Below are positions 1 through 64,000 of a stretch of 64,000 nucleotides of DNA, one piece after another. This DNA comes from Yoonia maritima. Its GTDB lineage: Bacteria > Pseudomonadota > Alphaproteobacteria > Rhodobacterales > Rhodobacteraceae. Positions within the stretch are counted from its first letter, which is position 1, and every line of letters starts with the position of its first letter. Location: assembly GCF_002933395.1 (NCBI RefSeq), contig NZ_PKFN01000010.1, positions 124,001 through 188,000 of the forward strand, in the 5' to 3' direction. The notes under the pieces were generated by a model. It searched no databases and was not told the DNA's origin. It saw only the letters and a program-made list of their open reading frames with translations. Made by a program: the position numbers and the translations under genes.

Positions 1-3229
<3,229 letters not shown>

Positions 3230-3369
3230 ATGCGGTGTCACCTTTTGTTTGTCTCTCGAATGACGCATCGCCCGGGCCGCGACACATCACCCATTTGACC
3301 GGGGGTTTGATGTCTATTCGTGGCTGCCGTCCCACCGGCACCCTCCCGACATCTCAAACCTACCCAAGG

Positions 3370-3392
3370 GGTCGGTCAGCATTTGGCCGACC
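3370..3392 (-). promoter_or_regulatory. Hairpin in the rplL-rpoB intergenic region
   Basis: A 9-bp inverted repeat (GGTCGGTCA / TGGCCGACC, one mismatch) with a 5-nt loop lies between rplL and rpoB. No T tract follows on the minus strand. In E. coli this spacer carries an attenuator and an RNase III site, so a partial terminator or processing hairpin is plausible here. The structure is read directly; the role is inferred. Confidence 0.5.
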
Positions 3393-3474
3393 TCTAAGAC
3401 AGGTTCGGCTGGACGCACATTTCTGCGCGCCCAGCCTTATTTTCATGACGAAGAAGACTTCGCCTGATACTAGC

Positions 3475-3849
3475 TTAGGCCAGTTCGACTTCTGCGCCGA
3501 CTGCTTCCAGCTTCGCTTTGATCTCTTCAGCTTCTGCTTTCGCAGCGCCTTCTTTGATCTTGCCGCCAGCTTCAACCAGATCTTTCGCTTCTTTCAGGCC
3601 AAGACCTGTGATGCCGCGAACTTCTTTGATCACGTTGATTTTAGAAGCACCAGCGTTCTTCAGAACGACGTCGAATTCAGTTTTCTCAGCAGCAGCTTCG
3701 CCACCAGCGTCACCACCTGCAGCAACCATTACGGCGCCACCAGCAGCTGGCTCGATGCCGTACTCGTCCTTGAGGATAGTTTTCAGTTCTTGTGCTTCGA
3801 GAAGGGTAAGACCAACAATCTCTTCAGCAAGTTTTTTCAGATCAGCCAT
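3475..3849 (-). CDS. rplL: 50S ribosomal protein L7/L12
   Basis: Stalk protein of the large ribosomal subunit; dimers bind L10 and recruit translation GTPases. The 124-residue product has the N-terminal dimerisation helices ([15 protein letters not shown]), an Ala/Gly-rich hinge at about residues 35-52, and the conserved C-terminal domain with [20 protein letters not shown]. Length and sequence are normal for the family. It sits 68 nt downstream of rplJ in the standard rplJ-rplL pair, which is normally controlled by L10 binding the shared leader. Confidence 0.98.
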
Positions 3850-3917
3850 TTTATGCTTTCCGTTCGTTTTAAGTGTGTTCCAACGTCAGGGCAAAGCCCC
3901 AAGTCAATTCAGATGCT

Positions 3918-4430
3918 TTATGCAGCTTTCTCTTCGATGGTCGAAAGAATGCTTGCGATGTTCGAAGCAGGCGCGCCAATGGCCCCAGCAATGTTCGAAG
4001 CAGGTGCACCGATGCAGCCAACGATAGAAGCAATAAGCTCCTCGCGAGACGGCATACCGGCAACGGCTTTAACACCAGCAGGATCAAGAGCTGTGTCGCC
4101 CATTGCACCACCCAAGACAACGAGCTTGTCGTTACCTTTGGCGTACTTATCCACGACCTTCGCAGCTGCGACAGGGTCTTCGGAATAGGCGATTACAGTC
4201 ATACCCTCGAGGTATTCAGCGATGCTTGCGCATGGCTTGCCCTCAAGAGCGATTTTGGCGAGCTTGTTCTTGGCAACGCGCACAGAACCACCCGCGTCAC
4301 GCATTTGTGCGCGCAGGTCCTGCATTTCAGCAACTGTCATGCCTTCGTAGTGGGCAACCACTACGACGCCAGAGCTTTCAAAGATCTGGCCGAGATCGTC
4401 GACCAGCTGTTCTTTTTGTGCTCTATCCAC
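3918..4430 (-). CDS. rplJ: 50S ribosomal protein L10
   Basis: Stalk base protein that binds 23S rRNA and anchors L7/L12. The GTG at 4430 is chosen: it gives the N-terminus VDRAQKEQL matching the family's MDRAQKE start, yields 170 residues, and is preceded by TTGGAG at good spacing. An upstream in-frame ATG at 4487 would add 19 atypical residues. The C-terminal, L7/L12-binding part contains the segment GAPASNIA twice ([20 protein letters not shown]), a short internal duplication I remember from relatives. The gene is separated from rplA by a terminator and a long leader, so rplJL is probably its own transcription unit. Confidence 0.96.
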
Positions 4431-4721
4431 AGTTTCACTCCAAGTTTGGTACTGGGTTAAGCCCAGCACCGGCTCTAATTTTGTCACGCGGCAAGCCGCC
4501 CAACAGTCTACAGTCCATGTGCAAACGGGGCGTCCAAATTGCCGAGGAGAGCCTCAAAAATCTGGTCTATCCCGCCTCAGGCAGGAATTAACGACATAAA
4601 TGCCAACCCACCGTCTCGGACGAATAAAGGCCCGAACGAATCAATCTCTCGGGCCAGGATTTCTAGGTACTGCGACAAAGTCCGTTTGCCAACCCCATAT
4701 CCCTACTTTTAACCATGTAAT
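4431..4721 (-). promoter_or_regulatory. Long rplJ leader, candidate L10-responsive region
   Basis: The 354-nt gap between rplA and rplJ has no gene. After the rplA terminator the minus strand contains a 7-bp hairpin followed by TTTATT (4629-4655), a second stem (CCTGCC TGA GGCGGG, about 4570-4585) and a long AU-rich stretch before the GTG start. Autoregulation of rplJL by L10 bound to the leader is known in E. coli and Bacillus. That this leader does so is inferred from position and structure only; I could not match it to the Rfam L10 leader model by eye. It should also contain the rplJ promoter. Confidence 0.4.
4629..4655 (-). terminator. Terminator-like hairpin in the rplJ leader
   Basis: GGCCCGA pairs with TCGGGCC across a 13-nt loop; on the minus strand the stem is followed by TTTATT. 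It lies about 200 nt upstream of rplJ, so it could be an attenuator, a second terminator behind rplA, or part of the L10 leader fold. The stem is short and the loop large, so strength is uncertain. Confidence 0.4.
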
Positions 4722-4759
4722 CAGAAACGAAAACGGCAGACCCAAACAAGGGCCTGCCG
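4722..4759 (-). terminator. Rho-independent terminator after rplA
   Basis: A 10-bp stem (CGGCAGGCCC / GGGTCTGCCG, one G-U pair) with a 6-nt loop is followed by TTTTCGTTT on the minus strand, 25 nt after the rplA stop codon. It should end the nusG-rplK-rplA transcript. Confidence 0.8.
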
Positions 4760-4784
4760 CAATACATCAGTTAAGATGCTTGAA

Positions 4785-5486
4785 TTATTCGTTGCCAGTT
4801 GCCGAAGCGACGTCAACGGATACGCCTGGGCCCATTGTAGAGCTGACAGCGATCTTTTTCATGTATGTACCTTTTGCGCCTGATGGGCGGGCTTTGCTGA
4901 CCGCTTCAACAAATGCCAGCATGTTTTCTTCCAGCTGCTTAGCCGAGAAAGATGCTTTGCCGATACCTGCGTGCACAACACCAGCTTTTTCAGCTTTGAA
5001 CTGCACTTCGCCGCCTTTAGCAGCTTCAACAGCCGCTTTAACGTCCATAGTCACAGTACCAACGCGTGGGTTTGGCATCAGGTTGCGAGGGCCAAGAACT
5101 TTACCCAGACGACCAACAACACCCATCATGTCAGGTGTCGCGATGCAACGATCAAAGTCGATCTTGCCGCCTTGAACAGTTTCCATCAGGTCTTCTGCAC
5201 CAACGATGTCTGCACCAGCTGCTTTTGCTTCGTCAGCTTTTTCGCCACGTGCAAAAACAGCAACACGAACAGTTTTACCAGTGCCGTTCGGCAGGCTTAC
5301 TGTACCGCGAACCATTTGGTCAGCGTGACGCGGGTCAACACCCAGCTGCATTGCGATTTCAACAGTTTCGTCGAACTTCGCTTTTGCGTTATCTTTGATC
5401 AGAGCAACGGCATCAGTTACTGATACGTTATGCTTGCCTTCGAACGCAGCACGAGCTGCGGTTGTGCGCTTACCGAATTTTGCCAT
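4785..5486 (-). CDS. rplA: 50S ribosomal protein L1
   Basis: L1 binds 23S rRNA at the mobile L1 stalk and in many bacteria represses its own rplKA operon by binding the mRNA. The 233-residue product starts [18 protein letters not shown] and contains the L1 signature region ([20 protein letters not shown]). Length is normal. Its ATG overlaps the rplK stop by one base (TAATG), so translation is coupled. A strong terminator follows. Confidence 0.98.
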
Positions 5487-5911
5487 TACTTGACCTCCAC
5501 ACCCATAGAGCGGGCAGAGCCCATGATGATCTGCATCGCGCCTTCGATGGACGTCGCGTTGAGGTCCTTCATTTTTGCTTCTGCAATTTCACGAACCTGC
5601 TTACCAGTGATCGAACCAGCAACGGCTTTACCTGGTGTGTTTGAACCAGATTTCAGCTTGGCAGCTTTCTTGATGTAGTAAGACGCAGGTGGTGTCTTGA
5701 TTTCCATCGAGAACGACTTGTCCGCGTAATATGTGATTACGGTTGGGCAAGGTGCGCCGTTTTCCATGTCAGCTGTCTTCGCGTTAAACGCTTTACAGAA
5801 TTCCATGATGTTGATGCCGCGCTGACCCAATGCTGGGCCGACGGGTGGGGATGGGTTTGCTGCACCTGCAGGAACCTGCAGTTTCAGTTGTCCAACAACT
5901 TTTTTGGCCAT
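5486..5911 (-). CDS. rplK: 50S ribosomal protein L11
   Basis: L11 forms the GTPase-associated centre of the 50S subunit and is needed for RelA-type stringent sensing. The 141-residue product has the N-terminal domain ([20 protein letters not shown]) and the C-terminal rRNA-binding domain ending [20 protein letters not shown]. It is preceded by a 107-nt spacer that holds a copy of the palindromic repeat described at 5932-5953, and overlaps rplA by one base. Confidence 0.98.
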
Positions 5912-5931
5912 GGGGCCTCTCCTTTTTCAGC

Positions 5932-5953
5932 GGTGGATTAAAATCCACCCTAC
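5932..5953. repeat. Palindromic repeat, copy 1 of 4 (nusG-rplK spacer)
   Basis: GGTGGATT, two A, AATCCACC, then CTAC. It belongs to a family with core GGTGGRTT-NN-AAYCCACC flanked by GTAG/CTAC, also at 19256, 36559 and 37149. This copy sits inside the essential nusG-rplK spacer and would form an 8-bp hairpin in the mRNA. It resembles REP-type dispersed repeats; that classification is inferred. Confidence 0.75.
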
Positions 5954-6018
5954 AATGCCCCCGAAGGGACGGTTTTGCCGTGGTTCGGGCGATGCCCTCC
6001 CACGTCTGAACACACGGG

Positions 6019-6549
6019 TTACTGTTTAGTAACCTGCGTGAATTCCAATTCGACCGGCGTCGCGCGGCCAAAGATCGAAACAGTCACTTTCAAGCGCTGG
6101 TTCTCGTCGTCGACTTCTTCGACCATACCGTCGAAGTCTTCGAACGGACCTTCGTTGACTTTGACTTTTTCTCCGATGTCGAAGTGGATCAGCGTACGTG
6201 GCGCATCTTCGCCTTCTTGTACGCGACCAAGGATAGCCTGCACTTCGGCATCACGCATCGGCATTGGGCGACCTTGCGGGCCCAAGAAACCTGTGACGCG
6301 GTTAATAGAGTTGATCAGGTGATAACCTTCGTCCGACATTTCCATGTGAACGAGCACGTAACCAGGCATAAAGCGGCGCTCGGTCGTGACTTTTTTGTTG
6401 CGACGAATTTCGATGACTTCTTCAGTCGGCACCAGCACTTCACCGATTTGCTCAGATAGGCCCTGCTCTTCCGCTTTTGTGCGGATCGCTTCTGCGATTT
6501 TCTTCTCGAAGTTCGAGAGAACGCTTACGGAGTACCAACGTTTCGCCAT
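6019..6549 (-). CDS. nusG: Transcription termination/antitermination protein NusG
   Basis: Elongation factor that binds RNA polymerase through its NGN domain and links it to Rho or the ribosome (S10) through its KOW domain. The 176-residue product starts MAKRWYSVSVLSNFEKKIAEAI, has the NGN core FMPGYVLVHMEM, and a C-terminal KOW motif (VKVNEGPFEDFDGMVEEVD). Length is normal. It lies between secE (191 nt upstream, separated by a terminator-like hairpin) and rplK (107 nt downstream). Confidence 0.98.
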   Translation of the reverse strand: MAKRWYSVSVLSNFEKKIAEAIRTKAEEQGLSEQIGEVLVPTEEVIEIRRNKKVTTERRFMPGYVLVHMEMSDEGYHLINSINRVTGFLGPQGRPMPMRDAEVQAILGRVQEGEDAPRTLIHFDIGEKVKVNEGPFEDFDGMVEEVDDENQRLKVTVSIFGRATPVELEFTQVTKQ

Positions 6550-6629
6550 GTGTCAAAGCACCTTGTCGTCGCCGACCACAACGGGCCGCATGTTCAAATT
6601 AAATCCAGCAGCACGGCTGCTAGTCCTGA

Positions 6630-6661
6630 AAATAAAAGCGGCGTGAAGCTCGATTCGCCGC
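6630..6661 (-). terminator. Terminator-like hairpin between secE and nusG
   Basis: On the minus strand GCGGCG pairs with CGCCGC across a 12-nt loop that can add two A-T pairs, followed directly by TTTTATTTTC. It lies about 80 nt after secE and 80 nt before nusG. An overlapping alternative stem (GGCGTG/CACGCC) exists. It suggests that secE and nusG are at least partly separate transcription units. Confidence 0.55.
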
Positions 6662-6740
6662 ACGCCAATTTCAGGAGTTTGTGGCTCTTACCGCTGACAC
6701 CCAGTGTTTTCAAGGGGTGAACGGCAATTTCCACACGATG

Positions 6741-6941
6741 TTAGCCACCAAAGTAATCCAGCACACCGGTCAATCCAACCCGAATCGCCATATCCACAAG
6801 CGAGAAAAAGATCGCGGCGATAGATGCTAGGATGAACACCATAATCGTGGTCAAAACGACTTCGCGGCGTGTCGGCCATACGACCTTAGAGACCTCAGCA
6901 CGGACCTCTTGGAAAAACTTGACAGGATTGGCGATGGCCAT
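6741..6941 (-). CDS. secE: Preprotein translocase subunit SecE
   Basis: Small essential subunit of the SecYEG channel in the inner membrane. The ATG at 6941 gives 66 residues starting MAIANPVKFFQEVRAEVSKV, followed by the conserved WPTRREVVLTT and a single transmembrane helix (IMVFILASIAAIFFSLVDMA). A farther in-frame start would add 17 unrelated residues; AAAGGA upstream of 6941 supports the shorter form. Single-helix SecE of this size is usual outside enterobacteria. It precedes nusG in the normal order. Confidence 0.96.
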   Translation of the reverse strand: MAIANPVKFFQEVRAEVSKVVWPTRREVVLTTIMVFILASIAAIFFSLVDMAIRVGLTGVLDYFGG

Positions 6942-6971
6942 GACATATCGTCCTTTGTGGAAACACCCCGC

Positions 6972-7000
6972 GACATACGGCGTTCGCACCACGATTTCAA
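6972..7000 (-). promoter_or_regulatory. Candidate sigma-70-type promoter for secE
   Basis: On the minus strand TTGAAA and TATGTC are separated by 17 nt, ending about 30 nt upstream of the secE start. The position is sensible because the upstream gene is a possible newcomer. Promoter calls by eye are weak, and the -10 matches only part of the consensus. Confidence 0.35.
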
Positions 7001-7013
7001 GCCCGACGACAGA

Positions 7014-7898
7014 TCAATCATCGCTTGGTTTAAGAAGCGTCACATCGGCCATGTTGGCAATCGACGCAATCTGGGCGCGGTATGTCATATCAGCAAAGTC
7101 ATGCTCGCTTTCGGAAAAACCATCAAACCGATCATATCCCTCATCGACCGGAAACGCGTTGCCCGCGTCTTTTGCGATATCTCCGCGTTCACCTGCGTCA
7201 TAGCGGGCCAGCGTTTGCGCAACAGCTTGCGCTGACAATCGCGGATTAACATTGCGCTCAATCGAAGGAACCTTCTGCCCGACCATCGCAACGCAAATAT
7301 CGTCGAACACGCCATTGTAGTCTTCGTAGGCCCAGACAACCAATTTGCCGACACCCTGTGTCGCACGCAAACGGGCGACCAAATCCGCCCAATCGCCACG
7401 CGCCATTGGGACCATCGCCTTATATTCGGCAAATGGCATAACCTTATTGCCACGCAATAATTGCGAATACACTGAGTTAATCAGCGCCGTAGGCTTACGC
7501 AGACTTAAAAACAGGTCGAGCGGACGCCCAAGCGCTTGTGACAACTGCGCAATCTTCATGTCTGCGCGCGGATACCCAAATTCGATATCGCTACGCTGTG
7601 GATGGGCAAGCGTGCCGATGAAATTCTCTTCACTGAACACAAGCCGACTGGCACCTTTGCGCATCAACCCAAGCTGGTCCTGCGGCGACCGTTTACTACG
7701 CCCGCCACCAGCGCGCGAACGCATCCCAAAAAGCGCAGAAATCGTACGCCCCGGCAGGCGAAAATGTTCGGGACCATAATAGCGAACACCAGCGTCGATC
7801 AAATCATCGGATGCCATCAACAACGACCGCTGCAAATGCGAGGTCGCGGTCTTGTGCGCTCCTATGTGGAACCCAATCGAAAAATCATCTTGTGGCAT
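7014..7898 (-). CDS. Sulfotransferase-like protein of unknown substrate
   Basis: About 294 residues from the ATG at 7898 (MPQDDFSIGFHIGAHKTAT). The longer frame begins inside the tRNA gene and is rejected. The N-terminal GFHIGAHKTATSHLQ resembles the 5'-phosphosulfate loop of PAPS-dependent sulfotransferases, usually GxHKTGTT/SxLQ. The middle has FLSLRKPTALINSVYSQLL, similar to the 3'-phosphate-binding part of that fold. No signal peptide is visible. It lies between tRNA-Trp and secE, where such a gene is not usual, so it may have been acquired. Substrate (polysaccharide, lipid or other) is unknown. The fold assignment is moderate. Confidence 0.65.
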   Translation of the reverse strand: MPQDDFSIGFHIGAHKTATSHLQRSLLMASDDLIDAGVRYYGPEHFRLPGRTISALFGMRSRAGGGRSKRSPQDQLGLMRKGASRLVFSEENFIGTLAHPQRSDIEFGYPRADMKIAQLSQALGRPLDLFLSLRKPTALINSVYSQLLRGNKVMPFAEYKAMVPMARGDWADLVARLRATQGVGKLVVWAYEDYNGVFDDICVAMVGQKVPSIERNVNPRLSAQAVAQTLARYDAGERGDIAKDAGNAFPVDEGYDRFDGFSESEHDFADMTYRAQIASIANMADVTLLKPSDD

Positions 7899-7940
7899 GT
7901 GTTGGATTTGATCCCCCGGCTGAGCGGCAATGATCTGGTC

Positions 7941-8016
7941 TGGCAGGGGCATGGAGACTCGAACTCCAGACCTACGGTTTTGGAGACCGTCGCTCTACCA
8001 ACTGAGCTATACCCCT
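7941..8016 (-). tRNA. tRNA-Trp (CCA anticodon)
   Basis: The reverse complement folds as a cloverleaf: acceptor AGGGGTA/TGCCCCT, D arm GCTC-AGTTGGTA-GAGC, anticodon stem ACGGT/ACCGT around CTCCAAA (anticodon CCA), and T arm TGGAG-TTCGAGT-CTCCA. Discriminator G and an encoded CCA end give 76 nt. A tRNA-Trp upstream of secE is the standard arrangement, but here a sulfotransferase-like gene lies between them. Confidence 0.97.
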
Positions 8017-8141
8017 AAGACCAGTTGCCGAACTAGTCTGAAAATCCAACCGGATCAAGAGGCAACCCGCACTAGACTTGCCATCATAGGCAAAAATGTG
8101 AAAACAACGCAAAGATTTCTGTAAGAAAGGCCCCTGCCCTC

Positions 8142-8831
8142 GTGTCACTTCGCCGTCGAATCGAAAAATCAGAGTGGCTCGCAGCACGGATCGCCGGGTT
8201 AATCGGTGGTTATCTCAGCCTATGCAATCGGCGAATTATATGGAAAGCCAAAGGATTAGACGATCTACAGGCAGCATTACAAGACGGCCCCGTTCTACTT
8301 GTCATGTGGCACAGCCGATCGGTCATGGGCGCTTTGCACTGGCCCGTCACAGATGGGCCACTATCTAGCCTGCACGATAGTTCACCTGTTGGGCGCGTAT
8401 CTGGGGCGCTTCAGCGTCGGGTTGGACTACGCCCGATGCAGATGTCACGCAAAAGATCGAATCGTTCGGCATCGCGCGAAGTTCTAAAACGTGTAAAAGA
8501 AGGCGTCAGCATAGGCATGACCGGCGATGGCCCACTTGGTCCCGCGCTAGAGGTCAAAGATGCGCCCCTTGATTGGGCCAAAACCACAGGGATGCCAGTC
8601 TTCTGCTACGCCTACTCGGTCAGCAAAGGACGCAGGCTCAATTCTTGGGACAAGATGCTCGTGCCTCACCCCTATGGTCAGGGCGCGTATGTGTTTCGTC
8701 GCTTCGGTGGCAGCGTGCAGCGTAAAATGAACCCAGAACAGATCGAAACGCTGCGCGCAGAAATGCACCAATTCATGCAAAATACAACGGCCGAGGCCGA
8801 TTCAATGCTTGGCCTGCCACTCGGCGCCTAG
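8142..8831 (+). CDS. DUF374 family lysophospholipid acyltransferase-like protein
   Basis: Product of 229 residues from a GTG start at 8142, with AAGAAAGG 11 nt upstream. It matches the DUF374 family, related to membrane acyltransferases: VLLVMWHSRSVMGALHW holds the catalytic-type histidine, and SIGMTGDGPLGPALEVKDA the substrate-pocket motif. The likely role is acyl transfer in the lipid or lipid A pathway at the inner membrane; the substrate is not known. It is the only plus-strand gene in the first 15 kb. Its end overlaps the convergent tag gene by 4 nt. Confidence 0.8.
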   Translation: MSLRRRIEKSEWLAARIAGLIGGYLSLCNRRIIWKAKGLDDLQAALQDGPVLLVMWHSRSVMGALHWPVTDGPLSSLHDSSPVGRVSGALQRRVGLRPMQMSRKRSNRSASREVLKRVKEGVSIGMTGDGPLGPALEVKDAPLDWAKTTGMPVFCYAYSVSKGRRLNSWDKMLVPHPYGQGAYVFRRFGGSVQRKMNPEQIETLRAEMHQFMQNTTAEADSMLGLPLGA

Positions 8832-9436
8832 AGACTGGGCCGCTGAAACGCTTGCCTGGCCACCGACGCAATCTCGCGTGATGCACATCCTGCCGCGTGA
8901 TCATTGATCAACCCCATGGCCTGCATGAAGGCAAATGCCGTTGTGGGACCAACAAACTTCCAACCGCGCTTCTTTAACTCTTTTGACAAAGCGACTGATG
9001 CAGGCGAAGTCGTTCTGCTTTGCGGTTCAATGCCTTCCTCTTGCGGTTCAAAGCTCCAAATGAATGCCGCGAGCGATCCTTTGGCATCGACCAACTCACA
9101 ACAACGCTGCGCGTTATTGATCACAGCGGTGATCTTGCCGCGATGGCGCACAATCCCTGCGTCATTCAGCAGTCGCTCAACATCAACATCACCAAACTGA
9201 GCGACCTTCCTAAAATCAAACCCGGCAAAGGCAGAACGAAAATTCTCGCGCTTTGTCAAAATCGTGCGCCAACTCAGGCCCGACTGAAAACTCTCAAGGC
9301 ACAGCTTTTCAAACAAACGAATATCGTCCCCAACGGGATAACCCCATTCATTGTCATGATAGGCGATGTAGTCTTTGGTCGCAGAACACCAACCGCAGCG
9401 CGGGATATTGTCAGTCGGGGATGTGAAAAGCGGCAT
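8828..9436 (-). CDS. tag: DNA-3-methyladenine glycosylase I
   Basis: Base-excision repair enzyme removing 3-methyladenine from alkylated DNA. The 202-residue product starts MPLFTSPTDNIPRCGWC. It has the zinc-ligand cysteine early (CGWC), the Tag motif YHDNEWGYPVGDD, and SFQSGLSWRTILTKRENF. The C-terminal LKKRGWKFVGPTTAFAFMQA and DHAAGC supply the rest of the zinc site. Length is normal. It is convergent with the DUF374 gene and followed by no close minus-strand partner. Confidence 0.95.
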   Translation of the reverse strand: MPLFTSPTDNIPRCGWCSATKDYIAYHDNEWGYPVGDDIRLFEKLCLESFQSGLSWRTILTKRENFRSAFAGFDFRKVAQFGDVDVERLLNDAGIVRHRGKITAVINNAQRCCELVDAKGSLAAFIWSFEPQEEGIEPQSRTTSPASVALSKELKKRGWKFVGPTTAFAFMQAMGLINDHAAGCASREIASVARQAFQRPSL

Positions 9437-9493
9437 GGTTAAAACTTATCCTAATTGGACCTAAGTTCACCTTACGCAAGAACCACCAAATGC

Positions 9494-9525
9494 AAAAGGC
9501 CGCTCCATTTCTGGAGCGGCCTTTG
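9494..9525. terminator. Bidirectional terminator between tuf and tag
   Basis: GGCCGCTCC pairs perfectly with GGAGCGGCC across a 6-nt loop. The minus strand continues TTTTGCATTT and the plus strand TTTGTGTATT. It lies about 100 nt after the tuf stop and should end the tuf transcript before tag. Confidence 0.85.
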
Positions 9526-9544
9526 TGTATTGAGTAACTCCTGA

Positions 9545-9613
9545 GTGGGTTCTCGGTGTTTGCAAGCAAACCCCTGCCACCCACGCGGTGCGTTTGCGGC
9601 CCTAGGGCCGCAA
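9545..9613. repeat. Palindrome pair between tuf and its terminator
   Basis: TTGCGGCCCTAGGGCCGCAA (9594-9613) is a perfect 20-nt palindrome starting 12 nt after the tuf stop. A second palindrome GTTTGCAAGCAAAC (9558-9571) lies inside GTGGGT (9545-9550) / ACCCAC (9579-9584) arms. With the terminator at 9494 this makes three stem-loops in 120 nt. They may protect the tuf mRNA 3' end; that is inference. Confidence 0.6.
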
Positions 9614-9625
9614 GCCGCTCCGGAA

Positions 9626-10801
<1,176 letters not shown>

Positions 10802-10855
10802 TTAGCGGGCCCTTAATTTTGAGGGGCCACATCGGCCCGGTCCAACATCGCGGGC

Positions 10856-10884
10856 GATGTATTGGGAAACGGCGCGGAAATCAA
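10856..10884 (-). promoter_or_regulatory. Candidate tuf promoter
   Basis: TTGATT (rc of 10879-10884) and TACATC (rc of 10856-10861) are spaced by 17 nt. Position is suitable for tuf, but the -10 is a partial match. Other TTG-starting hexamers upstream are possible alternatives. Confidence 0.3.
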
Positions 10885-11053
10885 GGGAAATACGACATAA
10901 AACAAGAGGAATGATACACTTCGATTATCAACCAAGGGACAACCATGCGGCTAAGTGCTTTCTCTATGTGCATGCACACATAGAACACCGCTGAAATGTA
11001 TGAAACATATTCCAGAACGAGACTGGTTCAGTTCAGTCTTCGTTGGCAAAGAT

Positions 11054-11070
11054 GGGGTGATATTCACCCC
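11054..11070. terminator. Hairpin downstream of phoX
   Basis: GGGGTGA-TAT-TCACCCC forms a perfect 7-bp stem 15 nt after the phoX stop. On the minus strand it is followed by ATCTTTG, a weak T tract; the plus-strand side has a better one (CCTTTTGATTTT). Likely the phoX transcript end. Confidence 0.5.
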
Positions 11071-11084
11071 ACCTTTTGATTTTA

Positions 11085-12965
11085 TTAGCCGACTCGTTCA
11101 TTGTCAGCGCGTTTTACCGCGATGATAGACGAACGCGGCAACGTGCCTTCACCGTCAGGGAAAGGTGCGGCCGGGTGCTGGATACCAACAAACATCGTGC
11201 GTTTATCAGCCGACCACGTTAGGCCCGTAACCTCGGACCCGTTAGGACCCGTTAGGAAGCGTTCGATTTGGCCGGTAGCCGGGTCGCCAGCAAGCATCTG
11301 ATTATTGCCCATCCCGGCAAAATCACCTTCGTTGTCATCATCACCGTCGGTCTGAATCCACAGCAAACCTGTACTGTCGAACTGCATCCCGTCAGGCGAA
11401 TTAAACAGGTTACCTTCGTTCACATTTGCTGACCCGCCGTAGGCACCTTCGTGCACGGTGGGGTTACCCGCCATTACGTATAGATCCCATGCAAACGTAT
11501 CTGCAGCGTGATCGTCGTTGCTTGGGTACCAACGCACGATTTGACCATAGTTGTTTTCATCACGTGGGTTTGGACCGTTGGCCGCCGTGTCATCGCCGCC
11601 CGCATTTGGTTTGACACCACGGTTCTTGTTGTTGGTCAGGGCGCAATAAGCCTCGGCGGCGACAGGATTCACGGCAACCCACTCTGGGCGATCCATCGTC
11701 GTTGCGCCCACGTTAGACGCAGCCTGCCGCGTAAAGATCGCGATTTCGGCTTCGTCCATTCCGGTGGCTTCGGGCGTCAACGCAACCCATTCGCCTGTCA
11801 GGTCCGTGTTGAATTTCGCCACATAAAGCTGACCTTCATCAAGCAACGCAGATGTTGGGCCACCCGGAGTATAAACGCCAGCAGAGACGAATTTATACAG
11901 GAACTCACCACGCTCATCATCGCCCATGTAGACCACAACACGGCCATCAGGCGCGACAACGGCAGCCGCGTTTTCGTGCTTAAAGCGCCCAAGCGCAGTA
12001 TGCTTGATTGGTGTCGATGTTGGATCGGTTGGGTCGATCTCAACAATGTAACCAAAGCGATGCGGCTCGTTTGGGTTCTTTGATGTGTCGAAACGCGTAT
12101 CAAACTTTTCGTAAGCATAGCGACCTTCCATGCCGATGCCATAACGAGCGTAATCGTCAGGCGCGGTGAATTCAGGATCAGTCGAACCAAAATAGCCGTT
12201 AAAGTTTTCTTCGCATGTCAGGTAAGTGCCCCAAGGCGTCTTACCTGCACCACAGTTGTTCAGCGTGCCCAGCGCGGTCGTACCAGCAGGGTCGGCCTCT
12301 GTCTGAAGCAATGGGTGACCCGCGGCAGGGCCGGTAATTGTCATCGGGGTATTTTGCGTAATGCGGCGGTTCAAATCGCTGTCTTTGACAATAGCCCAAC
12401 CATCAGCACCTTCGGCGATTTCCATCACCGTCACGCCCTGCATGTTTTGCAGTGTGAGCACATCATCAGCGCTTGTCGTTTCGCCACCAGTGTGCGGCAG
12501 GTTCACCTTTGGATTTACGTATTCGTGGTTCACCGCGATGACCTGACGACCATCGACAACGAATGCCTCCATCCCGTCAGTGTTTTCACCGAATACACGG
12601 TCAGAGCTAGCAACCGAAACGCCCGTTTCTTGACTTAGCTCTTCTGCGTCCGAAAATAGCGGCTCTCCCCATTTCGCAAGCGCATGCCAGCTATAGCCAT
12701 CTGGAACGTGGATCGTGAAATCCGTCTGGGCCGCAATTGGCGTAAATGCAAAGCGGCTCGCTGTTTGTGCTTGTGCCGATGTGCCCGAAAGCAGACCGGC
12801 CCCCATCACAGCCGCACCAGACCCGTAAGCAACAACGCCAGTCAGGAACCCGCGACGCGACAAAGCGGCATCAACTACACCATCAAAATCAGTGGTTTCC
12901 GCAGCCGGGCGCTGCAGTTCATCCCATTCGTCCCAGGACAGATCATATGTATCGTTCGAATTCAT
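11085..12965 (-). CDS. phoX: PhoX-family alkaline phosphatase (DUF839), Tat-exported
   Basis: Periplasmic phosphatase that releases phosphate from organic esters. PhoX enzymes use iron and calcium, and dominate marine bacteria. The 626-residue product has a twin-arginine signal at about residues 36-68 (SRRGFLTGVVAYGSG, then AQA). The family core NNCGAGKTPWGTYLTCEEN holds a conserved cysteine expected to bind iron. Later motifs include EIDPTDPTSTP, YMGDDERGEFLYKFVS and DGMQFDSTGLLWIQTDG. Length is normal. A Pho-box-like sequence lies about 50 nt upstream. Identification is strong; activity is assumed from the family. Confidence 0.92.
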   Translation of the reverse strand: MNSNDTYDLSWDEWDELQRPAAETTDFDGVVDAALSRRGFLTGVVAYGSGAAVMGAGLLSGTSAQAQTASRFAFTPIAAQTDFTIHVPDGYSWHALAKWGEPLFSDAEELSQETGVSVASSDRVFGENTDGMEAFVVDGRQVIAVNHEYVNPKVNLPHTGGETTSADDVLTLQNMQGVTVMEIAEGADGWAIVKDSDLNRRITQNTPMTITGPAAGHPLLQTEADPAGTTALGTLNNCGAGKTPWGTYLTCEENFNGYFGSTDPEFTAPDDYARYGIGMEGRYAYEKFDTRFDTSKNPNEPHRFGYIVEIDPTDPTSTPIKHTALGRFKHENAAAVVAPDGRVVVYMGDDERGEFLYKFVSAGVYTPGGPTSALLDEGQLYVAKFNTDLTGEWVALTPEATGMDEAEIAIFTRQAASNVGATTMDRPEWVAVNPVAAEAYCALTNNKNRGVKPNAGGDDTAANGPNPRDENNYGQIVRWYPSNDDHAADTFAWDLYVMAGNPTVHEGAYGGSANVNEGNLFNSPDGMQFDSTGLLWIQTDGDDDNEGDFAGMGNNQMLAGDPATGQIERFLTGPNGSEVTGLTWSADKRTMFVGIQHPAAPFPDGEGTLPRSSIIAVKRADNERVG

Positions 12966-13014
12966 CGCGCTTGCTCCTTGCTGGCGTGTATCGCCGGGAA
13001 GCTAAGCGCGAATT

Positions 13015-13032
13015 TTTGCAGTTTCGTGACAG
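13015..13032 (-). promoter_or_regulatory. Pho-box-like site upstream of phoX
   Basis: On the minus strand CTGTCAC-GAAA-CTGCAAA matches the 7-4-7 PhoB box layout (CTGTCAT-N4-CTGTCAT) with 6/7 in the first half and 4/7 in the second. TAGCTT follows 10 nt later, about where a -10 would be. It lies 50 nt before the phoX ATG. PhoB control of phoX is known in other bacteria; this site is inferred. Confidence 0.5.
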
Positions 13033-13037
13033 TTTGG

Positions 13038-13057
13038 GCCGCCCTGCGACGGGCGGC
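13038..13057. terminator. GC-rich hairpin after parC
   Basis: GCCGCCC-TGCGAC-GGGCGGC, a perfect 7-bp stem just after the parC stop. There is no T tract on the minus strand, so it may be a Rho-dependent end or mRNA-stabilising structure rather than a classical terminator. Confidence 0.4.
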
Positions 13058-13062
13058 GGCAA

Positions 13063-15369
13063 TTAGTTGAACTTATTATCGCGTGGGAAACCACGTGGGG
13101 CCATCCGCCCAGCGCTGGCACGCTTGCCTGTCCACTCGTCTAGGTCCGTTTCTGTCCGTGTACGACCAGCCGGGTCAAGCCAGCTAAGCCCTGCTTCACG
13201 CGTGAACGTGGTTGCGTCAGACATACCGCCGTCTTTGTATTTTTGCAGACGGACACCTTTGCCGCGACCCATTTCGGGCAGTTCATCCAGCGGGAACACC
13301 AGCACCTTGCGGTTCTCACCGACGACAGCAACAGAATCACCATCGACGCGATGGCAAACGCGGGCAGCGCCGCTCGCAACGTTCAGCACCTGCTTACCCG
13401 TCCGGGTTTGCGCGATGATGTCATTTTCCGGCACAATAAACCCATTACCTTCGGCCGAGGCAAGCAACAGCTTAGCGCCGGGTTTATGGATCAGGATGTC
13501 GATGATTTCGGCCTCATTGGGCAGATCAATCATCAGGCGCAATGGTTCGCCCATGCCACGCCCACCCGGAAGGTTGGCGGCAGACACAGTGTAAAATCGG
13601 CCATTCGCACCAAACACCAACAGGCGATCCGTGGTTTCCGCATGAAAGATAAAGCGCGGACCATCACCGTCTTTGAACTTTAGTTCACGGGCGAGATCGA
13701 TATGCCCTGTCATGGCGCGAATCCAACCCATCTTTGAGCAAACAACAGTGATCGGTTCTTTTTCGATCATCGCCTCAAGCGGAACTTCTACCACTTCGGC
13801 AGCTTCGGCGAATTGCGTACGACGCGCACCACCAACACTATCGCGACCGAACACCTTGCGGGTTTCACGCAGTTGCTCGGCGATTTTGGACCATTGCAGG
13901 TCTTCGCTAGCAAGCAATTCTTCGATACTTGCACGTTCCGCACGCAATGCATCACGTTCGGCAACCAGTTCCATTTCTTCAAGGCGGCGCAAGCTGCGCA
14001 GACGCATGTTCAAAATGGCCTCGGCTTGCGTTTCCGTTAGCGCAACTTCGGGGTCGCCCCCTACAGGCGATTGGTAATCAGCCTCGGAGGTGGCGCGAAC
14101 ATGTTCCTTAGCCCAATCTTCGGCCATCAACGCCTTTTTCGGGTCGTCATCATAGCGGATGATATCAATCACGCGATCCAAATGCAGGAACGCGATAATG
14201 AAACCTTCCAAGACTTCGAGACGGTGATCGATCTTTTCAAGACGATACTGACTGCGACGCGCCAGCACTTCGCGGCGATGATCAAGAAACGCACGCAACA
14301 CTTCCTTGAGCGAACAAACCTTGGGGGTCACACCGTCAATCAGCACGTTCATGTTGAGGCTAAACCGCGTTTCCAGATCAGAATTGCGGAACAACATGCC
14401 CATCATGACTTCTGGATCGACGGTTTTTGCGCGTGGCTCTAGTACAATACGGATGTCGTCAGCAGATTCGTCGCGGACATCGGCCAGCAATGGTACTTTC
14501 TTCAACTGGATAACTTCGGCCAGCTTTTCAATCAGCTTCGACTTTTGAACCTGATACGGAATTTCGGAAACGACAACCTGCCATGTGCCACGGCCAAGGT
14601 CTTCGACCTCCCACTTTGCGCGCAAACGGAACGCGCCGCGTCCCGTACGATAGGCGTTCGCGATATTTTCAGGCGGCTCAACAATCACACCCCCGGTCGG
14701 GAAATCTGGACCTGGGATATAGTTCAAGAGCGTATCGTCACGGGCATCCGGCGTTTTGATCAGATGCAAACATGCGTCAATCAATTCGTGCAGGTTATGC
14801 GGCGGAATGTTCGTCGCCATACCAACAGCGATCCCGCTTGAGCCGTTAGCCAACAGGTTCGGGAAGGTCGCAGGCAGAACCGAAGGCTCTGTCAGGCGGC
14901 CATCATAGTTGTCGCGAAAATCAACGGAATCTTCGGATAGACCTTCCAGCAACGCTTCTGCGGCGGCGGTCATCCGGGCTTCTGTGTAACGCGACGCAGC
15001 GGGGTTATCGCCGTCGATGTTACCAAAGTTACCCTGCCCGTCGACAAGCGGATAACGCACGTTGAAATCCTGTGCGAGGCGGGCCATCGCATCATAGATG
15101 GCCATATCACCATGTGGGTGGAAATCACCCATGGTGTCACCGCTGATTTTAGCTGACTTCAGGAAACCACCCGTCGGCGATAGGCGCAGTCGGCTCATTG
15201 CATACAGGATGCGTCGGTGAACAGGCTTTAGCCCGTCACGCGCATCCGGCAAAGCACGGTGCATGATCGTTGACAGCGCATAGGTCAGGTAGCGATCACC
15301 AATAGCCTTGCGAAGCGTTTCAGTCGTATCGATTGGCCCCATTGCGGGCTCACTGCTCTTATCATTCAT
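13063..15369 (-). CDS. parC: DNA topoisomerase IV subunit A
   Basis: Breaks and rejoins DNA to decatenate sister chromosomes, with ParE. The ATG at 15369 gives 768 residues (MNDKSSEPAMGPIDTTETLR). The frame is open for another 97 codons upstream, but that extension is not ParC-like and overlaps the divergent SH3 gene's promoter region. The active-site tyrosine lies in AASRYTEARMT, the quinolone region reads GDTMGDFHPHGDMAIYDAM, and the C-terminal pinwheel repeats follow from about residue 500. The ParC-type C-terminus distinguishes it from GyrA. A clear Shine-Dalgarno is not visible. Confidence 0.95.
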   Translation of the reverse strand: MNDKSSEPAMGPIDTTETLRKAIGDRYLTYALSTIMHRALPDARDGLKPVHRRILYAMSRLRLSPTGGFLKSAKISGDTMGDFHPHGDMAIYDAMARLAQDFNVRYPLVDGQGNFGNIDGDNPAASRYTEARMTAAAEALLEGLSEDSVDFRDNYDGRLTEPSVLPATFPNLLANGSSGIAVGMATNIPPHNLHELIDACLHLIKTPDARDDTLLNYIPGPDFPTGGVIVEPPENIANAYRTGRGAFRLRAKWEVEDLGRGTWQVVVSEIPYQVQKSKLIEKLAEVIQLKKVPLLADVRDESADDIRIVLEPRAKTVDPEVMMGMLFRNSDLETRFSLNMNVLIDGVTPKVCSLKEVLRAFLDHRREVLARRSQYRLEKIDHRLEVLEGFIIAFLHLDRVIDIIRYDDDPKKALMAEDWAKEHVRATSEADYQSPVGGDPEVALTETQAEAILNMRLRSLRRLEEMELVAERDALRAERASIEELLASEDLQWSKIAEQLRETRKVFGRDSVGGARRTQFAEAAEVVEVPLEAMIEKEPITVVCSKMGWIRAMTGHIDLARELKFKDGDGPRFIFHAETTDRLLVFGANGRFYTVSAANLPGGRGMGEPLRLMIDLPNEAEIIDILIHKPGAKLLLASAEGNGFIVPENDIIAQTRTGKQVLNVASGAARVCHRVDGDSVAVVGENRKVLVFPLDELPEMGRGKGVRLQKYKDGGMSDATTFTREAGLSWLDPAGRTRTETDLDEWTGKRASAGRMAPRGFPRDNKFN

Positions 15370-15502
15370 GACAATTTGTTTAGCGGGCGGAAAATCTGGC
15401 GTAAAGCAGAGAAAATTCCCCGTTTTTGGTAACGTGATCTCTGCGCATCTAGAGGCACACCAGTTTTTACGATTCGAAGTAACCCTTTGGGGGAATGTAC
15501 CA

Positions 15503-16009
15503 GTGACCAAGTTGTTAATAGTGACCAGCCTATTCCTTGTTTGGGCTATGTTTGAAATGTCTGGCGGACAGTCCTTTGCCCCCGGGACTGCCCGTACAGA
15601 CAACGCCATCCAAGAATCGGACGTCTTGATTGAAAAGACACGACTGCCAGCCGTGACCACTGTGTCGCTTGAACAGGCGGTTAGCGTCGAAGAAGCCCTA
15701 ACCGACGCATCTTATGTCCCATTCAACGCGCCAATCATTAGCCACGATCCGCAAGCTCCAAGTGTGTTGCTCGCATCGTATGCCGAACCTGTCACAATGA
15801 CCGATGCAACCTTGGTGCGCGATATACGTCGCGTTACGGGTGACAGCGTTAACGTGCGTCAAGGCGCAGGAACCCAGCACAGCGTCGTTGGCAAAGCGAA
15901 CCGCGGCGACGAAGCCGAAGTACTGACAGTTGATGGCGATTGGGCCCAAGTTCACCTGATCAGCACCGGCGAGACTGGCTGGATGGCGTCCTGGCTTTTG
16001 ACTGAATAA
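15503..16009 (+). CDS. SH3-domain protein with N-terminal anchor, paralog A
   Basis: 168 residues from a GTG at 15503, chosen because GGGGGA lies 8 nt upstream and the N-terminus VTKLLIVTSLFLVWAMFEMSGG aligns with paralog B. The longer frame back to 15308 runs into parC and is rejected. It has an N-terminal hydrophobic segment (signal anchor or signal peptide), a variable middle, and a C-terminal bacterial SH3 domain at about residues 105-168 (RRVTGDSVNVRQGAGTQHSVVG to GWMASWLLT). Such domains bind peptidoglycan or peptides; the exact role is unknown. It is divergent from parC and 92 nt before paralog B. Confidence 0.8.
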   Translation: MTKLLIVTSLFLVWAMFEMSGGQSFAPGTARTDNAIQESDVLIEKTRLPAVTTVSLEQAVSVEEALTDASYVPFNAPIISHDPQAPSVLLASYAEPVTMTDATLVRDIRRVTGDSVNVRQGAGTQHSVVGKANRGDEAEVLTVDGDWAQVHLISTGETGWMASWLLTE

Positions 16010-16101
16010 CCAACCCACTCACGACCAGCGTTCAAACATATTTGGGAACTTTCGTGCCGCTTTGGTGTTCTTTTAGCAACACAGCAACGGAAGACCCAAA
16101 G

Positions 16102-16614
16102 ATGTACAAGTTTATCATTTCAACCACATTATTATTCGCTTGGGCCTTCTTTGAAATTTCGGGCGGGTTCGATTTTGAACCGGGCTGCAACGGTTGCGAT
16201 GTAACTGCGAACGACGTGATCAGTGAGCATCCTAGCACCTCTAGCCGTCAACATATCGCCGCATTTCCGGTCAACAATTACGACTACGTACCGTTTCACG
16301 AACCCATCATCGAAGCAGAGAAACCCGTTGTGACGGCACAGGTGATGCCATCATCTGCGATGGTCGTTCAGGCATCTTTTTCCACTGACGATACGACAGG
16401 TCCGCAACCTCAGAAGCCGCGCCAAGACCTGCGCGTCGTCACTGGCGACTGGGTGAACATTCGCGATGGTGCAGGCACCGGCTTTGCTGTCATGGACACT
16501 GTGCCCCATGGAACCGAAACGGAACTGCTTGATATGCAGGGCGACTGGGTCAAGGTGCGCTTGCTCGAAAGCAACGAAATCGGCTGGATCGCGTCATGGC
16601 TGATCAGTGACTAA
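16102..16614 (+). CDS. SH3-domain protein with N-terminal anchor, paralog B
   Basis: 170 residues from the ATG at 16102 (GGAAG 10 nt upstream), preferred over an in-frame ATG 60 nt earlier. Same plan as paralog A: hydrophobic N-terminus (FIISTTLLFAWAFFEISGG), variable middle with DYVPFHEPII matching A's SYVPFNAPII, and an SH3 domain (RVVTGDWVNIRDGAGTGFAV to GWIASWLIS). Two cysteines (CNGC) just after the anchor are absent from A. The pair is a tandem duplication. Location is probably periplasmic, membrane-tethered; function is unknown. Confidence 0.8.
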   Translation: MYKFIISTTLLFAWAFFEISGGFDFEPGCNGCDVTANDVISEHPSTSSRQHIAAFPVNNYDYVPFHEPIIEAEKPVVTAQVMPSSAMVVQASFSTDDTTGPQPQKPRQDLRVVTGDWVNIRDGAGTGFAVMDTVPHGTETELLDMQGDWVKVRLLESNEIGWIASWLISD

Positions 16615-16657
16615 CCCTTTGCTTGCCACATCGCACTGAACACGGCACACATGCCGC

Positions 16658-17485
16658 ATGACACAAAAAACCATTCTTATCACAGGCTGTTCATCCGGAA
16701 TCGGGTACGATGCAGCACATGGATTGCGGGACGCCGGGTGGCGCGTCTTTGCCAGCTGCCGCCAACAGCTAGATTGCGATAGGTTAAAAAGCGAAGGCTT
16801 CGAAAGCCCGCTTATCGACTACGCTAACGGTGAAACCATCGTTAACGGGCTGACAGAGGTGCTTGAGGCGACAGGCGGCACGCTAGACGCGCTATACAAT
16901 AACGGTGCCTTCGCCTGCCCCGGCGCCGTCGAGGATTTGCCAACAGACGGCCTGCGTGCGATCTTTGAAACCAACGTCTTTGGCTATCATGAACTGACAC
17001 GACACGTGATTCCGGTGATGCGCGCCCAAGGGCATGGGCGGATCATCAACTGTTCTTCTGTGCTTGGACTGGTCCCGCTCAAATGGCGTGGGGCGTATGT
17101 TTCGACCAAATTCGCGCTTGAGGGTCTTACTGACGTTCTTCGGATTGAAATGCACGGCACCCCGATCAAAATCATCTTAGTCGAGCCGGGACCGATCACA
17201 TCAGACATTCGCAAAAACGCGATTCCGCATTTCGAAAAATGGATCGACTGGGAAAACTCTGCACGAGCTGACGAATACAAAGATGTCATGTCACGGCTTT
17301 ATACGGACAGCGGACCCGACAAATTCGAATTATCGGCCTCAGCGGTCACCAAGAAACTGCTGCACGCACTGACATCTGCACGCCCCAAACCGCGCTATTA
17401 CGTCACAACGCCGACCTATCTTATGGGGTTTTTGCGACGTATCCTGCCAACGCGTTGGTTGGACGCATTGATTTTGCGCGGCTAA
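16658..17485 (+). CDS. Short-chain dehydrogenase/reductase
   Basis: NAD(P)-dependent oxidoreductase of the classical SDR family, 275 residues. The cofactor motif is TGCSSGIG (residues 9-16), NNGA marks the central strand (about 80), the catalytic serine lies in NCSSVLG, and YVSTK provides Tyr and Lys. Arg in SCR after the second strand suggests NADPH preference. The C-terminus (YYVTTPTYLMGFLRRILPTRW) is hydrophobic and basic, perhaps membrane-associated. Substrate is unknown. It is 43 nt downstream of SH3 paralog B and may be cotranscribed. Confidence 0.88.
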   Translation: MTQKTILITGCSSGIGYDAAHGLRDAGWRVFASCRQQLDCDRLKSEGFESPLIDYANGETIVNGLTEVLEATGGTLDALYNNGAFACPGAVEDLPTDGLRAIFETNVFGYHELTRHVIPVMRAQGHGRIINCSSVLGLVPLKWRGAYVSTKFALEGLTDVLRIEMHGTPIKIILVEPGPITSDIRKNAIPHFEKWIDWENSARADEYKDVMSRLYTDSGPDKFELSASAVTKKLLHALTSARPKPRYYVTTPTYLMGFLRRILPTRWLDALILRG

Positions 17486-17546
17486 GGGGTTTCTTTGCCG
17501 CAAATGCCAGCTACATGGCTGACAATGCTCTTGAAGGATAAGACAC

Positions 17547-17753
17547 ATGGCGAATGACCCGTTTTTTTGGATCGTTGCAATCGCAGCGCTGGCCGTATTG
17601 GCGATTTTACTGTTTGGCATAGGTACATTCGGCAAAGGCGGCGAATTTAATCGGAAATACGCCAATAAAATCATGCGCTGGCGGATTGGGGCACAGTTTT
17701 TTGCCGTCATCCTGATCGTTGCATTCGCATATCTTCGCAGCCGAGGGGGCTGA
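17547..17753 (+). CDS. Small protein with two transmembrane helices (HIG1-like)
   Basis: 68 residues with two membrane helices (FFWIVAIAALAVLAILLFGI and IGAQFFAVILIVAFAYL) joined by GKGGEFNRKYANKIMRWR. This matches the small twin-transmembrane family related to HIG_1_N, common in Rhodobacterales; some relatives are linked to respiratory complexes. AAGGATAAGACAC precedes the ATG. It is immediately followed (3 nt) by the cobalamin adenosyltransferase, a pairing I remember from relatives. The role is unproven. Confidence 0.8.
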   Translation: MANDPFFWIVAIAALAVLAILLFGIGTFGKGGEFNRKYANKIMRWRIGAQFFAVILIVAFAYLRSRGG

Positions 17754-17756
17754 ACC

Positions 17757-18329
17757 ATGGTCGTTCTAAATAAGATTTATACCAAAACGGGTGATGCGGG
17801 TAAAACCGCGCTTGGGAATGGTGACCGCGTTGCCAAACATGCGCTACGCGTGAATTCATACGGCACCGTCGATGAAACAAACGCGACTGTCGGATTGGCG
17901 CGCCTACATGCGTCCGGTGAAATCGACGCGCAATTGGCGATGATCCAAAATGATCTGTTCGATTTAGGCGCTGACCTTTGCCGCCCCGACATGGAGAAAG
18001 ACGCCGAAGCCGAATACCCAGTGTTACGCATGTCGACAGCACAGGTGGAACGGCTTGAGATCGAAATCGACGCCATGACCGCCCGCGTAGACCCGCTGCG
18101 CAGTTTCGTGTTGCCAGGCGGTTCTGCTTTGGCCGCGCATCTACACCTTTGCCGCACCGTATCACGCCGCGCAGAGCGTCTTGCCGTTGAGCTATCAGGC
18201 GCTGAACCTGTGAATCCGGTCGCCGTAAAATACCTAAACCGCTTGTCTGATTGGTTTTTCCAAGCCAGCCGCATCGCCAACGCGAACGGCAAAGAAGACG
18301 TGCTTTGGGTGCCCGGCGCGAACCGTTAG
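17757..18329 (+). CDS. Cob(I)yrinic acid a,c-diamide adenosyltransferase, PduO type
   Basis: Transfers adenosyl from ATP to cob(I)alamin. The 190-residue product has the N-terminal ATP motif TKTGDAGKTALGNGDRVAKH, DETNA, and C-terminal RTVSRRAERLAVEL and YLNRLSDWFFQASRIAN, all PduO-type hallmarks. Length is normal. Adenosylcobalamin would serve mutases such as those of the ethylmalonyl-CoA pathway, which the mcd gene at 38 kb suggests is present. In relatives this gene often precedes etfBA. Confidence 0.93.
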   Translation: MVVLNKIYTKTGDAGKTALGNGDRVAKHALRVNSYGTVDETNATVGLARLHASGEIDAQLAMIQNDLFDLGADLCRPDMEKDAEAEYPVLRMSTAQVERLEIEIDAMTARVDPLRSFVLPGGSALAAHLHLCRTVSRRAERLAVELSGAEPVNPVAVKYLNRLSDWFFQASRIANANGKEDVLWVPGANR

Positions 18330-18429
18330 AGCCGCAAGACATCATGCCCTGTATCAAACCGGATAGTTGTTTACACTGATTACGCTGCCAGTCTAAAATC
18401 CCATCTAAATTAACGATGGGAAATAATAG

Positions 18430-19242
18430 ATGGGTTTGCCAACGATCGGCATGTTTTGGGACGGGCCACCGCTAGGGTTTGTTGAGCGGCTTTGTTTAAC
18501 GTCTTTTATACATGCCGGACATCCTGTGGTCCTTTTCTCATACGGGAAAGTAGAAAACGCCCCTGACGGCGTGGAACTCGCGTCTGCAACTGACATTCTG
18601 GCCAAACCGAAAGAAATGGTACGGCATGGCCGTACCGGAAGTCCTGCGATTTACGCCGATAAATTCCGATATCATTTATTGGCCCAAAATGAAGGGATGA
18701 TATGGTCTGACACTGATGCGTATTGCTTAAAGCCCTTCGCGCCCAACGCAGGATATTTCTTTGGCCGTGAGTCCGATAAAATCATCGCAAACGGCGTCAT
18801 GGCGCTTCCTTCAAAATCAGCGACGCTGAATGACTTGATTAGTTTTTGCGAAGACGAATATGCGATTCCAACTTGGATGATGCCTAAGCACGTCAAAGAA
18901 ATGGAAGAACGACAGGCAAATAACGACCCAATGCATGTGTCTGAAATGCCGTGGGGTGCATGGGGACCAAAGGCACTATCACATTTCTTAAAGAAAAATG
19001 ATGAGTTCAAATATTCTTTGGCTCCTCATGTGCTTTATCCCGTGCCCTTCGAAGACCGTCGCATCTATTTCCGTGAGGCCTGGAAAACATGGAAACGTGT
19101 ACAAGACGACACCGTTTCCATTCATTTTTATGGACGCCGTGTAAGAGAGCGCCTGAAGAACCGGTTTAAAGGTGGCCCCCCGGAAGATTCTGTGCTTGCT
19201 GAATTGGCCCAAAAGCACGGGGTTCCTATTGGCCCCCAATAA
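18430..19242 (+). CDS. GT32-like glycosyltransferase-related protein
   Basis: 270 residues, cytoplasmic with no signal peptide. MIWSDTDAYCLKPF contains a DxD-type motif (SDTD) as in glycosyltransferases with a DXD sugar-binding fold such as GT32. ADKFRYHLL and PWGAWGPKALSHFL also fit that group. It probably acts on a surface polysaccharide, but substrate and donor are unknown. It lies between the adenosyltransferase and etfBA, where relatives often have no such gene, and is followed by a palindromic repeat. GGAAATAATAG precedes the ATG. Confidence 0.65.
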   Translation: MGLPTIGMFWDGPPLGFVERLCLTSFIHAGHPVVLFSYGKVENAPDGVELASATDILAKPKEMVRHGRTGSPAIYADKFRYHLLAQNEGMIWSDTDAYCLKPFAPNAGYFFGRESDKIIANGVMALPSKSATLNDLISFCEDEYAIPTWMMPKHVKEMEERQANNDPMHVSEMPWGAWGPKALSHFLKKNDEFKYSLAPHVLYPVPFEDRRIYFREAWKTWKRVQDDTVSIHFYGRRVRERLKNRFKGGPPEDSVLAELAQKHGVPIGPQ

Positions 19243-19255
19243 GCCCTTAAGCAGT

Positions 19256-19277
19256 GGTGGGTTAAAACCCACCCTAC
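19256..19277. repeat. Palindromic repeat, copy 2 of 4
   Basis: GGTGGGTT-AA-AACCCACC followed by CTAC, 13 nt after the glycosyltransferase-like gene. Same family as 5932, 36559 and 37149. It may serve as a transcript end for the upstream gene. Confidence 0.75.
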
Positions 19278-19561
19278 GTGCGACACGCCATGATGCGCGA
19301 TAGCGGGATAAATGCTATCCCATTATCCATAAGCGTTATCATCACACCTACTCTTTAACTCGCCCCGCACATTCCCTGTTTCGCTGACACCAAGCGTCAG
19401 CTGCGATTATTTCTCTCTACGCCGAGCAACCTGACGTAAACGTCAAGAACGTGACGTCCCTGCCCCTTACCGCGTCGATTTTGCACTTTTGTCACCTGCG
19501 CTGAACGGCTAACAACGTTCTGAGACAGATAAAGATCAATTTTCTTGGGAGAGAAACGCAG
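19278..19561. other. Regulatory region upstream of etfBA
   Basis: No gene is seen. It contains a hairpin GGGATA-AATGC-TATCCC (19305-19321), an arm pair CTGAC/GTCAG (about 19384-19400), and a cluster of TGACGT half-sites (19432-19457). GGGAGAG lies 8 nt before the etfB ATG. Confidence 0.55.
19432..19457 (+). promoter_or_regulatory. TGACGT-type operator candidate upstream of etfB
   Basis: TGACGT-AA-ACGTCA is a perfect inverted repeat with a 2-nt spacer, and a third TGACGT follows at 19452. The ACGT-NA-ACGT layout resembles, as I remember it, the operators of MerR-family LiuR, which controls branched-chain and fatty-acid degradation and often etfBA. The regulator here is inferred. Confidence 0.45.
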
Positions 19562-20320
19562 ATGAAGGTCATCGTACCCGTCAAGCGCGTGATCGACTAT
19601 AATGTGAAGGTTCGCGTCAAAGCGGACGGCACAGGTGTCGATCTAGCAAACGTCAAAATGTCCATGAACCCATTCGACGAAATTGCCGTCGAAGAGGCAA
19701 TTCGCCTACGCGAAGCTGGAAAAGTGGAAGAAGTCGTCGCTGTGTCCATCGGCGTTAAGCAGGCGCAGGAAACACTGCGCACTGCATTGGCCATGGGCGC
19801 GGATCGCGCGATCTTGGTTGTTGCGGCTGACGATGTGCACACTGACATCGAACCGCTGGCTGTTGCGAAAATCCTTGCCGGTATCGTCAAGGAAGAAAAC
19901 CCTGATCTGGTGATCTGCGGAAAGCAAGCAATCGATAACGACATGAACGCAACGGGTCAGATGTTGTCTGCCCTACTGGGTTGGTCACAAGCGACATTCG
20001 CCTCAGAAGTTAATCTGGATGGCGACAGTGCTATTGTCACACGCGAAGTTGACGGCGGTCTTCAGACCATCAAAGTCAAAACGCCGACCATCATCAGCGT
20101 TGACTTGCGCCTGAACGAACCACGCTATGCGTCGCTTCCAAACATTATGAAGGCCAAGAAAAAGCCTTTGGATGAAAAGACACCTGCCGATTACGGCGTT
20201 GATGTCACCCCACGCCTAACCGTGGTCAGCACATCAGAGCCTGCAACACGTCAGGCTGGTATCATCGTTGGCTCTGTTGATGAGCTGGTCGAGAAACTCA
20301 AAGAAGCGGGGGCTGTGTAA
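19562..20320 (+). CDS. etfB: Electron transfer flavoprotein beta subunit
   Basis: With EtfA, carries electrons from acyl-CoA dehydrogenases to ETF:ubiquinone oxidoreductase. The 252-residue product starts [19 protein letters not shown]. It has the ETF-beta AMP-site segment ([20 protein letters not shown]) and the signature [22 protein letters not shown], whose end forms the recognition loop for dehydrogenases. Length is normal. The stop overlaps the etfA start by one base. The mcd product at 38 kb is a likely electron donor. Confidence 0.98.
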
Positions 20321-21246
20321 TGGCTGTTCTTCTACTTGCTGAAGTCACCGATGGCGCATTGGCCGTTGATGCAACTGCAAAAGCAGTGACTGCTGCGGCC
20401 GCGTTGGGTGAAGTGACCGTTCTCTGTGCTGGTGCATCGGCGAAAGCCGCTGCTGACGAAGCTGCAAAAATCGAGGGCGTTGCCAAGGTTCTTTGCGCCG
20501 AAGACGCAGCGCTTAGCCACCGTCTGGCCGAACCAACAGCGGCTTTGATCGTTTCATTGGCTGGCGACTATAGCCACATCGTTGCACCGGGCACGACTGA
20601 CGCGAAAAACATCATCCCCCGCGTTGCGGCACTGCTAGACGTGATGGTGATTTCCGAAGTGACTGGCGTTGTTGACGCTGACACATTCGAGCGCCCAATC
20701 TACGCCGGCAACGCAATCCAGACTGTAAAATCTGGCGACGCGACGAAGGTCATGACAATCCGTACCGCTGGCTTTGACGCCGCCGGCATGGACGGTTCAG
20801 CTTCTGTCGAAACCATCGGTGCCGCGGCTGATCCTGCGCTGTCCGAATGGGTCGAAGACAAGGTCGCCGAATCCGATCGTCCCGAACTGACTTCTGCTGG
20901 CGTTGTTGTTTCCGGTGGTCGCGGTGTTGGTTCCGAAGAGGACTTTGCCCTGATCGAGAAACTGGCAGACAAGCTGGGCGCAGCTGTTGGCGCATCACGT
21001 GCTGCGGTCGACAGTGGCTATGCCCCGAACGACTGGCAAGTTGGCCAAACAGGTAAGGTGGTAGCACCTGATCTATACGTTGCTGTCGGCATCTCGGGTG
21101 CGATCCAGCACCTTGCCGGGATGAAAGACAGTAAGATCATCGTCGCAATTAACAAAGACGAAGAAGCACCAATCTTCCAAGTCGCCGACTTTGGTCTGGT
21201 CGCTGACCTGTTCGACGCTGTACCTGAGCTGACCGAAAAGCTGTAA
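20320..21246 (+). CDS. etfA: Electron transfer flavoprotein alpha subunit
   Basis: FAD-binding subunit of ETF. The 308-residue product has the N-terminal adenosine-like domain and the C-terminal FAD domain with [33 protein letters not shown] and [16 protein letters not shown], the full family signature. Length is normal. It is translationally coupled to etfB (TAATG overlap) and followed by a strong terminator, so etfBA is a two-gene operon. Confidence 0.98.
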
Positions 21247-21270
21247 GGCAGCAGTCGAGAAGAAATTGGA

Positions 21271-21300
21271 AAGGCCCACCTGAATAGGTGGGCCTTTTTT
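21271..21300 (+). terminator. Rho-independent terminator after etfA
   Basis: AAGGCCCACCT pairs perfectly with AGGTGGGCCTT around GAAT, continuing into TTTTTT, 25 nt after etfA. It separates etfBA from the bio cassette. Confidence 0.93.
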
Positions 21301-21469
21301 CTTACGAACTCAGCGACTTTGGGTGCCATCTGCTAAGCCGCTGCGTCGCAGCGGAGCTGACCTTGATCACCCACCCGATTTCGGCTACCCAGCCGCAGGC
21401 TTATCGGCTGCGATTTAACCTTTCGCGGCCATCAGCTCTTAGAGGGGCGAGGCTCAGGGTGGAATGACA

Positions 21470-22228
21470 ATGGACGGCCTTCACACCGGCACAAAAGCTG
21501 AATTAGTTGGAAGCGATATCGCGCTAGCTGATCTTTGCTATGCCGTGGCCGGTAAATCCATTCTTTCTGACGTTTCCATTCAAACAAACGCTGCCCGTGT
21601 AGGTATTGTTGGTAGAAACGGATCAGGGAAGTCGACGCTTGCGCGCCTTATTGCAGGTTTGATTGCGCCGACTTCGGGAACAGCGCAGATCAATGGCAAA
21701 GACCTTTTCAAGAACCGCAAAGCGGCACTGACTGAAATCGGGATTTTGTTCCAAAATCCCGATCACCAGATCATCTTTCCCACGGTTGAAGAAGAAATCA
21801 GTTTCGGACTGCGCCAGCTAGGCCAATCCAAAGACACCGCCGCAACCAAGACCCAAGAAACGCTAACCAGTTTTGGTAAGGCACATTGGGCCGAGGCATA
21901 TATCAACACGCTATCGCAGGGTCAGAAACACTTGGTGTGCTTGATGGCAGTTGCGGCCATGGCCCCAAAAACGATCATTCTTGATGAACCGTTCACCGGG
22001 CTCGATATCCCGACAAAGGCACAGCTCAACCGCTATCTTTCGCAGTATCACGGTAGCCTGATCCACATCACACATGATCCTGCCGACCTTATCCAATACG
22101 ATTATGTGATTTGGCTAGAACAGGGCGCCGTTCAGCAAACTGGGCATCCCGATGACGTGCTGCCTGCCTATGTTGCACGCATGAATGAATTGGGGGGATC
22201 CGATGATATCTCTGACCTCTCCGATTAG
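21470..22228 (+). CDS. bioM: Biotin ECF transporter ATPase BioM
   Basis: ATPase of the energy-coupling-factor biotin importer BioMNY. About 252 residues from the ATG at 21470, which has GGTGGA 6 nt upstream; an ATG 6 nt earlier is possible. It has Walker A GRNGSGKST, Q-loop FQNPDHQIIFPTVEEEI typical of CbiO/ECF ATPases, Walker B TIILDEPF and the switch His in HITHD. The ABC signature reads LSQGQ instead of LSGGQ. It overlaps bioN by 26 nt and is followed by bioN and bioY without gaps. Confidence 0.92.
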   Translation: MDGLHTGTKAELVGSDIALADLCYAVAGKSILSDVSIQTNAARVGIVGRNGSGKSTLARLIAGLIAPTSGTAQINGKDLFKNRKAALTEIGILFQNPDHQIIFPTVEEEISFGLRQLGQSKDTAATKTQETLTSFGKAHWAEAYINTLSQGQKHLVCLMAVAAMAPKTIILDEPFTGLDIPTKAQLNRYLSQYHGSLIHITHDPADLIQYDYVIWLEQGAVQQTGHPDDVLPAYVARMNELGGSDDISDLSD

Positions 22229-22817
22229 GACCAAAGCCCACAGCTGGCCCGCTGGCGCAAAGCTGGCAACGCTATGCGTTTCGACTGTTGCGCTGTTTTA
22301 TGTTCAGAACGCCGCCATTCATGCCGCTATCTTCGCTGGCATCCTGACGCTCTATGCGCTGCCGGGAGGTGCGTTTTTTATGACAGGCCTCCGCGCCTTG
22401 CGTTTGCTGTGGCCATTCATTGTGGTGGTCGCGATCTGGCATCTTTGGACCGGCGAAGTCGCACTGGGCGCCGCTGTTATCCTACGGATGATGTCCGCAG
22501 TGGCGCTGGCAAATCTAGTGACGATGACAACGCTGTTGTCAGATATGATCGACGTTGTTCGCACAATTACACGGCCACTAGCCCGTTTCGGGTTACGGCC
22601 AAACATACTCGAATTAGCAATTGCATTGGTAATCCGGCTTACCCCGGTTCTTGTTGAAAAAGGATCGCTGCTGTCGCAATCATGGCGCGCGCGGTCTTGC
22701 CGGCCCTCGGGCTGGCGTATCATCTTACCTTTCACCGTACTCGCGCTGGATGACGCGGACCAAGTCGCAGAAGCCCTGCGCGCACGCGGTGGATTTGACA
22801 CAATGAAGGATACCTAA
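22203..22817 (+). CDS. bioN: Biotin ECF transporter transmembrane protein BioN
   Basis: The T component coupling BioM to BioY. About 204 residues from the ATG at 22203 (GGGGGGAT just upstream), with several membrane helices. The two Ala-Arg-Gly/Ser coupling motifs of T components are present: SQSWRARSCRP and AEALRARGGFD near the C-terminus. It overlaps the end of bioM and abuts bioY, consistent with one translation-coupled unit. Confidence 0.9.
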   Translation: MISLTSPIRTKAHSWPAGAKLATLCVSTVALFYVQNAAIHAAIFAGILTLYALPGGAFFMTGLRALRLLWPFIVVVAIWHLWTGEVALGAAVILRMMSAVALANLVTMTTLLSDMIDVVRTITRPLARFGLRPNILELAIALVIRLTPVLVEKGSLLSQSWRARSCRPSGWRIILPFTVLALDDADQVAEALRARGGFDTMKDT

Positions 22818-23372
22818 ATGGAAAAGAACGTAACCTTGATCGCCCTATTCGCGGGACTTATCGCGGCGCTAGGCATTATCCCTGCAATCACACTCGGGTT
22901 CGGCGTACCCATCACCGCACAAAGCCTTGGCGTCATGCTCTGCGGTACGATTTTGGGATCGAAACGCGGCGGTCTTGCGGTCTTGTTATTCTTGCTGGTT
23001 GTTGCCATCGGTGTCCCGCTGCTCTCTGGTGGCCGTGGCGGCTTGGGCGTATTTGCATCACCGTCCGCTGGCTTCTTGATTGGCTGGCCTGTTGCCGCAT
23101 TCGTCACTGGCCTTATCGTTGAAAAATGGAACGGTGCGCCTTTGATGATCATTGCTGGTATCGCTTCTGTCGTTGGCGGCGTCATCGTGATGTACGCATT
23201 CGGCATCGTCGGCATGTCTATCGCGCTCGACAAAACGCTGCTTGAATCCACTGGATTGGTCACTGCGTTTATTCCCGGCGATTTGCTGAAGGCAGGTATC
23301 GCAGGCATGTTAACCTCGGCACTAGCCAAAGCGCGCCCAGCAAGCGTTCTATCGCGTGCAGATGCCGTCTGA
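22818..23372 (+). CDS. bioY: Biotin transporter substrate-binding protein BioY
   Basis: S component that binds biotin in the inner membrane. The 184-residue product has six hydrophobic helices and the BioY motifs GVPITAQSLGVMLCGTILG, SGGRGGLGVFASPSAGFLIGW and AFIPGDLLKAGIAG. Length is normal. It starts directly after the bioN stop. The bioMNY set is complete, so high-affinity uptake is expected. Biotin synthesis genes are not in the window. Confidence 0.95.
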   Translation: MEKNVTLIALFAGLIAALGIIPAITLGFGVPITAQSLGVMLCGTILGSKRGGLAVLLFLLVVAIGVPLLSGGRGGLGVFASPSAGFLIGWPVAAFVTGLIVEKWNGAPLMIIAGIASVVGGVIVMYAFGIVGMSIALDKTLLESTGLVTAFIPGDLLKAGIAGMLTSALAKARPASVLSRADAV

Positions 23373-24042
23373 TCTAACTGATCTTCTACGCCAACGGCGA
23401 TCTATCCGGGCCTTTACCCAAGACCCGGTTGATCGTCACACGGTAGAGCGGCTGTGCACTGCCGCTCGCTGTGCACCAAGCGGTGCAAACCTTCAGCCCG
23501 GTCAGTTTCACGTGCTAACAGGTACGGCGCTGACCGAACTTAAGACGCGGCTTGGTCAGGCTGTCGCTGACAACACCCCAATCGATCTTGAATATTCATA
23601 CTTTCCCGATGTGATGCAGCCCGAGCTAAAAGATCGGCAACGCAAAGCGGGTTTTGCGCTTTACGAGGCGCTTGGAATTGCTCGCCGTGATGTCACCGGG
23701 CGACGTGATCAATTCGCCAAAAACTACTGCTTTTTCGATGCCCCTATTGGTATTGTGATCACCATCAATCGGGACATGGGCAAAGGCTGCTTTATGGATC
23801 TTGGTATGGCGATCATGGCGTTTTTACTGGCCGCCGAAGACGAAGGTCTAGGTGCGTCAGGGATTGGCGCATTGGCAAACTATGGGGCTATCGTGCATGA
23901 CCACCTCGAACTGCCGCAGAATGAAATGGTCGTTTGCGGAATCGCGCTTGGTGTTCCCGACATGGACGCAAATGTGAACCAGTTTCGCACTGAACGCCTG
24001 CCGCTTGACGCGTTTACGACCTTTCGCGGGTTCGACGACTAA
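23362..24042 (+). CDS. Nitroreductase-family flavoprotein
   Basis: FMN-dependent oxidoreductase of the nitroreductase fold, 226 residues from the ATG at 23362 (a GTG at 23356 is also in frame). RRSIRAFTQDPVDRHTVERL and ARCAPSGANLQPGQFHVL are the FMN-binding N-terminus, and GLGASGIGALANY plus CGIALGVPD the C-terminal motif. It overlaps the end of bioY by about 11 nt, so it is probably in the bioMNY operon; its 3' end overlaps the convergent thiolase by 4 nt. Physiological substrate unknown. Not BluB-like by eye. Confidence 0.87.
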   Translation: MPSDLTDLLRQRRSIRAFTQDPVDRHTVERLCTAARCAPSGANLQPGQFHVLTGTALTELKTRLGQAVADNTPIDLEYSYFPDVMQPELKDRQRKAGFALYEALGIARRDVTGRRDQFAKNYCFFDAPIGIVITINRDMGKGCFMDLGMAIMAFLLAAEDEGLGASGIGALANYGAIVHDHLELPQNEMVVCGIALGVPDMDANVNQFRTERLPLDAFTTFRGFDD

Positions 24043-25139
24043 TCCGAACGCAACACAACAGCCGAGCCCAAACCACCAGCTGACGCAATCGCGGCAACGC
24101 CCGTACCCTTCGTTCGCAGCAACTGATGGAACAAACGCGCAGCAAGTATTGCCCCAGAAGCCCCAATGGGGTGGCCCCAAGCAAGCGCACCTCCATGCCG
24201 ATTAACGACTTCTACAGGCAGGTTTGCGCCCTGCTGACAGGCGATTGCTTGAATGGCAAAAGCCTCCATAATCTCGGCGCTGATCAGATCATCAACCTTC
24301 ACCCCAGCCATGTCCAAGACCGCGTTGATTGCCTTGACCGGCGCGATACCGGGTAGCACGGGATCGTCGCCTAGGGTTTTACCGGCAACGAACTCGACAG
24401 TATCGATCCCATGATCGGCGATATATTTCTCAGACGCGAGCACAACAAACCCTGCCCCATCAGCCGCGACAGCCATGTTTGCGGCAGTGATACTACCAAC
24501 CACGACCGGGGCCTTGTCACACAGACGCGCGGAAAGGTTACGCGTAAATGCATCCCCGCCAATTCCCTCGACTGGCACGATTTCAGGGTGCACGCCGACC
24601 AGCGCCTTAGCATGGCTTTCGATTGCCCATGCGTCTTGTTCGGCCTTGCTGATCCCAAGTTTTTGGGCAAGCCTATCAGCGGCAAGGGCCATATCAGGAT
24701 CTCGGTCCGCCCACGGGGTAAAACACGCCTGATCGTAGGGCGCCGGATCACGACCATCCGCAAAGGTTTGGTACCGCAATGGTCGACGCGAATAGCTTTC
24801 GACACCTCCCGCAATCACAACGTGGTGCTGACCAGACCGGATCATCGCATCAGCCAAGACAAGGGCATCCAAACCGCCCGCGCATTGCCGATCAATTGAC
24901 AACCCCGCAACCCGGTCAGGCAATCCTGCATGCAAGGCAATAATACGCGCTGGGTTCCCGCCCGCGCCCAGCGCATTGGACACAACCAATTCGCCAATAT
25001 CTGCAGGCGAAATCGCGGCATCTCGAAGCAATTGTAAAAGAACCGGCTTAGCTATTTCTTCAATCGAAAGATGGGCCAACGCACCGTTGCGGGGGACCAC
25101 CGGACTTCGCCTTGCAGCGATCAGATAGGTCTTGGTCAT
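24039..25139 (-). CDS. Thiolase-family protein with altered catalytic motifs
   Basis: 366 residues of the thiolase fold. The nucleophile cysteine is present (DRQCAGGLDA) and so is the GHP histidine (ALAWGHPIGASGA). The usual NEAFA loop reads MEAFA, and the C-terminal CxGGG motif with the second catalytic cysteine reads ASAGGLG, so that cysteine is missing. Classical thiolases need it, so the reaction may differ, for example acyl transfer without normal Claisen chemistry. It overlaps the upstream ligase by 4 nt. The pair next to bioY recalls the B. subtilis yhfS-yhfT-yhfU operon. Confidence 0.85.
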   Translation of the reverse strand: MTKTYLIAARRSPVVPRNGALAHLSIEEIAKPVLLQLLRDAAISPADIGELVVSNALGAGGNPARIIALHAGLPDRVAGLSIDRQCAGGLDALVLADAMIRSGQHHVVIAGGVESYSRRPLRYQTFADGRDPAPYDQACFTPWADRDPDMALAADRLAQKLGISKAEQDAWAIESHAKALVGVHPEIVPVEGIGGDAFTRNLSARLCDKAPVVVGSITAANMAVAADGAGFVVLASEKYIADHGIDTVEFVAGKTLGDDPVLPGIAPVKAINAVLDMAGVKVDDLISAEIMEAFAIQAIACQQGANLPVEVVNRHGGALAWGHPIGASGAILAARLFHQLLRTKGTGVAAIASAGGLGSAVVLRSD

Positions 25140-26311
25140 CCGTCAGCCGCAACTATTTCACGCAACAACTGTAAGTCAGGCTTTCCCGCGGCAAGCATCG
25201 GGATCTTATCAACGATCCGTATGTCTTTGGGAACTGAATGCTGTCCAACCATCATCTTACAGTGCCTATGAACAATTGCGGAGGTCAGGCTTTCATCAAT
25301 AGATTGTACAAAACAAATCAAACGATTACCCCGTTTTTGGTCCGGCGTGGTAACGACTGCACATTGCTGCGCAGCGTCCAATTGCATAACGCAGCGTTCG
25401 ACCTCTTCAGGAAAAACATTTGTATCTGCAACCGTCACCATGCGGTTTTTGCGTCCGCTTAGAAACAAATAGCCGCTACCGTCCATATACCCCATCTCGC
25501 CAATGCTCAGATACGTGCCATCCCATTGAGTATCCGGATGATCACCGGCCTCATACCCGTCATATAGATACGGGCTTGCGACCCAGAGCTCTCCGGCTGA
25601 GGCATTATCAGTGGTAGCAATGCGCAGTTGAACCCCCGGATAAAGCCGCCCAACAGACCCCGGCGGCGTATTTTCATCTGACATAGTGATGAAACTGGTT
25701 TCGCTCGCGCCAAAGATTTCATGCACGTGGGCAGCGGGAAACAAACGGTGCAACGCGTCTTTCACCCGAGAGCTCAGCTTACCACCACCCGAAAAGATAT
25801 GCCGCACGTGCGGTAATGCGCTAATTTGCGCCAAAGCTGCGCCCTTTATCAGCAGTGTCAGTTGGGTTGGCGTTGCATAAAGGATCGAAACACCAAAGCT
25901 CTGGACTGCGCGCACCTGACGCTGCGGACCAAGGTTCGTCAGCGAACAAATATCAGCGCCTAGGCTCAATGCCTCTACCGTTGCATAAAGCGTTAACGAA
26001 TGCCCCAAAGCGCCCAACGTTGCATAGGTATCATCAGATGATATTGAAAATCGGTCAGATGCAATTGCAAAACTCTTGTTCCATGTATCCGGCTTGCGGC
26101 GGATCACCTTTGGCTGACCGCTTGATCCTGACGTTTCGCACATCAACCATTGCGGCCCAGCCGCGCCAGCGGCAATCGGTTCGCCAGCAGATTGGCTTGC
26201 CTTGATCGTCGCACCGCGGGTTAGGCAATCGACCAGCACATCAATGCCACGAACATCTGGTGTCAGGATTTCACTGAGGCTACTTAGCGTAAATTTCATT
26301 TCATTTTTCAT
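25136..26311 (-). CDS. Short AMP-binding acyl-CoA ligase-like protein
   Basis: 391 residues of the ANL (acyl-CoA synthetase) superfamily. The P-loop TSGSSGQPKVIRR appears near residue 60 rather than about 180, so the normal N-terminal subdomain is largely absent. FGASE (A5), YLSIGEMGYMD (A7, with Glu where Asp is usual), SGRKNRMVTVADTNVFPEEVE (A8) and AAGKPDLQLLR with the catalytic lysine (A10) are present. It probably activates an organic acid with ATP; CoA transfer is likely but unproven. It is translation-coupled to the thiolase. Resembles YhfT of B. subtilis in context only. Confidence 0.8.
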   Translation of the reverse strand: MKNEMKFTLSSLSEILTPDVRGIDVLVDCLTRGATIKASQSAGEPIAAGAAGPQWLMCETSGSSGQPKVIRRKPDTWNKSFAIASDRFSISSDDTYATLGALGHSLTLYATVEALSLGADICSLTNLGPQRQVRAVQSFGVSILYATPTQLTLLIKGAALAQISALPHVRHIFSGGGKLSSRVKDALHRLFPAAHVHEIFGASETSFITMSDENTPPGSVGRLYPGVQLRIATTDNASAGELWVASPYLYDGYEAGDHPDTQWDGTYLSIGEMGYMDGSGYLFLSGRKNRMVTVADTNVFPEEVERCVMQLDAAQQCAVVTTPDQKRGNRLICFVQSIDESLTSAIVHRHCKMMVGQHSVPKDIRIVDKIPMLAAGKPDLQLLREIVAADG

Positions 26312-26331
26312 ATCACGCCTAATCTAACACT

Positions 26332-26433
26332 TTACCGTCCCGTGATGGAACGGACGATAAACAGCCAACAAAATGAAATCAGCTGGGTGAACAAATAGAC
26401 GCTGCGTGCTCCATGATCGCTATGCGCGTTCAT
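26332..26433 (-). CDS. Candidate 33-residue small membrane protein upstream of the ligase
   Basis: An ATG at 26433 has AGAGGA 7 nt upstream and opens 33 codons: a charged N-terminus (MNAHSDHGARS) then a hydrophobic stretch (VYLFTQLISFCWLFIV). It ends 20 nt before the ligase start, on the same strand. The good ribosome site and single-helix form support it, but there is no family match. It could be a leader peptide, a small membrane partner, or chance. Confidence 0.35.
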   Translation of the reverse strand: MNAHSDHGARSVYLFTQLISFCWLFIVRSITGR

Positions 26434-26605
26434 GAACCGGTCCTCTTGCTCCAATTTTCGTGACTTCCTTTGGTCCGGAAATGGGCAGCCCGAATGGGAA
26501 AACATGTTCATTCCTTCCTGCATGGCCAAGTTCAACAGTTGACCCAAGCAGAAATTACCGCTTGTCTCTATGCAGATAAATGAAACGCTTTGAATTGATC
26601 ATTTC
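26434..26605. other. Divergent promoter region between ligase operon and LysR gene
   Basis: Together with the small ORF this 294-nt gap separates the minus-strand ligase-thiolase operon from the plus-strand LysR gene. LysR-type proteins commonly bind such gaps, but no clear T-N11-A palindrome stood out. No BioR-like box (TTATMKATAA) was seen either. Confidence 0.4.
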
Positions 26606-27424
26606 ATGGATGAAAAGAATGTAGATTGGCGGGATCTCCACCTCTTTCTCGCTGTTGCGCGCGAAGGTGGGCTGTCACCCGCCGCCAAAGTGTCAGGCAG
26701 CAGCCCCGCGACGCTGGGTCGTCGTATGCTTGCGCTTGAACGGACAATGGGGCGCGACCTGTTCGTACGGCATGATCGCGGCTATGAACTCACGGTAGAC
26801 GCCCGCGATCTTTTGATCAAGTTGACGGATATTGAATCTCTCATCCGTCAGGCTACTGTACCGATCGACAAGCAGCCTATGCCGGTCGTTAAGGTATCAG
26901 CCGGGTCGTGGACAACGCTTCACTTACTAAAGCATATTGACCAGATTACAGGCACACCAGCCGATATCAAACTGCGGTTCATCGCTGCCGAAAACATCCT
27001 AGATATCCCACATCGCGAGGTCGTCATCGGATTTAGAAACGGCCGACCAACCAGTCCCAATCTTGCTGGGCGCAAGATGTCACGTGTTGAATTTGCTCCG
27101 TACGCAACGCCTGATGCGCCCAAGCAATGGATCAAAGTGATCGCTGACACCCCTTCCGCACTGTGGGTTGATCGTATGATTGGTAACGACGCCATTCATC
27201 AGGTGAACGCACCACGCAATAGTCTCGACCTTGCGCTGCTTGGCAAAGGAATCGCGCTTTTGCCGACATTCATCGGCGATACAGAATCGACATTAGATCG
27301 GGTTGGCGAAACCATTGCAGAACTCGCACATGATCAATGGATTGTAACGCACCATGAGGACAGACACCTTCCCGAGGTGCGGCGCGCCATTGACCGGATG
27401 TATCACGCGCTCGAACGGTTGTAG
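26606..27424 (+). CDS. LysR-family transcriptional regulator
   Basis: 272 residues: an N-terminal winged helix (WRDLHLFLAVAREGGLSPAAKV, SPATLGRRMLALERTMGRDLFVRH) followed by a LysR-type effector domain that is somewhat short. It lies divergent from the ligase-thiolase operon, the usual arrangement for a LysR protein and its target, so it may control that operon. The inducer is unknown. Its end is 7 nt from the convergent DUF6473-like gene. Confidence 0.88.
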   Translation: MDEKNVDWRDLHLFLAVAREGGLSPAAKVSGSSPATLGRRMLALERTMGRDLFVRHDRGYELTVDARDLLIKLTDIESLIRQATVPIDKQPMPVVKVSAGSWTTLHLLKHIDQITGTPADIKLRFIAAENILDIPHREVVIGFRNGRPTSPNLAGRKMSRVEFAPYATPDAPKQWIKVIADTPSALWVDRMIGNDAIHQVNAPRNSLDLALLGKGIALLPTFIGDTESTLDRVGETIAELAHDQWIVTHHEDRHLPEVRRAIDRMYHALERL

Positions 27425-27431
27425 GACTGTA

Positions 27432-28280
27432 TTACGAAGCATGATAAAGCTGCACCCGGATCGTTTCTATCAGTCTTGCGCTTGCCTCTTGATGGCATTG
27501 GACGCCCAGCATCTCAGTCGCCATCGCAGCCTGTGAAGCCGGATAAAACATTCCCGTCGTCCCTGCTGCTAACGCCGCTGGTGTTGGGTTCGCAACAACG
27601 ATATCCAGCACCAATGAACGCAACTCATCAACCATAGACGCGGTTATAAACAGCGGATCGGCCTGCAACTGCGACGGACGCAATGTCCAGTTCTGGTCGT
27701 CGAACTGTTCATCAGAAAACCAAAGTAGGATCACGCGCCCCCCGATTTGACCCAACATGTTTCTCATACGTGCAAGCCACGCTTCTCGGAGTTCGTTTAC
27801 GACAGTTTCGAACCGATCTGGCGACTTTCCGTGAAGGGCACCCAACATATGGCGCGTAAAAGCGAATTCTGAAAAATCCACATCATGGTAAATCGCCTGT
27901 AACACCGTTGATGCCTTAAGGAACCGATCATTTCGACGCGGATGAACCGAATAGAAGCGATTGGATAAATTATTCGCCCCCATGACCTGAACGACCGTCA
28001 AATCCGCATCCCGGCAGATTTCCATCACTGACGTATCGTTAACAAATGCATCGATACCACCGTTTACGCACCCAAAGTTTACGCAGGTTTGCCGCATCGC
28101 CCTTTCGACTAGCACTGGAAACGGCTTTTCAATGAATTTGCCATAAGTCTCTGTACCGCCGACAAACGCCATATACGGCCGATCAAGCCGCCTTCGCGGG
28201 CCGCGAAATAATACTTTTGAACTGCCGTATCGACATGGCGCATAGCCAAGCTCTTCGGCCTCGATCACCTCTTGTTTCAT
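27432..28280 (-). CDS. DUF6473-like uncharacterised protein
   Basis: 282 residues, no signal peptide. LGYAPCRYGSSKVLFRGPRR, AFVGGTETYGKF, NFGCVNGGIDAF and NRFYSVHPRRNDRFLKAS are strongly conserved in a Rhodobacterales family I remember as DUF6473 (the number is from memory). The GGTETYG and GCVNGG blocks suggest an SGNH-hydrolase-like fold, but this is a guess. Function unknown. It lies between the LysR gene and hbdA, on the minus strand. Confidence 0.65.
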   Translation of the reverse strand: MKQEVIEAEELGYAPCRYGSSKVLFRGPRRRLDRPYMAFVGGTETYGKFIEKPFPVLVERAMRQTCVNFGCVNGGIDAFVNDTSVMEICRDADLTVVQVMGANNLSNRFYSVHPRRNDRFLKASTVLQAIYHDVDFSEFAFTRHMLGALHGKSPDRFETVVNELREAWLARMRNMLGQIGGRVILLWFSDEQFDDQNWTLRPSQLQADPLFITASMVDELRSLVLDIVVANPTPAALAAGTTGMFYPASQAAMATEMLGVQCHQEASARLIETIRVQLYHAS

Positions 28281-28330
28281 GGTTCCTACCGATTCTAATT
28301 CTCACCCAGAATGCAGATTCGCCGAAATCC

Positions 28331-28353
28331 TTTGCCAAATTCCTAATGGCAAA
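28331..28353. promoter_or_regulatory. Inverted repeat upstream of hbdA
   Basis: TTTGCCA-N9-TGGCAAA, a perfect 7-bp inverted repeat about 90 nt before the hbdA start and 50 nt before the start of the DUF6473-like gene. The TTTGC core recalls ScfR/RamB-type acyl-CoA regulators. Regulator unknown. Confidence 0.4.
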
Positions 28354-28441
28354 ATTCAATTTAACTTTTCATCAACGGCGCGACTTGAAGCCCCCATGCA
28401 CACGGGCCTATGGTGCGTTTAACCGGTAAAGGAATGACCAG

Positions 28442-29317
28442 ATGGCAATTGAACGTGTGGGTGTCGTTGGGGCAGGACAGATGGGCAATGGGATTGCGCA
28501 TGTGTTTGCATTGGCAGGCTACGACGTCGTGATGACGGATATAAGCGCAGATGCGCTAACCGCTGCTGTAGCGTTGATTGACCGCAACCTAGAACGCCAA
28601 GTCAGCAAAGAAGCCATCACGGCCGACACAAAGGCACAGGCAATGGGACGCATCAAAACGACCCAAACCCTAACAGATCTTGGTCAGATGGATCTGATCA
28701 TCGAAGCCGCAACCGAACGTGAAGAAATCAAAACAAAGATTTTTGCAGAACTTCAGCCGCATCTGAAACCTGAAACGATCCTAACATCAAACACGTCTTC
28801 GATTTCGATCACGCGTCTTGCATCCCGCACCGACCGCCCTGAGAAATTCATGGGCTTTCACTTTATGAACCCCGTTCCAATCATGCAGCTGGTGGAACTG
28901 ATCCGCGGGATCGCAACTGACGAAGAAACCTTTAAAGCCTGCTATGAAGTTGTTGAGCGGCTCGGCAAAACATCCGCCACGGCGGAAGATTTCCCAGCCT
29001 TCATCGTAAACCGCATCCTGATGCCAATGATCAACGAGGCGATCTATACCCTCTACGAAGGTGTCGGGTCGGTGAAGTCTATCGATACTTCGCTAAAATT
29101 GGGCGCGAACCATCCGATGGGCCCGCTCGAGCTGGCTGATTTCATCGGTCTAGATACGTGTCTGGCGATCATGAACGTGTTGCACGATGGATTGGCTGAC
29201 ACCAAATACCGGCCCTGTCCGCTACTGACCAAATACGTCGAAGCAGGCTGGCTAGGCCGTAAGACCAAGCGTGGTTTCTACGACTATCGGGGCGAAACTC
29301 CGGTTCCGACCCGCTAA
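28442..29317 (+). CDS. hbdA: 3-hydroxybutyryl-CoA dehydrogenase
   Basis: Oxidises (S)-3-hydroxybutyryl-CoA to acetoacetyl-CoA with NAD(P). The 291-residue product has the Rossmann motif GVVGAGQMGNGIAHVF, an acidic residue after the second strand (MTDIS), the catalytic SNTSSISI, HFMNPVPIMQLVE with the active-site His, and the dimerisation domain (FIVNRILMPMINEA). Length is normal. In relatives it follows etfBA; here a roughly 7-kb cassette separates them. AAAGGAATGACCAG precedes the ATG. Confidence 0.96.
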   Translation: MAIERVGVVGAGQMGNGIAHVFALAGYDVVMTDISADALTAAVALIDRNLERQVSKEAITADTKAQAMGRIKTTQTLTDLGQMDLIIEAATEREEIKTKIFAELQPHLKPETILTSNTSSISITRLASRTDRPEKFMGFHFMNPVPIMQLVELIRGIATDEETFKACYEVVERLGKTSATAEDFPAFIVNRILMPMINEAIYTLYEGVGSVKSIDTSLKLGANHPMGPLELADFIGLDTCLAIMNVLHDGLADTKYRPCPLLTKYVEAGWLGRKTKRGFYDYRGETPVPTR

Positions 29318-30192
29318 CCCTTTAGCGCCAAGGTCTGTTTGCGCAGCCACGCCATAAATGCGCGAGGCTCTTTTAGGCGCGTTTTAACGTCTTCTTGGTC
29401 AAAAGGTTCGCCGATAACCGGCTTTTGCGGCTTACCACACGCATGCACGATCTCATGCAGCAACAGACTTTGACGAAGCGTCGCTGAAAGGCGGTTCGCA
29501 ATCTGATACCAACGTGAATTCGCGCCTGGGAAAAAGCATGGGACAACTTGCGCCCCCGAGGTCCTGATCATTTTGGACGTAAACACGTTCCACTCTGCCT
29601 CAATCGCGGGGCCAAACATCGTTTCAGACGAAGCCACAACACCCGAAGGGAATAAGGCGATCAATCCACCACTTTTTAGATGTTCCATTGCCGTCCGGCG
29701 CATCTCGACCATCTTTTTCTGTGCATCCGGTTCATGAGGGAAAGGCACAGGGATCATAAAATCACCGGCTTCTTTATCAATACCGGTTAAAAATGATCGT
29801 GTTAAAATGCGATAGTCCGTACGGACACGACCAATCAAATCAGCAAGGATCATACCATCGACCATCCCATGTGGATGGTTCGCGACCAACACGGTCGGGC
29901 CCGTCTTAGGAATATTGTTTAGCTGTTCTTGCGGTGTCAGCAGATCGATTTCCATGACACCCAAGGTCCCACGCCAAAATGCTTGGCCTTCGAATTTCCC
30001 CATGCCTTCGAACTTGCGGATCATCCGAATGACCCTAACTTTGCCCGTCATCCATTCAATTGCACGAATTACATTGCGCTTAAAATTGCTATCGAATGTG
30101 TTTGAATACGTGAGGCTTCGACGGTCATAGATATGCTGCCCTTCCGGGCCAGTGACCGGAGCCGTTTGCGTTTTCCGGGTCGTTTCAGTCAC
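29314..30192 (-). CDS. PlsC-type 1-acyl-glycerol acyltransferase family protein
   Basis: 292 residues of the glycerolipid acyltransferase fold. VLVANHPHGMVDG is the HX4D catalytic motif, and LIALFPSGVVASS the substrate-pocket motif (FPSG in place of FPEG). The N-terminal 75 residues are longer than in PlsC. It probably acylates a lysolipid or related acceptor at the inner membrane. Its end overlaps hbdA by 4 nt. It begins 30 nt after HPr, so cotranscription with the ptsH run is possible. Confidence 0.85.
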   Translation of the reverse strand: MTETTRKTQTAPVTGPEGQHIYDRRSLTYSNTFDSNFKRNVIRAIEWMTGKVRVIRMIRKFEGMGKFEGQAFWRGTLGVMEIDLLTPQEQLNNIPKTGPTVLVANHPHGMVDGMILADLIGRVRTDYRILTRSFLTGIDKEAGDFMIPVPFPHEPDAQKKMVEMRRTAMEHLKSGGLIALFPSGVVASSETMFGPAIEAEWNVFTSKMIRTSGAQVVPCFFPGANSRWYQIANRLSATLRQSLLLHEIVHACGKPQKPVIGEPFDQEDVKTRLKEPRAFMAWLRKQTLALKG

Positions 30193-30222
30193 GGTGTTGT
30201 TCCTATCAGGATAAAATAGCTG

Positions 30223-30492
30223 CTAGTTGCCTTCACCAAACTTGTCGGCGACTAGTTCAGTGATAGCGACCGACAAAGCATCCGCCTGCGGGCCGCGCGT
30301 TTCAACGTCGATATAGGTCCCAATTGACGCAGCAAGCATCAGCAGTCCCATAATGCTATCTCCGCTCGCACTTTCACCATCTTTGCTAACGGTGGCTTCC
30401 GCGTCAAACCCTTCGACGACTTCGACAAGTTTAGCTGATGCACGCGCATGCAGACCTTTGATATTTTCAATTTTCAGTCGGCATGTCGTCAT
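30223..30492 (-). CDS. ptsH: Phosphocarrier protein HPr
   Basis: 89 residues. The phosphorylated histidine is in GLHARASAKLVE and the regulatory serine in GDSIMGLLML, the site used by HPr kinase, which is encoded two genes upstream. There is no sugar-specific EIIC nearby, so it belongs to a regulatory PTS. It overlaps the EIIA gene by 4 nt. Symbol by position; a Npr-type name would also fit. Confidence 0.94.
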   Translation of the reverse strand: MTTCRLKIENIKGLHARASAKLVEVVEGFDAEATVSKDGESASGDSIMGLLMLAASIGTYIDVETRGPQADALSVAITELVADKFGEGN

Positions 30493-30884
30493 ACGTGTGA
30501 TCCGCCGTTGTGGCTGTTTATATATTTATGCGCTGCGTTGATCGCAGCTTCGACCGCATCCGGCACCGTGCGGCGACGCGATTTCGCTAACTTAATCAAC
30601 ATAGGAAGGTTGGCACCATAAAGAATGCGTCGGTTTTCAGGATTACAGGCCCGTAATGATAGGTTTGATGGTGATCCGCCAAACATGTCGGTCACTATCA
30701 CCACGCCATCTCCCGTATCGACAGCATCAGCAGCGTCGCAAATTTCGGACTGTTTTACCGCACGATCATCTTCGGGCCCAATCGCGATACTGATTACACC
30801 AGTTTGTTCACCAACAACGTGTTCTACAGCGGCAAGATATTCCTGCGCTAACCCGCCATGTGCCACAATGACAATACCAATCAA
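30489..30884 (-). CDS. PTS fructose/mannose-type IIA component
   Basis: 131 residues of the mannose-class EIIA domain. The phosphorylatable histidine is in [14 protein letters not shown], and [14 protein letters not shown] is a family motif. With HPr but no transporter it forms an incomplete phosphorelay, as known in alphaproteobacteria, and probably signals nutrient status. Overlaps rapZ upstream and HPr downstream by 4 nt each. Confidence 0.93.
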
Positions 30885-31795
30885 ACCTGGTGTCCCTTGC
30901 TACCCAGCGCATCGCGCCGTTCCATTTCTCGATGCCGTTTAGACACATGCCATCCATCATGCGCAAGAGCAGATGCAAGCTGCTCTGTTACTGCGACTGA
31001 ACGGTGTTGCCCTCCGGTACACCCAAAGCCAATCGACAGATGTGACTTACCCTCATCCTTGTGTGCGGGCAAAAGCAGATCAACCAGCGACTTAACCCGC
31101 TCAAAAAACGGATCATAGCGTGGATCAGCAGTCACATACTCGGCAACAGCAACATCACGGCCGTCCAACCGGCGCAGACTTTCGTCCCAATGCGGATTTC
31201 GCAGAAATCTGCAATCGATGACGATGTCCATACCACGTGGCAGACCACGTTTGTAGGAAAATGAATGTATCGTCACGCCCAATGGGCGCCCGTCACCGGG
31301 GGCAAACCACCGGTCGACCTCTGCACGTAAATCATGCGGGGATAGTCCGGTCGTGTCGATCAACACATCTGCACGCGCACGAACCGGACCCAACAATTCA
31401 CGCTCTCGTGCAATCCCGGCCAATGGTGTTCCCGCAGGCGCAAGCGGATGACGACGTCGCGTTTCCGAATATCGCCGCACTAATTCTTCTTCATCAGCAT
31501 CTAAATAAAGCACCTGCGCATCGCGGTCTGACCGCGCGGCAAGCTGATCAATGGCTTCGATCAACGCATTTGTCCCGAAATCCCGATTACGAACATCCAA
31601 CCCCAATGCGAGTGGGCGACTAATCGGCGGCCCTTCTAATAGACGGGGAAGAAGCGAAAGCGGCAAATTATCAATAACTTCGTATCCGAGGTCTTCCAGT
31701 GCATTAATCGCTGTAGACCGCCCTGCTCCTGATGGACCTGTGACCAACACGATAGCCGGCGGCGACTGAACAGATTGCGGAACTTGCGACGTCAT
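30881..31795 (-). CDS. rapZ: RapZ-like P-loop nucleotide-binding protein
   Basis: 304 residues. Walker [13 protein letters not shown] with Arg in place of Lys at the position before the final Ser, [12 protein letters not shown], and a C-terminal domain with [18 protein letters not shown]. In E. coli RapZ directs RNase E to sRNA GlmZ; in alphaproteobacteria this target is unproven, and the pairing with hprK and HPr suggests a PTS-linked role. It overlaps hprK and EIIA by 4 nt. Confidence 0.93.
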
Positions 31796-32217
31796 CGATT
31801 ACTCCAACCTGCTTTGAGAATTTGCAGGATTGCTGACACAAAGTGATCACCACTCACGCGATGAATCAAGGGGATGTTACGTCCGCACAGTTCAATAACG
31901 CGTCTTTCAGGCATGCGGCTCTGTTCTATTTCATTCAAATCAACGACAAGCCGCACTTGGGCACTAGAAACGGCCCTTGCATTTAAAATGCCGACCCCAC
32001 GTGCTTCGATCAATCCGGCAATGGTATCAGGACAAGATGCAAACAGCCCTTCGTCATCCGCAGTGAGTAGAACACGATCATCCGCCACCAAATCGCAACC
32101 CAGCGCCATGAGCTGGAGCCCCAATGCGCTTTTACCGGACCCCGACCGCCCCTTGATCAACACAGCTGCGCCATCCCATGCAACGCATGTCGCATGAACG
32201 GTTTGTGTTACATCCAT
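31792..32217 (-). CDS. hprK: HPr kinase/phosphorylase, short form
   Basis: 141 residues, only the catalytic C-terminal half of the Firmicute enzyme, as is usual in alphaproteobacteria. P-loop [24 protein letters not shown], and the K3-type GIGxGIL-like motif ARGVGILN are present. It should phosphorylate the HPr serine. In the order chvG-hprK-rapZ-EIIA-HPr, 9 nt after chvG. Whether phosphorylase activity is retained cannot be told. Confidence 0.9.
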
Positions 32218-32226
32218 CGTAGAAAC

Positions 32227-33951
32227 CTAAATTGGTAGTCCAACCACAAAACGCGCACCTAGCGGTTCTGAGGTCGGATCAGCATCGGTAGGGCGAATGT
32301 TTTCGGCCCAAATGACACCATCGTGAGCTTCGACAATCTGCTTGGAAATCGCAAGGCCAAGACCTGAATTATTCCCAAACTGGCCTTCTGGCCGTTCTGA
32401 ATAAAAGCGCTGAAAAATCTTAGCCAATGCACCGTCGGGAATACCCGGACCTGTGTCTTCGACCACGACAAGCACCCGATTATCACGTTTACGCGCCCAG
32501 ACGCGAATAGCGTCGCCGTCTTCGCAGAATGAAATGGCGTTGGTAATCAAGTTCACGAACACCTGCGCCAATCGCCCCTCTAGGCCGCGTACCTTAATGA
32601 TCTCTTCCGGCAAATCAGCGACAAAATCGATTCCCTTGAGCTTGGCATCCTTACCCAAAAAGTCGTTAATGTTGCCCATCATTTTGATCAAATCAAAAGA
32701 TTGTTCTTCTTCTTTTACAAGCTCACTGTCTAATCTCGACGCATTCGAAATATCACTCACAAGCCGATCAAGCCGTTTCACGTCATGGTCGATGATTTCC
32801 ATTAGGCGCTTGCGCTGATCTTCACGCTTTGCAAACTGCATTGTACCGACCGCTGATCGAAGCGAAGCAAGCGGATTTTTGATCTCGTGTGCGACGTCAG
32901 CCGCGAACTGTTCATTTCCTTCGATGCGTTCATAAAGGGCTGCAACCATCCCACGCAGCGCCGCCGACAATCGTCCAATTTCATCCGGGCGGGCCGTCAA
33001 ATCTGGAATACGTACCTTTCCGGGTGACATTTTGCGTGCGTTTCGATCATGGCTCGCCTCCGCCGCAGTAGCAAGGTCTGCAAGTGGGTTCGCTATTGTC
33101 GACGCAAGCACAAGACTGAGCCCGATGCTCACCAAAATCGCGACTAAGAACAAACGCAGAACCTGCTCGCGTTCACGCTGAACAAGGCCGTCAATTTCAC
33201 CAGCCGCAGTTTGAACCGCAATCACCCCAACAGCGATATCATCTCGCATGATAGGAGTAGTAACAATAAAGTTGGTCGCCCCACCGATCGTCGTGCTTTC
33301 AAGATGGGTGCCTCGTGACAGGGCCTGCCTGACATTTTCCTTTGAAAGCTCTACGAGCTGCTGTTCAGGCGTCAGCCTGTCACCACGATACGAACCAATC
33401 GCTGCAATGCCGTCCCAGATTTTCCCAAGAAAGTCAGTGAGGAATGTACCACCAGCTTGCGTTTCAAGTTCGGCCAGCTCTGATGCGTTCAAGCTTCCCT
33501 TAGCCGTCGCAACCAATGTCGCGTCCAAAGCGAACACTGATACTTCCACGCCACCACGCAAGTTGAGCCCTGCAAGCGTTTCCGCCGGGTCGATCCCATC
33601 AGCCGTGACAAAATTAACAGGTGCCGTGGTCGGCAACTGCGCTTCAAAGACGTCAGAAATAAGCCGCGCCTCGTTCACCAATCCGCGCGCACGTTGATAA
33701 GCAAGGTGATCGCGCGAAGGGTTCATATATAGAACACCGGCAATCAACAAAATCATCGCGATCAAGTTGATCGTCACGATTTTGCGGGCAATCGGCGAAT
33801 TGCGTAGCGCGAAAATGCCGCGACGTGGTGCGGCGACTTCGGCGCCCGGATCAGGAAAGCCCCAATCATCGCCGAGTACAAGATCAGGATCGCGCGCTGC
33901 AGCACGCACCGACTGCAAGTCGCGAACATCAATCTTGGGAGCGGCAGTCAT
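32227..33951 (-). CDS. chvG: Sensor histidine kinase ChvG
   Basis: Inner-membrane sensor of the ChvG/ChvI system, responding to acid or envelope stress in Agrobacterium and Rhizobium. The 574-residue product has a first helix (VTINLIAMILLIAGVLYM), a periplasmic domain with AGLNLRGGVEVSVFALD, a second helix (LRLFLVAILVSIGLSLVLAS), a HAMP region, then VAHEIKNPLASLRSA (H box), VNLITNAISFCED (N box), VEDTGPGIPDG (G1) and NSGLGLAISKQIV (G2). The gene starts 3 nt after the chvI stop, so the two are cotranscribed. Confidence 0.94.
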   Translation of the reverse strand: MTAAPKIDVRDLQSVRAAARDPDLVLGDDWGFPDPGAEVAAPRRGIFALRNSPIARKIVTINLIAMILLIAGVLYMNPSRDHLAYQRARGLVNEARLISDVFEAQLPTTAPVNFVTADGIDPAETLAGLNLRGGVEVSVFALDATLVATAKGSLNASELAELETQAGGTFLTDFLGKIWDGIAAIGSYRGDRLTPEQQLVELSKENVRQALSRGTHLESTTIGGATNFIVTTPIMRDDIAVGVIAVQTAAGEIDGLVQREREQVLRLFLVAILVSIGLSLVLASTIANPLADLATAAEASHDRNARKMSPGKVRIPDLTARPDEIGRLSAALRGMVAALYERIEGNEQFAADVAHEIKNPLASLRSAVGTMQFAKREDQRKRLMEIIDHDVKRLDRLVSDISNASRLDSELVKEEEQSFDLIKMMGNINDFLGKDAKLKGIDFVADLPEEIIKVRGLEGRLAQVFVNLITNAISFCEDGDAIRVWARKRDNRVLVVVEDTGPGIPDGALAKIFQRFYSERPEGQFGNNSGLGLAISKQIVEAHDGVIWAENIRPTDADPTSEPLGARFVVGLPI

Positions 33952-33954
33952 GCC

Positions 33955-34656
33955 TTACTCTTCGTTATAGCGATACCCGATACCATACAGCGTTTCGATC
34001 GCTGAAAACTCGTTATCGGTGTTGCGCATTTTTTTCCGCAACCGCTTAATGTGGCTATCGATCGTACGGTCATCTACGTAAACTTGGTCGTCATAGGCGA
34101 CGTCCATCAACTGATCGCGACTCTTTACAAAACCCGGACGTTGGGCAAGCGCTTGCAGCAGCAAAAACTCTGTGACTGTAAGAGACACATCGCGCCCCTT
34201 CCACTTCACGGCGTGACGCAGCGGATCCATCACGAGTTCACCACGAACCATGACCTTTGTTTCCTCGGTCTCTTCAATCTCTTCGCCAGCAATTGCGTCC
34301 TGGCGACGCAAAAGCGCGCGGATGCGCTCGACAAGCAAACGTTGAGAGAAAGGTTTTTTGACATAGTCATCTGCGCCCATACGCAGGCCCAGAACCTCAT
34401 CAATCTCATCGTCTTTTGACGTTAGAAAGATCACGGGCATTGATGTCTTTTGACGAAGACGCTGCAGCAGATCCATCCCATCCATGCGGGGCATCTTAAT
34501 GTCCAAAACTGCCATATCTGGCATACGTTTATTGAACGCCTCAAGCGCTGCCTGACCGTCATTGTAAGTCTCGACCTCAAAGCCTTCAGCCTCAAGGGTC
34601 ATTGAAACTGAGGTCAGGATATTTCGATCATCATCGACCAATGCAATTCTCGACAT
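33955..34656 (-). CDS. chvI: Response regulator ChvI
   Basis: OmpR-family regulator of 233 residues. The receiver domain has LVDDDRNIL and the phosphoacceptor aspartate in [17 protein letters not shown], with T/K switch residues in [10 protein letters not shown] and YVKKPF. The C-terminal winged helix ends [16 protein letters not shown]. It is first in the chvI-chvG-hprK-rapZ-EIIA-HPr run and divergent from pckA. In Agrobacterium ChvI controls pckA, so that control is likely here. Confidence 0.95.
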
Positions 34657-34956
34657 AAAACTCTTTCCCTAGTGCCCGCAGTTCTAGCTATCCTTCCGGT
34701 TTAAATGTTTTCAGCGTTTTGGCTAGGCGAATCAATCCAAAACTCGCACATGGCCACAATATCGCCGCATTTGGCACGGTTTTGCATGTTTGCACGCTAA
34801 CATTTCATGACCCTTAGGACAGAAATTGCCACTGGTTGCGCTAACATCGAAATGGTTGCGCTAACTGTGGCAACGCGGGCTATCCGGCCGCGAAAACTTG
34901 GTGTTAATGAACTCTATCGCAGGCCATTTCGGCCATATCATTTAAGGAGCGAACCC
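34657..34956. other. Divergent regulatory region between chvI and pckA
   Basis: A 300-nt gap without a supported gene. The frame of pckA is open through part of it, but the Shine-Dalgarno fixes the start at 34957. It holds the direct repeat pair at 34833-34865 and presumably both promoters. Confidence 0.6.
34833..34865 (+). promoter_or_regulatory. Direct repeat pair TGGTTGCGCTAAC upstream of pckA
   Basis: The 13-mer TGGTTGCGCTAAC occurs at 34833-34845 and again at 34853-34865, start-to-start 20 nt, about two helical turns. The GCGC core is typical of LacI-family operators. PckR (Sinorhizobium) and CceR (Rhodobacter) are LacI regulators of gluconeogenic genes including pckA. The repeat is seen; the regulator is inferred. 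Confidence 0.5.
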
Positions 34957-36555
34957 ATGGACCAAGGTACGGTCAACCCATCGATGAAACTTGAAGATCA
35001 AGGCATCACAGGGCTGGGTTATGTATATTACAACCGCTCTGAAGATGAATTGCAAAAAGCTGCTGTCGCCGCTGGCGAAGGCGTGAACGGCAAAGGCGGC
35101 ACTTTCCTGGTTACGACGGGCAAGCACACTGGCCGGTCGCCAAAAGACAAATTCGTTGTTCGCACCCCGTCCGTCGAGGACAAAATCTGGTGGGAAAATA
35201 ACCCACCAATGGACCCGGCCAAATTCGATGTGCTCTACAATGACATGCTAGAGCACATGAAAGGCGGCACTTACAACGTCCAAGACTTGTTCGGCGGCGC
35301 TGACCCAGAACACCGTCTTGATGTGCGCGTTGTGACCGAACTGACTTGGCACGGGCTGTTTATCCGTCACCTATTGCGCCGTCCCGCGGCAGAAGAACTC
35401 GAAACATTCGTCCCAGAGTTCACGATTATCAACTGCCCAAGCTTCAAGGCGGAACCGGCAAAGCACGGCTGTCGCTCTGAAACAGTGATCGCACTTAACC
35501 TAGAGGCCAAGCTGATCCTGATCGGCGGAACAGAATACGCAGGCGAGAACAAGAAGTCTGTGTTCACGCTGCTAAACTACCTGCTGCCAGAAAAAGACAT
35601 CATGCCGATGCACTGTTCTGCGAACCACGCGCCGGGTAACCCTGTCGACACGGCCATCTTCTTTGGTCTGTCCGGCACAGGTAAGACCACGCTTTCTGCA
35701 GATCCATCACGCGTTCTAATCGGCGATGACGAACACGGCTGGTCCGACAGGGGTACCTTCAATTTCGAAGGCGGCTGCTACGCCAAAACCATCGGCCTTG
35801 ATCCAAAGGCAGAGCCAGAAATCTACGCAACTTGCTCAATGCCGCACACGGTTATTGAAAACATGGTGTTCGATCCCGACACGCTCGAACTTGATTTCGA
35901 AGATGACAGCCTGACCGCGAACATGCGTTGCGCGTATCCGCTGAACTACATCTCAAACGCGTCCGATACGGCGCTTGGTGGTCACCCAAAGAACATCATC
36001 ATGCTGACATGTGATGCATTCGGCGTACTGCCTCCGATCGCGCGACTGACACCAGCGCAGGCGATGTACCACTTCCTGTCGGGCTTTACATCCAAGGTCG
36101 CAGGCACCGAACAAGGCGTGACCGAGCCAGAACCAACTTTCAGCACCTGCTTTGGTGCGCCATTCATGCCGCGTCGTCCAGAAGTGTACGGCAACCTATT
36201 GCGCAGCAAAATCGCTAGCCACGGCGCGACCTGTTGGTTGGTAAATACTGGCTGGACTGGTGGCGCTTATGGCACCGGATCACGGATGCCAATCAAAGCA
36301 ACACGCGCCCTGCTCGCGGCTGCACTTGACGGGTCACTATCCGAAGGTACGTTCCACAAAGATCCAAACTTTGGCTTCGACGTTCCTGTCGCAGTGGATG
36401 GGGTAGATAACGCGCTACTGAACCCACGGGACACTTGGTCAGACAAAGAAGCCTACGACGCTCAAGCAACAAAGCTTGTTCAGATGTTCAGCGACAACTT
36501 TGAAAAATACGTTCCGTTCATCGACGACGACGTGAAATCAGCCGCCATCGGCTAA
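34957..36555 (+). CDS. pckA: Phosphoenolpyruvate carboxykinase (ATP)
   Basis: Converts oxaloacetate to PEP, the entry step of gluconeogenesis. The ATG at 34957 (AAGGAG 8 nt upstream) gives 532 residues, matching relatives; an in-frame start 50 codons earlier is rejected. Motifs are [14 protein letters not shown] (substrate loop), [13 protein letters not shown] (P-loop), IGDDEHGW (metal site) and [15 protein letters not shown]. Divergent from chvI and followed by a palindromic repeat. Confidence 0.97.
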
Positions 36556-36558
36556 TCC

Positions 36559-36584
36559 GTAGGGTGGATTTCAATCCACCTTAC
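36559..36584. repeat. Palindromic repeat, copy 3 of 4
   Basis: GTAGGGTGGATT-TC-AATCCACCTTAC, starting 4 nt after the pckA stop. Same core as copies at 5932, 19256 and 37149. It may act as a transcript end for pckA. Confidence 0.75.
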
Positions 36585-36615
36585 GTCACAGAATTACCTA
36601 CGCTAAGGTCAGCCC

Positions 36616-37152
36616 ATGAAACATTGGCTGACCTTTTTTCTTTTAATACTCGTGCCGACACTCGGAAGCGCTGACCCCGACATGGTCAGCTCCGAAATCG
36701 CATCCATCGAAATTGGAATTGTCTGCCCGCCTGACCCGATTAGCGTAAAACCTGCGCCAAACACGCTTGCGGGTACGACACACATCATCGACGAATCCCC
36801 ACCCTTTGTTTCGAACAGCCAGATGGTCCCAGCCGCCTACGGCGTCGGCTTTGGCGTGAAATCACTCGCGCGACGCGAAGAAGGCCTAGAAGGCGTGACG
36901 ATCGCAATCACCCATCCGCCAATGGGCGACAGCGGCACGACAATGCAAAGCTTTGGAACACGTATCAGTGGGATCGATCCGTCAATTTCATTCTATCAAT
37001 TTGATTATGGCTACGAACTCCAGCCCGGCACTTGGACGATGACAGCGCTACGAAACGGCAAACAACTCTATGCAGTCACGTTCGAGGTCGTCGCACCTGA
37101 ACGCCTGCCCGAACTGGCAGCAGCTTGCGGATACATCGACCTGCTTTCGTAG
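36616..37152 (+). CDS. DUF3859-like exported protein
   Basis: 178 residues with a signal peptide (MKHWLTFFLLILVPTLGSA). The conserved part from about residue 75 reads YGVGFGVKSLARRE, ITHPPMGDSG, FYQFDYGYELQPGTWTM, which I remember as the DUF3859 domain. Location periplasmic; function unknown. The stop codon TAG at 37150-37152 lies inside palindromic repeat copy 4, so the repeat defines the 3' end of this gene. Confidence 0.7.
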   Translation: MKHWLTFFLLILVPTLGSADPDMVSSEIASIEIGIVCPPDPISVKPAPNTLAGTTHIIDESPPFVSNSQMVPAAYGVGFGVKSLARREEGLEGVTIAITHPPMGDSGTTMQSFGTRISGIDPSISFYQFDYGYELQPGTWTMTALRNGKQLYAVTFEVVAPERLPELAAACGYIDLLS

Positions 37153-37170
37153 GGTGGGTTTTAACCCACC
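37149..37170. repeat. Palindromic repeat, copy 4 of 4, shared by two convergent gene ends
   Basis: GTAGGGTGGGTT-TT-AACCCACC. The TAG (37150-37152) ends the DUF3859-like gene on the plus strand, and TTA (37161-37163, reading TAA on the minus strand) ends the TauE gene, whose last residues (GLVG) are coded by the repeat arm. Both stops are thus inside one element. Confidence 0.8.
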
Positions 37171-37931
37171 AGCCCCCGACGGATCAGGTTTGAACCAGCA
37201 AGCACCAACACCCAAAGCGTCGCACGGCGGAACCGCTCTTGATCAAACCGGTCCCCCAGCTTGAATCCCAGCCACATCCCGGCAATCGCGGGCAACACAA
37301 GCAACGCCGACAATTGCCACGTCTGCGCATTCAACACGCCAGACCGCAGATGCCCAAGAAATAGCATCACAGACCCCAGCCCATAGATAACACCTTGCAC
37401 GGCCATTTGACGGGCACGGGGCGTATCAAGCGCGAGTAGATACAGAACCGTCGGCGGGCCCCATGTGCCAGCCAAACCACCCAGCGCGCCCGAAACCGCG
37501 CCAGCACCCCATTCAAAGATACGGCGATGCTTTGGCGGGATACGAGGATGCCATCCGATCAACTGGATCGCACATAACCCGACAACAGGCACGCCCAGCA
37601 CGATGAACATCGCATTTGCTGGAATGCTGCGTAGAAACTGCGCTGAAACGAGGATCATCGCGCAGACCACAAGCACATAACGCCAATGTTCCTTTAGGCT
37701 GTCCCATGCGGACCCTAAGCCCGCGCGGGCGACCTGCATTCCGTTCGTGACCACAATTGGAATGATCACACCGGCCACGACAATCTGCGGTTCGATCAAA
37801 ATTCCCATGCCGGAAATCATGATCAACGGCATCGCAAAACCAACGGCACCTTTCACAAAGCCACCAAGCAACGTCACCGCGCAAGCAAAGATCAATAACG
37901 ACAGCGGAAGAATATCAAGTAAGTCAAACAT
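37161..37931 (-). CDS. TauE/SafE-family sulfite/anion exporter-like protein
   Basis: About 256 residues from the ATG at 37931 (an in-frame start 18 codons earlier is possible). Eight or so hydrophobic segments, with the two internal family repeats starting FVKGAVGFAMPLIMISG and GAVSGALGGLAGTWGPPTVLYLL. TauE/SafE proteins move sulfite, sulfoacetate or other organic anions across the inner membrane; the substrate here is unknown. The last codons and the stop lie in a palindromic repeat. Divergent from mcd. Confidence 0.85.
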   Translation of the reverse strand: MFDLLDILPLSLLIFACAVTLLGGFVKGAVGFAMPLIMISGMGILIEPQIVVAGVIIPIVVTNGMQVARAGLGSAWDSLKEHWRYVLVVCAMILVSAQFLRSIPANAMFIVLGVPVVGLCAIQLIGWHPRIPPKHRRIFEWGAGAVSGALGGLAGTWGPPTVLYLLALDTPRARQMAVQGVIYGLGSVMLFLGHLRSGVLNAQTWQLSALLVLPAIAGMWLGFKLGDRFDQERFRRATLWVLVLAGSNLIRRGLVG

Positions 37932-38005
37932 ACCTGTGCATACGCCGTTCCCAACCGACTGACAGCCCCAATTCACCTGCGACACTTTAGTTCCAAAAGT
38001 TATAT

Positions 38006-38039
38006 GTTTGCGAATTAATATTGCGCTGCAAGTGCAAAC
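38006..38039 (+). promoter_or_regulatory. GTTTGC/GCAAAC inverted repeats upstream of mcd
   Basis: GTTTGC (38006-38011) and GCAAAC (38034-38039) flank a second inverted pair TTGC-GCT-GCAA (38021-38031). A further CTGCAAAT lies nearby. TTTGC-type motifs are used, as I remember, by ScfR/RamB/PccR acyl-CoA regulators of the ethylmalonyl-CoA and propionyl-CoA pathways. The regulator is inferred. Confidence 0.4.
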
Positions 38040-38078
38040 ACATTATCTCTGCACCTGCAAATTAAGGGGAATCGACGG

Positions 38079-39764
38079 ATGCCACATGATGGACAGGACA
38101 TGACACAGACCAGCAACCCAATTCTGGCCGATCTATTGCAGCTATGTGATGTCGCGCTTCCTGCCGTCGACTATGTAGTGACACGCGCCAAAGCCGCAGT
38201 CCGCGAGACAGTAACCGACGGTGAACGTATCTCTGCACGTCTGATCGAAGAAAACCAAACCGCCGCCCACGGGCTGGCGTGGTTGGCGACCTATGCGCAA
38301 TCCCTGCGCCAAATGCAAAACTGGGCGACCCGCCTAAAGGCAGACGGTAAATTCGGAGAGGTCGAACAGCTGATCCACCAGATCGCATTCGGGGAATACC
38401 TCTGGCAGATCTACGGCGGTATCCCGATGAGCCAAGGCGAGATCCTGCGCCTTCAAGATATCGGCCTGACCCAAGACGAAATGCGGGCGCTGATGCTGCC
38501 CGAAGTGATGACACTCACACAATCAGGCAACACCCAAGCCGCACGCACGCGGCTGGTCGAACTGATGCAAGAACATTCCGCGAATGTGACCGTCGGGGCG
38601 ACTGGCCTTGATGATGAACTCGAAATGATCCGCGAACAGTTCCGCCGCTTTAGCGTTGATAAGGTCGAACCATACGCCCACGACTGGCACCTAAAAGACG
38701 AACTGATCCCGATCGAGGTCATCGACGAGATGGCCGAGATGGGCGTATTCGGCCTGACCATCCCGGAAGAATACGGCGGCTTTGGCCTGTCCAAGGCATC
38801 CATGTGCGTTGTATCCGAAGAACTGTCGCGCGGTTATATCGGTGTTGGTAGCCTTGGCACCCGGTCCGAAATCGCGGCCGAGCTGATCCTTTGCGGCGGC
38901 ACCGAGGAACAAAAACAACATTGGTTGCCCGGCATCGCCAGCGCAGAAATCCTGCCCACGGCCGTCTTTACAGAGCCTAACACTGGGTCTGACCTTGGTT
39001 CACTACGCACCCGCGCGGTCAAGAACGGCGATGACTGGGAGGTCACAGGAAACAAGACGTGGATTACTCACGCCGCACGTACCCATGTCATGACGCTGTT
39101 GGCCCGTACCGACCCAGACACGACCGACTATCGCGGGCTGTCCATGTTCCTTGCAGAAAAGACACCCGGCACCGACGAAGACCCATTCCCAACCCCCGGT
39201 ATGACCGGCGGCGAGATCGAGGTTCTTGGCTATCGCGGGATGAAAGAATACGAACTTGGCTTTGATGGCTTCAAGGTCAAAGGCGAAAACCTGCTTGGGG
39301 GCGAAACTGGCAAAGGTTTCAAACAACTGATGCAGACGTTCGAAAGCGCGCGCATTCAAACCGCCGCCCGCGCCATTGGCGTTGCGCAATCTGCGCTGGA
39401 CGTCGGCATGCAGTACGCCCAAGACCGCAAACAGTTTGGAAAATCGCTCATCGACTTCCCACGTGTGTCGGGCAAGCTGGCCATGATGGCAGTTGAGATC
39501 ATGATCGCCCGCCAATTGACATATTTCAGCGCCGCCGAAAAAGACAACGACCGCCGCTGCGACTTAGAGGCTGGTATGGCGAAACTGTTGGGCGCACGGA
39601 TCGCATGGGCTTGCGCAGATAACGCGCTGCAAATCCACGGTGGCAACGGCTTTGCCCTAGAATACAAGGTCAGCCGTATCCTGTGTGACGCACGTATCCT
39701 GAACATCTTTGAAGGTGCTGCCGAAATTCAGGCACAGGTCATCGCGCGGCGGGTACTGGATTAA
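38079..39764 (+). CDS. mcd: Acyl-CoA dehydrogenase, probably (2S)-methylsuccinyl-CoA dehydrogenase
   Basis: Flavin dehydrogenase of 561 residues. About 170 residues precede the normal acyl-CoA dehydrogenase fold, the extension seen in methylsuccinyl-CoA dehydrogenase of the ethylmalonyl-CoA pathway (acetate assimilation without isocitrate lyase). Core motifs are FGLTIPEEYGGFGL, FTEPNTGSDLGS (FAD/substrate), GNKTWITHA, QDRKQFGKSLIDFP and the C-terminal LNIFEGAAEIQAQV near the catalytic glutamate. AAGGGGA 8 nt before the ATG at 38079 supports this start. Electrons would go to ETF (19.5 kb). Substrate is inferred from architecture. Confidence 0.85.
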   Translation: MPHDGQDMTQTSNPILADLLQLCDVALPAVDYVVTRAKAAVRETVTDGERISARLIEENQTAAHGLAWLATYAQSLRQMQNWATRLKADGKFGEVEQLIHQIAFGEYLWQIYGGIPMSQGEILRLQDIGLTQDEMRALMLPEVMTLTQSGNTQAARTRLVELMQEHSANVTVGATGLDDELEMIREQFRRFSVDKVEPYAHDWHLKDELIPIEVIDEMAEMGVFGLTIPEEYGGFGLSKASMCVVSEELSRGYIGVGSLGTRSEIAAELILCGGTEEQKQHWLPGIASAEILPTAVFTEPNTGSDLGSLRTRAVKNGDDWEVTGNKTWITHAARTHVMTLLARTDPDTTDYRGLSMFLAEKTPGTDEDPFPTPGMTGGEIEVLGYRGMKEYELGFDGFKVKGENLLGGETGKGFKQLMQTFESARIQTAARAIGVAQSALDVGMQYAQDRKQFGKSLIDFPRVSGKLAMMAVEIMIARQLTYFSAAEKDNDRRCDLEAGMAKLLGARIAWACADNALQIHGGNGFALEYKVSRILCDARILNIFEGAAEIQAQVIARRVLD

Positions 39765-40519
39765 TTCAGCACGCGTTGCAGCCCAGCCTGCACTTTTTGC
39801 AATAGCGGCAGATAGGCGGTGACCAGATCATCGACTTCTGCCTGCACTGCGGCGACACCGATATTCAGCGCCGCAACCGTTTGCCCTCGCGTATTCCGGA
39901 CTGGAACAGCGATAGACCGCAGGCCCATCTCGACCTCTTGGTCGATCAACGCATATCCATCACGACGCACCTGCTCCAATCGGGCCATCAAATCGGCCGG
40001 GTCAGTCAGGCTAGTCGCTGTGCGTGGGGTCATGTCACCCTGTTCGATCAGGCTAAGCGCTTCGGCCTCTGGCAATGCCGCCAACAGCACCCGCCCCATC
40101 GACGTGCAATGCGCAGGGAGACGCGAACCGGGCATCAACCCAATCGACATAACGCGGGTCTGCGCAGCACGTGCGACATAAACAATCTCAGTCTCGTCCA
40201 GCAGCGCAACAGACGACGATTGCCCGGTTTGCTGCGATAGCTGATCCAACCACGGCTGTACAATCTGCGGCAATGGCAGCGCGGCCAACGCGCCCATCCC
40301 CAGCCGTAAAACGCGTGGGGTAAGTTGAAAGAACTTGCCGTCGTAATCAGCATAGCCAAGTTCGTTCAGCGTCAACAAACAGCGACGCGCCGTCGCGCGA
40401 TCCAGCCGCGCGTTGGCCGCCGCCTCTGCCACCGAAAGGCGAGGCGTTTCAGCGCTGAACGCCTCGATCACCCTTAATCCCTTAGCGAATGACGAAATAA
40501 AGTCTGTCCGGTTTACCAT
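39761..40519 (-). CDS. IclR-family regulator, probably of the pca genes
   Basis: 252 residues from the ATG at 40519; an earlier in-frame start adds 15 odd residues. The N-terminal winged helix (FISSFAKGLRVIEAF, VAEAAANARLDRATARRCLLTL) is followed by the IclR effector domain. Its start region MVNRTDFISSFAKGL resembles PcaR/PobR-type activators. It is divergent from pcaIJF, with a three-half-site operator in the gap. Its end overlaps mcd by 4 nt. Named by context only. Confidence 0.88.
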   Translation of the reverse strand: MVNRTDFISSFAKGLRVIEAFSAETPRLSVAEAAANARLDRATARRCLLTLNELGYADYDGKFFQLTPRVLRLGMGALAALPLPQIVQPWLDQLSQQTGQSSSVALLDETEIVYVARAAQTRVMSIGLMPGSRLPAHCTSMGRVLLAALPEAEALSLIEQGDMTPRTATSLTDPADLMARLEQVRRDGYALIDQEVEMGLRSIAVPVRNTRGQTVAALNIGVAAVQAEVDDLVTAYLPLLQKVQAGLQRVLN

Positions 40520-40531
40520 GCGAACAGCCTG

Positions 40532-40556
40532 TATCACATTGTGAACAAATATCACA
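40532..40556 (+). promoter_or_regulatory. Three half-site operator candidate between iclR-type gene and pcaI
   Basis: TATCACA (40532-40538), inverted TTGTGA (40539-40544, forming TCACATTGTGA) and a second TATCACA (40550-40556). Two direct and one inverted half-sites match the layout known for IclR-family pca regulators such as PcaU. The sequence repeats are direct evidence; the binding protein is inferred. Confidence 0.5.
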
Positions 40557-40626
40557 ATACGCACGTTTTAGATTGGCCTGTCATACCGAGGGCGTAGTTT
40601 CTTCCCATCCCTGCCAAGAGGTTCCA

Positions 40627-41334
40627 ATGGACAAGACACTACATTCACTCGCCGACGCTGTGTCGGTTATCCCCGATGGGGCAACGATCATGATCGGCGG
40701 TTTCGGCGGCTCTGGCGCGCCAATCGAACTGATCCATGCGCTGATCGACCACCGCCCGCGCAACCTAACTGTGATCAACAACAACGCAGGCAACGGCCAT
40801 ATCGGCATTGCCGCGATGATCGAACAAGACATGGTCGCGAAAATGGTCTGCTCTTTCCCGCGTTCCAAGGACCCTCGCGCGTTCACCGAACGTTACCTTG
40901 CGGGCAAGATCGAACTTGAAATCGTACCCCAAGGCACGCTAGCCGAACGCATTCGTGCGGGTGGTGCTGGCATCCCGGCGTTCTACACCCCCACCAGTTT
41001 CGGAACCGAATTGGCCGAAGGCAAGCCAGTCGAAGAATTCGAAGGGCGGTCATATGTCCAAGAACGTTGGCTCAAGGCTGACTTTGCACTGGTCAAAGCA
41101 GAACGCGGCGATACGCACGGCAACCTGACCTACAACAAGGCAGGCCGTAACTTTGGCCCGCTCATGTGCATGGCCGCGAAAAACACGATCGTTCAGGTCA
41201 GTGAATTGACCCAACCCGGCGCCATTGACCCCGAAACCGTGATCACCCCCGGCATCTTTGTGAACGGTGTGATCGAGGTGCAAAACCCAGCCCAAGAAGA
41301 AGTGCTTAACCTTGCAGAGGCGGTATACCCATGA
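40627..41334 (+). CDS. pcaI: 3-oxoadipate CoA-transferase subunit A
   Basis: Transfers CoA from succinyl-CoA to 3-oxoadipate, with PcaJ. The ATG at 40627 (GAGGT upstream) gives 235 residues starting MDKTLHSLADAVSVIPDGAT. GGFGGSGAPIELIHAL, NNNAGNGHIGIAAMI, FPRSKDPRAFTERYLAG and FYTPTSFGTELAEGK fit subunit A of class I CoA transferases. It overlaps pcaJ by 4 nt and is divergent from the IclR gene. Confidence 0.95.
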   Translation: MDKTLHSLADAVSVIPDGATIMIGGFGGSGAPIELIHALIDHRPRNLTVINNNAGNGHIGIAAMIEQDMVAKMVCSFPRSKDPRAFTERYLAGKIELEIVPQGTLAERIRAGGAGIPAFYTPTSFGTELAEGKPVEEFEGRSYVQERWLKADFALVKAERGDTHGNLTYNKAGRNFGPLMCMAAKNTIVQVSELTQPGAIDPETVITPGIFVNGVIEVQNPAQEEVLNLAEAVYP

Positions 41335-42014
41335 CCCAGATCGACGACATCAAACTAAGCAACGCGCAAATCGCATGGCGTGCCGCACAAGACATCGACG
41401 ATGGGGCCTATGTGAACCTCGGGATCGGGTTCCCTGAAATGGTGGCTCGCTACCAACGCGAAGGCTGCCAAGCGATCTATCACACCGAAAACGGTATCCT
41501 TGATTTCGGCGCACCACCTGCACCCGGGGAAGAAGACTGGGACCTGATCAACGCCGGTAAAAAAGCGGTCACGCTAAACCCCGGCGCATCGTTCTTTCAC
41601 CACGCGGACAGCTTTGCGATGGTACGCGGTGGGCACTTGGATGTTGCGATCCTCGGCGCTTACGAAGTTGCCGAAACAGGTGACCTTGCGAACTGGTCCA
41701 CAGGTCGTGGCGGCGTTCCTGCTGTTGGCGGCGCGATGGATCTGGTGCATGGCGCAAAACGCGTCGCGGTCATCACAGATCACCTAACCAAAAAGGGCGA
41801 TCCGAAACTGGTTTCAAAGTGCTCATTGCCGCTGACGGGCGTTGGCTGCGTAACACGTGTTTATACGTCACTTGCCGTTGTCGACATCGAAGACGGTCAC
41901 TTTGTCCTGCATGAAAAGCTGCCTGCGATTTCGTTCGACGATCTCCAAGCACTGACCGGTGCAACGCTACACATAACAGACACCGTGGGCGATCTAATCG
42001 TCCCTGAACTGTAA
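41331..42014 (+). CDS. pcaJ: 3-oxoadipate CoA-transferase subunit B
   Basis: Catalytic subunit of 227 residues. The glutamate that carries CoA is in YHTENGILDFG; VNLGIGFPEMV and GGHLDVAILGAYEV are subunit B motifs. Length is normal. Between pcaI (4-nt overlap) and pcaF (9-nt gap), in a compact pcaIJF operon. The specificity for 3-oxoadipate rests on the pcaF neighbour and the IclR gene. Confidence 0.95.
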   Translation: MTQIDDIKLSNAQIAWRAAQDIDDGAYVNLGIGFPEMVARYQREGCQAIYHTENGILDFGAPPAPGEEDWDLINAGKKAVTLNPGASFFHHADSFAMVRGGHLDVAILGAYEVAETGDLANWSTGRGGVPAVGGAMDLVHGAKRVAVITDHLTKKGDPKLVSKCSLPLTGVGCVTRVYTSLAVVDIEDGHFVLHEKLPAISFDDLQALTGATLHITDTVGDLIVPEL

Positions 42015-42023
42015 GGTACCACA

Positions 42024-43226
42024 ATGACCCAAGCATATATCTGCGACTACATCCGCACGCCTATCGGACGCTTTGGTGGGGCGCTTGCCCCAGTTCGTGC
42101 CGACGACCTTGGTGCAGTCCCGCTGCGCGCACTCATGGCCCGCCACGACATAGACTGGGCCGAGGTTGACGAGGTCTACTTTGGCTGTGCCAACCAAGCG
42201 GGCGAAGACAACCGCAACGTCGCACGCATGTCCGCGCTATTGGCAGGTCTGCCCGAAACCGTACCGGGTTCAACTGTGAACCGCCTGTGCGGGTCCGGCA
42301 TGGACGCGCTGATCTTGGCCGCTCGCAGCATCAAAGCAGGCGAGGCTGACATGATCATCGCAGGCGGCGTCGAAAGCATGAGCCGCGCACCATTTGTGAT
42401 GCCCAAGGCAACCAGCGCCTATTCCCGCGCGAATGAAATCCACGATACCACCATCGGCTGGCGCTTCGTAAACCCGTTGATGAAATCGCAATATGGCGTC
42501 GATTCGATGCCCGAAACTGCAGAAAACGTGGCCGAAGATTTCAACGTGTCGCGCGAAGACCAAGACGCATTCGCGCTGCGGTCCCAGCATAAAGCAGGCG
42601 TCGCGATGGAAAACGGCACGCTGGCACAAGAAATCACACCAGTGACCATCCCACAGCGCAAGGGTGAAGCGGTTGTTGTCGACACAGACGAACACCCACG
42701 TCCACAAACCACAGCCGAAGCATTGGCCAAACTGCGCGCACCATTCCGTGAGGGCGGGTCTGTGACCGCAGGTAACGCGTCCGGCGTAAATGATGGGGCA
42801 GCCGCGCTGATCATCGCGAACGAGGCCGCGATCAAACGCCACGGGCTGACACCAATCGCACGCGTCATGGGCGGCGCAAGCGCTGGTGTTGCGCCGCGGA
42901 TCATGGGCTTTGGCCCTGCACCTGCATCGCAAAAACTGATGGCACGACTTGGGCTAACCGCTGATGCATTCGACGTGATCGAGCTGAATGAAGCCTTCGC
43001 ATCACAGGGTCTCGCCACGCTGCGCGCGCTTGGCATTGCCGATGATGATGCACGAGTAAACCCAAACGGCGGTGCCATCGCACTGGGTCACCCATTGGGC
43101 ATGTCCGGCGCGCGGATCGCAGGTACTGCGGCACTACAAATGCAACGGACCGGTGGCAAATATGCATTGGCGACGATGTGCATCGGCGTCGGGCAAGGTA
43201 TCGCCGTGGCACTGGAAAGAGTCTAA
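42024..43226 (+). CDS. pcaF: 3-oxoadipyl-CoA thiolase
   Basis: Cleaves 3-oxoadipyl-CoA to succinyl-CoA and acetyl-CoA, the last step of aromatic degradation by the beta-ketoadipate route. 400 residues with intact catalytic motifs: NRLCGSGMDAL (nucleophile Cys), NEAFASQGLATLR, ALGHPLGMSGAR (His) and TMCIGVGQGIA (second Cys). This contrasts with the altered thiolase at 24 kb. A terminator follows. Upstream pca genes (pcaGHBCD) are not in the window. Confidence 0.94.
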   Translation: MTQAYICDYIRTPIGRFGGALAPVRADDLGAVPLRALMARHDIDWAEVDEVYFGCANQAGEDNRNVARMSALLAGLPETVPGSTVNRLCGSGMDALILAARSIKAGEADMIIAGGVESMSRAPFVMPKATSAYSRANEIHDTTIGWRFVNPLMKSQYGVDSMPETAENVAEDFNVSREDQDAFALRSQHKAGVAMENGTLAQEITPVTIPQRKGEAVVVDTDEHPRPQTTAEALAKLRAPFREGGSVTAGNASGVNDGAAALIIANEAAIKRHGLTPIARVMGGASAGVAPRIMGFGPAPASQKLMARLGLTADAFDVIELNEAFASQGLATLRALGIADDDARVNPNGGAIALGHPLGMSGARIAGTAALQMQRTGGKYALATMCIGVGQGIAVALERV

Positions 43227-43236
43227 CTAAGCTAAA

Positions 43237-43270
43237 TGCAGCCCCAAAACACCTTGGGGTTGCATCTTTG
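43237..43270 (+). terminator. Rho-independent terminator after pcaF
   Basis: TGCAGCCCCAA pairs with TTGGGGTTGCA (one G-T pair) across a 6-nt loop, followed by TCTTTG, starting 11 nt after the pcaF stop. The T tract is short. Confidence 0.7.
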
Positions 43271-43379
43271 ACGCAGGTCGAGCCAATTCGACAAATGCAC
43301 ATAGCCTGCAAAGCGTGAACCGGATACTTCTACCAGAGAGGTCATTCTTGGACCGCCCCTGATTATGTCGGAGCGTATT

Positions 43380-44408
43380 GTGCCCAAAACTGTTCTGCTC
43401 ACCGGTGCGTCCGGATACATTGCCAAACACATTGCACTCCAACTTCTTGAAGCAGGCTATCATGTTCGTGGCACCGTCCGAGATCTCGCCCGCAGCGCTG
43501 AGGTCAGCGATGCGATTGCAGCGCATTTGTCGGATACCGATAACCTCGACCAGCGACTTACATTTGCCGCGGTTGATCTGAACAGTGATGACAATTGGGC
43601 CGATGCGATGGCCGGGATCGACACGGTACTTCATACGGCATCTCCGTTTCCCATGGTCCAGCCCAAAGACGAAAACGACCTGATCCGGCCAGCTGTTGAT
43701 GGGGCACTACGGGCGCTAAAAGCCGCCAACAACGCGGGCATCAAACGGGTCATCATGACGTCGTCCACTGCCGCGATCAACGGCTCTGCTCTGCCTGCGG
43801 GCGATACAGCCTATAGTGAAACAAATTGGACCAACCCCGACGACGCCGACATCACGCCTTACACGAAATCAAAAACACTGGCAGAGCTGGCCGCTTGGGA
43901 CTACGTCCGCGACCACGCGCCAGAAATGAAGCTCACAGTCATCAACCCCGGTTTTGTGGTTGGCCCGCCACTGGACAATAAATTTGGCACTTCGGTGCAG
44001 GTCATCGAACGGATTTTACGGGCCAAAGACCCCATGCTCCCCAACTTCGGCTTCACTGCTGTCGACGTTCGCGACGTGGCGGAAATGCACGTGCACGCAA
44101 TCCAAAACGCCGAAACCTTCGGCCAGCGGATCATGACAGTGGACCGATTTATCATGTTCGCCGAAATGGCCAAAGCGATCAAAGCAACCTACCCCCAGCG
44201 TCGGGTGGTTACGCGAACGGCCCCTGATTTCGTTGTGCGGCTGCTAGGCATCTTTGATCCTGCAATCAGGCAGATTATCCCGTCGCTTGGGCGGATCGAA
44301 AAGATCGACAACAGCCGCGCCATGAAAACACTAGGACGCGGGATGCGACAAACGCCCAAAAGCGTGGTCGAAACCGCCGCTCATCTCATCGACAATAACC
44401 TGATTTAG
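43380..44408 (+). CDS. NAD(P)-dependent aldehyde/ketone reductase, dihydroflavonol-reductase-like
   Basis: 342 residues from a GTG at 43380, supported by GGAG 7 nt upstream; an ATG at 43365 adds five residues but lacks a ribosome site. Extended SDR fold: cofactor motif [17 protein letters not shown] (about residue 85), TSSTAAIN (catalytic Ser region), and YTKSK (Tyr/Lys). It resembles dihydroflavonol-4-reductase-type carbonyl reductases common in bacteria. Natural substrate is unknown. Its end overlaps recO by 4 nt. Confidence 0.85.
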
Positions 44409-45130
44409 GTGCGGGCAATCGCCTCAATCAACCGCGCACGCGCCGAAGGCACCGGGCGGTCACCCATCGACTTTACCAACCGGTGCTCAAGGAAATACCC
44501 TGTCGTCCGCAACGCGATAACGATCTCTTCGTTTGTTGCGTCGCCCTGCCCCGCCAATACAGGCGGAAGCGGCAATAACCGGTCCGCCCATTCGCCCGCC
44601 GCCTGACGGCTAACCGCGCGACCGGATTTGGGGGACACATATATCAGCTCTTCGTTCGTTCCGCGCACGGCGCAGGCCGACAAATCCATCCCAAATCCCA
44701 TCTCCTCTAGCAGCGCCTGTTCCCACCGCAGATAGGCCAGCGGCCAAAGCTCTGACTGCCCTAACAAATCGAGCAAACTAATCGTCCGCTCATAAAGATC
44801 AGAGTGCGGTTCCCGCTCTGGCAAAACAAGGACAAGTATGGCGCACACCGCGTTCAGCCCCGCCAACGCAAGCCGATCCCCCATAGCGACCGCAGCGCGG
44901 CTGCGGATAGGTTCAACCGTGAATGACCCTAAATGACTGTCCAGCCGCGCTTTCCAAGCCACCGAAAGCTGCGCACCAGGTTGCAATGTTGGGGCAATCT
45001 TACGACTGGTCCCACCGCGCACCACCCCGGCATGCAGACCATGGGCCGCGCTAAACACCTCAATAATAACAGAGGTTTCGCCAAAAGGTCGCGCAGCCAG
45101 CAACGCCGCCTCATCGCGCCATTCGATCAT
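44405..45130 (-). CDS. recO: DNA repair protein RecO
   Basis: RecFOR recombination mediator that loads RecA onto SSB-coated DNA. The 241-residue product has the N-terminal OB fold ([35 protein letters not shown]) and the C-terminal helical domain with [18 protein letters not shown]. Length is normal. It belongs to the era-DUF1491-recO group on the minus strand, but a 267-nt gap with an inverted-repeat element separates it from DUF1491. Confidence 0.94.
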
Positions 45131-45194
45131 TGGGGTAATATCCGGATCATTTCACCATATCAGACGCGAAGCCACAAAATTGCAAGCCTCGGCC

Positions 45195-45390
45195 GCCTCC
45201 GGCGGGAGTATTTTGGGCAAGATGATACGAACGACCATCTTGCCCATGTGTAAGGCATACGCCCCATCACCTTGCACGGCCATCGGCTCTCCAGCCTGTA
45301 CCCCGCTTTCTTTGTAGCAAAAGGTACTTAACAACCTGTTACGACGATGCCGCCAAACATCATCTTGCCTAAAATACTCCCGCCGGAGGC
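45195..45390. mobile_element. 196-bp element bounded by 32-bp inverted repeats
   Basis: Left arm 45195-45226 and right arm 45359-45390 are inverted copies of GCCTCCGGCGGGAGTATTTT... and differ at one of 32 positions. The interior has no supported gene; a 60-codon minus-strand frame crossing it looks unlike a protein. No flanking target duplication was found. The arm sequence resembles a dispersed repeat I remember from Rhodobacterales genomes. It interrupts the recO-DUF1491 spacing. It could be a MITE or a long transcript hairpin. Confidence 0.6.
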
Positions 45391-45397
45391 AAGAAGA

Positions 45398-45724
45398 TTA
45401 TTCTAAACCCGGTTCATCCAACAAGTGACGGCCCTGACGGTCCTCAACTTCGATCACCCACAGGTCAGGATCAAACCCACGTTGCTTGCTAATAGAGCTA
45501 TCGACGGCTGACTCATCACCCTCGGTTAAGACAACCCATTTGCGTTCACCCGTCATCAGGTCAAAGCTACGTTGATAGCATGACGCCTGCCCATCCAGCG
45601 TGTTCAGCTTAATCAGAACCGCTCCGGCAGTACTGTCACCGCGTGCAACGACAAAGGCAGGGATATCCAGCAAGCGTAGTCGTGTCAGATAGGCCGACAC
45701 CCAGATGTCTGCTGTCAGCCGCAT
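45398..45724 (-). CDS. DUF1491 family protein
   Basis: 108 residues, uncharacterised but conserved in alphaproteobacteria and usually next to era or recO. Motifs are VSAYLTRLRL, GDSTAGAVLIKLNTLDG, WVVLTEGDE and the C-terminal DPDLWVIEVEDRQGRHLLDEP. Probably cytoplasmic; function unknown. It begins 12 nt after era ends. Confidence 0.87.
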   Translation of the reverse strand: MRLTADIWVSAYLTRLRLLDIPAFVVARGDSTAGAVLIKLNTLDGQASCYQRSFDLMTGERKWVVLTEGDESAVDSSISKQRGFDPDLWVIEVEDRQGRHLLDEPGLE

Positions 45725-45736
45725 CAGTTTACAAGA

Positions 45737-46654
45737 TCACGCATTGCCGTCTTTGAAATCGAGGCCCATCTCTGAATATCGTTCAGATTCCTCAAGCCAG
45801 TTTGGCCGCACCTTAACCTTAACGAAAAGGTGCACACGGCGGCCCAGGAATTCTTCCAATTCCAGCCGGGCGGCTTGGCTGACCGACTTGATCGTCTCGC
45901 CACCTTTGCCAAGCACAATACCCTTATGGCCATCGCGCGCGACATAGATAAGCTGATCAATCCGGGCAGAACCGTCGGGACGTTCTTCCCAGTTTTCAGT
46001 CTCAACAGTCAGCTCATACGGAAGCTCTTGGTGCAGACGGAGTGTCAGCTTTTCGCGCGTCATTTCGGCTGCGATCATCCGCATTGGCAGATCAGCGATT
46101 TGGTCTTCGGGATACAGATACGGGCCTTCAGGAACCTGTTCGACCAGCCAGCTACGCAGCGTATCGCAGCCATGCCCACGTTCCGCCGAAATCATGAACG
46201 TTTCAGCGAATGGGTATGCATCGTTCATGTCTTTGGTCAGCGCGAGCAGCACCTCGGATTTCACTTTGTCGATTTTGTTGATCGCCAACGCGACCTTTGT
46301 CTTGCCAGCACGCTCTTCCAGCGTTTCCAAGATCGCCTTTACACCGTCTGTCATGCCGCGATGCGCTTCTATCAGCAAAACGACGACATCCGCATCAGCG
46401 GCACCGCCCCAAGCGGCGGCGACCATCGCACGGTCAAGACGGCGACGTGGTTTGAACAATCCGGGCGTATCAACGAAGATAAGCTGTGCGTTTTCTTCCA
46501 TCGCTACGCCGCGAATACGGGCGCGCGTGGTTTGCACTTTATGGGTCACGATCGACACTTTCGCGCCAACCATACGGTTCAGCAGCGTCGATTTACCGGC
46601 ATTCGGCTCACCGATTAGCGCAACGAATCCCGCTTTTGTTGGGGCATCAGTCAT
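45737..46654 (-). CDS. era: GTPase Era
   Basis: Ribosome-associated GTPase for 16S rRNA maturation. 305 residues with G1 GEPNAGKS, G2 [10 protein letters not shown]3 DTPGLF, G4 NKID and a C-terminal KH domain (IGKGGE-type: [22 protein letters not shown]). Length is normal. Overlaps rnc by 4 nt; the pair acts in rRNA processing. Confidence 0.97.
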
Positions 46655-47331
46655 GACTTAACTTTCTTAAGAAGGGCTGTCGCAGCAGCCTGTTCGGCAT
46701 TGCGCTTGGAACCAGCGGTCGCTTGCTCGGCTGGACCGGATTCAAGGCGCACCTCAATGGTAAACACAGGTGCATGGTCAGGTCCAGTTCGCGCGACCTC
46801 TACGTATTGGGGGGGCACCTCGCCACGGGCTTGCGCCCACTCTTGCAAGGCAGTCTTAGCATCCCGTGCGTCGACGGCAACATTATCGATGCGTTTACCC
46901 CACAGGCGCAGCACGGCTGACCGCGCCGCATCAAATCCACCGTCTTGATAAACGGCTGCGATGACAGCCTCCATCGCATCAGCAAGCAGCGCCTCTTTGC
47001 GGCGACCACCAGATTTCATCTCGGAACGGCCCAGCTTTAGCACAGCGCCCAAATCAATCTGGCGGGCAACATCGGCGCAAGCCTCGCGACGAACAAGCGC
47101 GTTATAGCGCGGGGCAAGCAACCCTTCGGGGGCGGATTGGTCGGCCAAAAGCAATGCCTCGGCCATCACCAGCCCCAACACACGGTCGCCCAAGAATTCT
47201 AACCGCTGGTTATCATCCCGGTGCGGGCTGACCATCGACGAATGGGTTACAGCGCGTAACAACAGTTCTGGCTTCGCAAATTGATAGCCAAGCCGGTCGG
47301 AAAACGCAGAGAGTTCAGCTGAAATCTTCAA
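46651..47331 (-). CDS. rnc: Ribonuclease III
   Basis: Double-stranded RNA endonuclease that processes rRNA and mRNA. 226 residues: the catalytic motif [16 protein letters not shown], the second acidic cluster [17 protein letters not shown], and a C-terminal double-stranded RNA-binding domain from about residue 155 ([16 protein letters not shown]). Overlaps lepB and era by 4 nt each, in the lepB-rnc-era order. Confidence 0.97.
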
Positions 47332-48161
47332 TCGAGTGCCTTAAAGAAACGGTCGCTGCGCCATGTCCAGAAAAACAGCATGGAACGGCCAGCAGATGAA
47401 AAGATAACCCGATCCGCGCGACCAATCAGGTCTTTGCGTTCGACAAAGCCAACGCCGTTACTGGCCTGGCTGAACCGGCTATCAGTCGAGTTGTCACGGT
47501 TATCACCTAAGAAGAAGAACTCTCCTTCGGGGACAACGAAGACAGGTGTGTTGTCTTGCGGGCGTGGCCCGCTGTTTAGAATGCTGTGGCTCACGCCATT
47601 CGGTAGTGTTTCGATCTGACGTTCTTTGATGCAGTCAGCACCTTCGCCAACAACGCCATTGATACATGACGGACGGCGTCGTTCGGGGCCTTGCGGCTCC
47701 ATCACTTCGATGAATGGGTCAGTATCCTCAACCACAACTGCCACATCATTGATATAAAGCAGCCCGTCTTTCATCTGGATGCGATCACCCGGAACACCAA
47801 TCAGGCGCTTAATGAAATCGCGGCCAGACACAGGATGGCGGAACACGACGATATCGCCCCGCTCTGGATCTGAACCGAACAGGCGGTCGTCAAAGTCCTC
47901 GGCAAAGCCACAAACGTCATCCGCTCCGATGTTTAGGAACGGAATTGACGGACATGACGCATAGGAATACCCATACGCCATCTTGTTCACGAACAAGAAG
48001 TCACCGACCAACAGCGTGTCTTTCATTGACCCCGAAGGAATCCAAAACGGCTGAAAAAATATACTTCTGAAAATCCCCGCAATAATGAGCGCCCAGAAGA
48101 CGGTTTTGACCGTTTCGATGATAGCACCTACAGGTCCAGTTTTTTCGGCTTGTTCGGCCAT
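47328..48161 (-). CDS. lepB: Signal peptidase I
   Basis: Cleaves signal peptides of exported proteins at the outer face of the inner membrane. The ATG at 48161 gives 277 residues; AAGGAA precedes it. An N-terminal helix ([17 protein letters not shown]) leads to [17 protein letters not shown] (catalytic Ser), [24 protein letters not shown] (catalytic Lys) and [16 protein letters not shown]. Length is normal. Confidence 0.96.
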
Positions 48162-48213
48162 TCCAAATTCCTTTTTGGCGTTTGAGGCTTCATGAGGTGA
48201 CGCGCACGCCCTG

Positions 48214-48615
48214 TCAAGCGGCGGGGCGGGCCTCAATGACCACAAACGCTTGTGCCCAAGGGTGATCGTCGGTCAAAGTCACGTGAATGACAGCGGTGTG
48301 ACCCGGCGGTGTCATTTCATCTAGCCGCTCTTTAGCCCATCCAGTTACCTGCATCGTCGGCTGGCCGCTACGCAAATTAGTGACAGACATATCTTTCCAA
48401 GAAATACCCATTGCCAACCCGGTGCCAAGCGCCTTTGAGCACGCTTCTTTCGCAGCCCAGCGTTTCGCATAGGTCCCGGCAATATCTTTACGACGCTCGG
48501 CCTTAGCTTGTTCAATTTCGGTGAAAACCCGATTGCGAAAACGGTCTCCAAACCGGTCAAGCGTACCAGAAATACGTTCGATATTCGCAAGGTCAGTGCC
48601 TATGCCCAAGATCAT
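48214..48615 (-). CDS. acpS: Holo-[acyl-carrier-protein] synthase
   Basis: Attaches 4'-phosphopantetheine from CoA to acyl carrier protein. 133 residues with the magnesium-binding motifs [12 protein letters not shown] and [16 protein letters not shown]. Length is normal. 52 nt upstream of lepB. It overlaps the upstream membrane-protein gene by 4 nt. Confidence 0.96.
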
Positions 48616-49046
48616 TTTGATCGCCCAGCTTCAATCGCCTTGAGCTGATTTTTGGCACCCATACGCAGGAATAAAAAATTGCAAAGCGCTATGATCAAAA
48701 TCATGAAAACCGACATGCCGATGATCAGCCCAATTGATGGCGGTGCAGTTAACAGGATTTCATACCCCGGAACGTTCGTGACGACTGTCGCAGTAAAAAG
48801 CGCCAAGAAGCCAGCAGCGATAAGGGTACCCACAATCACGAATGATTTGGTTTCTGCCCACGTTGGAGTTCGGTCATTCTGTACCGCGAATTTCTGCCCT
48901 TCGATCATCGCACCAGCAAGGGCTGGCGCAATTGCAACAAATCCCGTGGACAGGTTGATGCCCGTTAAATGTCGCAGCAACCCAAGCAAGATCGGCAACC
49001 CCATGGTCAAGCCAATGACCACCCCAGTGTATCGCATATAGTTCAT
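48612..49046 (-). CDS. ABZJ_00895-like small membrane protein
   Basis: 144 residues from the ATG at 49046, which follows the pdxJ stop by one base (TGATATG), so translation is coupled. About four hydrophobic segments, e.g. [22 protein letters not shown] and [23 protein letters not shown]. The middle ([24 protein letters not shown]) matches a small family I remember as ABZJ_00895. Function unknown. In relatives this position between pdxJ and acpS is often empty. Confidence 0.65.
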
Positions 49047-49047
49047 A

Positions 49048-49800
49048 TCAAATCCCCGCCCGTGCCACGTCCATACACCGACGCATTTCTTGAATCGCTG
49101 GACCAAGACCACGGAATATTGCCTCACCAATGATGAAATGTCCGATATTCAATTCTTTGACTTGCGGCAGCACTGCGATTGGACCAACGCTGTCGTAGGT
49201 CAAGCCATGGCCCACATGCACCTCTAGACCCAATTCATCAGCGTAGGCCGCCATATCCATGATTTTCGTCAGCTCGCTATCGCGTATGTCCCAACGTTCC
49301 TCGGCCCATGCATCGGCGTAGGCACCGGCATGCAATTCGATCACGGGCGCACCGATACGCGCGGCAGCTTCGACCTGCCGCTTGTCAGCCGCGATGAATA
49401 GCGAAACACGCGATCCCGCGTCCACAAACGGTTTAATATAATGCGCCAGCTTATTGTCCTGCTGCGCAACCTCTAACCCGCCTTCGGTTGTCTTTTCTTC
49501 GCGCTTTTCAGGAACAAGACAAACCGCGTGGGGTTTATGACGCAAAGCAATCGCCTGCATTTCATCAGTCGCAGCCATTTCAAAGTTCAACGGAACCGAT
49601 AGTTGCGTCGCCAGCCGATCAATATCACTGTCAATGATATGACGGCGATCTTCGCGAAGGTGTGCCGTGATACCGTCAGCACCCGCCTGCTCCGCGATCA
49701 AGGCCGCACGCACAGGGTCAGGAACATCGCCACCACGCGCATTACGCACCGTCGCGACATGGTCAATGTTTACACCAAGACGCAATTTATCATGTGTCAT
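49048..49800 (-). CDS. pdxJ: Pyridoxine 5'-phosphate synthase
   Basis: Last step of de novo vitamin B6 synthesis, condensing 3-amino-2-oxopropyl phosphate and deoxyxylulose phosphate. 250 residues with [26 protein letters not shown], the segment [15 protein letters not shown] and the phosphate-binding C-terminus [15 protein letters not shown]. Length is normal. Member of the rsh-DUF2062-pdxJ-acpS-lepB run. Confidence 0.97.
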
Positions 49801-49832
49801 CTACGTTCCCCTTTTCACTTAGGAAGCTAGGA

Positions 49833-50510
49833 TTATCCGCGATTGTCGCCACCCGCTGTATCGGACTTTTTATTGAGCTGACTTAACTTGTTACGCAAGG
49901 CCTTGCGGCGGCGGTTCTGATGGCCCGTGATCAAGGGTACACAAATGTAATAAGCCAAAGCACCACAAATGATGCCAGGGATGATGCCTCCAACCAAATA
50001 CGGCAAAAACACCTCGTGATAGAATTCAGCCAGCCCATGCCAATCCGGGGTCGCACTGGTGAACATCGCCATGAAGTTATGGGAAATATCGGAAAACGCA
50101 CTGCCAAACCGGCACCCTAAGCCGCAGAAATTCGGGTCTCGGTGACCGAAACCAAACAGCGCAGCATTGAATGGGCGACCTAACAACCAATGCCCGGCAG
50201 ACAGTGCCGTAACGCCGATCGGGATATAGGTCAGCGGGTTACCAAAGAAAGTTCCCAGCAGCGCTGCAAAGATATTCCCACGCATGGCACGCGCAATAAG
50301 CGCAGCAATGACAAAATGAATTCCATAAAACGGTGTGAAAGAGGTGAACACCCCAGCGGCAATCCCGCGTGATATTTTCTCTGGCGTGTCAGGCAGCCGC
50401 CGGACTCGGTGTTTGACATATTCAAACGCGCGGGCCCACCCGCCACGGGGATAGAAAAAGTCGAGCACGATCTGCCAGATCGGTCGCCTATCCCTGCGCT
50501 TAAACACCAA
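49833..50510 (-). CDS. DUF2062 family membrane protein
   Basis: 225 residues with several membrane helices. RGIAAGVFTSFTPFYGIHF and LLGTFFGNPLTYIPI are the DUF2062 signature. The insertion GFGHRDPNFCGLGCRFGSAF before the last helices carries two cysteines. The C-terminus is basic. Some family members are linked to cell envelope processes, but function is unknown. It sits 24 nt after rsh, usual for alphaproteobacteria. Confidence 0.87.
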   Translation of the reverse strand: MVFKRRDRRPIWQIVLDFFYPRGGWARAFEYVKHRVRRLPDTPEKISRGIAAGVFTSFTPFYGIHFVIAALIARAMRGNIFAALLGTFFGNPLTYIPIGVTALSAGHWLLGRPFNAALFGFGHRDPNFCGLGCRFGSAFSDISHNFMAMFTSATPDWHGLAEFYHEVFLPYLVGGIIPGIICGALAYYICVPLITGHQNRRRKALRNKLSQLNKKSDTAGGDNRG

Positions 50511-50534
50511 AACCTTTATTCCTTCGACAACGAG

Positions 50535-52667
50535 TTAGCTGCGCCTCATATTCGCGAGCGCGGGATCACGATGCCGCACGATGGACGACACATTACTTTC
50601 GGCCTCTAGGGCGGTCATAACACGATGCAGATGCTCTGCATCACGTAAATCAACGTCAATCAAAAGCCTAAAATAATCAGGTTTGCGATCAATAAACCTA
50701 AGATCCGAGATATTGGCGTTTTGCTCGCCTATCAATGTGCAAATTCGTCCCAGCACACCAGAATCGTTTGTGATGGCAACATCAAAAGTCACAGTATTTA
50801 CAGCGGCGTGGGTTCCCTCGTGCCAATGTAAATCAACCCAACGTTCTGGCTGGTCCTCGTAATCTGCCAGCGCTTCGCAGTCTATGGCGTGTACAACAAC
50901 ACCCTGACCTCGGTAGGTGATTCCCAGAATACGTTCGCCCGGCACTGGCTGACAACATGGACCACGCCGTTGCACCTGATCAGCAGCAAGCCCTACAACT
51001 GCGCGTTTTTCATCTACTTCATCGCCATCGCGCGCCTCAAGCTCTGGATAGATAGCGCGCACGACCTCTCTGCCAGTGATTTCAGCGCTACCCAACTGCG
51101 CAAGCAGCTCATCGACATCTGCAATGGCAAGCGCCTTAGCGGCAGTGCGCAGCGCCTTATCCGTGGCCTTTTTGCCGACGTTTTCGAACGCGACCCGCGC
51201 CAGTTCACGACCAAGACGCATGAAACGCCCGCGATCTTCTTCGCGCAGACTTCGGCGGATGGCCGTTTTGGCGCGCCCCGTCACGGCGATCTCGATCCAA
51301 GTTGCTTGTGGGGTTTGGCCCTCGGCGGTGATCACCTCGACCGATTGACCATTTTTCAAACGGGTCCAAAGCGGCACCCGGATGCCATCAACCTTTGCCC
51401 CAACACAAGCAGACCCGATTCGCGTATGGATCGCATAGGCAAAATCAATCGGCGTCGCGCCACGTGGCAGCTTAATCACGTCACCCTTTGGGGTGAAACA
51501 GAACACCTGATCGTTGTACATCTCAAGCTTGACGGCCTCGAGAAATTCATCATGATCCTGATCTTCATCCAGCCGTTCAGTCAGGGACGCGATCCAGCGT
51601 ACCGGGTCAACAGCAAAGCGGTTTTCAACCAGTTCACCGTTCTTATATGACCAATGTGCCGCCACACCCGTTTCAGCAACTTCGTGCATCTCACGCGTTC
51701 TGACCTGCACTTCGACTTGCTTACCATCGCGGCCAGAAACTGTCGTATGGATCGAACGATAGCCGTTACTTTTGGGTTGGCTGATATAATCCTTAAACCG
51801 GCCCGGCACAGCCCGCCAGCGCTGGTGAATTGCACCCAGAACGCGATAACAATCGGCCTCTGTTGCGACAATAATGCGGAAACCGTAGATGTCAGAAAGG
51901 CGGCTAAAACTCTTTTCTTTTTCCTGCATCTTACGCCAGATCGAATAGGGCTTTTTGGCACGGCCCGTAACTTCGGCCTGAATGCTTGCCTTTTCCAGTT
52001 CGACCCGCATATCGGCCGTAATCTTTTGCACCACGTCACCCGCTTCACGTTGAAGCGTGATAAAACGGCGAATGATGGAACTGCGCGCTTCGGGATTAAG
52101 AACCTTAAACGATAGATCCTCTAGCTCTTCGCGCATCCATTGCATACCCATACGGCCTGCCAAAGGCGCAAAGATATCCATCGTTTCGCGGGCTTTTTGG
52201 GCCTGCTTTTCCGGGCGCATCGATTTAATCGTGCGCATGTTGTGAAGACGGTCAGCCAGTTTTACCAGCGTTACACGCAAATCGCGCGAAGTCGCCATGA
52301 ATAGCTTGCGAAAGTTTTCGGCCTGTTTGGTCTGCGTCGATGTCAACTGCAGGTTGGTCAGTTTCGTAACACCATCAACCAGATCAGCAATCTCGCGACT
52401 AAAGCGTTTTTCGACTTCTGCAAATGACGCTTTGGTATCTTCGATAGTGTCATGCAGTAGGGCAGTGATAAGCGTCGCATCATCCATCTGCTGTTCAGCA
52501 AGAATACACGTTACAGCGATAGGATGGGTAAAATACGGCTCGCCGGAATGGCGAAACTGCCCTTCGTGCATTTCAGCACCAAAGGCATATGCGTCGCGCA
52601 ACAATGCCTGATTCGTATTTGGATTATAAGCGCGGACCAGAGAGATCAGTTCGTCAGCAGTCGTCAT
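50535..52667 (-). CDS. rsh: Bifunctional (p)ppGpp synthetase/hydrolase (Rel/SpoT homolog)
   Basis: Single Rsh enzyme making and degrading the stringent alarmone. About 710 residues from the ATG at 52667; a GTG 12 nt upstream is also in frame. N-terminal HD hydrolase motifs ALLHDTIEDT and KLADRLHNMRT are intact. The synthetase has DIYGFRIIVATEADCYRVLG and PGRFKDYISQPKSNGYRS. TGS (VFCFTPKGDVIKLPRGATPIDFAYAI), the zinc-finger region and a C-terminal ACT domain follow. Near rpoZ, as usual. Confidence 0.97.
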   Translation of the reverse strand: MTTADELISLVRAYNPNTNQALLRDAYAFGAEMHEGQFRHSGEPYFTHPIAVTCILAEQQMDDATLITALLHDTIEDTKASFAEVEKRFSREIADLVDGVTKLTNLQLTSTQTKQAENFRKLFMATSRDLRVTLVKLADRLHNMRTIKSMRPEKQAQKARETMDIFAPLAGRMGMQWMREELEDLSFKVLNPEARSSIIRRFITLQREAGDVVQKITADMRVELEKASIQAEVTGRAKKPYSIWRKMQEKEKSFSRLSDIYGFRIIVATEADCYRVLGAIHQRWRAVPGRFKDYISQPKSNGYRSIHTTVSGRDGKQVEVQVRTREMHEVAETGVAAHWSYKNGELVENRFAVDPVRWIASLTERLDEDQDHDEFLEAVKLEMYNDQVFCFTPKGDVIKLPRGATPIDFAYAIHTRIGSACVGAKVDGIRVPLWTRLKNGQSVEVITAEGQTPQATWIEIAVTGRAKTAIRRSLREEDRGRFMRLGRELARVAFENVGKKATDKALRTAAKALAIADVDELLAQLGSAEITGREVVRAIYPELEARDGDEVDEKRAVVGLAADQVQRRGPCCQPVPGERILGITYRGQGVVVHAIDCEALADYEDQPERWVDLHWHEGTHAAVNTVTFDVAITNDSGVLGRICTLIGEQNANISDLRFIDRKPDYFRLLIDVDLRDAEHLHRVMTALEAESNVSSIVRHRDPALANMRRS

Positions 52668-52706
52668 CTGGTCCCGCACCTATTTGTGTAGGCCGGCAAA
52701 GGCCTA

Positions 52707-53060
52707 TTAGCGCTGTCCTTGCGCTTCCATCAGCGCGCGCAGCAATTTTTCTTCGGACATGTCATCTTCGACAGGTTTGTCAGCTTCTGCACCCATCAAC
52801 AGGGACATGCTGTCTTCTTCTGGCTCATCAACTTCGATTTGAGTCTGGTTTGCTTCGATCATGCGCTCGCGCAGGTCGTCAGCTTGCTGTGTTTCATCAG
52901 CAATTTCACGCAGTGACACAACTGGGTTTTTATCATTATCGCGGGCAACTGTAAGCGGAGCGCCAGCAGCAATTTCGCGGGCACGGTGGGCCGCAAGCAT
53001 CACAAGATCAAAACGGTTAGGAACTTTATCGACGCAATCTTCTACGGTAACGCGGGCCAT
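52707..53060 (-). CDS. rpoZ: RNA polymerase omega subunit
   Basis: Assembly subunit of RNA polymerase; also part of the ppGpp-binding site with beta'. The ATG at 53060 gives 117 residues starting [20 protein letters not shown], the canonical start; a longer frame is rejected. The C-terminal half after residue 60 is acidic and poorly conserved. 39 nt upstream of rsh, a conserved pairing. Confidence 0.96.
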
Positions 53061-53186
53061 GGGCGTACTCCAGTCAGACAAGGGGACTTAGCAAGAGGCT
53101 TATCTATTGCCAAAATTTAAGATTGACAAGGGGCCGAACCCGGATGGAACCATAAAATTCGCGGCATGCACAAGCAGCAAACCGCG

Positions 53187-53759
53187 CTAATCCACCCGCA
53201 CAACAGTTTCCAGTTCCTCTTGCGGTAACGCATCGCGCATTTCACGCACGGTTTTGCCGGAAACAGGATGCACCCAGTTCGGCGCCACATCACATAGTGG
53301 AACCAAAACGAAACTGCGGTCCTGCAATCGCGGATGCGGCAAAACCAGTCGATCTGGCGCTTGCGCTTGCTGATCAGCCAACGCCAAATCGCGCCAATAA
53401 GAATAAGTCAGGGCATCTGGTAAAACCAACGCATCGACGGCAATTAAATCCAAATCTAAAGTGCGCTGGCCCCAACGCTTATTTCGCGCGCGAAGTGCTT
53501 CAGTTTCGATTTCATGCAATTTCCCTAGTAATGTGTCAGGTGACAGATTCGTGTTTATCACCATTGCGGCATTAAAAAAGTCAGGCCCCGCGCCTTTTGG
53601 AAATGCCGGATTCCGGTATAAATCGCTCGAGCAATGATGTTTCACTGACATATCAGCGACAAATTTCATTGCTTTTTGTACAGTTTCCCTAGGGTCACCA
53701 AAAATTGAATTTTCGTTGCTACCAAAGGCGATAAGCGCCAAACTAAGATTATTCGTCAT
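53187..53759 (-). CDS. folK: 2-amino-4-hydroxy-6-hydroxymethyldihydropteridine pyrophosphokinase
   Basis: Folate pathway pyrophosphokinase. About 190 residues from the ATG at 53759; a GTG 9 nt earlier is possible. LIAFGSNENS, DFFNAAMVINTNL, the signature RNKRWGQRTLDLDLIAVDA and VLPHPRLQDRSFVLVPLCDV are present. Length is slightly above the E. coli enzyme. It is divergent from the NYN-domain gene across 109 nt that contain CACTCA-C-TGAGTG (53822-53834). Confidence 0.95.
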   Translation of the reverse strand: MTNNLSLALIAFGSNENSIFGDPRETVQKAMKFVADMSVKHHCSSDLYRNPAFPKGAGPDFFNAAMVINTNLSPDTLLGKLHEIETEALRARNKRWGQRTLDLDLIAVDALVLPDALTYSYWRDLALADQQAQAPDRLVLPHPRLQDRSFVLVPLCDVAPNWVHPVSGKTVREMRDALPQEELETVVRVD

Positions 53760-53868
53760 ATTCGCCACTTGTCAGGTTTAGCGAAAACATTACAATATTC
53801 GAACCCTTGCACAATACTTACCACTCACTGAGTGCAGGGCAGCGCGAACAATTTTGAAAGGAAATTTC

Positions 53869-54447
53869 ATGTTTTATCGGGACGAGCGGCTTGCGCTCTT
53901 CATCGATGGCTCAAATCTTTATGCAGCCGCTAAATCCCTTGGCTTTGATATCGATTATAAACTTCTTCGCCAAGAGTTTATGCGTCGTGGCAAAATGCTT
54001 CGGGCTTTCTATTACACAGCCCTGCTTGAGAATGATGAATACTCGCCGATCCGACCACTGGTGGATTGGCTTCACTACAACGGCTTTACGATGGTGACGA
54101 AGCCAGCGAAAGAATACACTGACAGCATGGGCCGCCGTAAGGTCAAAGGCAACATGGACATCGAGCTTGCCGTAGACGCAATGGAACTTGCGCCGCATGT
54201 CGATCACGTTGTGCTTTTCTCTGGCGATGGCGATTTCCGCCCACTGATCGAAGCGCTGCAACGTAAAGGTGTCCGCGTTTCGGTGGTTTCTACGATCCGT
54301 AGCCAGCCACCGATGATCTCTGACGAACTACGCCGTCAGGCCGACAACTTTATCGAGCTCGATGAACTGCGTGATGTGGTGGGCCGCCCTACCCGTGAAC
54401 CACGCCCAGAGTTCGCTGAAGAAGCAGCCGCGACCGAAGAAAGCTAA
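53869..54447 (+). CDS. NYN domain (LabA/DUF88-type) protein
   Basis: 192 residues from the ATG at 53869 with AAAGGAAA upstream; the longer TTG-started frame is rejected. The NYN (PIN-like) nuclease fold shows its acidic positions in LALFIDGSNLYAAAK, KGNMDIELAVDAMEL and VLFSGDGDFRPLIEALQ. Such proteins are predicted RNA-processing nucleases; a role in bacterial RNA turnover is inferred. The last 25 residues are acidic and variable. Monocistronic by position; hairpins follow. Confidence 0.88.
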   Translation: MFYRDERLALFIDGSNLYAAAKSLGFDIDYKLLRQEFMRRGKMLRAFYYTALLENDEYSPIRPLVDWLHYNGFTMVTKPAKEYTDSMGRRKVKGNMDIELAVDAMELAPHVDHVVLFSGDGDFRPLIEALQRKGVRVSVVSTIRSQPPMISDELRRQADNFIELDELRDVVGRPTREPRPEFAEEAAATEES

Positions 54448-54454
54448 TAATATT

Positions 54455-54504
54455 GGCGTCAGGCGGGCAACTGTCTGACGCCATCCACTGGACGCCACGG
54501 CGTC
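54455..54504. terminator. Two adjacent GGCGTC hairpins after the NYN gene
   Basis: GGCGTCAG (54455-54462) pairs with CTGACGCC (54475-54482); then GACGCC-AC-GGCGTC (54491-54504). Both stems share the GGCGTC/GACGCC arms, so alternative pairings exist. No T tract follows. They lie 8 nt after the NYN gene and 38 nt before ispH. Confidence 0.5.
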
Positions 54505-54541
54505 AAAGTCCTACCTCTGTAGCAACCGCCAGAGGATACAG

Positions 54542-55492
54542 ATGAACAAGCCCCCTCTTACCCTATACCTTGCCGCTCCGCGTGGCTTTTGCGCTGGCGT
54601 AGACCGCGCGATTAAGATCGTCGAAATGGCGATCGAAAAATGGGGTGCGCCCGTCTATGTGCGTCACGAAATCGTCCACAACAAATTTGTCGTAGATAGC
54701 CTGCGTGATTTGGGCGCGGTATTTGTCGAAGAACTTGACGAATGCCCGGATGACCGCCCCGTCATCTTTTCCGCGCATGGCGTCCCCAAGGCCGTTCCAG
54801 CCGCCGCAGCAAAGCGCGAAATGATCTATGTCGATGCGACCTGCCCGCTGGTGTCCAAGGTTCATATCGAGGCACAGCGCCACGCGGATAACGGCCTTCA
54901 GATGATCATGATTGGCCATGCAGGCCACCCCGAAACCGTTGGAACCATGGGGCAATTACCAGATGGAGAGGTCTTGCTGGTCGAAACCGTCGAAGACGTG
55001 GCAACGGTGCAAGTTCGTGACCCCGAACAGCTTGCTTTTGTGACCCAAACCACCCTATCGGTCGACGACACGATCGACATCGTCGCGGCACTAAACGCAC
55101 GCTTCCCCAAGATCGTCGGCCCCCACAAGGAAGACATCTGCTACGCCACCACCAACCGCCAAGAATCCGTCAAAGCCATCGCACCAAAATGCGACGCGAT
55201 CCTTGTGGTCGGCGCACCGAATTCGTCAAACTCCAAACGATTGGTCGAGGTAGGCGCCCGCGCAGGCTGTGCCTATTCCCAACTCGTGCAACGCGCGACC
55301 GACATCGACTGGCGTGCGCTTGATGGCATCAAAACGATGGGGATCACGGCCGGGGCGTCCGCCCCCGAAGTCCTGATCAACGAAGTCATCGACGCCTTCC
55401 GCGACAAATACGACGTCACGGTTGAACTGGTCGAAACCGCCAAAGAAAACGTTGAATTCAAAGTCCCGCGCGTGTTGCGCGAACCGGCCTGA
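54542..55492 (+). CDS. ispH: 4-hydroxy-3-methylbut-2-enyl diphosphate reductase
   Basis: Last enzyme of the MEP isoprenoid pathway, a [4Fe-4S] protein making IPP and DMAPP. 316 residues with three cluster cysteines in [22 protein letters not shown] and [10 protein letters not shown], and [16 protein letters not shown] plus [11 protein letters not shown]. Length is normal. Its stop overlaps the methyltransferase start (TGATG), starting a tightly overlapped run to the TRIC gene. Confidence 0.97.
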
Positions 55493-56094
55493 TGCCAGAC
55501 GCGAAAACAATCGCGATCTATAATGAAAAAGCAGCGGAGTATGCCGCGCTAACCAAAACCGCCAAACCCGACGCTTCGCTTCAGGCATTTATCGACCTAA
55601 TGCCCGAAGGTGGACGCGTGCTCGATCTTGGGTGCGGACCTGCGACAGCATCGGTGCATATGCGTGCCGCAGGGCTTTCGCCTGATCCTGTAGATGCATC
55701 ACCGCAGATGGTCGCATTTGCTAACCAAAGCCATAATATCGGTGCACGAATAGGCACATTTGACGACATCAACGGGGTTAACGAATACGATGGTGTCTGG
55801 GCCAGCTTCAGCCTCCTGCACGCACCAAGAGAAAAGCTGCCAGAGCACTTTTCCGCCATCCATCAAGCGTTAAAACCTGCAGGTATTCTTCATCTTGGCA
55901 TGAAGACAGGTTCCGGCACCGCCCGCGACGCCATGGATCGGCTCTATACCTACGTCAGCATTGATGAACTCAAAAACATGCTAACCACCGCAGGCTTTGC
56001 CATTGTTTTCACGCGTGAAGGCGTTGAAAAGGGGCTCGCTGGAACAGCCGACCCATTCGTGATTATGCGTGCAAAGAAAGAAACAAATGCCTGA
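55492..56094 (+). CDS. Class I SAM-dependent methyltransferase
   Basis: 200 residues. The SAM-binding loop is [14 protein letters not shown] (motif I), then [14 protein letters not shown] and [18 protein letters not shown]. Substrate unknown. It is sandwiched between ispH (1-nt overlap) and rnhA (8-nt overlap), suggesting coupled translation. No transmembrane segments. Confidence 0.88.
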
Positions 56095-56539
56095 ACTATT
56101 CGCCTACACCGACGGAGCTTGCTCTGGAAATCCTGGCCCTGGCGGTTGGGGTGCACTGCTGATCGCGCGGGACGGCGACACTGTTGTTAAAGAACGCGAA
56201 CTCAAAGGTGGCGAAGCCCACACAACCAACAACAAGATGGAATTGCTTGCCGCAATCACCACGCTTGAAACGCTGGACCGCCCAACCAAACTGACCATCG
56301 TGACCGACAGTTCATACGTCAAAGACGGTATCACTGGCTGGATCCACGGCTGGAAGAAACGCGGTTGGAAAACCGCAAGCAACAAACCCGTCAAAAACGA
56401 AGACCTGTGGCGCAGGCTTGATGCCGCCGTACAGACTCATGACGTGACGTGGGAATGGGTTAAGGGGCACGCCGGACACCCAGAAAATGAACGCGCTGAT
56501 GAACTCGCGCGCGCGGGCATGGCCCCGTTCAAGAAATGA
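56087..56539 (+). CDS. rnhA: Ribonuclease HI
   Basis: Degrades RNA in RNA-DNA hybrids. The ATG at 56087 gives 150 residues starting [20 protein letters not shown]. The catalytic carboxylates are in [27 protein letters not shown] and the C-terminal [16 protein letters not shown]. Length is normal. It overlaps the methyltransferase by 8 nt and the TRIC gene by 4 nt. Confidence 0.97.
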
Positions 56540-57162
56540 CACTGCTCGCATTCCTCGATTACGCATCGGTGTTTGTGTTCGCACTCACAGGCGCGCTGGT
56601 CGCCAGCCGCGCGCAGCTAGACTTGGTCGGGTTTGTCTTTATCGCCAGCCTGACCGCAGTCGGCGGCGGGACCCTGCGCGACATCATCCTAAATCGAGAT
56701 GTCGTGTTTTGGGTCGATCATCCCGCATACATCGGGGTTGCGGCGCTGGCGGCACTACTGGTCTTTCTGACGGCACACCTGCTGGAAAGCAGATATAAAA
56801 CCATTCTGTGGCTAGACGCGTGTGCACTTGCCGTCGCCGTACCCGCTGGCGTCGCAGTCGCGCTCGCCACCAATCAGCCACCCAGCATCGTGATCATCAT
56901 GGGCATCATCACCGGCTGCTTTGGCGGGCTGATGCGCGACGTGGTCTGTAACGAAGTCCCATTGGTGCTAAAGCAAGGTGAACTATACGTGACCTGCGCA
57001 ATGGCAGGCGGCATCGCAGCCTCAATCGCGCTTTACTTCGAAATCCCCGAAGCAACTGCACTCCTCATCTGCGCAGGAAGCGCCTTCGCCCTCCGCGCCG
57101 GAAGCATCCAGTTCGGCTGGCACCTCCCCGTCTACAAATCCTACCCACCGCGGCAAAAGTAG
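56536..57162 (+). CDS. Trimeric intracellular cation channel family protein (UPF0126)
   Basis: 208 residues with about seven membrane helices. The two family repeats are visible: [19 protein letters not shown] with [12 protein letters not shown], and [21 protein letters not shown]. Bacterial members form cation channels related to animal TRIC. Ion and role here are not known. End of the ispH run, 4-nt overlap with rnhA. Confidence 0.9.
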
Positions 57163-57217
57163 AGCTAAGGGACAGCATCTACCACTTCGTCGCAGATGTT
57201 AGATTGAAGCACCCAAT

Positions 57218-57640
57218 TTACGAAGTGGCGTATCCAATACAACGAACACCCTCAAAAACGACGTAGGTCTCGTCGGAATAAACCATATTGTCTTCAATTT
57301 CCCCTATATCTGTTTCAGGACAAGTAATGCGGATCGCAGACCGCGCCAAATTTAGCCGTTCCTCTTGATCGACTACGGCCGCAGCAAAAAATATCTCGAT
57401 ATCACTTCTGAAATAGTCTGCATGCCCGACTACCCCATTTGGGTGAATGACTTTCGTTCCGACCAACTCGCGAACTGCTCGCAAGGACACCCGTGGTCTA
57501 AACGACAATGTATTCTCGTAATATGGTGTTAAGCGTTCGTAATACCATGCCCCAGAATACCCTGTCCGGTCCTGATGTACTGCACAGCCCGAACAGGCTA
57601 GAACGGACAGCACCGCTATTTTACTTTTCACTTTGTTCAT
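57218..57640 (-). CDS. Putative small exported lipoprotein
   Basis: 140 residues from the ATG at 57640 (a GGGGGG stretch upstream). N-terminus MNKVKSKIAVLSVLACSGC with a hydrophobic stretch then VLAC, a plausible but imperfect lipobox. The rest (WYYERLTPYYENTLSFRPRV, GTKVIHPNGVVGHADYF) matches no family I recognise. Four cysteines occur in all. It is 38 nt downstream of qor on the minus strand, and convergent with the TRIC gene. Confidence 0.55.
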   Translation of the reverse strand: MNKVKSKIAVLSVLACSGCAVHQDRTGYSGAWYYERLTPYYENTLSFRPRVSLRAVRELVGTKVIHPNGVVGHADYFRSDIEIFFAAAVVDQEERLNLARSAIRITCPETDIGEIEDNMVYSDETYVVFEGVRCIGYATS

Positions 57641-57678
57641 AGCCACGCCCCCCCTTGCGGTTTGATATCGCAAACTTG

Positions 57679-58656
57679 TCAGGTACCAACGCCCAGAACA
57701 ATCTTCCCAATATGTGCACTGCTTTCCATCCGCGCATGGGCCAGCGCTGCGTCCTCCATGGCGAACTCTTGATCCATGACAGGCGCAACCTTACCCGCTT
57801 CGATCAATGGCCACACCTTTGCCCTCAACTGGTCCGCGATACGCGCTTTGGCTAAATCTGATTGCGGGCGCAGGGTCGATCCGGTCACCGTCAAGCGACG
57901 CATCATCAACTGCATCAGGTTCAATTCGACCTTTGGCCCTTGCAGAAACGCGATCTGGACCAGCCGTCCGTCATCAGCCAAAGATTTCAGGTTTCGCTGA
58001 ATATACGGGCCGCCGACCATATCAAGGATCAGATCAGCCCCACCAACAGATTGCATTTTTTCAACAAAATCGACGTCGCGATAGTTGAACGCAGCTTCGC
58101 CCCCCAGATCGACGCATGCCTTGCATTTTTCGTCGCTACCAGCGGTAGTAAACACGCGTGCGCCAAAAGCTTTGGCAAGTTGGATCGCCGTCGTGCCGAT
58201 CCCGGAACTGCCGCCATGCACCAAGAACCGTTCGCCCGCCTGCAAGCCACCGCGCATGAACACGTTAGACCAAACAGTGAAAAACGTTTCCGGCAAACAA
58301 GCCGCTTGCGCCATACCAAGGCCTGCGGGGACAGGCAAACAATGCGCGGCAGGTGTCGTGACATATTCCGCGTAACCACCACCGGGCAAAAGCGCACAAA
58401 CATGATCACCGACAGCAACTGTCGTCACGCCAGCACCAACGGCAACCACCTCACCAGAGGCTTCTAACCCCGGAAGATCGCTCGCGTTTTTTGGCGGATT
58501 GTATAGCCCTGCACGCTGCAACGCGTCCGGTCTGTTCACGCCAGCAAACGCGACCTTAATCAATACATCGTCATGGGCGGGCTGTGGCATTGGCCGGTCA
58601 GCTAGCTTCAATACATCCGGCCCGCCGGGCTGGGAAATCTCAATGGCCTTCATCAT
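57679..58656 (-). CDS. qor: NAD(P)H:quinone oxidoreductase, zinc-independent MDR
   Basis: Medium-chain reductase of about 325 residues from the ATG at 58656, which overlaps the COQ9 stop (ATGA). GLEASGEVVAVGAGV, the cofactor loop VHGGSSGIGTTAIQLAKAFGA, and DLILDMVGGPYIQRNL match quinone oxidoreductase/PIG3-type proteins, with no zinc site. It may reduce quinones or enones. The COQ9-qor pairing next to rpsU is common in Rhodobacterales. Confidence 0.88.
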   Translation of the reverse strand: MMKAIEISQPGGPDVLKLADRPMPQPAHDDVLIKVAFAGVNRPDALQRAGLYNPPKNASDLPGLEASGEVVAVGAGVTTVAVGDHVCALLPGGGYAEYVTTPAAHCLPVPAGLGMAQAACLPETFFTVWSNVFMRGGLQAGERFLVHGGSSGIGTTAIQLAKAFGARVFTTAGSDEKCKACVDLGGEAAFNYRDVDFVEKMQSVGGADLILDMVGGPYIQRNLKSLADDGRLVQIAFLQGPKVELNLMQLMMRRLTVTGSTLRPQSDLAKARIADQLRAKVWPLIEAGKVAPVMDQEFAMEDAALAHARMESSAHIGKIVLGVGT

Positions 58657-59351
58657 TGCGGATCCTTCCAAACACCCGGCAAGTCATCGGGGACTGATCC
58701 CGCAGGGGCCCGTACGCCGGATAATATCTTTCCCAACGGTCCCGTGAACGGCTTTAGCAATGGGTTTGCATTAACCTGCGCCTTCACCTTCTCGAATTTC
58801 ATGACATCATCAATACGGCGGTCAATAAATGCATCTGTCGCCTGACCATCCAAACTGTCATCGCCCAACCAATATAAAACAACAGACGCATACACAGCCG
58901 AGAGCGTCATGCGCTTGCTGTACCAATTCGCATCACGTGACGTATCGCCAAGCGCATTCCAAATCGCGTCAGCGGTGCCCCAGATCAACTTTGCCCCGTC
59001 CGCAGCCATATGGGGCATCGCAAATAATGTCGTACCACGGCGCACAGCCTCTTTATCATCAACGGCGGATAGACGCAGACGGATGGCTGTCGCTACTTTG
59101 TCTCTGAAACGTAATTCCGACAGGTCGGTCGCCTTCAATGCAGCAACCATCGCATTGTCACCCTGTTGATGGAACGCAATCGCCAAATCAACCGCGCCGC
59201 GCGGGCAGCTTGCTTTGGCTTCAGCATCCGGAATTTCTACGTCATTGACAGCCATGTTAAACGCGGCCGGCGACCAGCCATCAAAAGCGACATGCGGCAG
59301 TATCGCATCCAATAACTTTGCCTTATCTGGTGTAATAGCAGTCTTAGTCAT
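58653..59351 (-). CDS. COQ9 family protein
   Basis: 232 residues from the ATG at 59351 with AAGGAG upstream; a longer frame is rejected. COQ9 is a lipid-binding TetR-fold accessory of ubiquinone synthesis. Signs are LLDAILPHVAFDGWSPAAF, AVDLAIAFHQQGD and the COQ9 core NWYSKRMTLSAVYASVVLYWLGD. The role in bacterial ubiquinone synthesis is inferred from the family. Divergent from rpsU; overlaps qor. Confidence 0.92.
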   Translation of the reverse strand: MTKTAITPDKAKLLDAILPHVAFDGWSPAAFNMAVNDVEIPDAEAKASCPRGAVDLAIAFHQQGDNAMVAALKATDLSELRFRDKVATAIRLRLSAVDDKEAVRRGTTLFAMPHMAADGAKLIWGTADAIWNALGDTSRDANWYSKRMTLSAVYASVVLYWLGDDSLDGQATDAFIDRRIDDVMKFEKVKAQVNANPLLKPFTGPLGKILSGVRAPAGSVPDDLPGVWKDPQ

Positions 59352-59459
59352 CGCTGTTCTCCTTACGGCCACGGGTACTAGACAAACTAGCCCACCTTTG
59401 CTATCTGCCCACTTCCTGCAATTTTTGCAAATCCAACTTAGAGAGGTGGTGAAAACCAC

Positions 59460-59666
59460 ATGCAGGTTAGTGTTCGTGATAACAACGTCGATCAGGCGTT
59501 GCGTGCTCTGAAAAAGAAACTTCAGCGTGAAGGCGTTTTTCGTGAAATGAAGCTTAAGCAACATTTCGAAAAACCGTCAGTACGTAAGGCGCGTGAAAAA
59601 GCAGAAGCTATCCGTCGTCAGCGCAAGCTGGCTCGGAAGAAGCTCCAGCGCGAAGGTTTGCTCTAA
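59460..59666 (+). CDS. rpsU: 30S ribosomal protein S21
   Basis: Small basic protein of the 30S platform near the anti-Shine-Dalgarno. 68 residues: [20 protein letters not shown], then [20 protein letters not shown] and a strongly basic end. AGAGGTGGTG precedes the ATG. Length is normal. A strong terminator follows, so it is monocistronic. Confidence 0.97.
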
Positions 59667-59688
59667 GCAATCCATCGTGACAAATTTG

Positions 59689-59722
59689 AACCCCGTTTGA
59701 GAAATCAAGCGGGGTTTTTTCA
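59689..59722 (+). terminator. Rho-independent terminator after rpsU
   Basis: AACCCCGTTTGA pairs with TCAAGCGGGGTT (one G-T pair) around GAAA, continuing to a run of six T, 22 nt after rpsU. Confidence 0.92.
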
Positions 59723-59800
59723 TATTACATTTATAGGTTTTACTTTATCCCGCCCTATGGGAACGTTAAGATAATTTGATCATTTCGAAAGTGAACGCAG

Positions 59801-60403
59801 ATGACATACACGCGCGGCCTACTTATTTTCATCTCAAGCCTTAGCTTAGCAGCATGCGAAGACCAAGGTTTTGGCGACGGCAACACCCCGAGCACGGGTA
59901 TTGTCACACTATCTGATGAGGGCGAAATTCCTGATCAAAATTATGAAGAAGACGGTGGTTCAGGATCGCATTCTGATCTTTCAGTCGTCGGGACGGCCCT
60001 AACTGGGTACGCCTATTCTTACGGGCTTGTAGATGGCACAACCAACTTTGTCGGTGTTGCCGGAATTGCGCCCGCGTCCGACCCCGGCGATGCGATCACA
60101 ACTGGAACAGTCAGCTACGATGGAACCTATGCGCTCACGCATGTTGACGAAGACAGCGAAACATTCGTAACGGGTGACATTACACTGATCGCTGCCTTTG
60201 ATACCGGGTCAGTAACCGGCGACGACGGAGATCTTGTTGTGAACGGTAATTTCTCGGGAACAAATCTCGGGGGAAGAGTAACTTACGAAGACCTTACCGC
60301 AAACCTAGATGGTGTTGTTGGTACCGACGCGGTTGTTGGCGCCTTTGCCGGGAATGACAGCGAAAGCCTAATTGTTGGTGGTATTGTAGCGACCCCAGAA
60401 TAA
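59801..60403 (+). CDS. TbpB-like surface lipoprotein
   Basis: 200 residues. The N-terminus (TRGLLIFISSLSLAACEDQ) has a clear lipobox, LAAC. After a Gly/Asp-rich linker, repeated beta-strand segments (TGTVSYDGTYALTH, VNGNFSGTNLGGRVTYE, VVGAFAGNDSESLIVGGIVA) resemble the small barrel domain of transferrin-binding-protein-B-like (Slam-dependent) lipoproteins. Ligand unknown. Very acidic. No exporter partner is adjacent. Moderate confidence in the family. Confidence 0.65.
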   Translation: MTYTRGLLIFISSLSLAACEDQGFGDGNTPSTGIVTLSDEGEIPDQNYEEDGGSGSHSDLSVVGTALTGYAYSYGLVDGTTNFVGVAGIAPASDPGDAITTGTVSYDGTYALTHVDEDSETFVTGDITLIAAFDTGSVTGDDGDLVVNGNFSGTNLGGRVTYEDLTANLDGVVGTDAVVGAFAGNDSESLIVGGIVATPE

Positions 60404-60463
60404 TGGCGCGTTATCCTTGTGCCGGGGGTGTCTGCCACTCTCGGCCCAGAAGAAAACGCTGCC

Positions 60464-61522
60464 CTAAGGGTCCATTCGAATAACCGAGGTACGCTTATCC
60501 GACACGCAGATTCGCACTGCACTTTGCCCGCCTGCAATAACAAGTTCAGGGAACAACGCCTCAATTTCTTTTTGGGTCGCAGTTGCGTCGATTTCTGCAA
60601 CACCCGGAAGATAGCTTTCTGTCCAAAGACCATCACATTGCACAATTTGATGCTGGTCGAACATCACATGGTAATACTCAACCCCGTCTAAGCACTGATC
60701 GACAACAATAGTGTGATCGTTCTTTAGCTTAGTCACTGGCACTAGTATTTCGTCTTCACCAAACAAAAGTTCCGCTCGCCAGTCCGTGATCAAAACACGA
60801 TGCTGCGGTGATAATCGCATATCACACTCAGGCTGCCCCGCAGCAAATGCATTCTGTTTAACAAGTATTGGACAGAATTTTGGGTTAGCCACCAACGCCG
60901 CCCGAGGTAATCGAGTAGCCCCAATCCAACGCACAGTTTGTGGGCCATGATCAAGCGTCAAAACAAGGTCGCCCACCTTGATATCTTCAACTGCCATCAA
61001 CCCAAACGGGGTTTCCAACCGACAGCCGCGTGTAAAGCATGGTGGCGAGGCAAGCGTCGTATATGGGTTACTTGGTCCTTCTTGGCTCGACAGCACAGTA
61101 AGCGGCACACCAACAGGAGGGAAGCCACCAACGCCACCGACAAATGCAAGCCCTTCAACTGTAGAATACGATGGCCCGCCTCCGGCTTCGTTAATATTGA
61201 ACCCACGCACGACATAGGTATTCCCGTCGGGGTCCTGCAACGTTAACCCATACTCTGCCTCAACACGCTCGCCTCCTGCATATGCAACGCCATCATAGGT
61301 TTGTGCGCCATCTAGGGTCTGACCATTACTCGAATCCTGAAAATTCGCGTTGTCATCGATGATGTTAACAGCCTGCCAATTATTGTTGTTCAACGTAATA
61401 GTCTTACCAACCAGATGAGTTCCGTCACCTTGGGTAATTCCTGACAACTGCGCACCATCAGAAATCGTAATATTGGATTCAGCTAGGGTATATATCGTTT
61501 CGACAGGCAACAGACCAACCAC
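60464..61522 (-). CDS. Hint-domain protein
   Basis: 352 residues from a GTG at 61522, whose ribosome site is weak, so the start is uncertain. The N-terminal half is rich in Gly, Asn and Asp (ITISDGAQLSGITQGDG), as in secreted beta-rich proteins. From residue 160 a Hedgehog/intein (Hint) domain begins: CFTRGCRLETPFG with the first cysteine, VEDIKVGDLVLT and RLSPQHRVLI. Hint domains self-cleave; the C-terminal Asn is not obvious, so full splicing is not expected. Such proteins are frequent in Rhodobacterales. Convergent with the lipoprotein gene. Confidence 0.78.
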   Translation of the reverse strand: MVGLLPVETIYTLAESNITISDGAQLSGITQGDGTHLVGKTITLNNNNWQAVNIIDDNANFQDSSNGQTLDGAQTYDGVAYAGGERVEAEYGLTLQDPDGNTYVVRGFNINEAGGGPSYSTVEGLAFVGGVGGFPPVGVPLTVLSSQEGPSNPYTTLASPPCFTRGCRLETPFGLMAVEDIKVGDLVLTLDHGPQTVRWIGATRLPRAALVANPKFCPILVKQNAFAAGQPECDMRLSPQHRVLITDWRAELLFGEDEILVPVTKLKNDHTIVVDQCLDGVEYYHVMFDQHQIVQCDGLWTESYLPGVAEIDATATQKEIEALFPELVIAGGQSAVRICVSDKRTSVIRMDP

Positions 61523-61640
61523 TTATTCGACGCTTCGTTCAACATATATACTTAGTCGTAAAAGTATATGCGCGACCACTCAATCCCAACATATCTGGCC
61601 GCGAACGGCCAAATTTCTGGGTTTTTCGTCAAATTCCTAG

Positions 61641-64000
61641 CTAATGCTGCTCTGGCACTAGGATCTCGCGCTTACCAACGTGGTTGGCCGAACTGACCAC
61701 GCCTTCGTCTTCCATCTGCTCAACCAGACGCGCGGCCTTGTTATAGCCGATCGCCAGTTTGCGCTGGATATACGAAGTCGAACATTTCCGGTCCTTGATC
61801 ACAATCGCCACGGCGGTGTCGTACAAAGCATTCTCTGTGTCAGATCCGTCACCCAGTCCCAACACCAGATCAATGTTGCTTTCTGTACCCTCTGGCGGAC
61901 CCTCGACAACACCAGACATGTATTCTGGCGGACCAAAGCCCTTAAGGTGGTTCACGATTTCTTCGACTTCTTCATCGCTGACAAACGGACCATGAACGCG
62001 GGTGATCTTGGAACCGCCCGCCATGTAAAGCATGTCACCCATGCCCAACAGCTGCTCGGCACCCATTTCACCAAGGATCGTGCGGCTATCGATTTTCGAC
62101 GTCACTTGGAATGAAATCCGCGTTGGAAAGTTCGCCTTGATGGTACCTGTAATGACGTCAACCGACGGACGCTGCGTTGCCATGATCAGGTGAATACCCG
62201 ACGCACGCGCCATCTGCGCAAGGCGCTGAATGCAGGCCTCGATCTCTTTACCGGCAACCATCATCAGGTCGGCCATCTCATCGACGATCACGACGATATA
62301 AGGCAGCACCTCTGGCGCGAACTCTTCGGTCTCGAACACTGGATCGCCCGTTTCATCGTCAAACCCGGTCTGGACAGTGCGGCTGAACATCTCATCCTTG
62401 GACAGCGCGTCTTTGACACGGCCATTGTAGCCATCAATATTCCGCACGCCCATTTTGGACATCTTGCGGTAACGCTCTTCCATCTCTCCCACGACCCACT
62501 TCAGGGCGACGACCGCCTTTTTGGGGTCGGTCACAACCGGGGACAACAGGTGCGGAATGCCGTCATAAACCGATAGTTCCAGCATCTTGGGGTCGATCAT
62601 GATCATGCGGCATTCTTCGGGCGTCAGCTTGTAAAGCAGCGATAGGATCATGGTGTTGATCGCCACCGATTTACCCGAACCCGTCGTACCCGCGATCAAT
62701 AGGTGAGGCATCTTTGCAAGGTTCGCAACGATAGGCTCGCCACCGATATCCTTGCCCAGCGCAAGCGGCAGTTTCTGGTTTCCATCACCAAAATCACGGT
62801 GCGAAAGGATTTCGCGCAGCACAACCTTTTCGCGGTTCTCGTTAGGCAATTCGATACCGATCACAGTACGGCCCGGCACGGTTGACACACGTGCAGCAAG
62901 TGCAGACATCGAACGTGCAATATCATCGGCCAAACCGATCACACGGCTGGCTTTCAAACCCGGTGCGGGCTCAAGCTCGTACATTGTGACAACGGGGCCG
63001 GGGCGCACGGATGTGATTTCGCCTTTAACACCATAGTCATCCAGCACGCTTTCCAACATGCGCGCATTCTGTTCCAGCGCATCATCGCTCAGGTGATGAC
63101 GCTGAACGTCGATTGGGTTCATCAACAGATTAAGCGGCGGGTGCTCGTAATCTGCGTATTTGTCGTCAAACGCCAATGCAGGTTGGGCTTCTGCCTTTGC
63201 TTGGCGCGATGGCTGTGGCGCACGCTTTGGCGGATGCTGAATGACGGCACGTGGTTCAGGCGTCGGTGCAGCAACCGGTGCCGCAGAAACCCGCGCTGTA
63301 GCAGATGGTGCTACGGGAACATGCGCCGGCGGAATCGGCATATGTGGCGCTGCAACATAAGGTGCCGCGTCCATGTTTGGCTGCGTTGTGTCCTCATCAT
63401 CCAGCTCCGGCATCGGCTCTAGCTCGGCGATTGGTGCACGTTCTTGAACAAACGCAGACGCAGGTTCCTGCGCGGCAGGTTGGGCTGCAACAATTGGCGC
63501 TTCGCGATTACCAAAGACAAGCGGCTTAGGACCGCGACCAGCCGTCAGTGACGGTTCAATACGGACACCAGTCGGCGAGGGGGGGATCTCGCGTGCCTTA
63601 ATCGCATTGGCAATACGCGTGCTAACCCGCTCAGAGTCATTGGCGAGCGGAGCGATTGGCTCAATCGGCGCAGGCGTCACCAACTCTGGCTCTGGCATTG
63701 GATCATTGCGTTTCAACAGCCCAGACAAAAAGCTCCCGCCGGTTGCAGGTGCTGGCTCTGACGTTGTGACAGGCTGCGGCTCTACTTGCGGTGCTTCGAT
63801 GTTGCGCGATGCCGTCAATGGCGGCGCAGGTGGCATCTTTGGTGCTGCACCAGTCACCGGTGGTTCAGACACAGGCATCGCAGGGCGTGCACGCACAACT
63901 GCGGCAGCGCGGGCCTTTAAATCGGGTACGCTTGGGGCTGGATCGGCAAACGTGTCTTCTAACACATCTTCATCCATGAAATCAGTTGTTGCCCGGCGCT
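61641..64000 (-). CDS. ftsK: DNA translocase FtsK, C-terminal part (runs off right edge)
   Basis: Septal DNA pump that clears chromosomes at division and activates XerCD at dif. The minus-strand frame is open to the edge (RRATTDF before MDEDVL), so the start and the N-terminal membrane helices are outside. A Pro/Ala-rich linker spans about the first 260 codons seen. The motor has Walker [15 protein letters not shown], Walker [14 protein letters not shown] and a C-terminal gamma winged helix ([20 protein letters not shown]). The gamma domain shows that the 3' end is complete. Confidence 0.96.

Follow-up and report, generated by a model that had tools for sequence, protein, structure and literature searches.

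Thiolase-like proteins without the second catalytic cysteine, paired with an acyl-CoA ligase beside biotin importers, in Yoonia maritima and other bacteria

Which product do a thiolase-like and a ligase-like protein make from the compound imported by BioY, the component of the biotin transporter beside which they are encoded? In the parts of the literature consulted, the BirA-regulated pair near BioY has so far been just two names, acetyltransferase-like and ligase-like; the loss, in several phyla, of a residue that thiolase chemistry needs, together with the location of the pair beside biotin import in bacteria lacking bioB, turns this annotation into a testable question. We address it with a locus of Yoonia maritima, contained in a window (the whole stretch of DNA that was analysed) of 64,000 nucleotides. 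Similar pairs beside biotin importers in several phyla suggest an unstudied rescue route for damaged biotin. If such repair is real, it would change the prediction of biotin auxotrophy and of vitamin exchange from genomes, and nature would here offer an example of how a reversible thiolase can change into an enzyme that works in one direction or only transfers acyl groups.

The features of the locus are as follows, with residues numbered in the window protein unless stated.

24039-25139, minus strand: thiolase-family protein of 366 residues without the CxG cysteine and the NEAF asparagine (open reading frame, profiles, alignment)
24882-24884, minus strand: codon of Cys86, the retained nucleophile (DRQC), Cys in 27/27
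24267-24269, minus strand: codon of Met291, replacing the NEAF asparagine (Asn316 in Zoogloea numbering; alignment)
24171-24173, minus strand: codon of His323, the retained GHP histidine (alignment)
24084-24086, minus strand: codon of Ala352, replacing the CxG cysteine (Cys378 in Zoogloea numbering; alignment)
25136-26311, minus strand: AMP-forming acyl-CoA ligase of 391 residues, short at its N terminus (PRK07638 is the best NCBIfam model, below cut-off)
22818-23372, plus strand: bioY, biotin-binding S component (PF02632, E 2.2e-32; aligns to L. lactis BioY 4dve)
22185-22817, plus strand: bioN, ECF transmembrane T component (PF02361, E 4.3e-8)
21464-22228, plus strand: bioM, ECF ATPase (TIGR04520, E 6e-46, below cut-off)
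23356-24042, plus strand: nitroreductase-family flavoenzyme between bioY and the thiolase gene (PF00881, E 3.4e-27)

The thiolase open reading frame is intact on the minus strand; the plus-strand frame of the same span is interrupted by stops. Pfam finds Thiolase_N and Thiolase_C in the product, and TIGR01930 (acetyl-CoA C-acyltransferase) scores 267.1 bits, above its cut-off of 240.55. The motifs read DRQC(86)AGGLD, EIM(291)EAFA, WGH(323)P and AIA(352)SAGGLG. The original prediction held that the nucleophile in DRQC and the GHP histidine are kept while the second catalytic cysteine and the NEAFA asparagine are missing, with MEAFA in place of NEAFA and ASAGGLG at the C-terminal motif, and it named the intact pcaF thiolase of the same window as a contrast. 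It named no strand. All of its sequence reading is borne out on the minus strand and by an alignment with pcaF (42024-43226), whose four motifs are standard (RLCGSG, NEAFA, GHPLG, CIGVGQG), and with two other paralogues from the same genome, which sets Ala352 against the second cysteine and Met291 against the asparagine.

A thiolase match with an E value of 1e-60 or better is present in 28 of the 149 genomes of the order, the Y. maritima genome included. Three of these (L033-L035) carry a second type, which keeps NEAFA and has Gly at the cysteine position; the close group consists of 28 MEAFA sequences, from 25 order genomes and three plasmid records (L073, L075, L076), of which 27 are readable (P0001 and 26 relatives), L032 being dropped as its contig ends before the motifs. 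Cys86, His323, Met291 and Ala352 are each present in 27/27, as is Pro263 at the VMG position, where the methionine of the acyl pocket is Met in 17/17 Cys-bearing rows and Leu, Pro or Phe in 71/71 other family rows; 57 of these 71 keep the NEAF asparagine. Against three relatives, most differences in the thiolase fall at third codon positions, and NG86 dN/dS is 0.09-0.17 at a saturated dS of 2.0-2.7. Judged from these comparisons, the thiolase is under purifying selection and, since both losses are also constant in 27/27, not decaying. Because the acid/base cysteine and the oxyanion-hole asparagine are both lost, and fixed across the group, normal thiolysis is probably not to be expected of the window protein, in agreement with the original prediction.

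In the alignment of the 27 sequences, the search for a replacement acid/base gave no clear substitute. Three candidates were rejected: Ser353 is Ser in just 3/27, Asp149 (DPDM) is Asp or Glu in 20/27, and Cys301, the sole other mostly conserved cysteine (23/27), lies on the helix after MEAFA, ten residues down. Asp91, five residues past the nucleophile, is Asp in 26/27; its position holds Glu or Asp in 62/71 other family rows and Asn in 14/17 Cys-bearing rows, and pcaF, with its CxG cysteine intact, likewise has Asp there. Asp91 is kept as a candidate replacement acid.

An AlphaFold2 model of the thiolase (mean pLDDT 96.7) has standard thiolases, such as that of Zoogloea and BktB, as its nearest solved folds (TM 0.92-0.94), and a PDB search with A5 gave no chain above 397 bits, the best one being a thiolase that keeps the CxG cysteine. 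With the Zoogloea biosynthetic thiolase (1dlu, 7ldw and others) the window protein shares the fold, the nucleophile and the GHP histidine, but it is only 30-31% identical, lacks Cys378 and Asn316, and is shorter (366 vs ~390 residues). The TIGR01930 score, the nucleophile and the GHP histidine thus place it in the thiolase family, without the full residue set of a standard thiolase. SCP2-type thiolases carry a replacement cysteine in an HDCF motif; the window protein has MEAFA and no cysteine at that position. OleA combines Cys-His-Asn with a glutamate from the partner subunit. The KAS III model PF08545 reaches 22.5 bits over 37 residues, against a cut-off of 24. Mycobacterial TLP1 also has a thiolase fold without the CxG cysteine, but has lost the nucleophile and GHP, and has YSCF, GGL and NGG motifs and an extra C-terminal domain (PMC3406046, in the parts consulted); the window thiolase contains none of these three motifs. 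With an adjacent ligase and BioY, no CxG cysteine and a position on the same side of the tree described below, it belongs with the BioY-linked Cys-less thiolases.

The original prediction had also pointed to yhfS, which proved a good lead: PRK06690 and PRK07638, the models for YhfS and YhfT of B. subtilis and S. aureus, are the best specific NCBIfam models for the window thiolase and ligase. Like the window pair, YhfS/YhfT are a thiolase-like and a CoA-ligase-like protein, of the BirA/BioY regulon, and in related Staphylococcus and Bacillus loci, to which this comparison was confined, the CxG cysteine is likewise missing. The window pair is, however, far under the equivalog cut-offs (245.9 vs 498 bits for the thiolase, 200.1 vs 518 for the ligase); even a BioY-linked Bacillota thiolase (L079), at 449.9 bits, stays below the thiolase cut-off. 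As six other thiolase places in the same genome score 217.5-249.1 bits with PRK06690, against 244.7 for the window protein in that comparison, this model fails to separate the window thiolase from its paralogues, and residues, synteny and the tree were used. Unlike YhfS/YhfT, the window thiolase lacks the asparagine, the ligase is N-terminally short with Glu in its TGD motif, and the genes are convergent to bioMNY. Another likeness is found in S. meliloti, where bioB(BioY)-SMc00965-SMc00966, encoding BioY, an AMP-binding protein and a thiolase, change together (PMC12445080, in the parts consulted). In an S. meliloti record a thiolase beside bioMNY has Gly at the CxG cysteine, but differs from the window protein in keeping NEAFA and in its adjoining thioesterase and MDR genes. 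In the open-licence literature searched, as far as the accessible parts go, no description of the missing cysteine or of the function of the pair was found (PMC6391492, PMC7235819, PMC11089781, PMC12445080, PMC3398298, PMC7478625, PMC3406046, PMC12642757, PMC4554459); within these parts, the pair is known by name from Bacillota, and they do not describe that catalytic residues are lost or how widely this occurs.

The ligase gene lies upstream of the thiolase gene in the same operon and overlaps its start (ATGA), and bioM, bioN, bioY and the nitroreductase gene run convergent to the pair. The ligase is ~90 N-terminal residues shorter than full-length relatives, and the motifs that we take to be the P-loop, GR and A10-lysine motifs are all present. 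The aspartate of the TGD motif, presumably ribose-binding, is Glu in 8/8 MEAFA-type ligases aligned, whereas the remaining 14 aligned ligases, including one of a Rhodobacterales genome with the second type, keep it. A structure model of fair quality (pLDDT 87.3) places the ligase near ANL ligases with 16-23% identity, a likeness that is silent on the substrate. Blastococcus and Nocardia loci, too, contain short ligases.

The pair is linked within the order, ligase and thiolase being neighbours in 24/24 MEAFA-type regions. Across 26 regions including plasmid loci (L066, whose thiolase runs off the contig, is left out), a ligase is found within 5 kb in 26/26, BioY in 20/26, a nitroreductase homologue in 9/26 and an MDR reductase in 5/26; L045 and L046 have the nitroreductase near the pair but no BioY within 5 kb, and in L060 bioMNY lies slightly further from the pair. 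The nitroreductase is a possible fourth member of the module. In Paracoccus aminovorans, bioM, bioN, bioY, ligase and thiolase form a single collinear run.

Relatives outside the order were sought in a species-genome collection with A1, a profile built on the second type; 594 stretches matched a pattern and 582 encode relatives; the multi-phylum set described here is the best 80 of these 582 and a biased sample. Within it, BioY-ligase-thiolase groups occur in Pseudomonadota including rhizobia, in Bacillota (YhfT/YhfS-like) including Staphylococcus, in Actinomycetota, in a cyanobacterium and in a Marinimicrobia MAG. The CxG cysteine is absent from 63 of the 79 readable loci among the best 80, and 54 of these 63 have BioY within 5 kb; it is present in 16, of which two, both Trichococcus, have BioY (Fisher p 6e-8, for loci that are related to one another). 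The division into canonical and other loci was drawn after the cysteine had been seen, and therefore this two-way table of cysteine against BioY carries the evidence. Ligase and thiolase frames overlap in at most 42/52 species-genome loci of this set with an adjacent ligase, each frame being counted from its earliest possible start. In an unrooted tree of 69 hand-chosen rows, with the catalytic columns kept in, a single branch (SH-aLRT 90) separates the Cys-less rows from the others. Cys-less thiolases retain Cys89 and His348 (Zoogloea numbering), and the asparagine position has undergone at least three changes (to T, V and M), all in the part of the tree joining Actinomycetota and the MEAFA clade. 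A scan of viral contigs gave no thiolase relative.

The CxG cysteine is retained in the two BioY-linked Trichococcus thiolases (L121 6992-8176, L137 6992-8176), whose loci also contain the most complete set of elongation-type genes, a FabK-like one included; these two are a possible intermediate for comparison.

Among the sampled genomes of the order, the thiolase occurs only where no bioB was found. With profile A1, three more second-type genomes are recovered, set off from lower matches by a clear drop in score (617 to 367 bits), so that 31/149 order genomes have the thiolase; bioB is found in 32/149, and none has both where 6.66 would be expected (hypergeometric p 2e-4, for genera that are not independent; p 5e-4 with the earlier count of 28 thiolase genomes). 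At genus level, with the thiolase in 14/72, bioB in 16/72 and two shared, the effect is not significant (p 0.34). BioY is found in 140/149 order genomes, including all 31 with the thiolase. The Y. maritima genome has no bioB or bioD match and a single bioF match, under cut-off. Among the genomes of the multi-phylum loci, bioB was sought in 49 of 63, found in 31/49 and not found in 18/49, so these loci accompany biotin synthesis in some genomes and not in others, and auxotrophy is no general condition. In genomes that lack bioB, they cannot be used to make biotin from pimelate by the bioB route.

In the window, no BioR box by the consensus is found near bioM or the ligase gene, and 44 upstream stretches gave one match with one mismatch (L056); bioM and the ligase gene have no exact palindrome in common (exact 6-base arms only). 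A palindrome like the BirA box, in the form that we assumed for the scan, stands before the first gene in 15/24 Bacillota loci at 13/16 or better, but was not found in two of the three staphylococcal loci; loci without it include L098 and L101. A 2002 comparative-genomics study reportedly covered the BirA regulon. S. aureus BirA with biotin represses the yhfS-yhfT promoter in an E. coli reporter assay (PMC6391492, in the sections consulted), so that this pair would be on at biotin shortage. In S. meliloti, as noted above, bioY and its two partner genes change in step (PMC12445080, likewise in part), and the bioMNY genes of P. denitrificans and A. tumefaciens have no BioR site upstream, according to the consulted portions of PMC4554459.

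Partner genes were surveyed around 66 non-canonical and 14 canonical loci, again the best 80 of 582, with Pfam and NCBIfam run on examples only. Genes for a ketoreductase, dehydratase, reductase or thioesterase accompany some of the Bacillota and rhizobial copies. In this set, two dehydratase genes (FAS1_DH and MaoC types) and a FabG-like reductase gene follow the thiolase in 6/66 non-canonical loci, four of them Cys-less (L079, L080, L084, L093) and two Cys-bearing (L121, L137). Both dehydratase genes without the reductase are found in five more of the 66, including the three Staphylococcus/Mammaliicoccus loci, and a FabK-like enoyl reductase in 3/66 (L084, L121, L137), of which only L084 is Cys-less; two of the FabK-like proteins were tested and match TIGR03151 (E 4e-86 and 9e-119) without reaching its equivalog cut-off. 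Genes for a hot-dog thioesterase and an MDR reductase occur together in 7/66, their two frames overlapping in L089; the MDR genes score as quinone reductases, for which we infer an enoyl-reductase role. The 14 canonical loci of the same best 80 have FabG-like genes in 12, MaoC in nine and thioesterases in six, and no FabK, MDR or BioY gene near them. In a Rhizobiaceae MAG (L095, 3170-9893), thioesterase, bioM-like, bioN-like, bioY, ligase, thiolase and short-chain reductase genes form one run, with the MDR gene convergent. Profile searches of the window cluster recognised no elongation genes, just the nitroreductase nearby.

From the linkage and the residues observed we infer a substrate and a reaction, least securely for the branch without the asparagine. 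The acyl-transfer half of the thiolase reaction needs Cys and His, and the Claisen half needs a base (Cys378) and an Asn/His hole (PMC3406046, in the parts consulted). Since the base that deprotonates acetyl-CoA is gone, ordinary reversible Claisen condensation and thiolysis would be off. Our tentative reading, plausible but short of probable, is that the pair serves a CoA-dependent salvage of biotin vitamers in which the thiolase keeps acyl transfer and not reversible thiolysis, perhaps with a two-carbon lengthening of side-chain-shortened biotin. BioMNY would import a biotin-related acid, and BioY, the biotin repression and the auxotrophy would make a side-chain-shortened biotin the likeliest one; the ligase would convert it to a CoA thioester, and the thiolase would load the acyl group onto Cys86, a first half-reaction for which Cys and His suffice. 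Our best guess for the second half-reaction would be a KAS-like step in which a malonyl thioester loses its carboxyl group on condensation and so adds two carbons to the shortened side chain. In KAS chemistry the enolate is formed by decarboxylation; most of the family has lost the base alone, which would suit an enolate arising in this way and not by deprotonation. To complete the path from bisnorbiotin to biotin, the keto group would then be reduced, water removed, the enoyl bond reduced and the thioester released. Given the ligase and the partial sets of reductase, dehydratase and thioesterase genes, two-carbon lengthening of an imported acid would be the simplest sum. For the window's own protein, condensation is doubtful because Met for Asn removes part of the oxyanion hole, and in the MEAFA branch, where the asparagine is lost and the ligase changed, acyl transfer may be all that remains. 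That the BioY-linked modules in general are a widespread vitamin repair, turning bisnorbiotin into biotin by CoA activation and one malonyl-dependent C2 round on a one-way KAS-like thiolase, is possible but rather doubtful. Against the proposed lengthening stand the absence of elongation genes from most clusters of the best 80 of 582, the window's included, the frequency with which canonical, Cys-bearing thiolases also have FabG-like and MaoC neighbours, and the cysteine kept in two of the three FabK loci (Trichococcus).

The same residues could instead serve acyl transfer throughout, the ligase making biotinyl-CoA or another vitamer-CoA and Cys86 passing the acyl group to a thiol, an amine or water with no C-C bond formed. 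Retention of Cys and His with loss of the acid/base cysteine, the at least three replacements of Asn (by T, V and M) confined to a single region of the tree, and a window cluster without recognised elongation genes would all fit; we consider this rather unlikely, as the asparagine is retained in 57/71 other family rows and several loci have reductase and dehydratase genes that plain transfer would leave superfluous. These genes, FabG-, MaoC- and FabK-like, together with the biotin repression in S. aureus and the BirA-like boxes in many Bacillota loci, might alternatively indicate a malonyl-CoA-independent fatty-acid synthesis by reverse beta-oxidation, used when acetyl-CoA carboxylase fails at biotin shortage, with BioY merely co-regulated. 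Such a route would depend on the acid/base cysteine, which is missing from most family members, and the BioY link persists in proteobacterial and actinobacterial loci (the BirA-box scan covered Bacillota loci), so we regard it as improbable.

The loss of the thiolysis residue also weighs against a catabolic beta-oxidation of the biotin side chain, which would call for gene classes that are present here: ligase, hydratase-like and thiolase-family. As the S. aureus pair is repressed by biotin (PMC6391492, in the parts consulted) and the reductases recognised are FabK-like and MDR proteins, acyl-CoA dehydrogenase being outside the models searched, this proposal has a very slim chance. We hold it to be just as improbable that the pair offers biotin synthesis a second supply of pimeloyl-CoA: bioB is present in 31/49 multi-phylum genomes with such a locus, but in none of the 31 order genomes with the thiolase, and the Y. 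maritima genome lacks a bioD match and has bioF below cut-off only.

The importer component itself differs between linked and unlinked loci. Linked BioY proteins, including that at 22818-23372 (plus strand), have Arg at position 73 (GGRGG). The solved BioY of L. lactis carries Asn there, and Ser or Thr prevails among 20 unlinked BioY of the order, hand-picked among genomes without this thiolase; Arg is found in 73/74 linked vs 2/20 of these unlinked proteins. Linked BioY also reads FIPGD, most unlinked BioY of the order having I, L or A for the Pro. Arg73 was rejected as a marker of a different imported vitamer: both unlinked exceptions have no ligase or thiolase match in 16 kb, and it therefore marks a BioY lineage and not the ligase-thiolase module. 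On the other side of the pair, a LysR-type regulator gene (26606-27424, plus strand) is divergent from the ligase gene at ~294 bp, and is not beside the ligase in the nearest relative, L043. It is followed by a gene for a DUF6473 protein (27432-28280, minus strand; PF20078, E 6e-118), which adjoins the ligase gene in L043 too.
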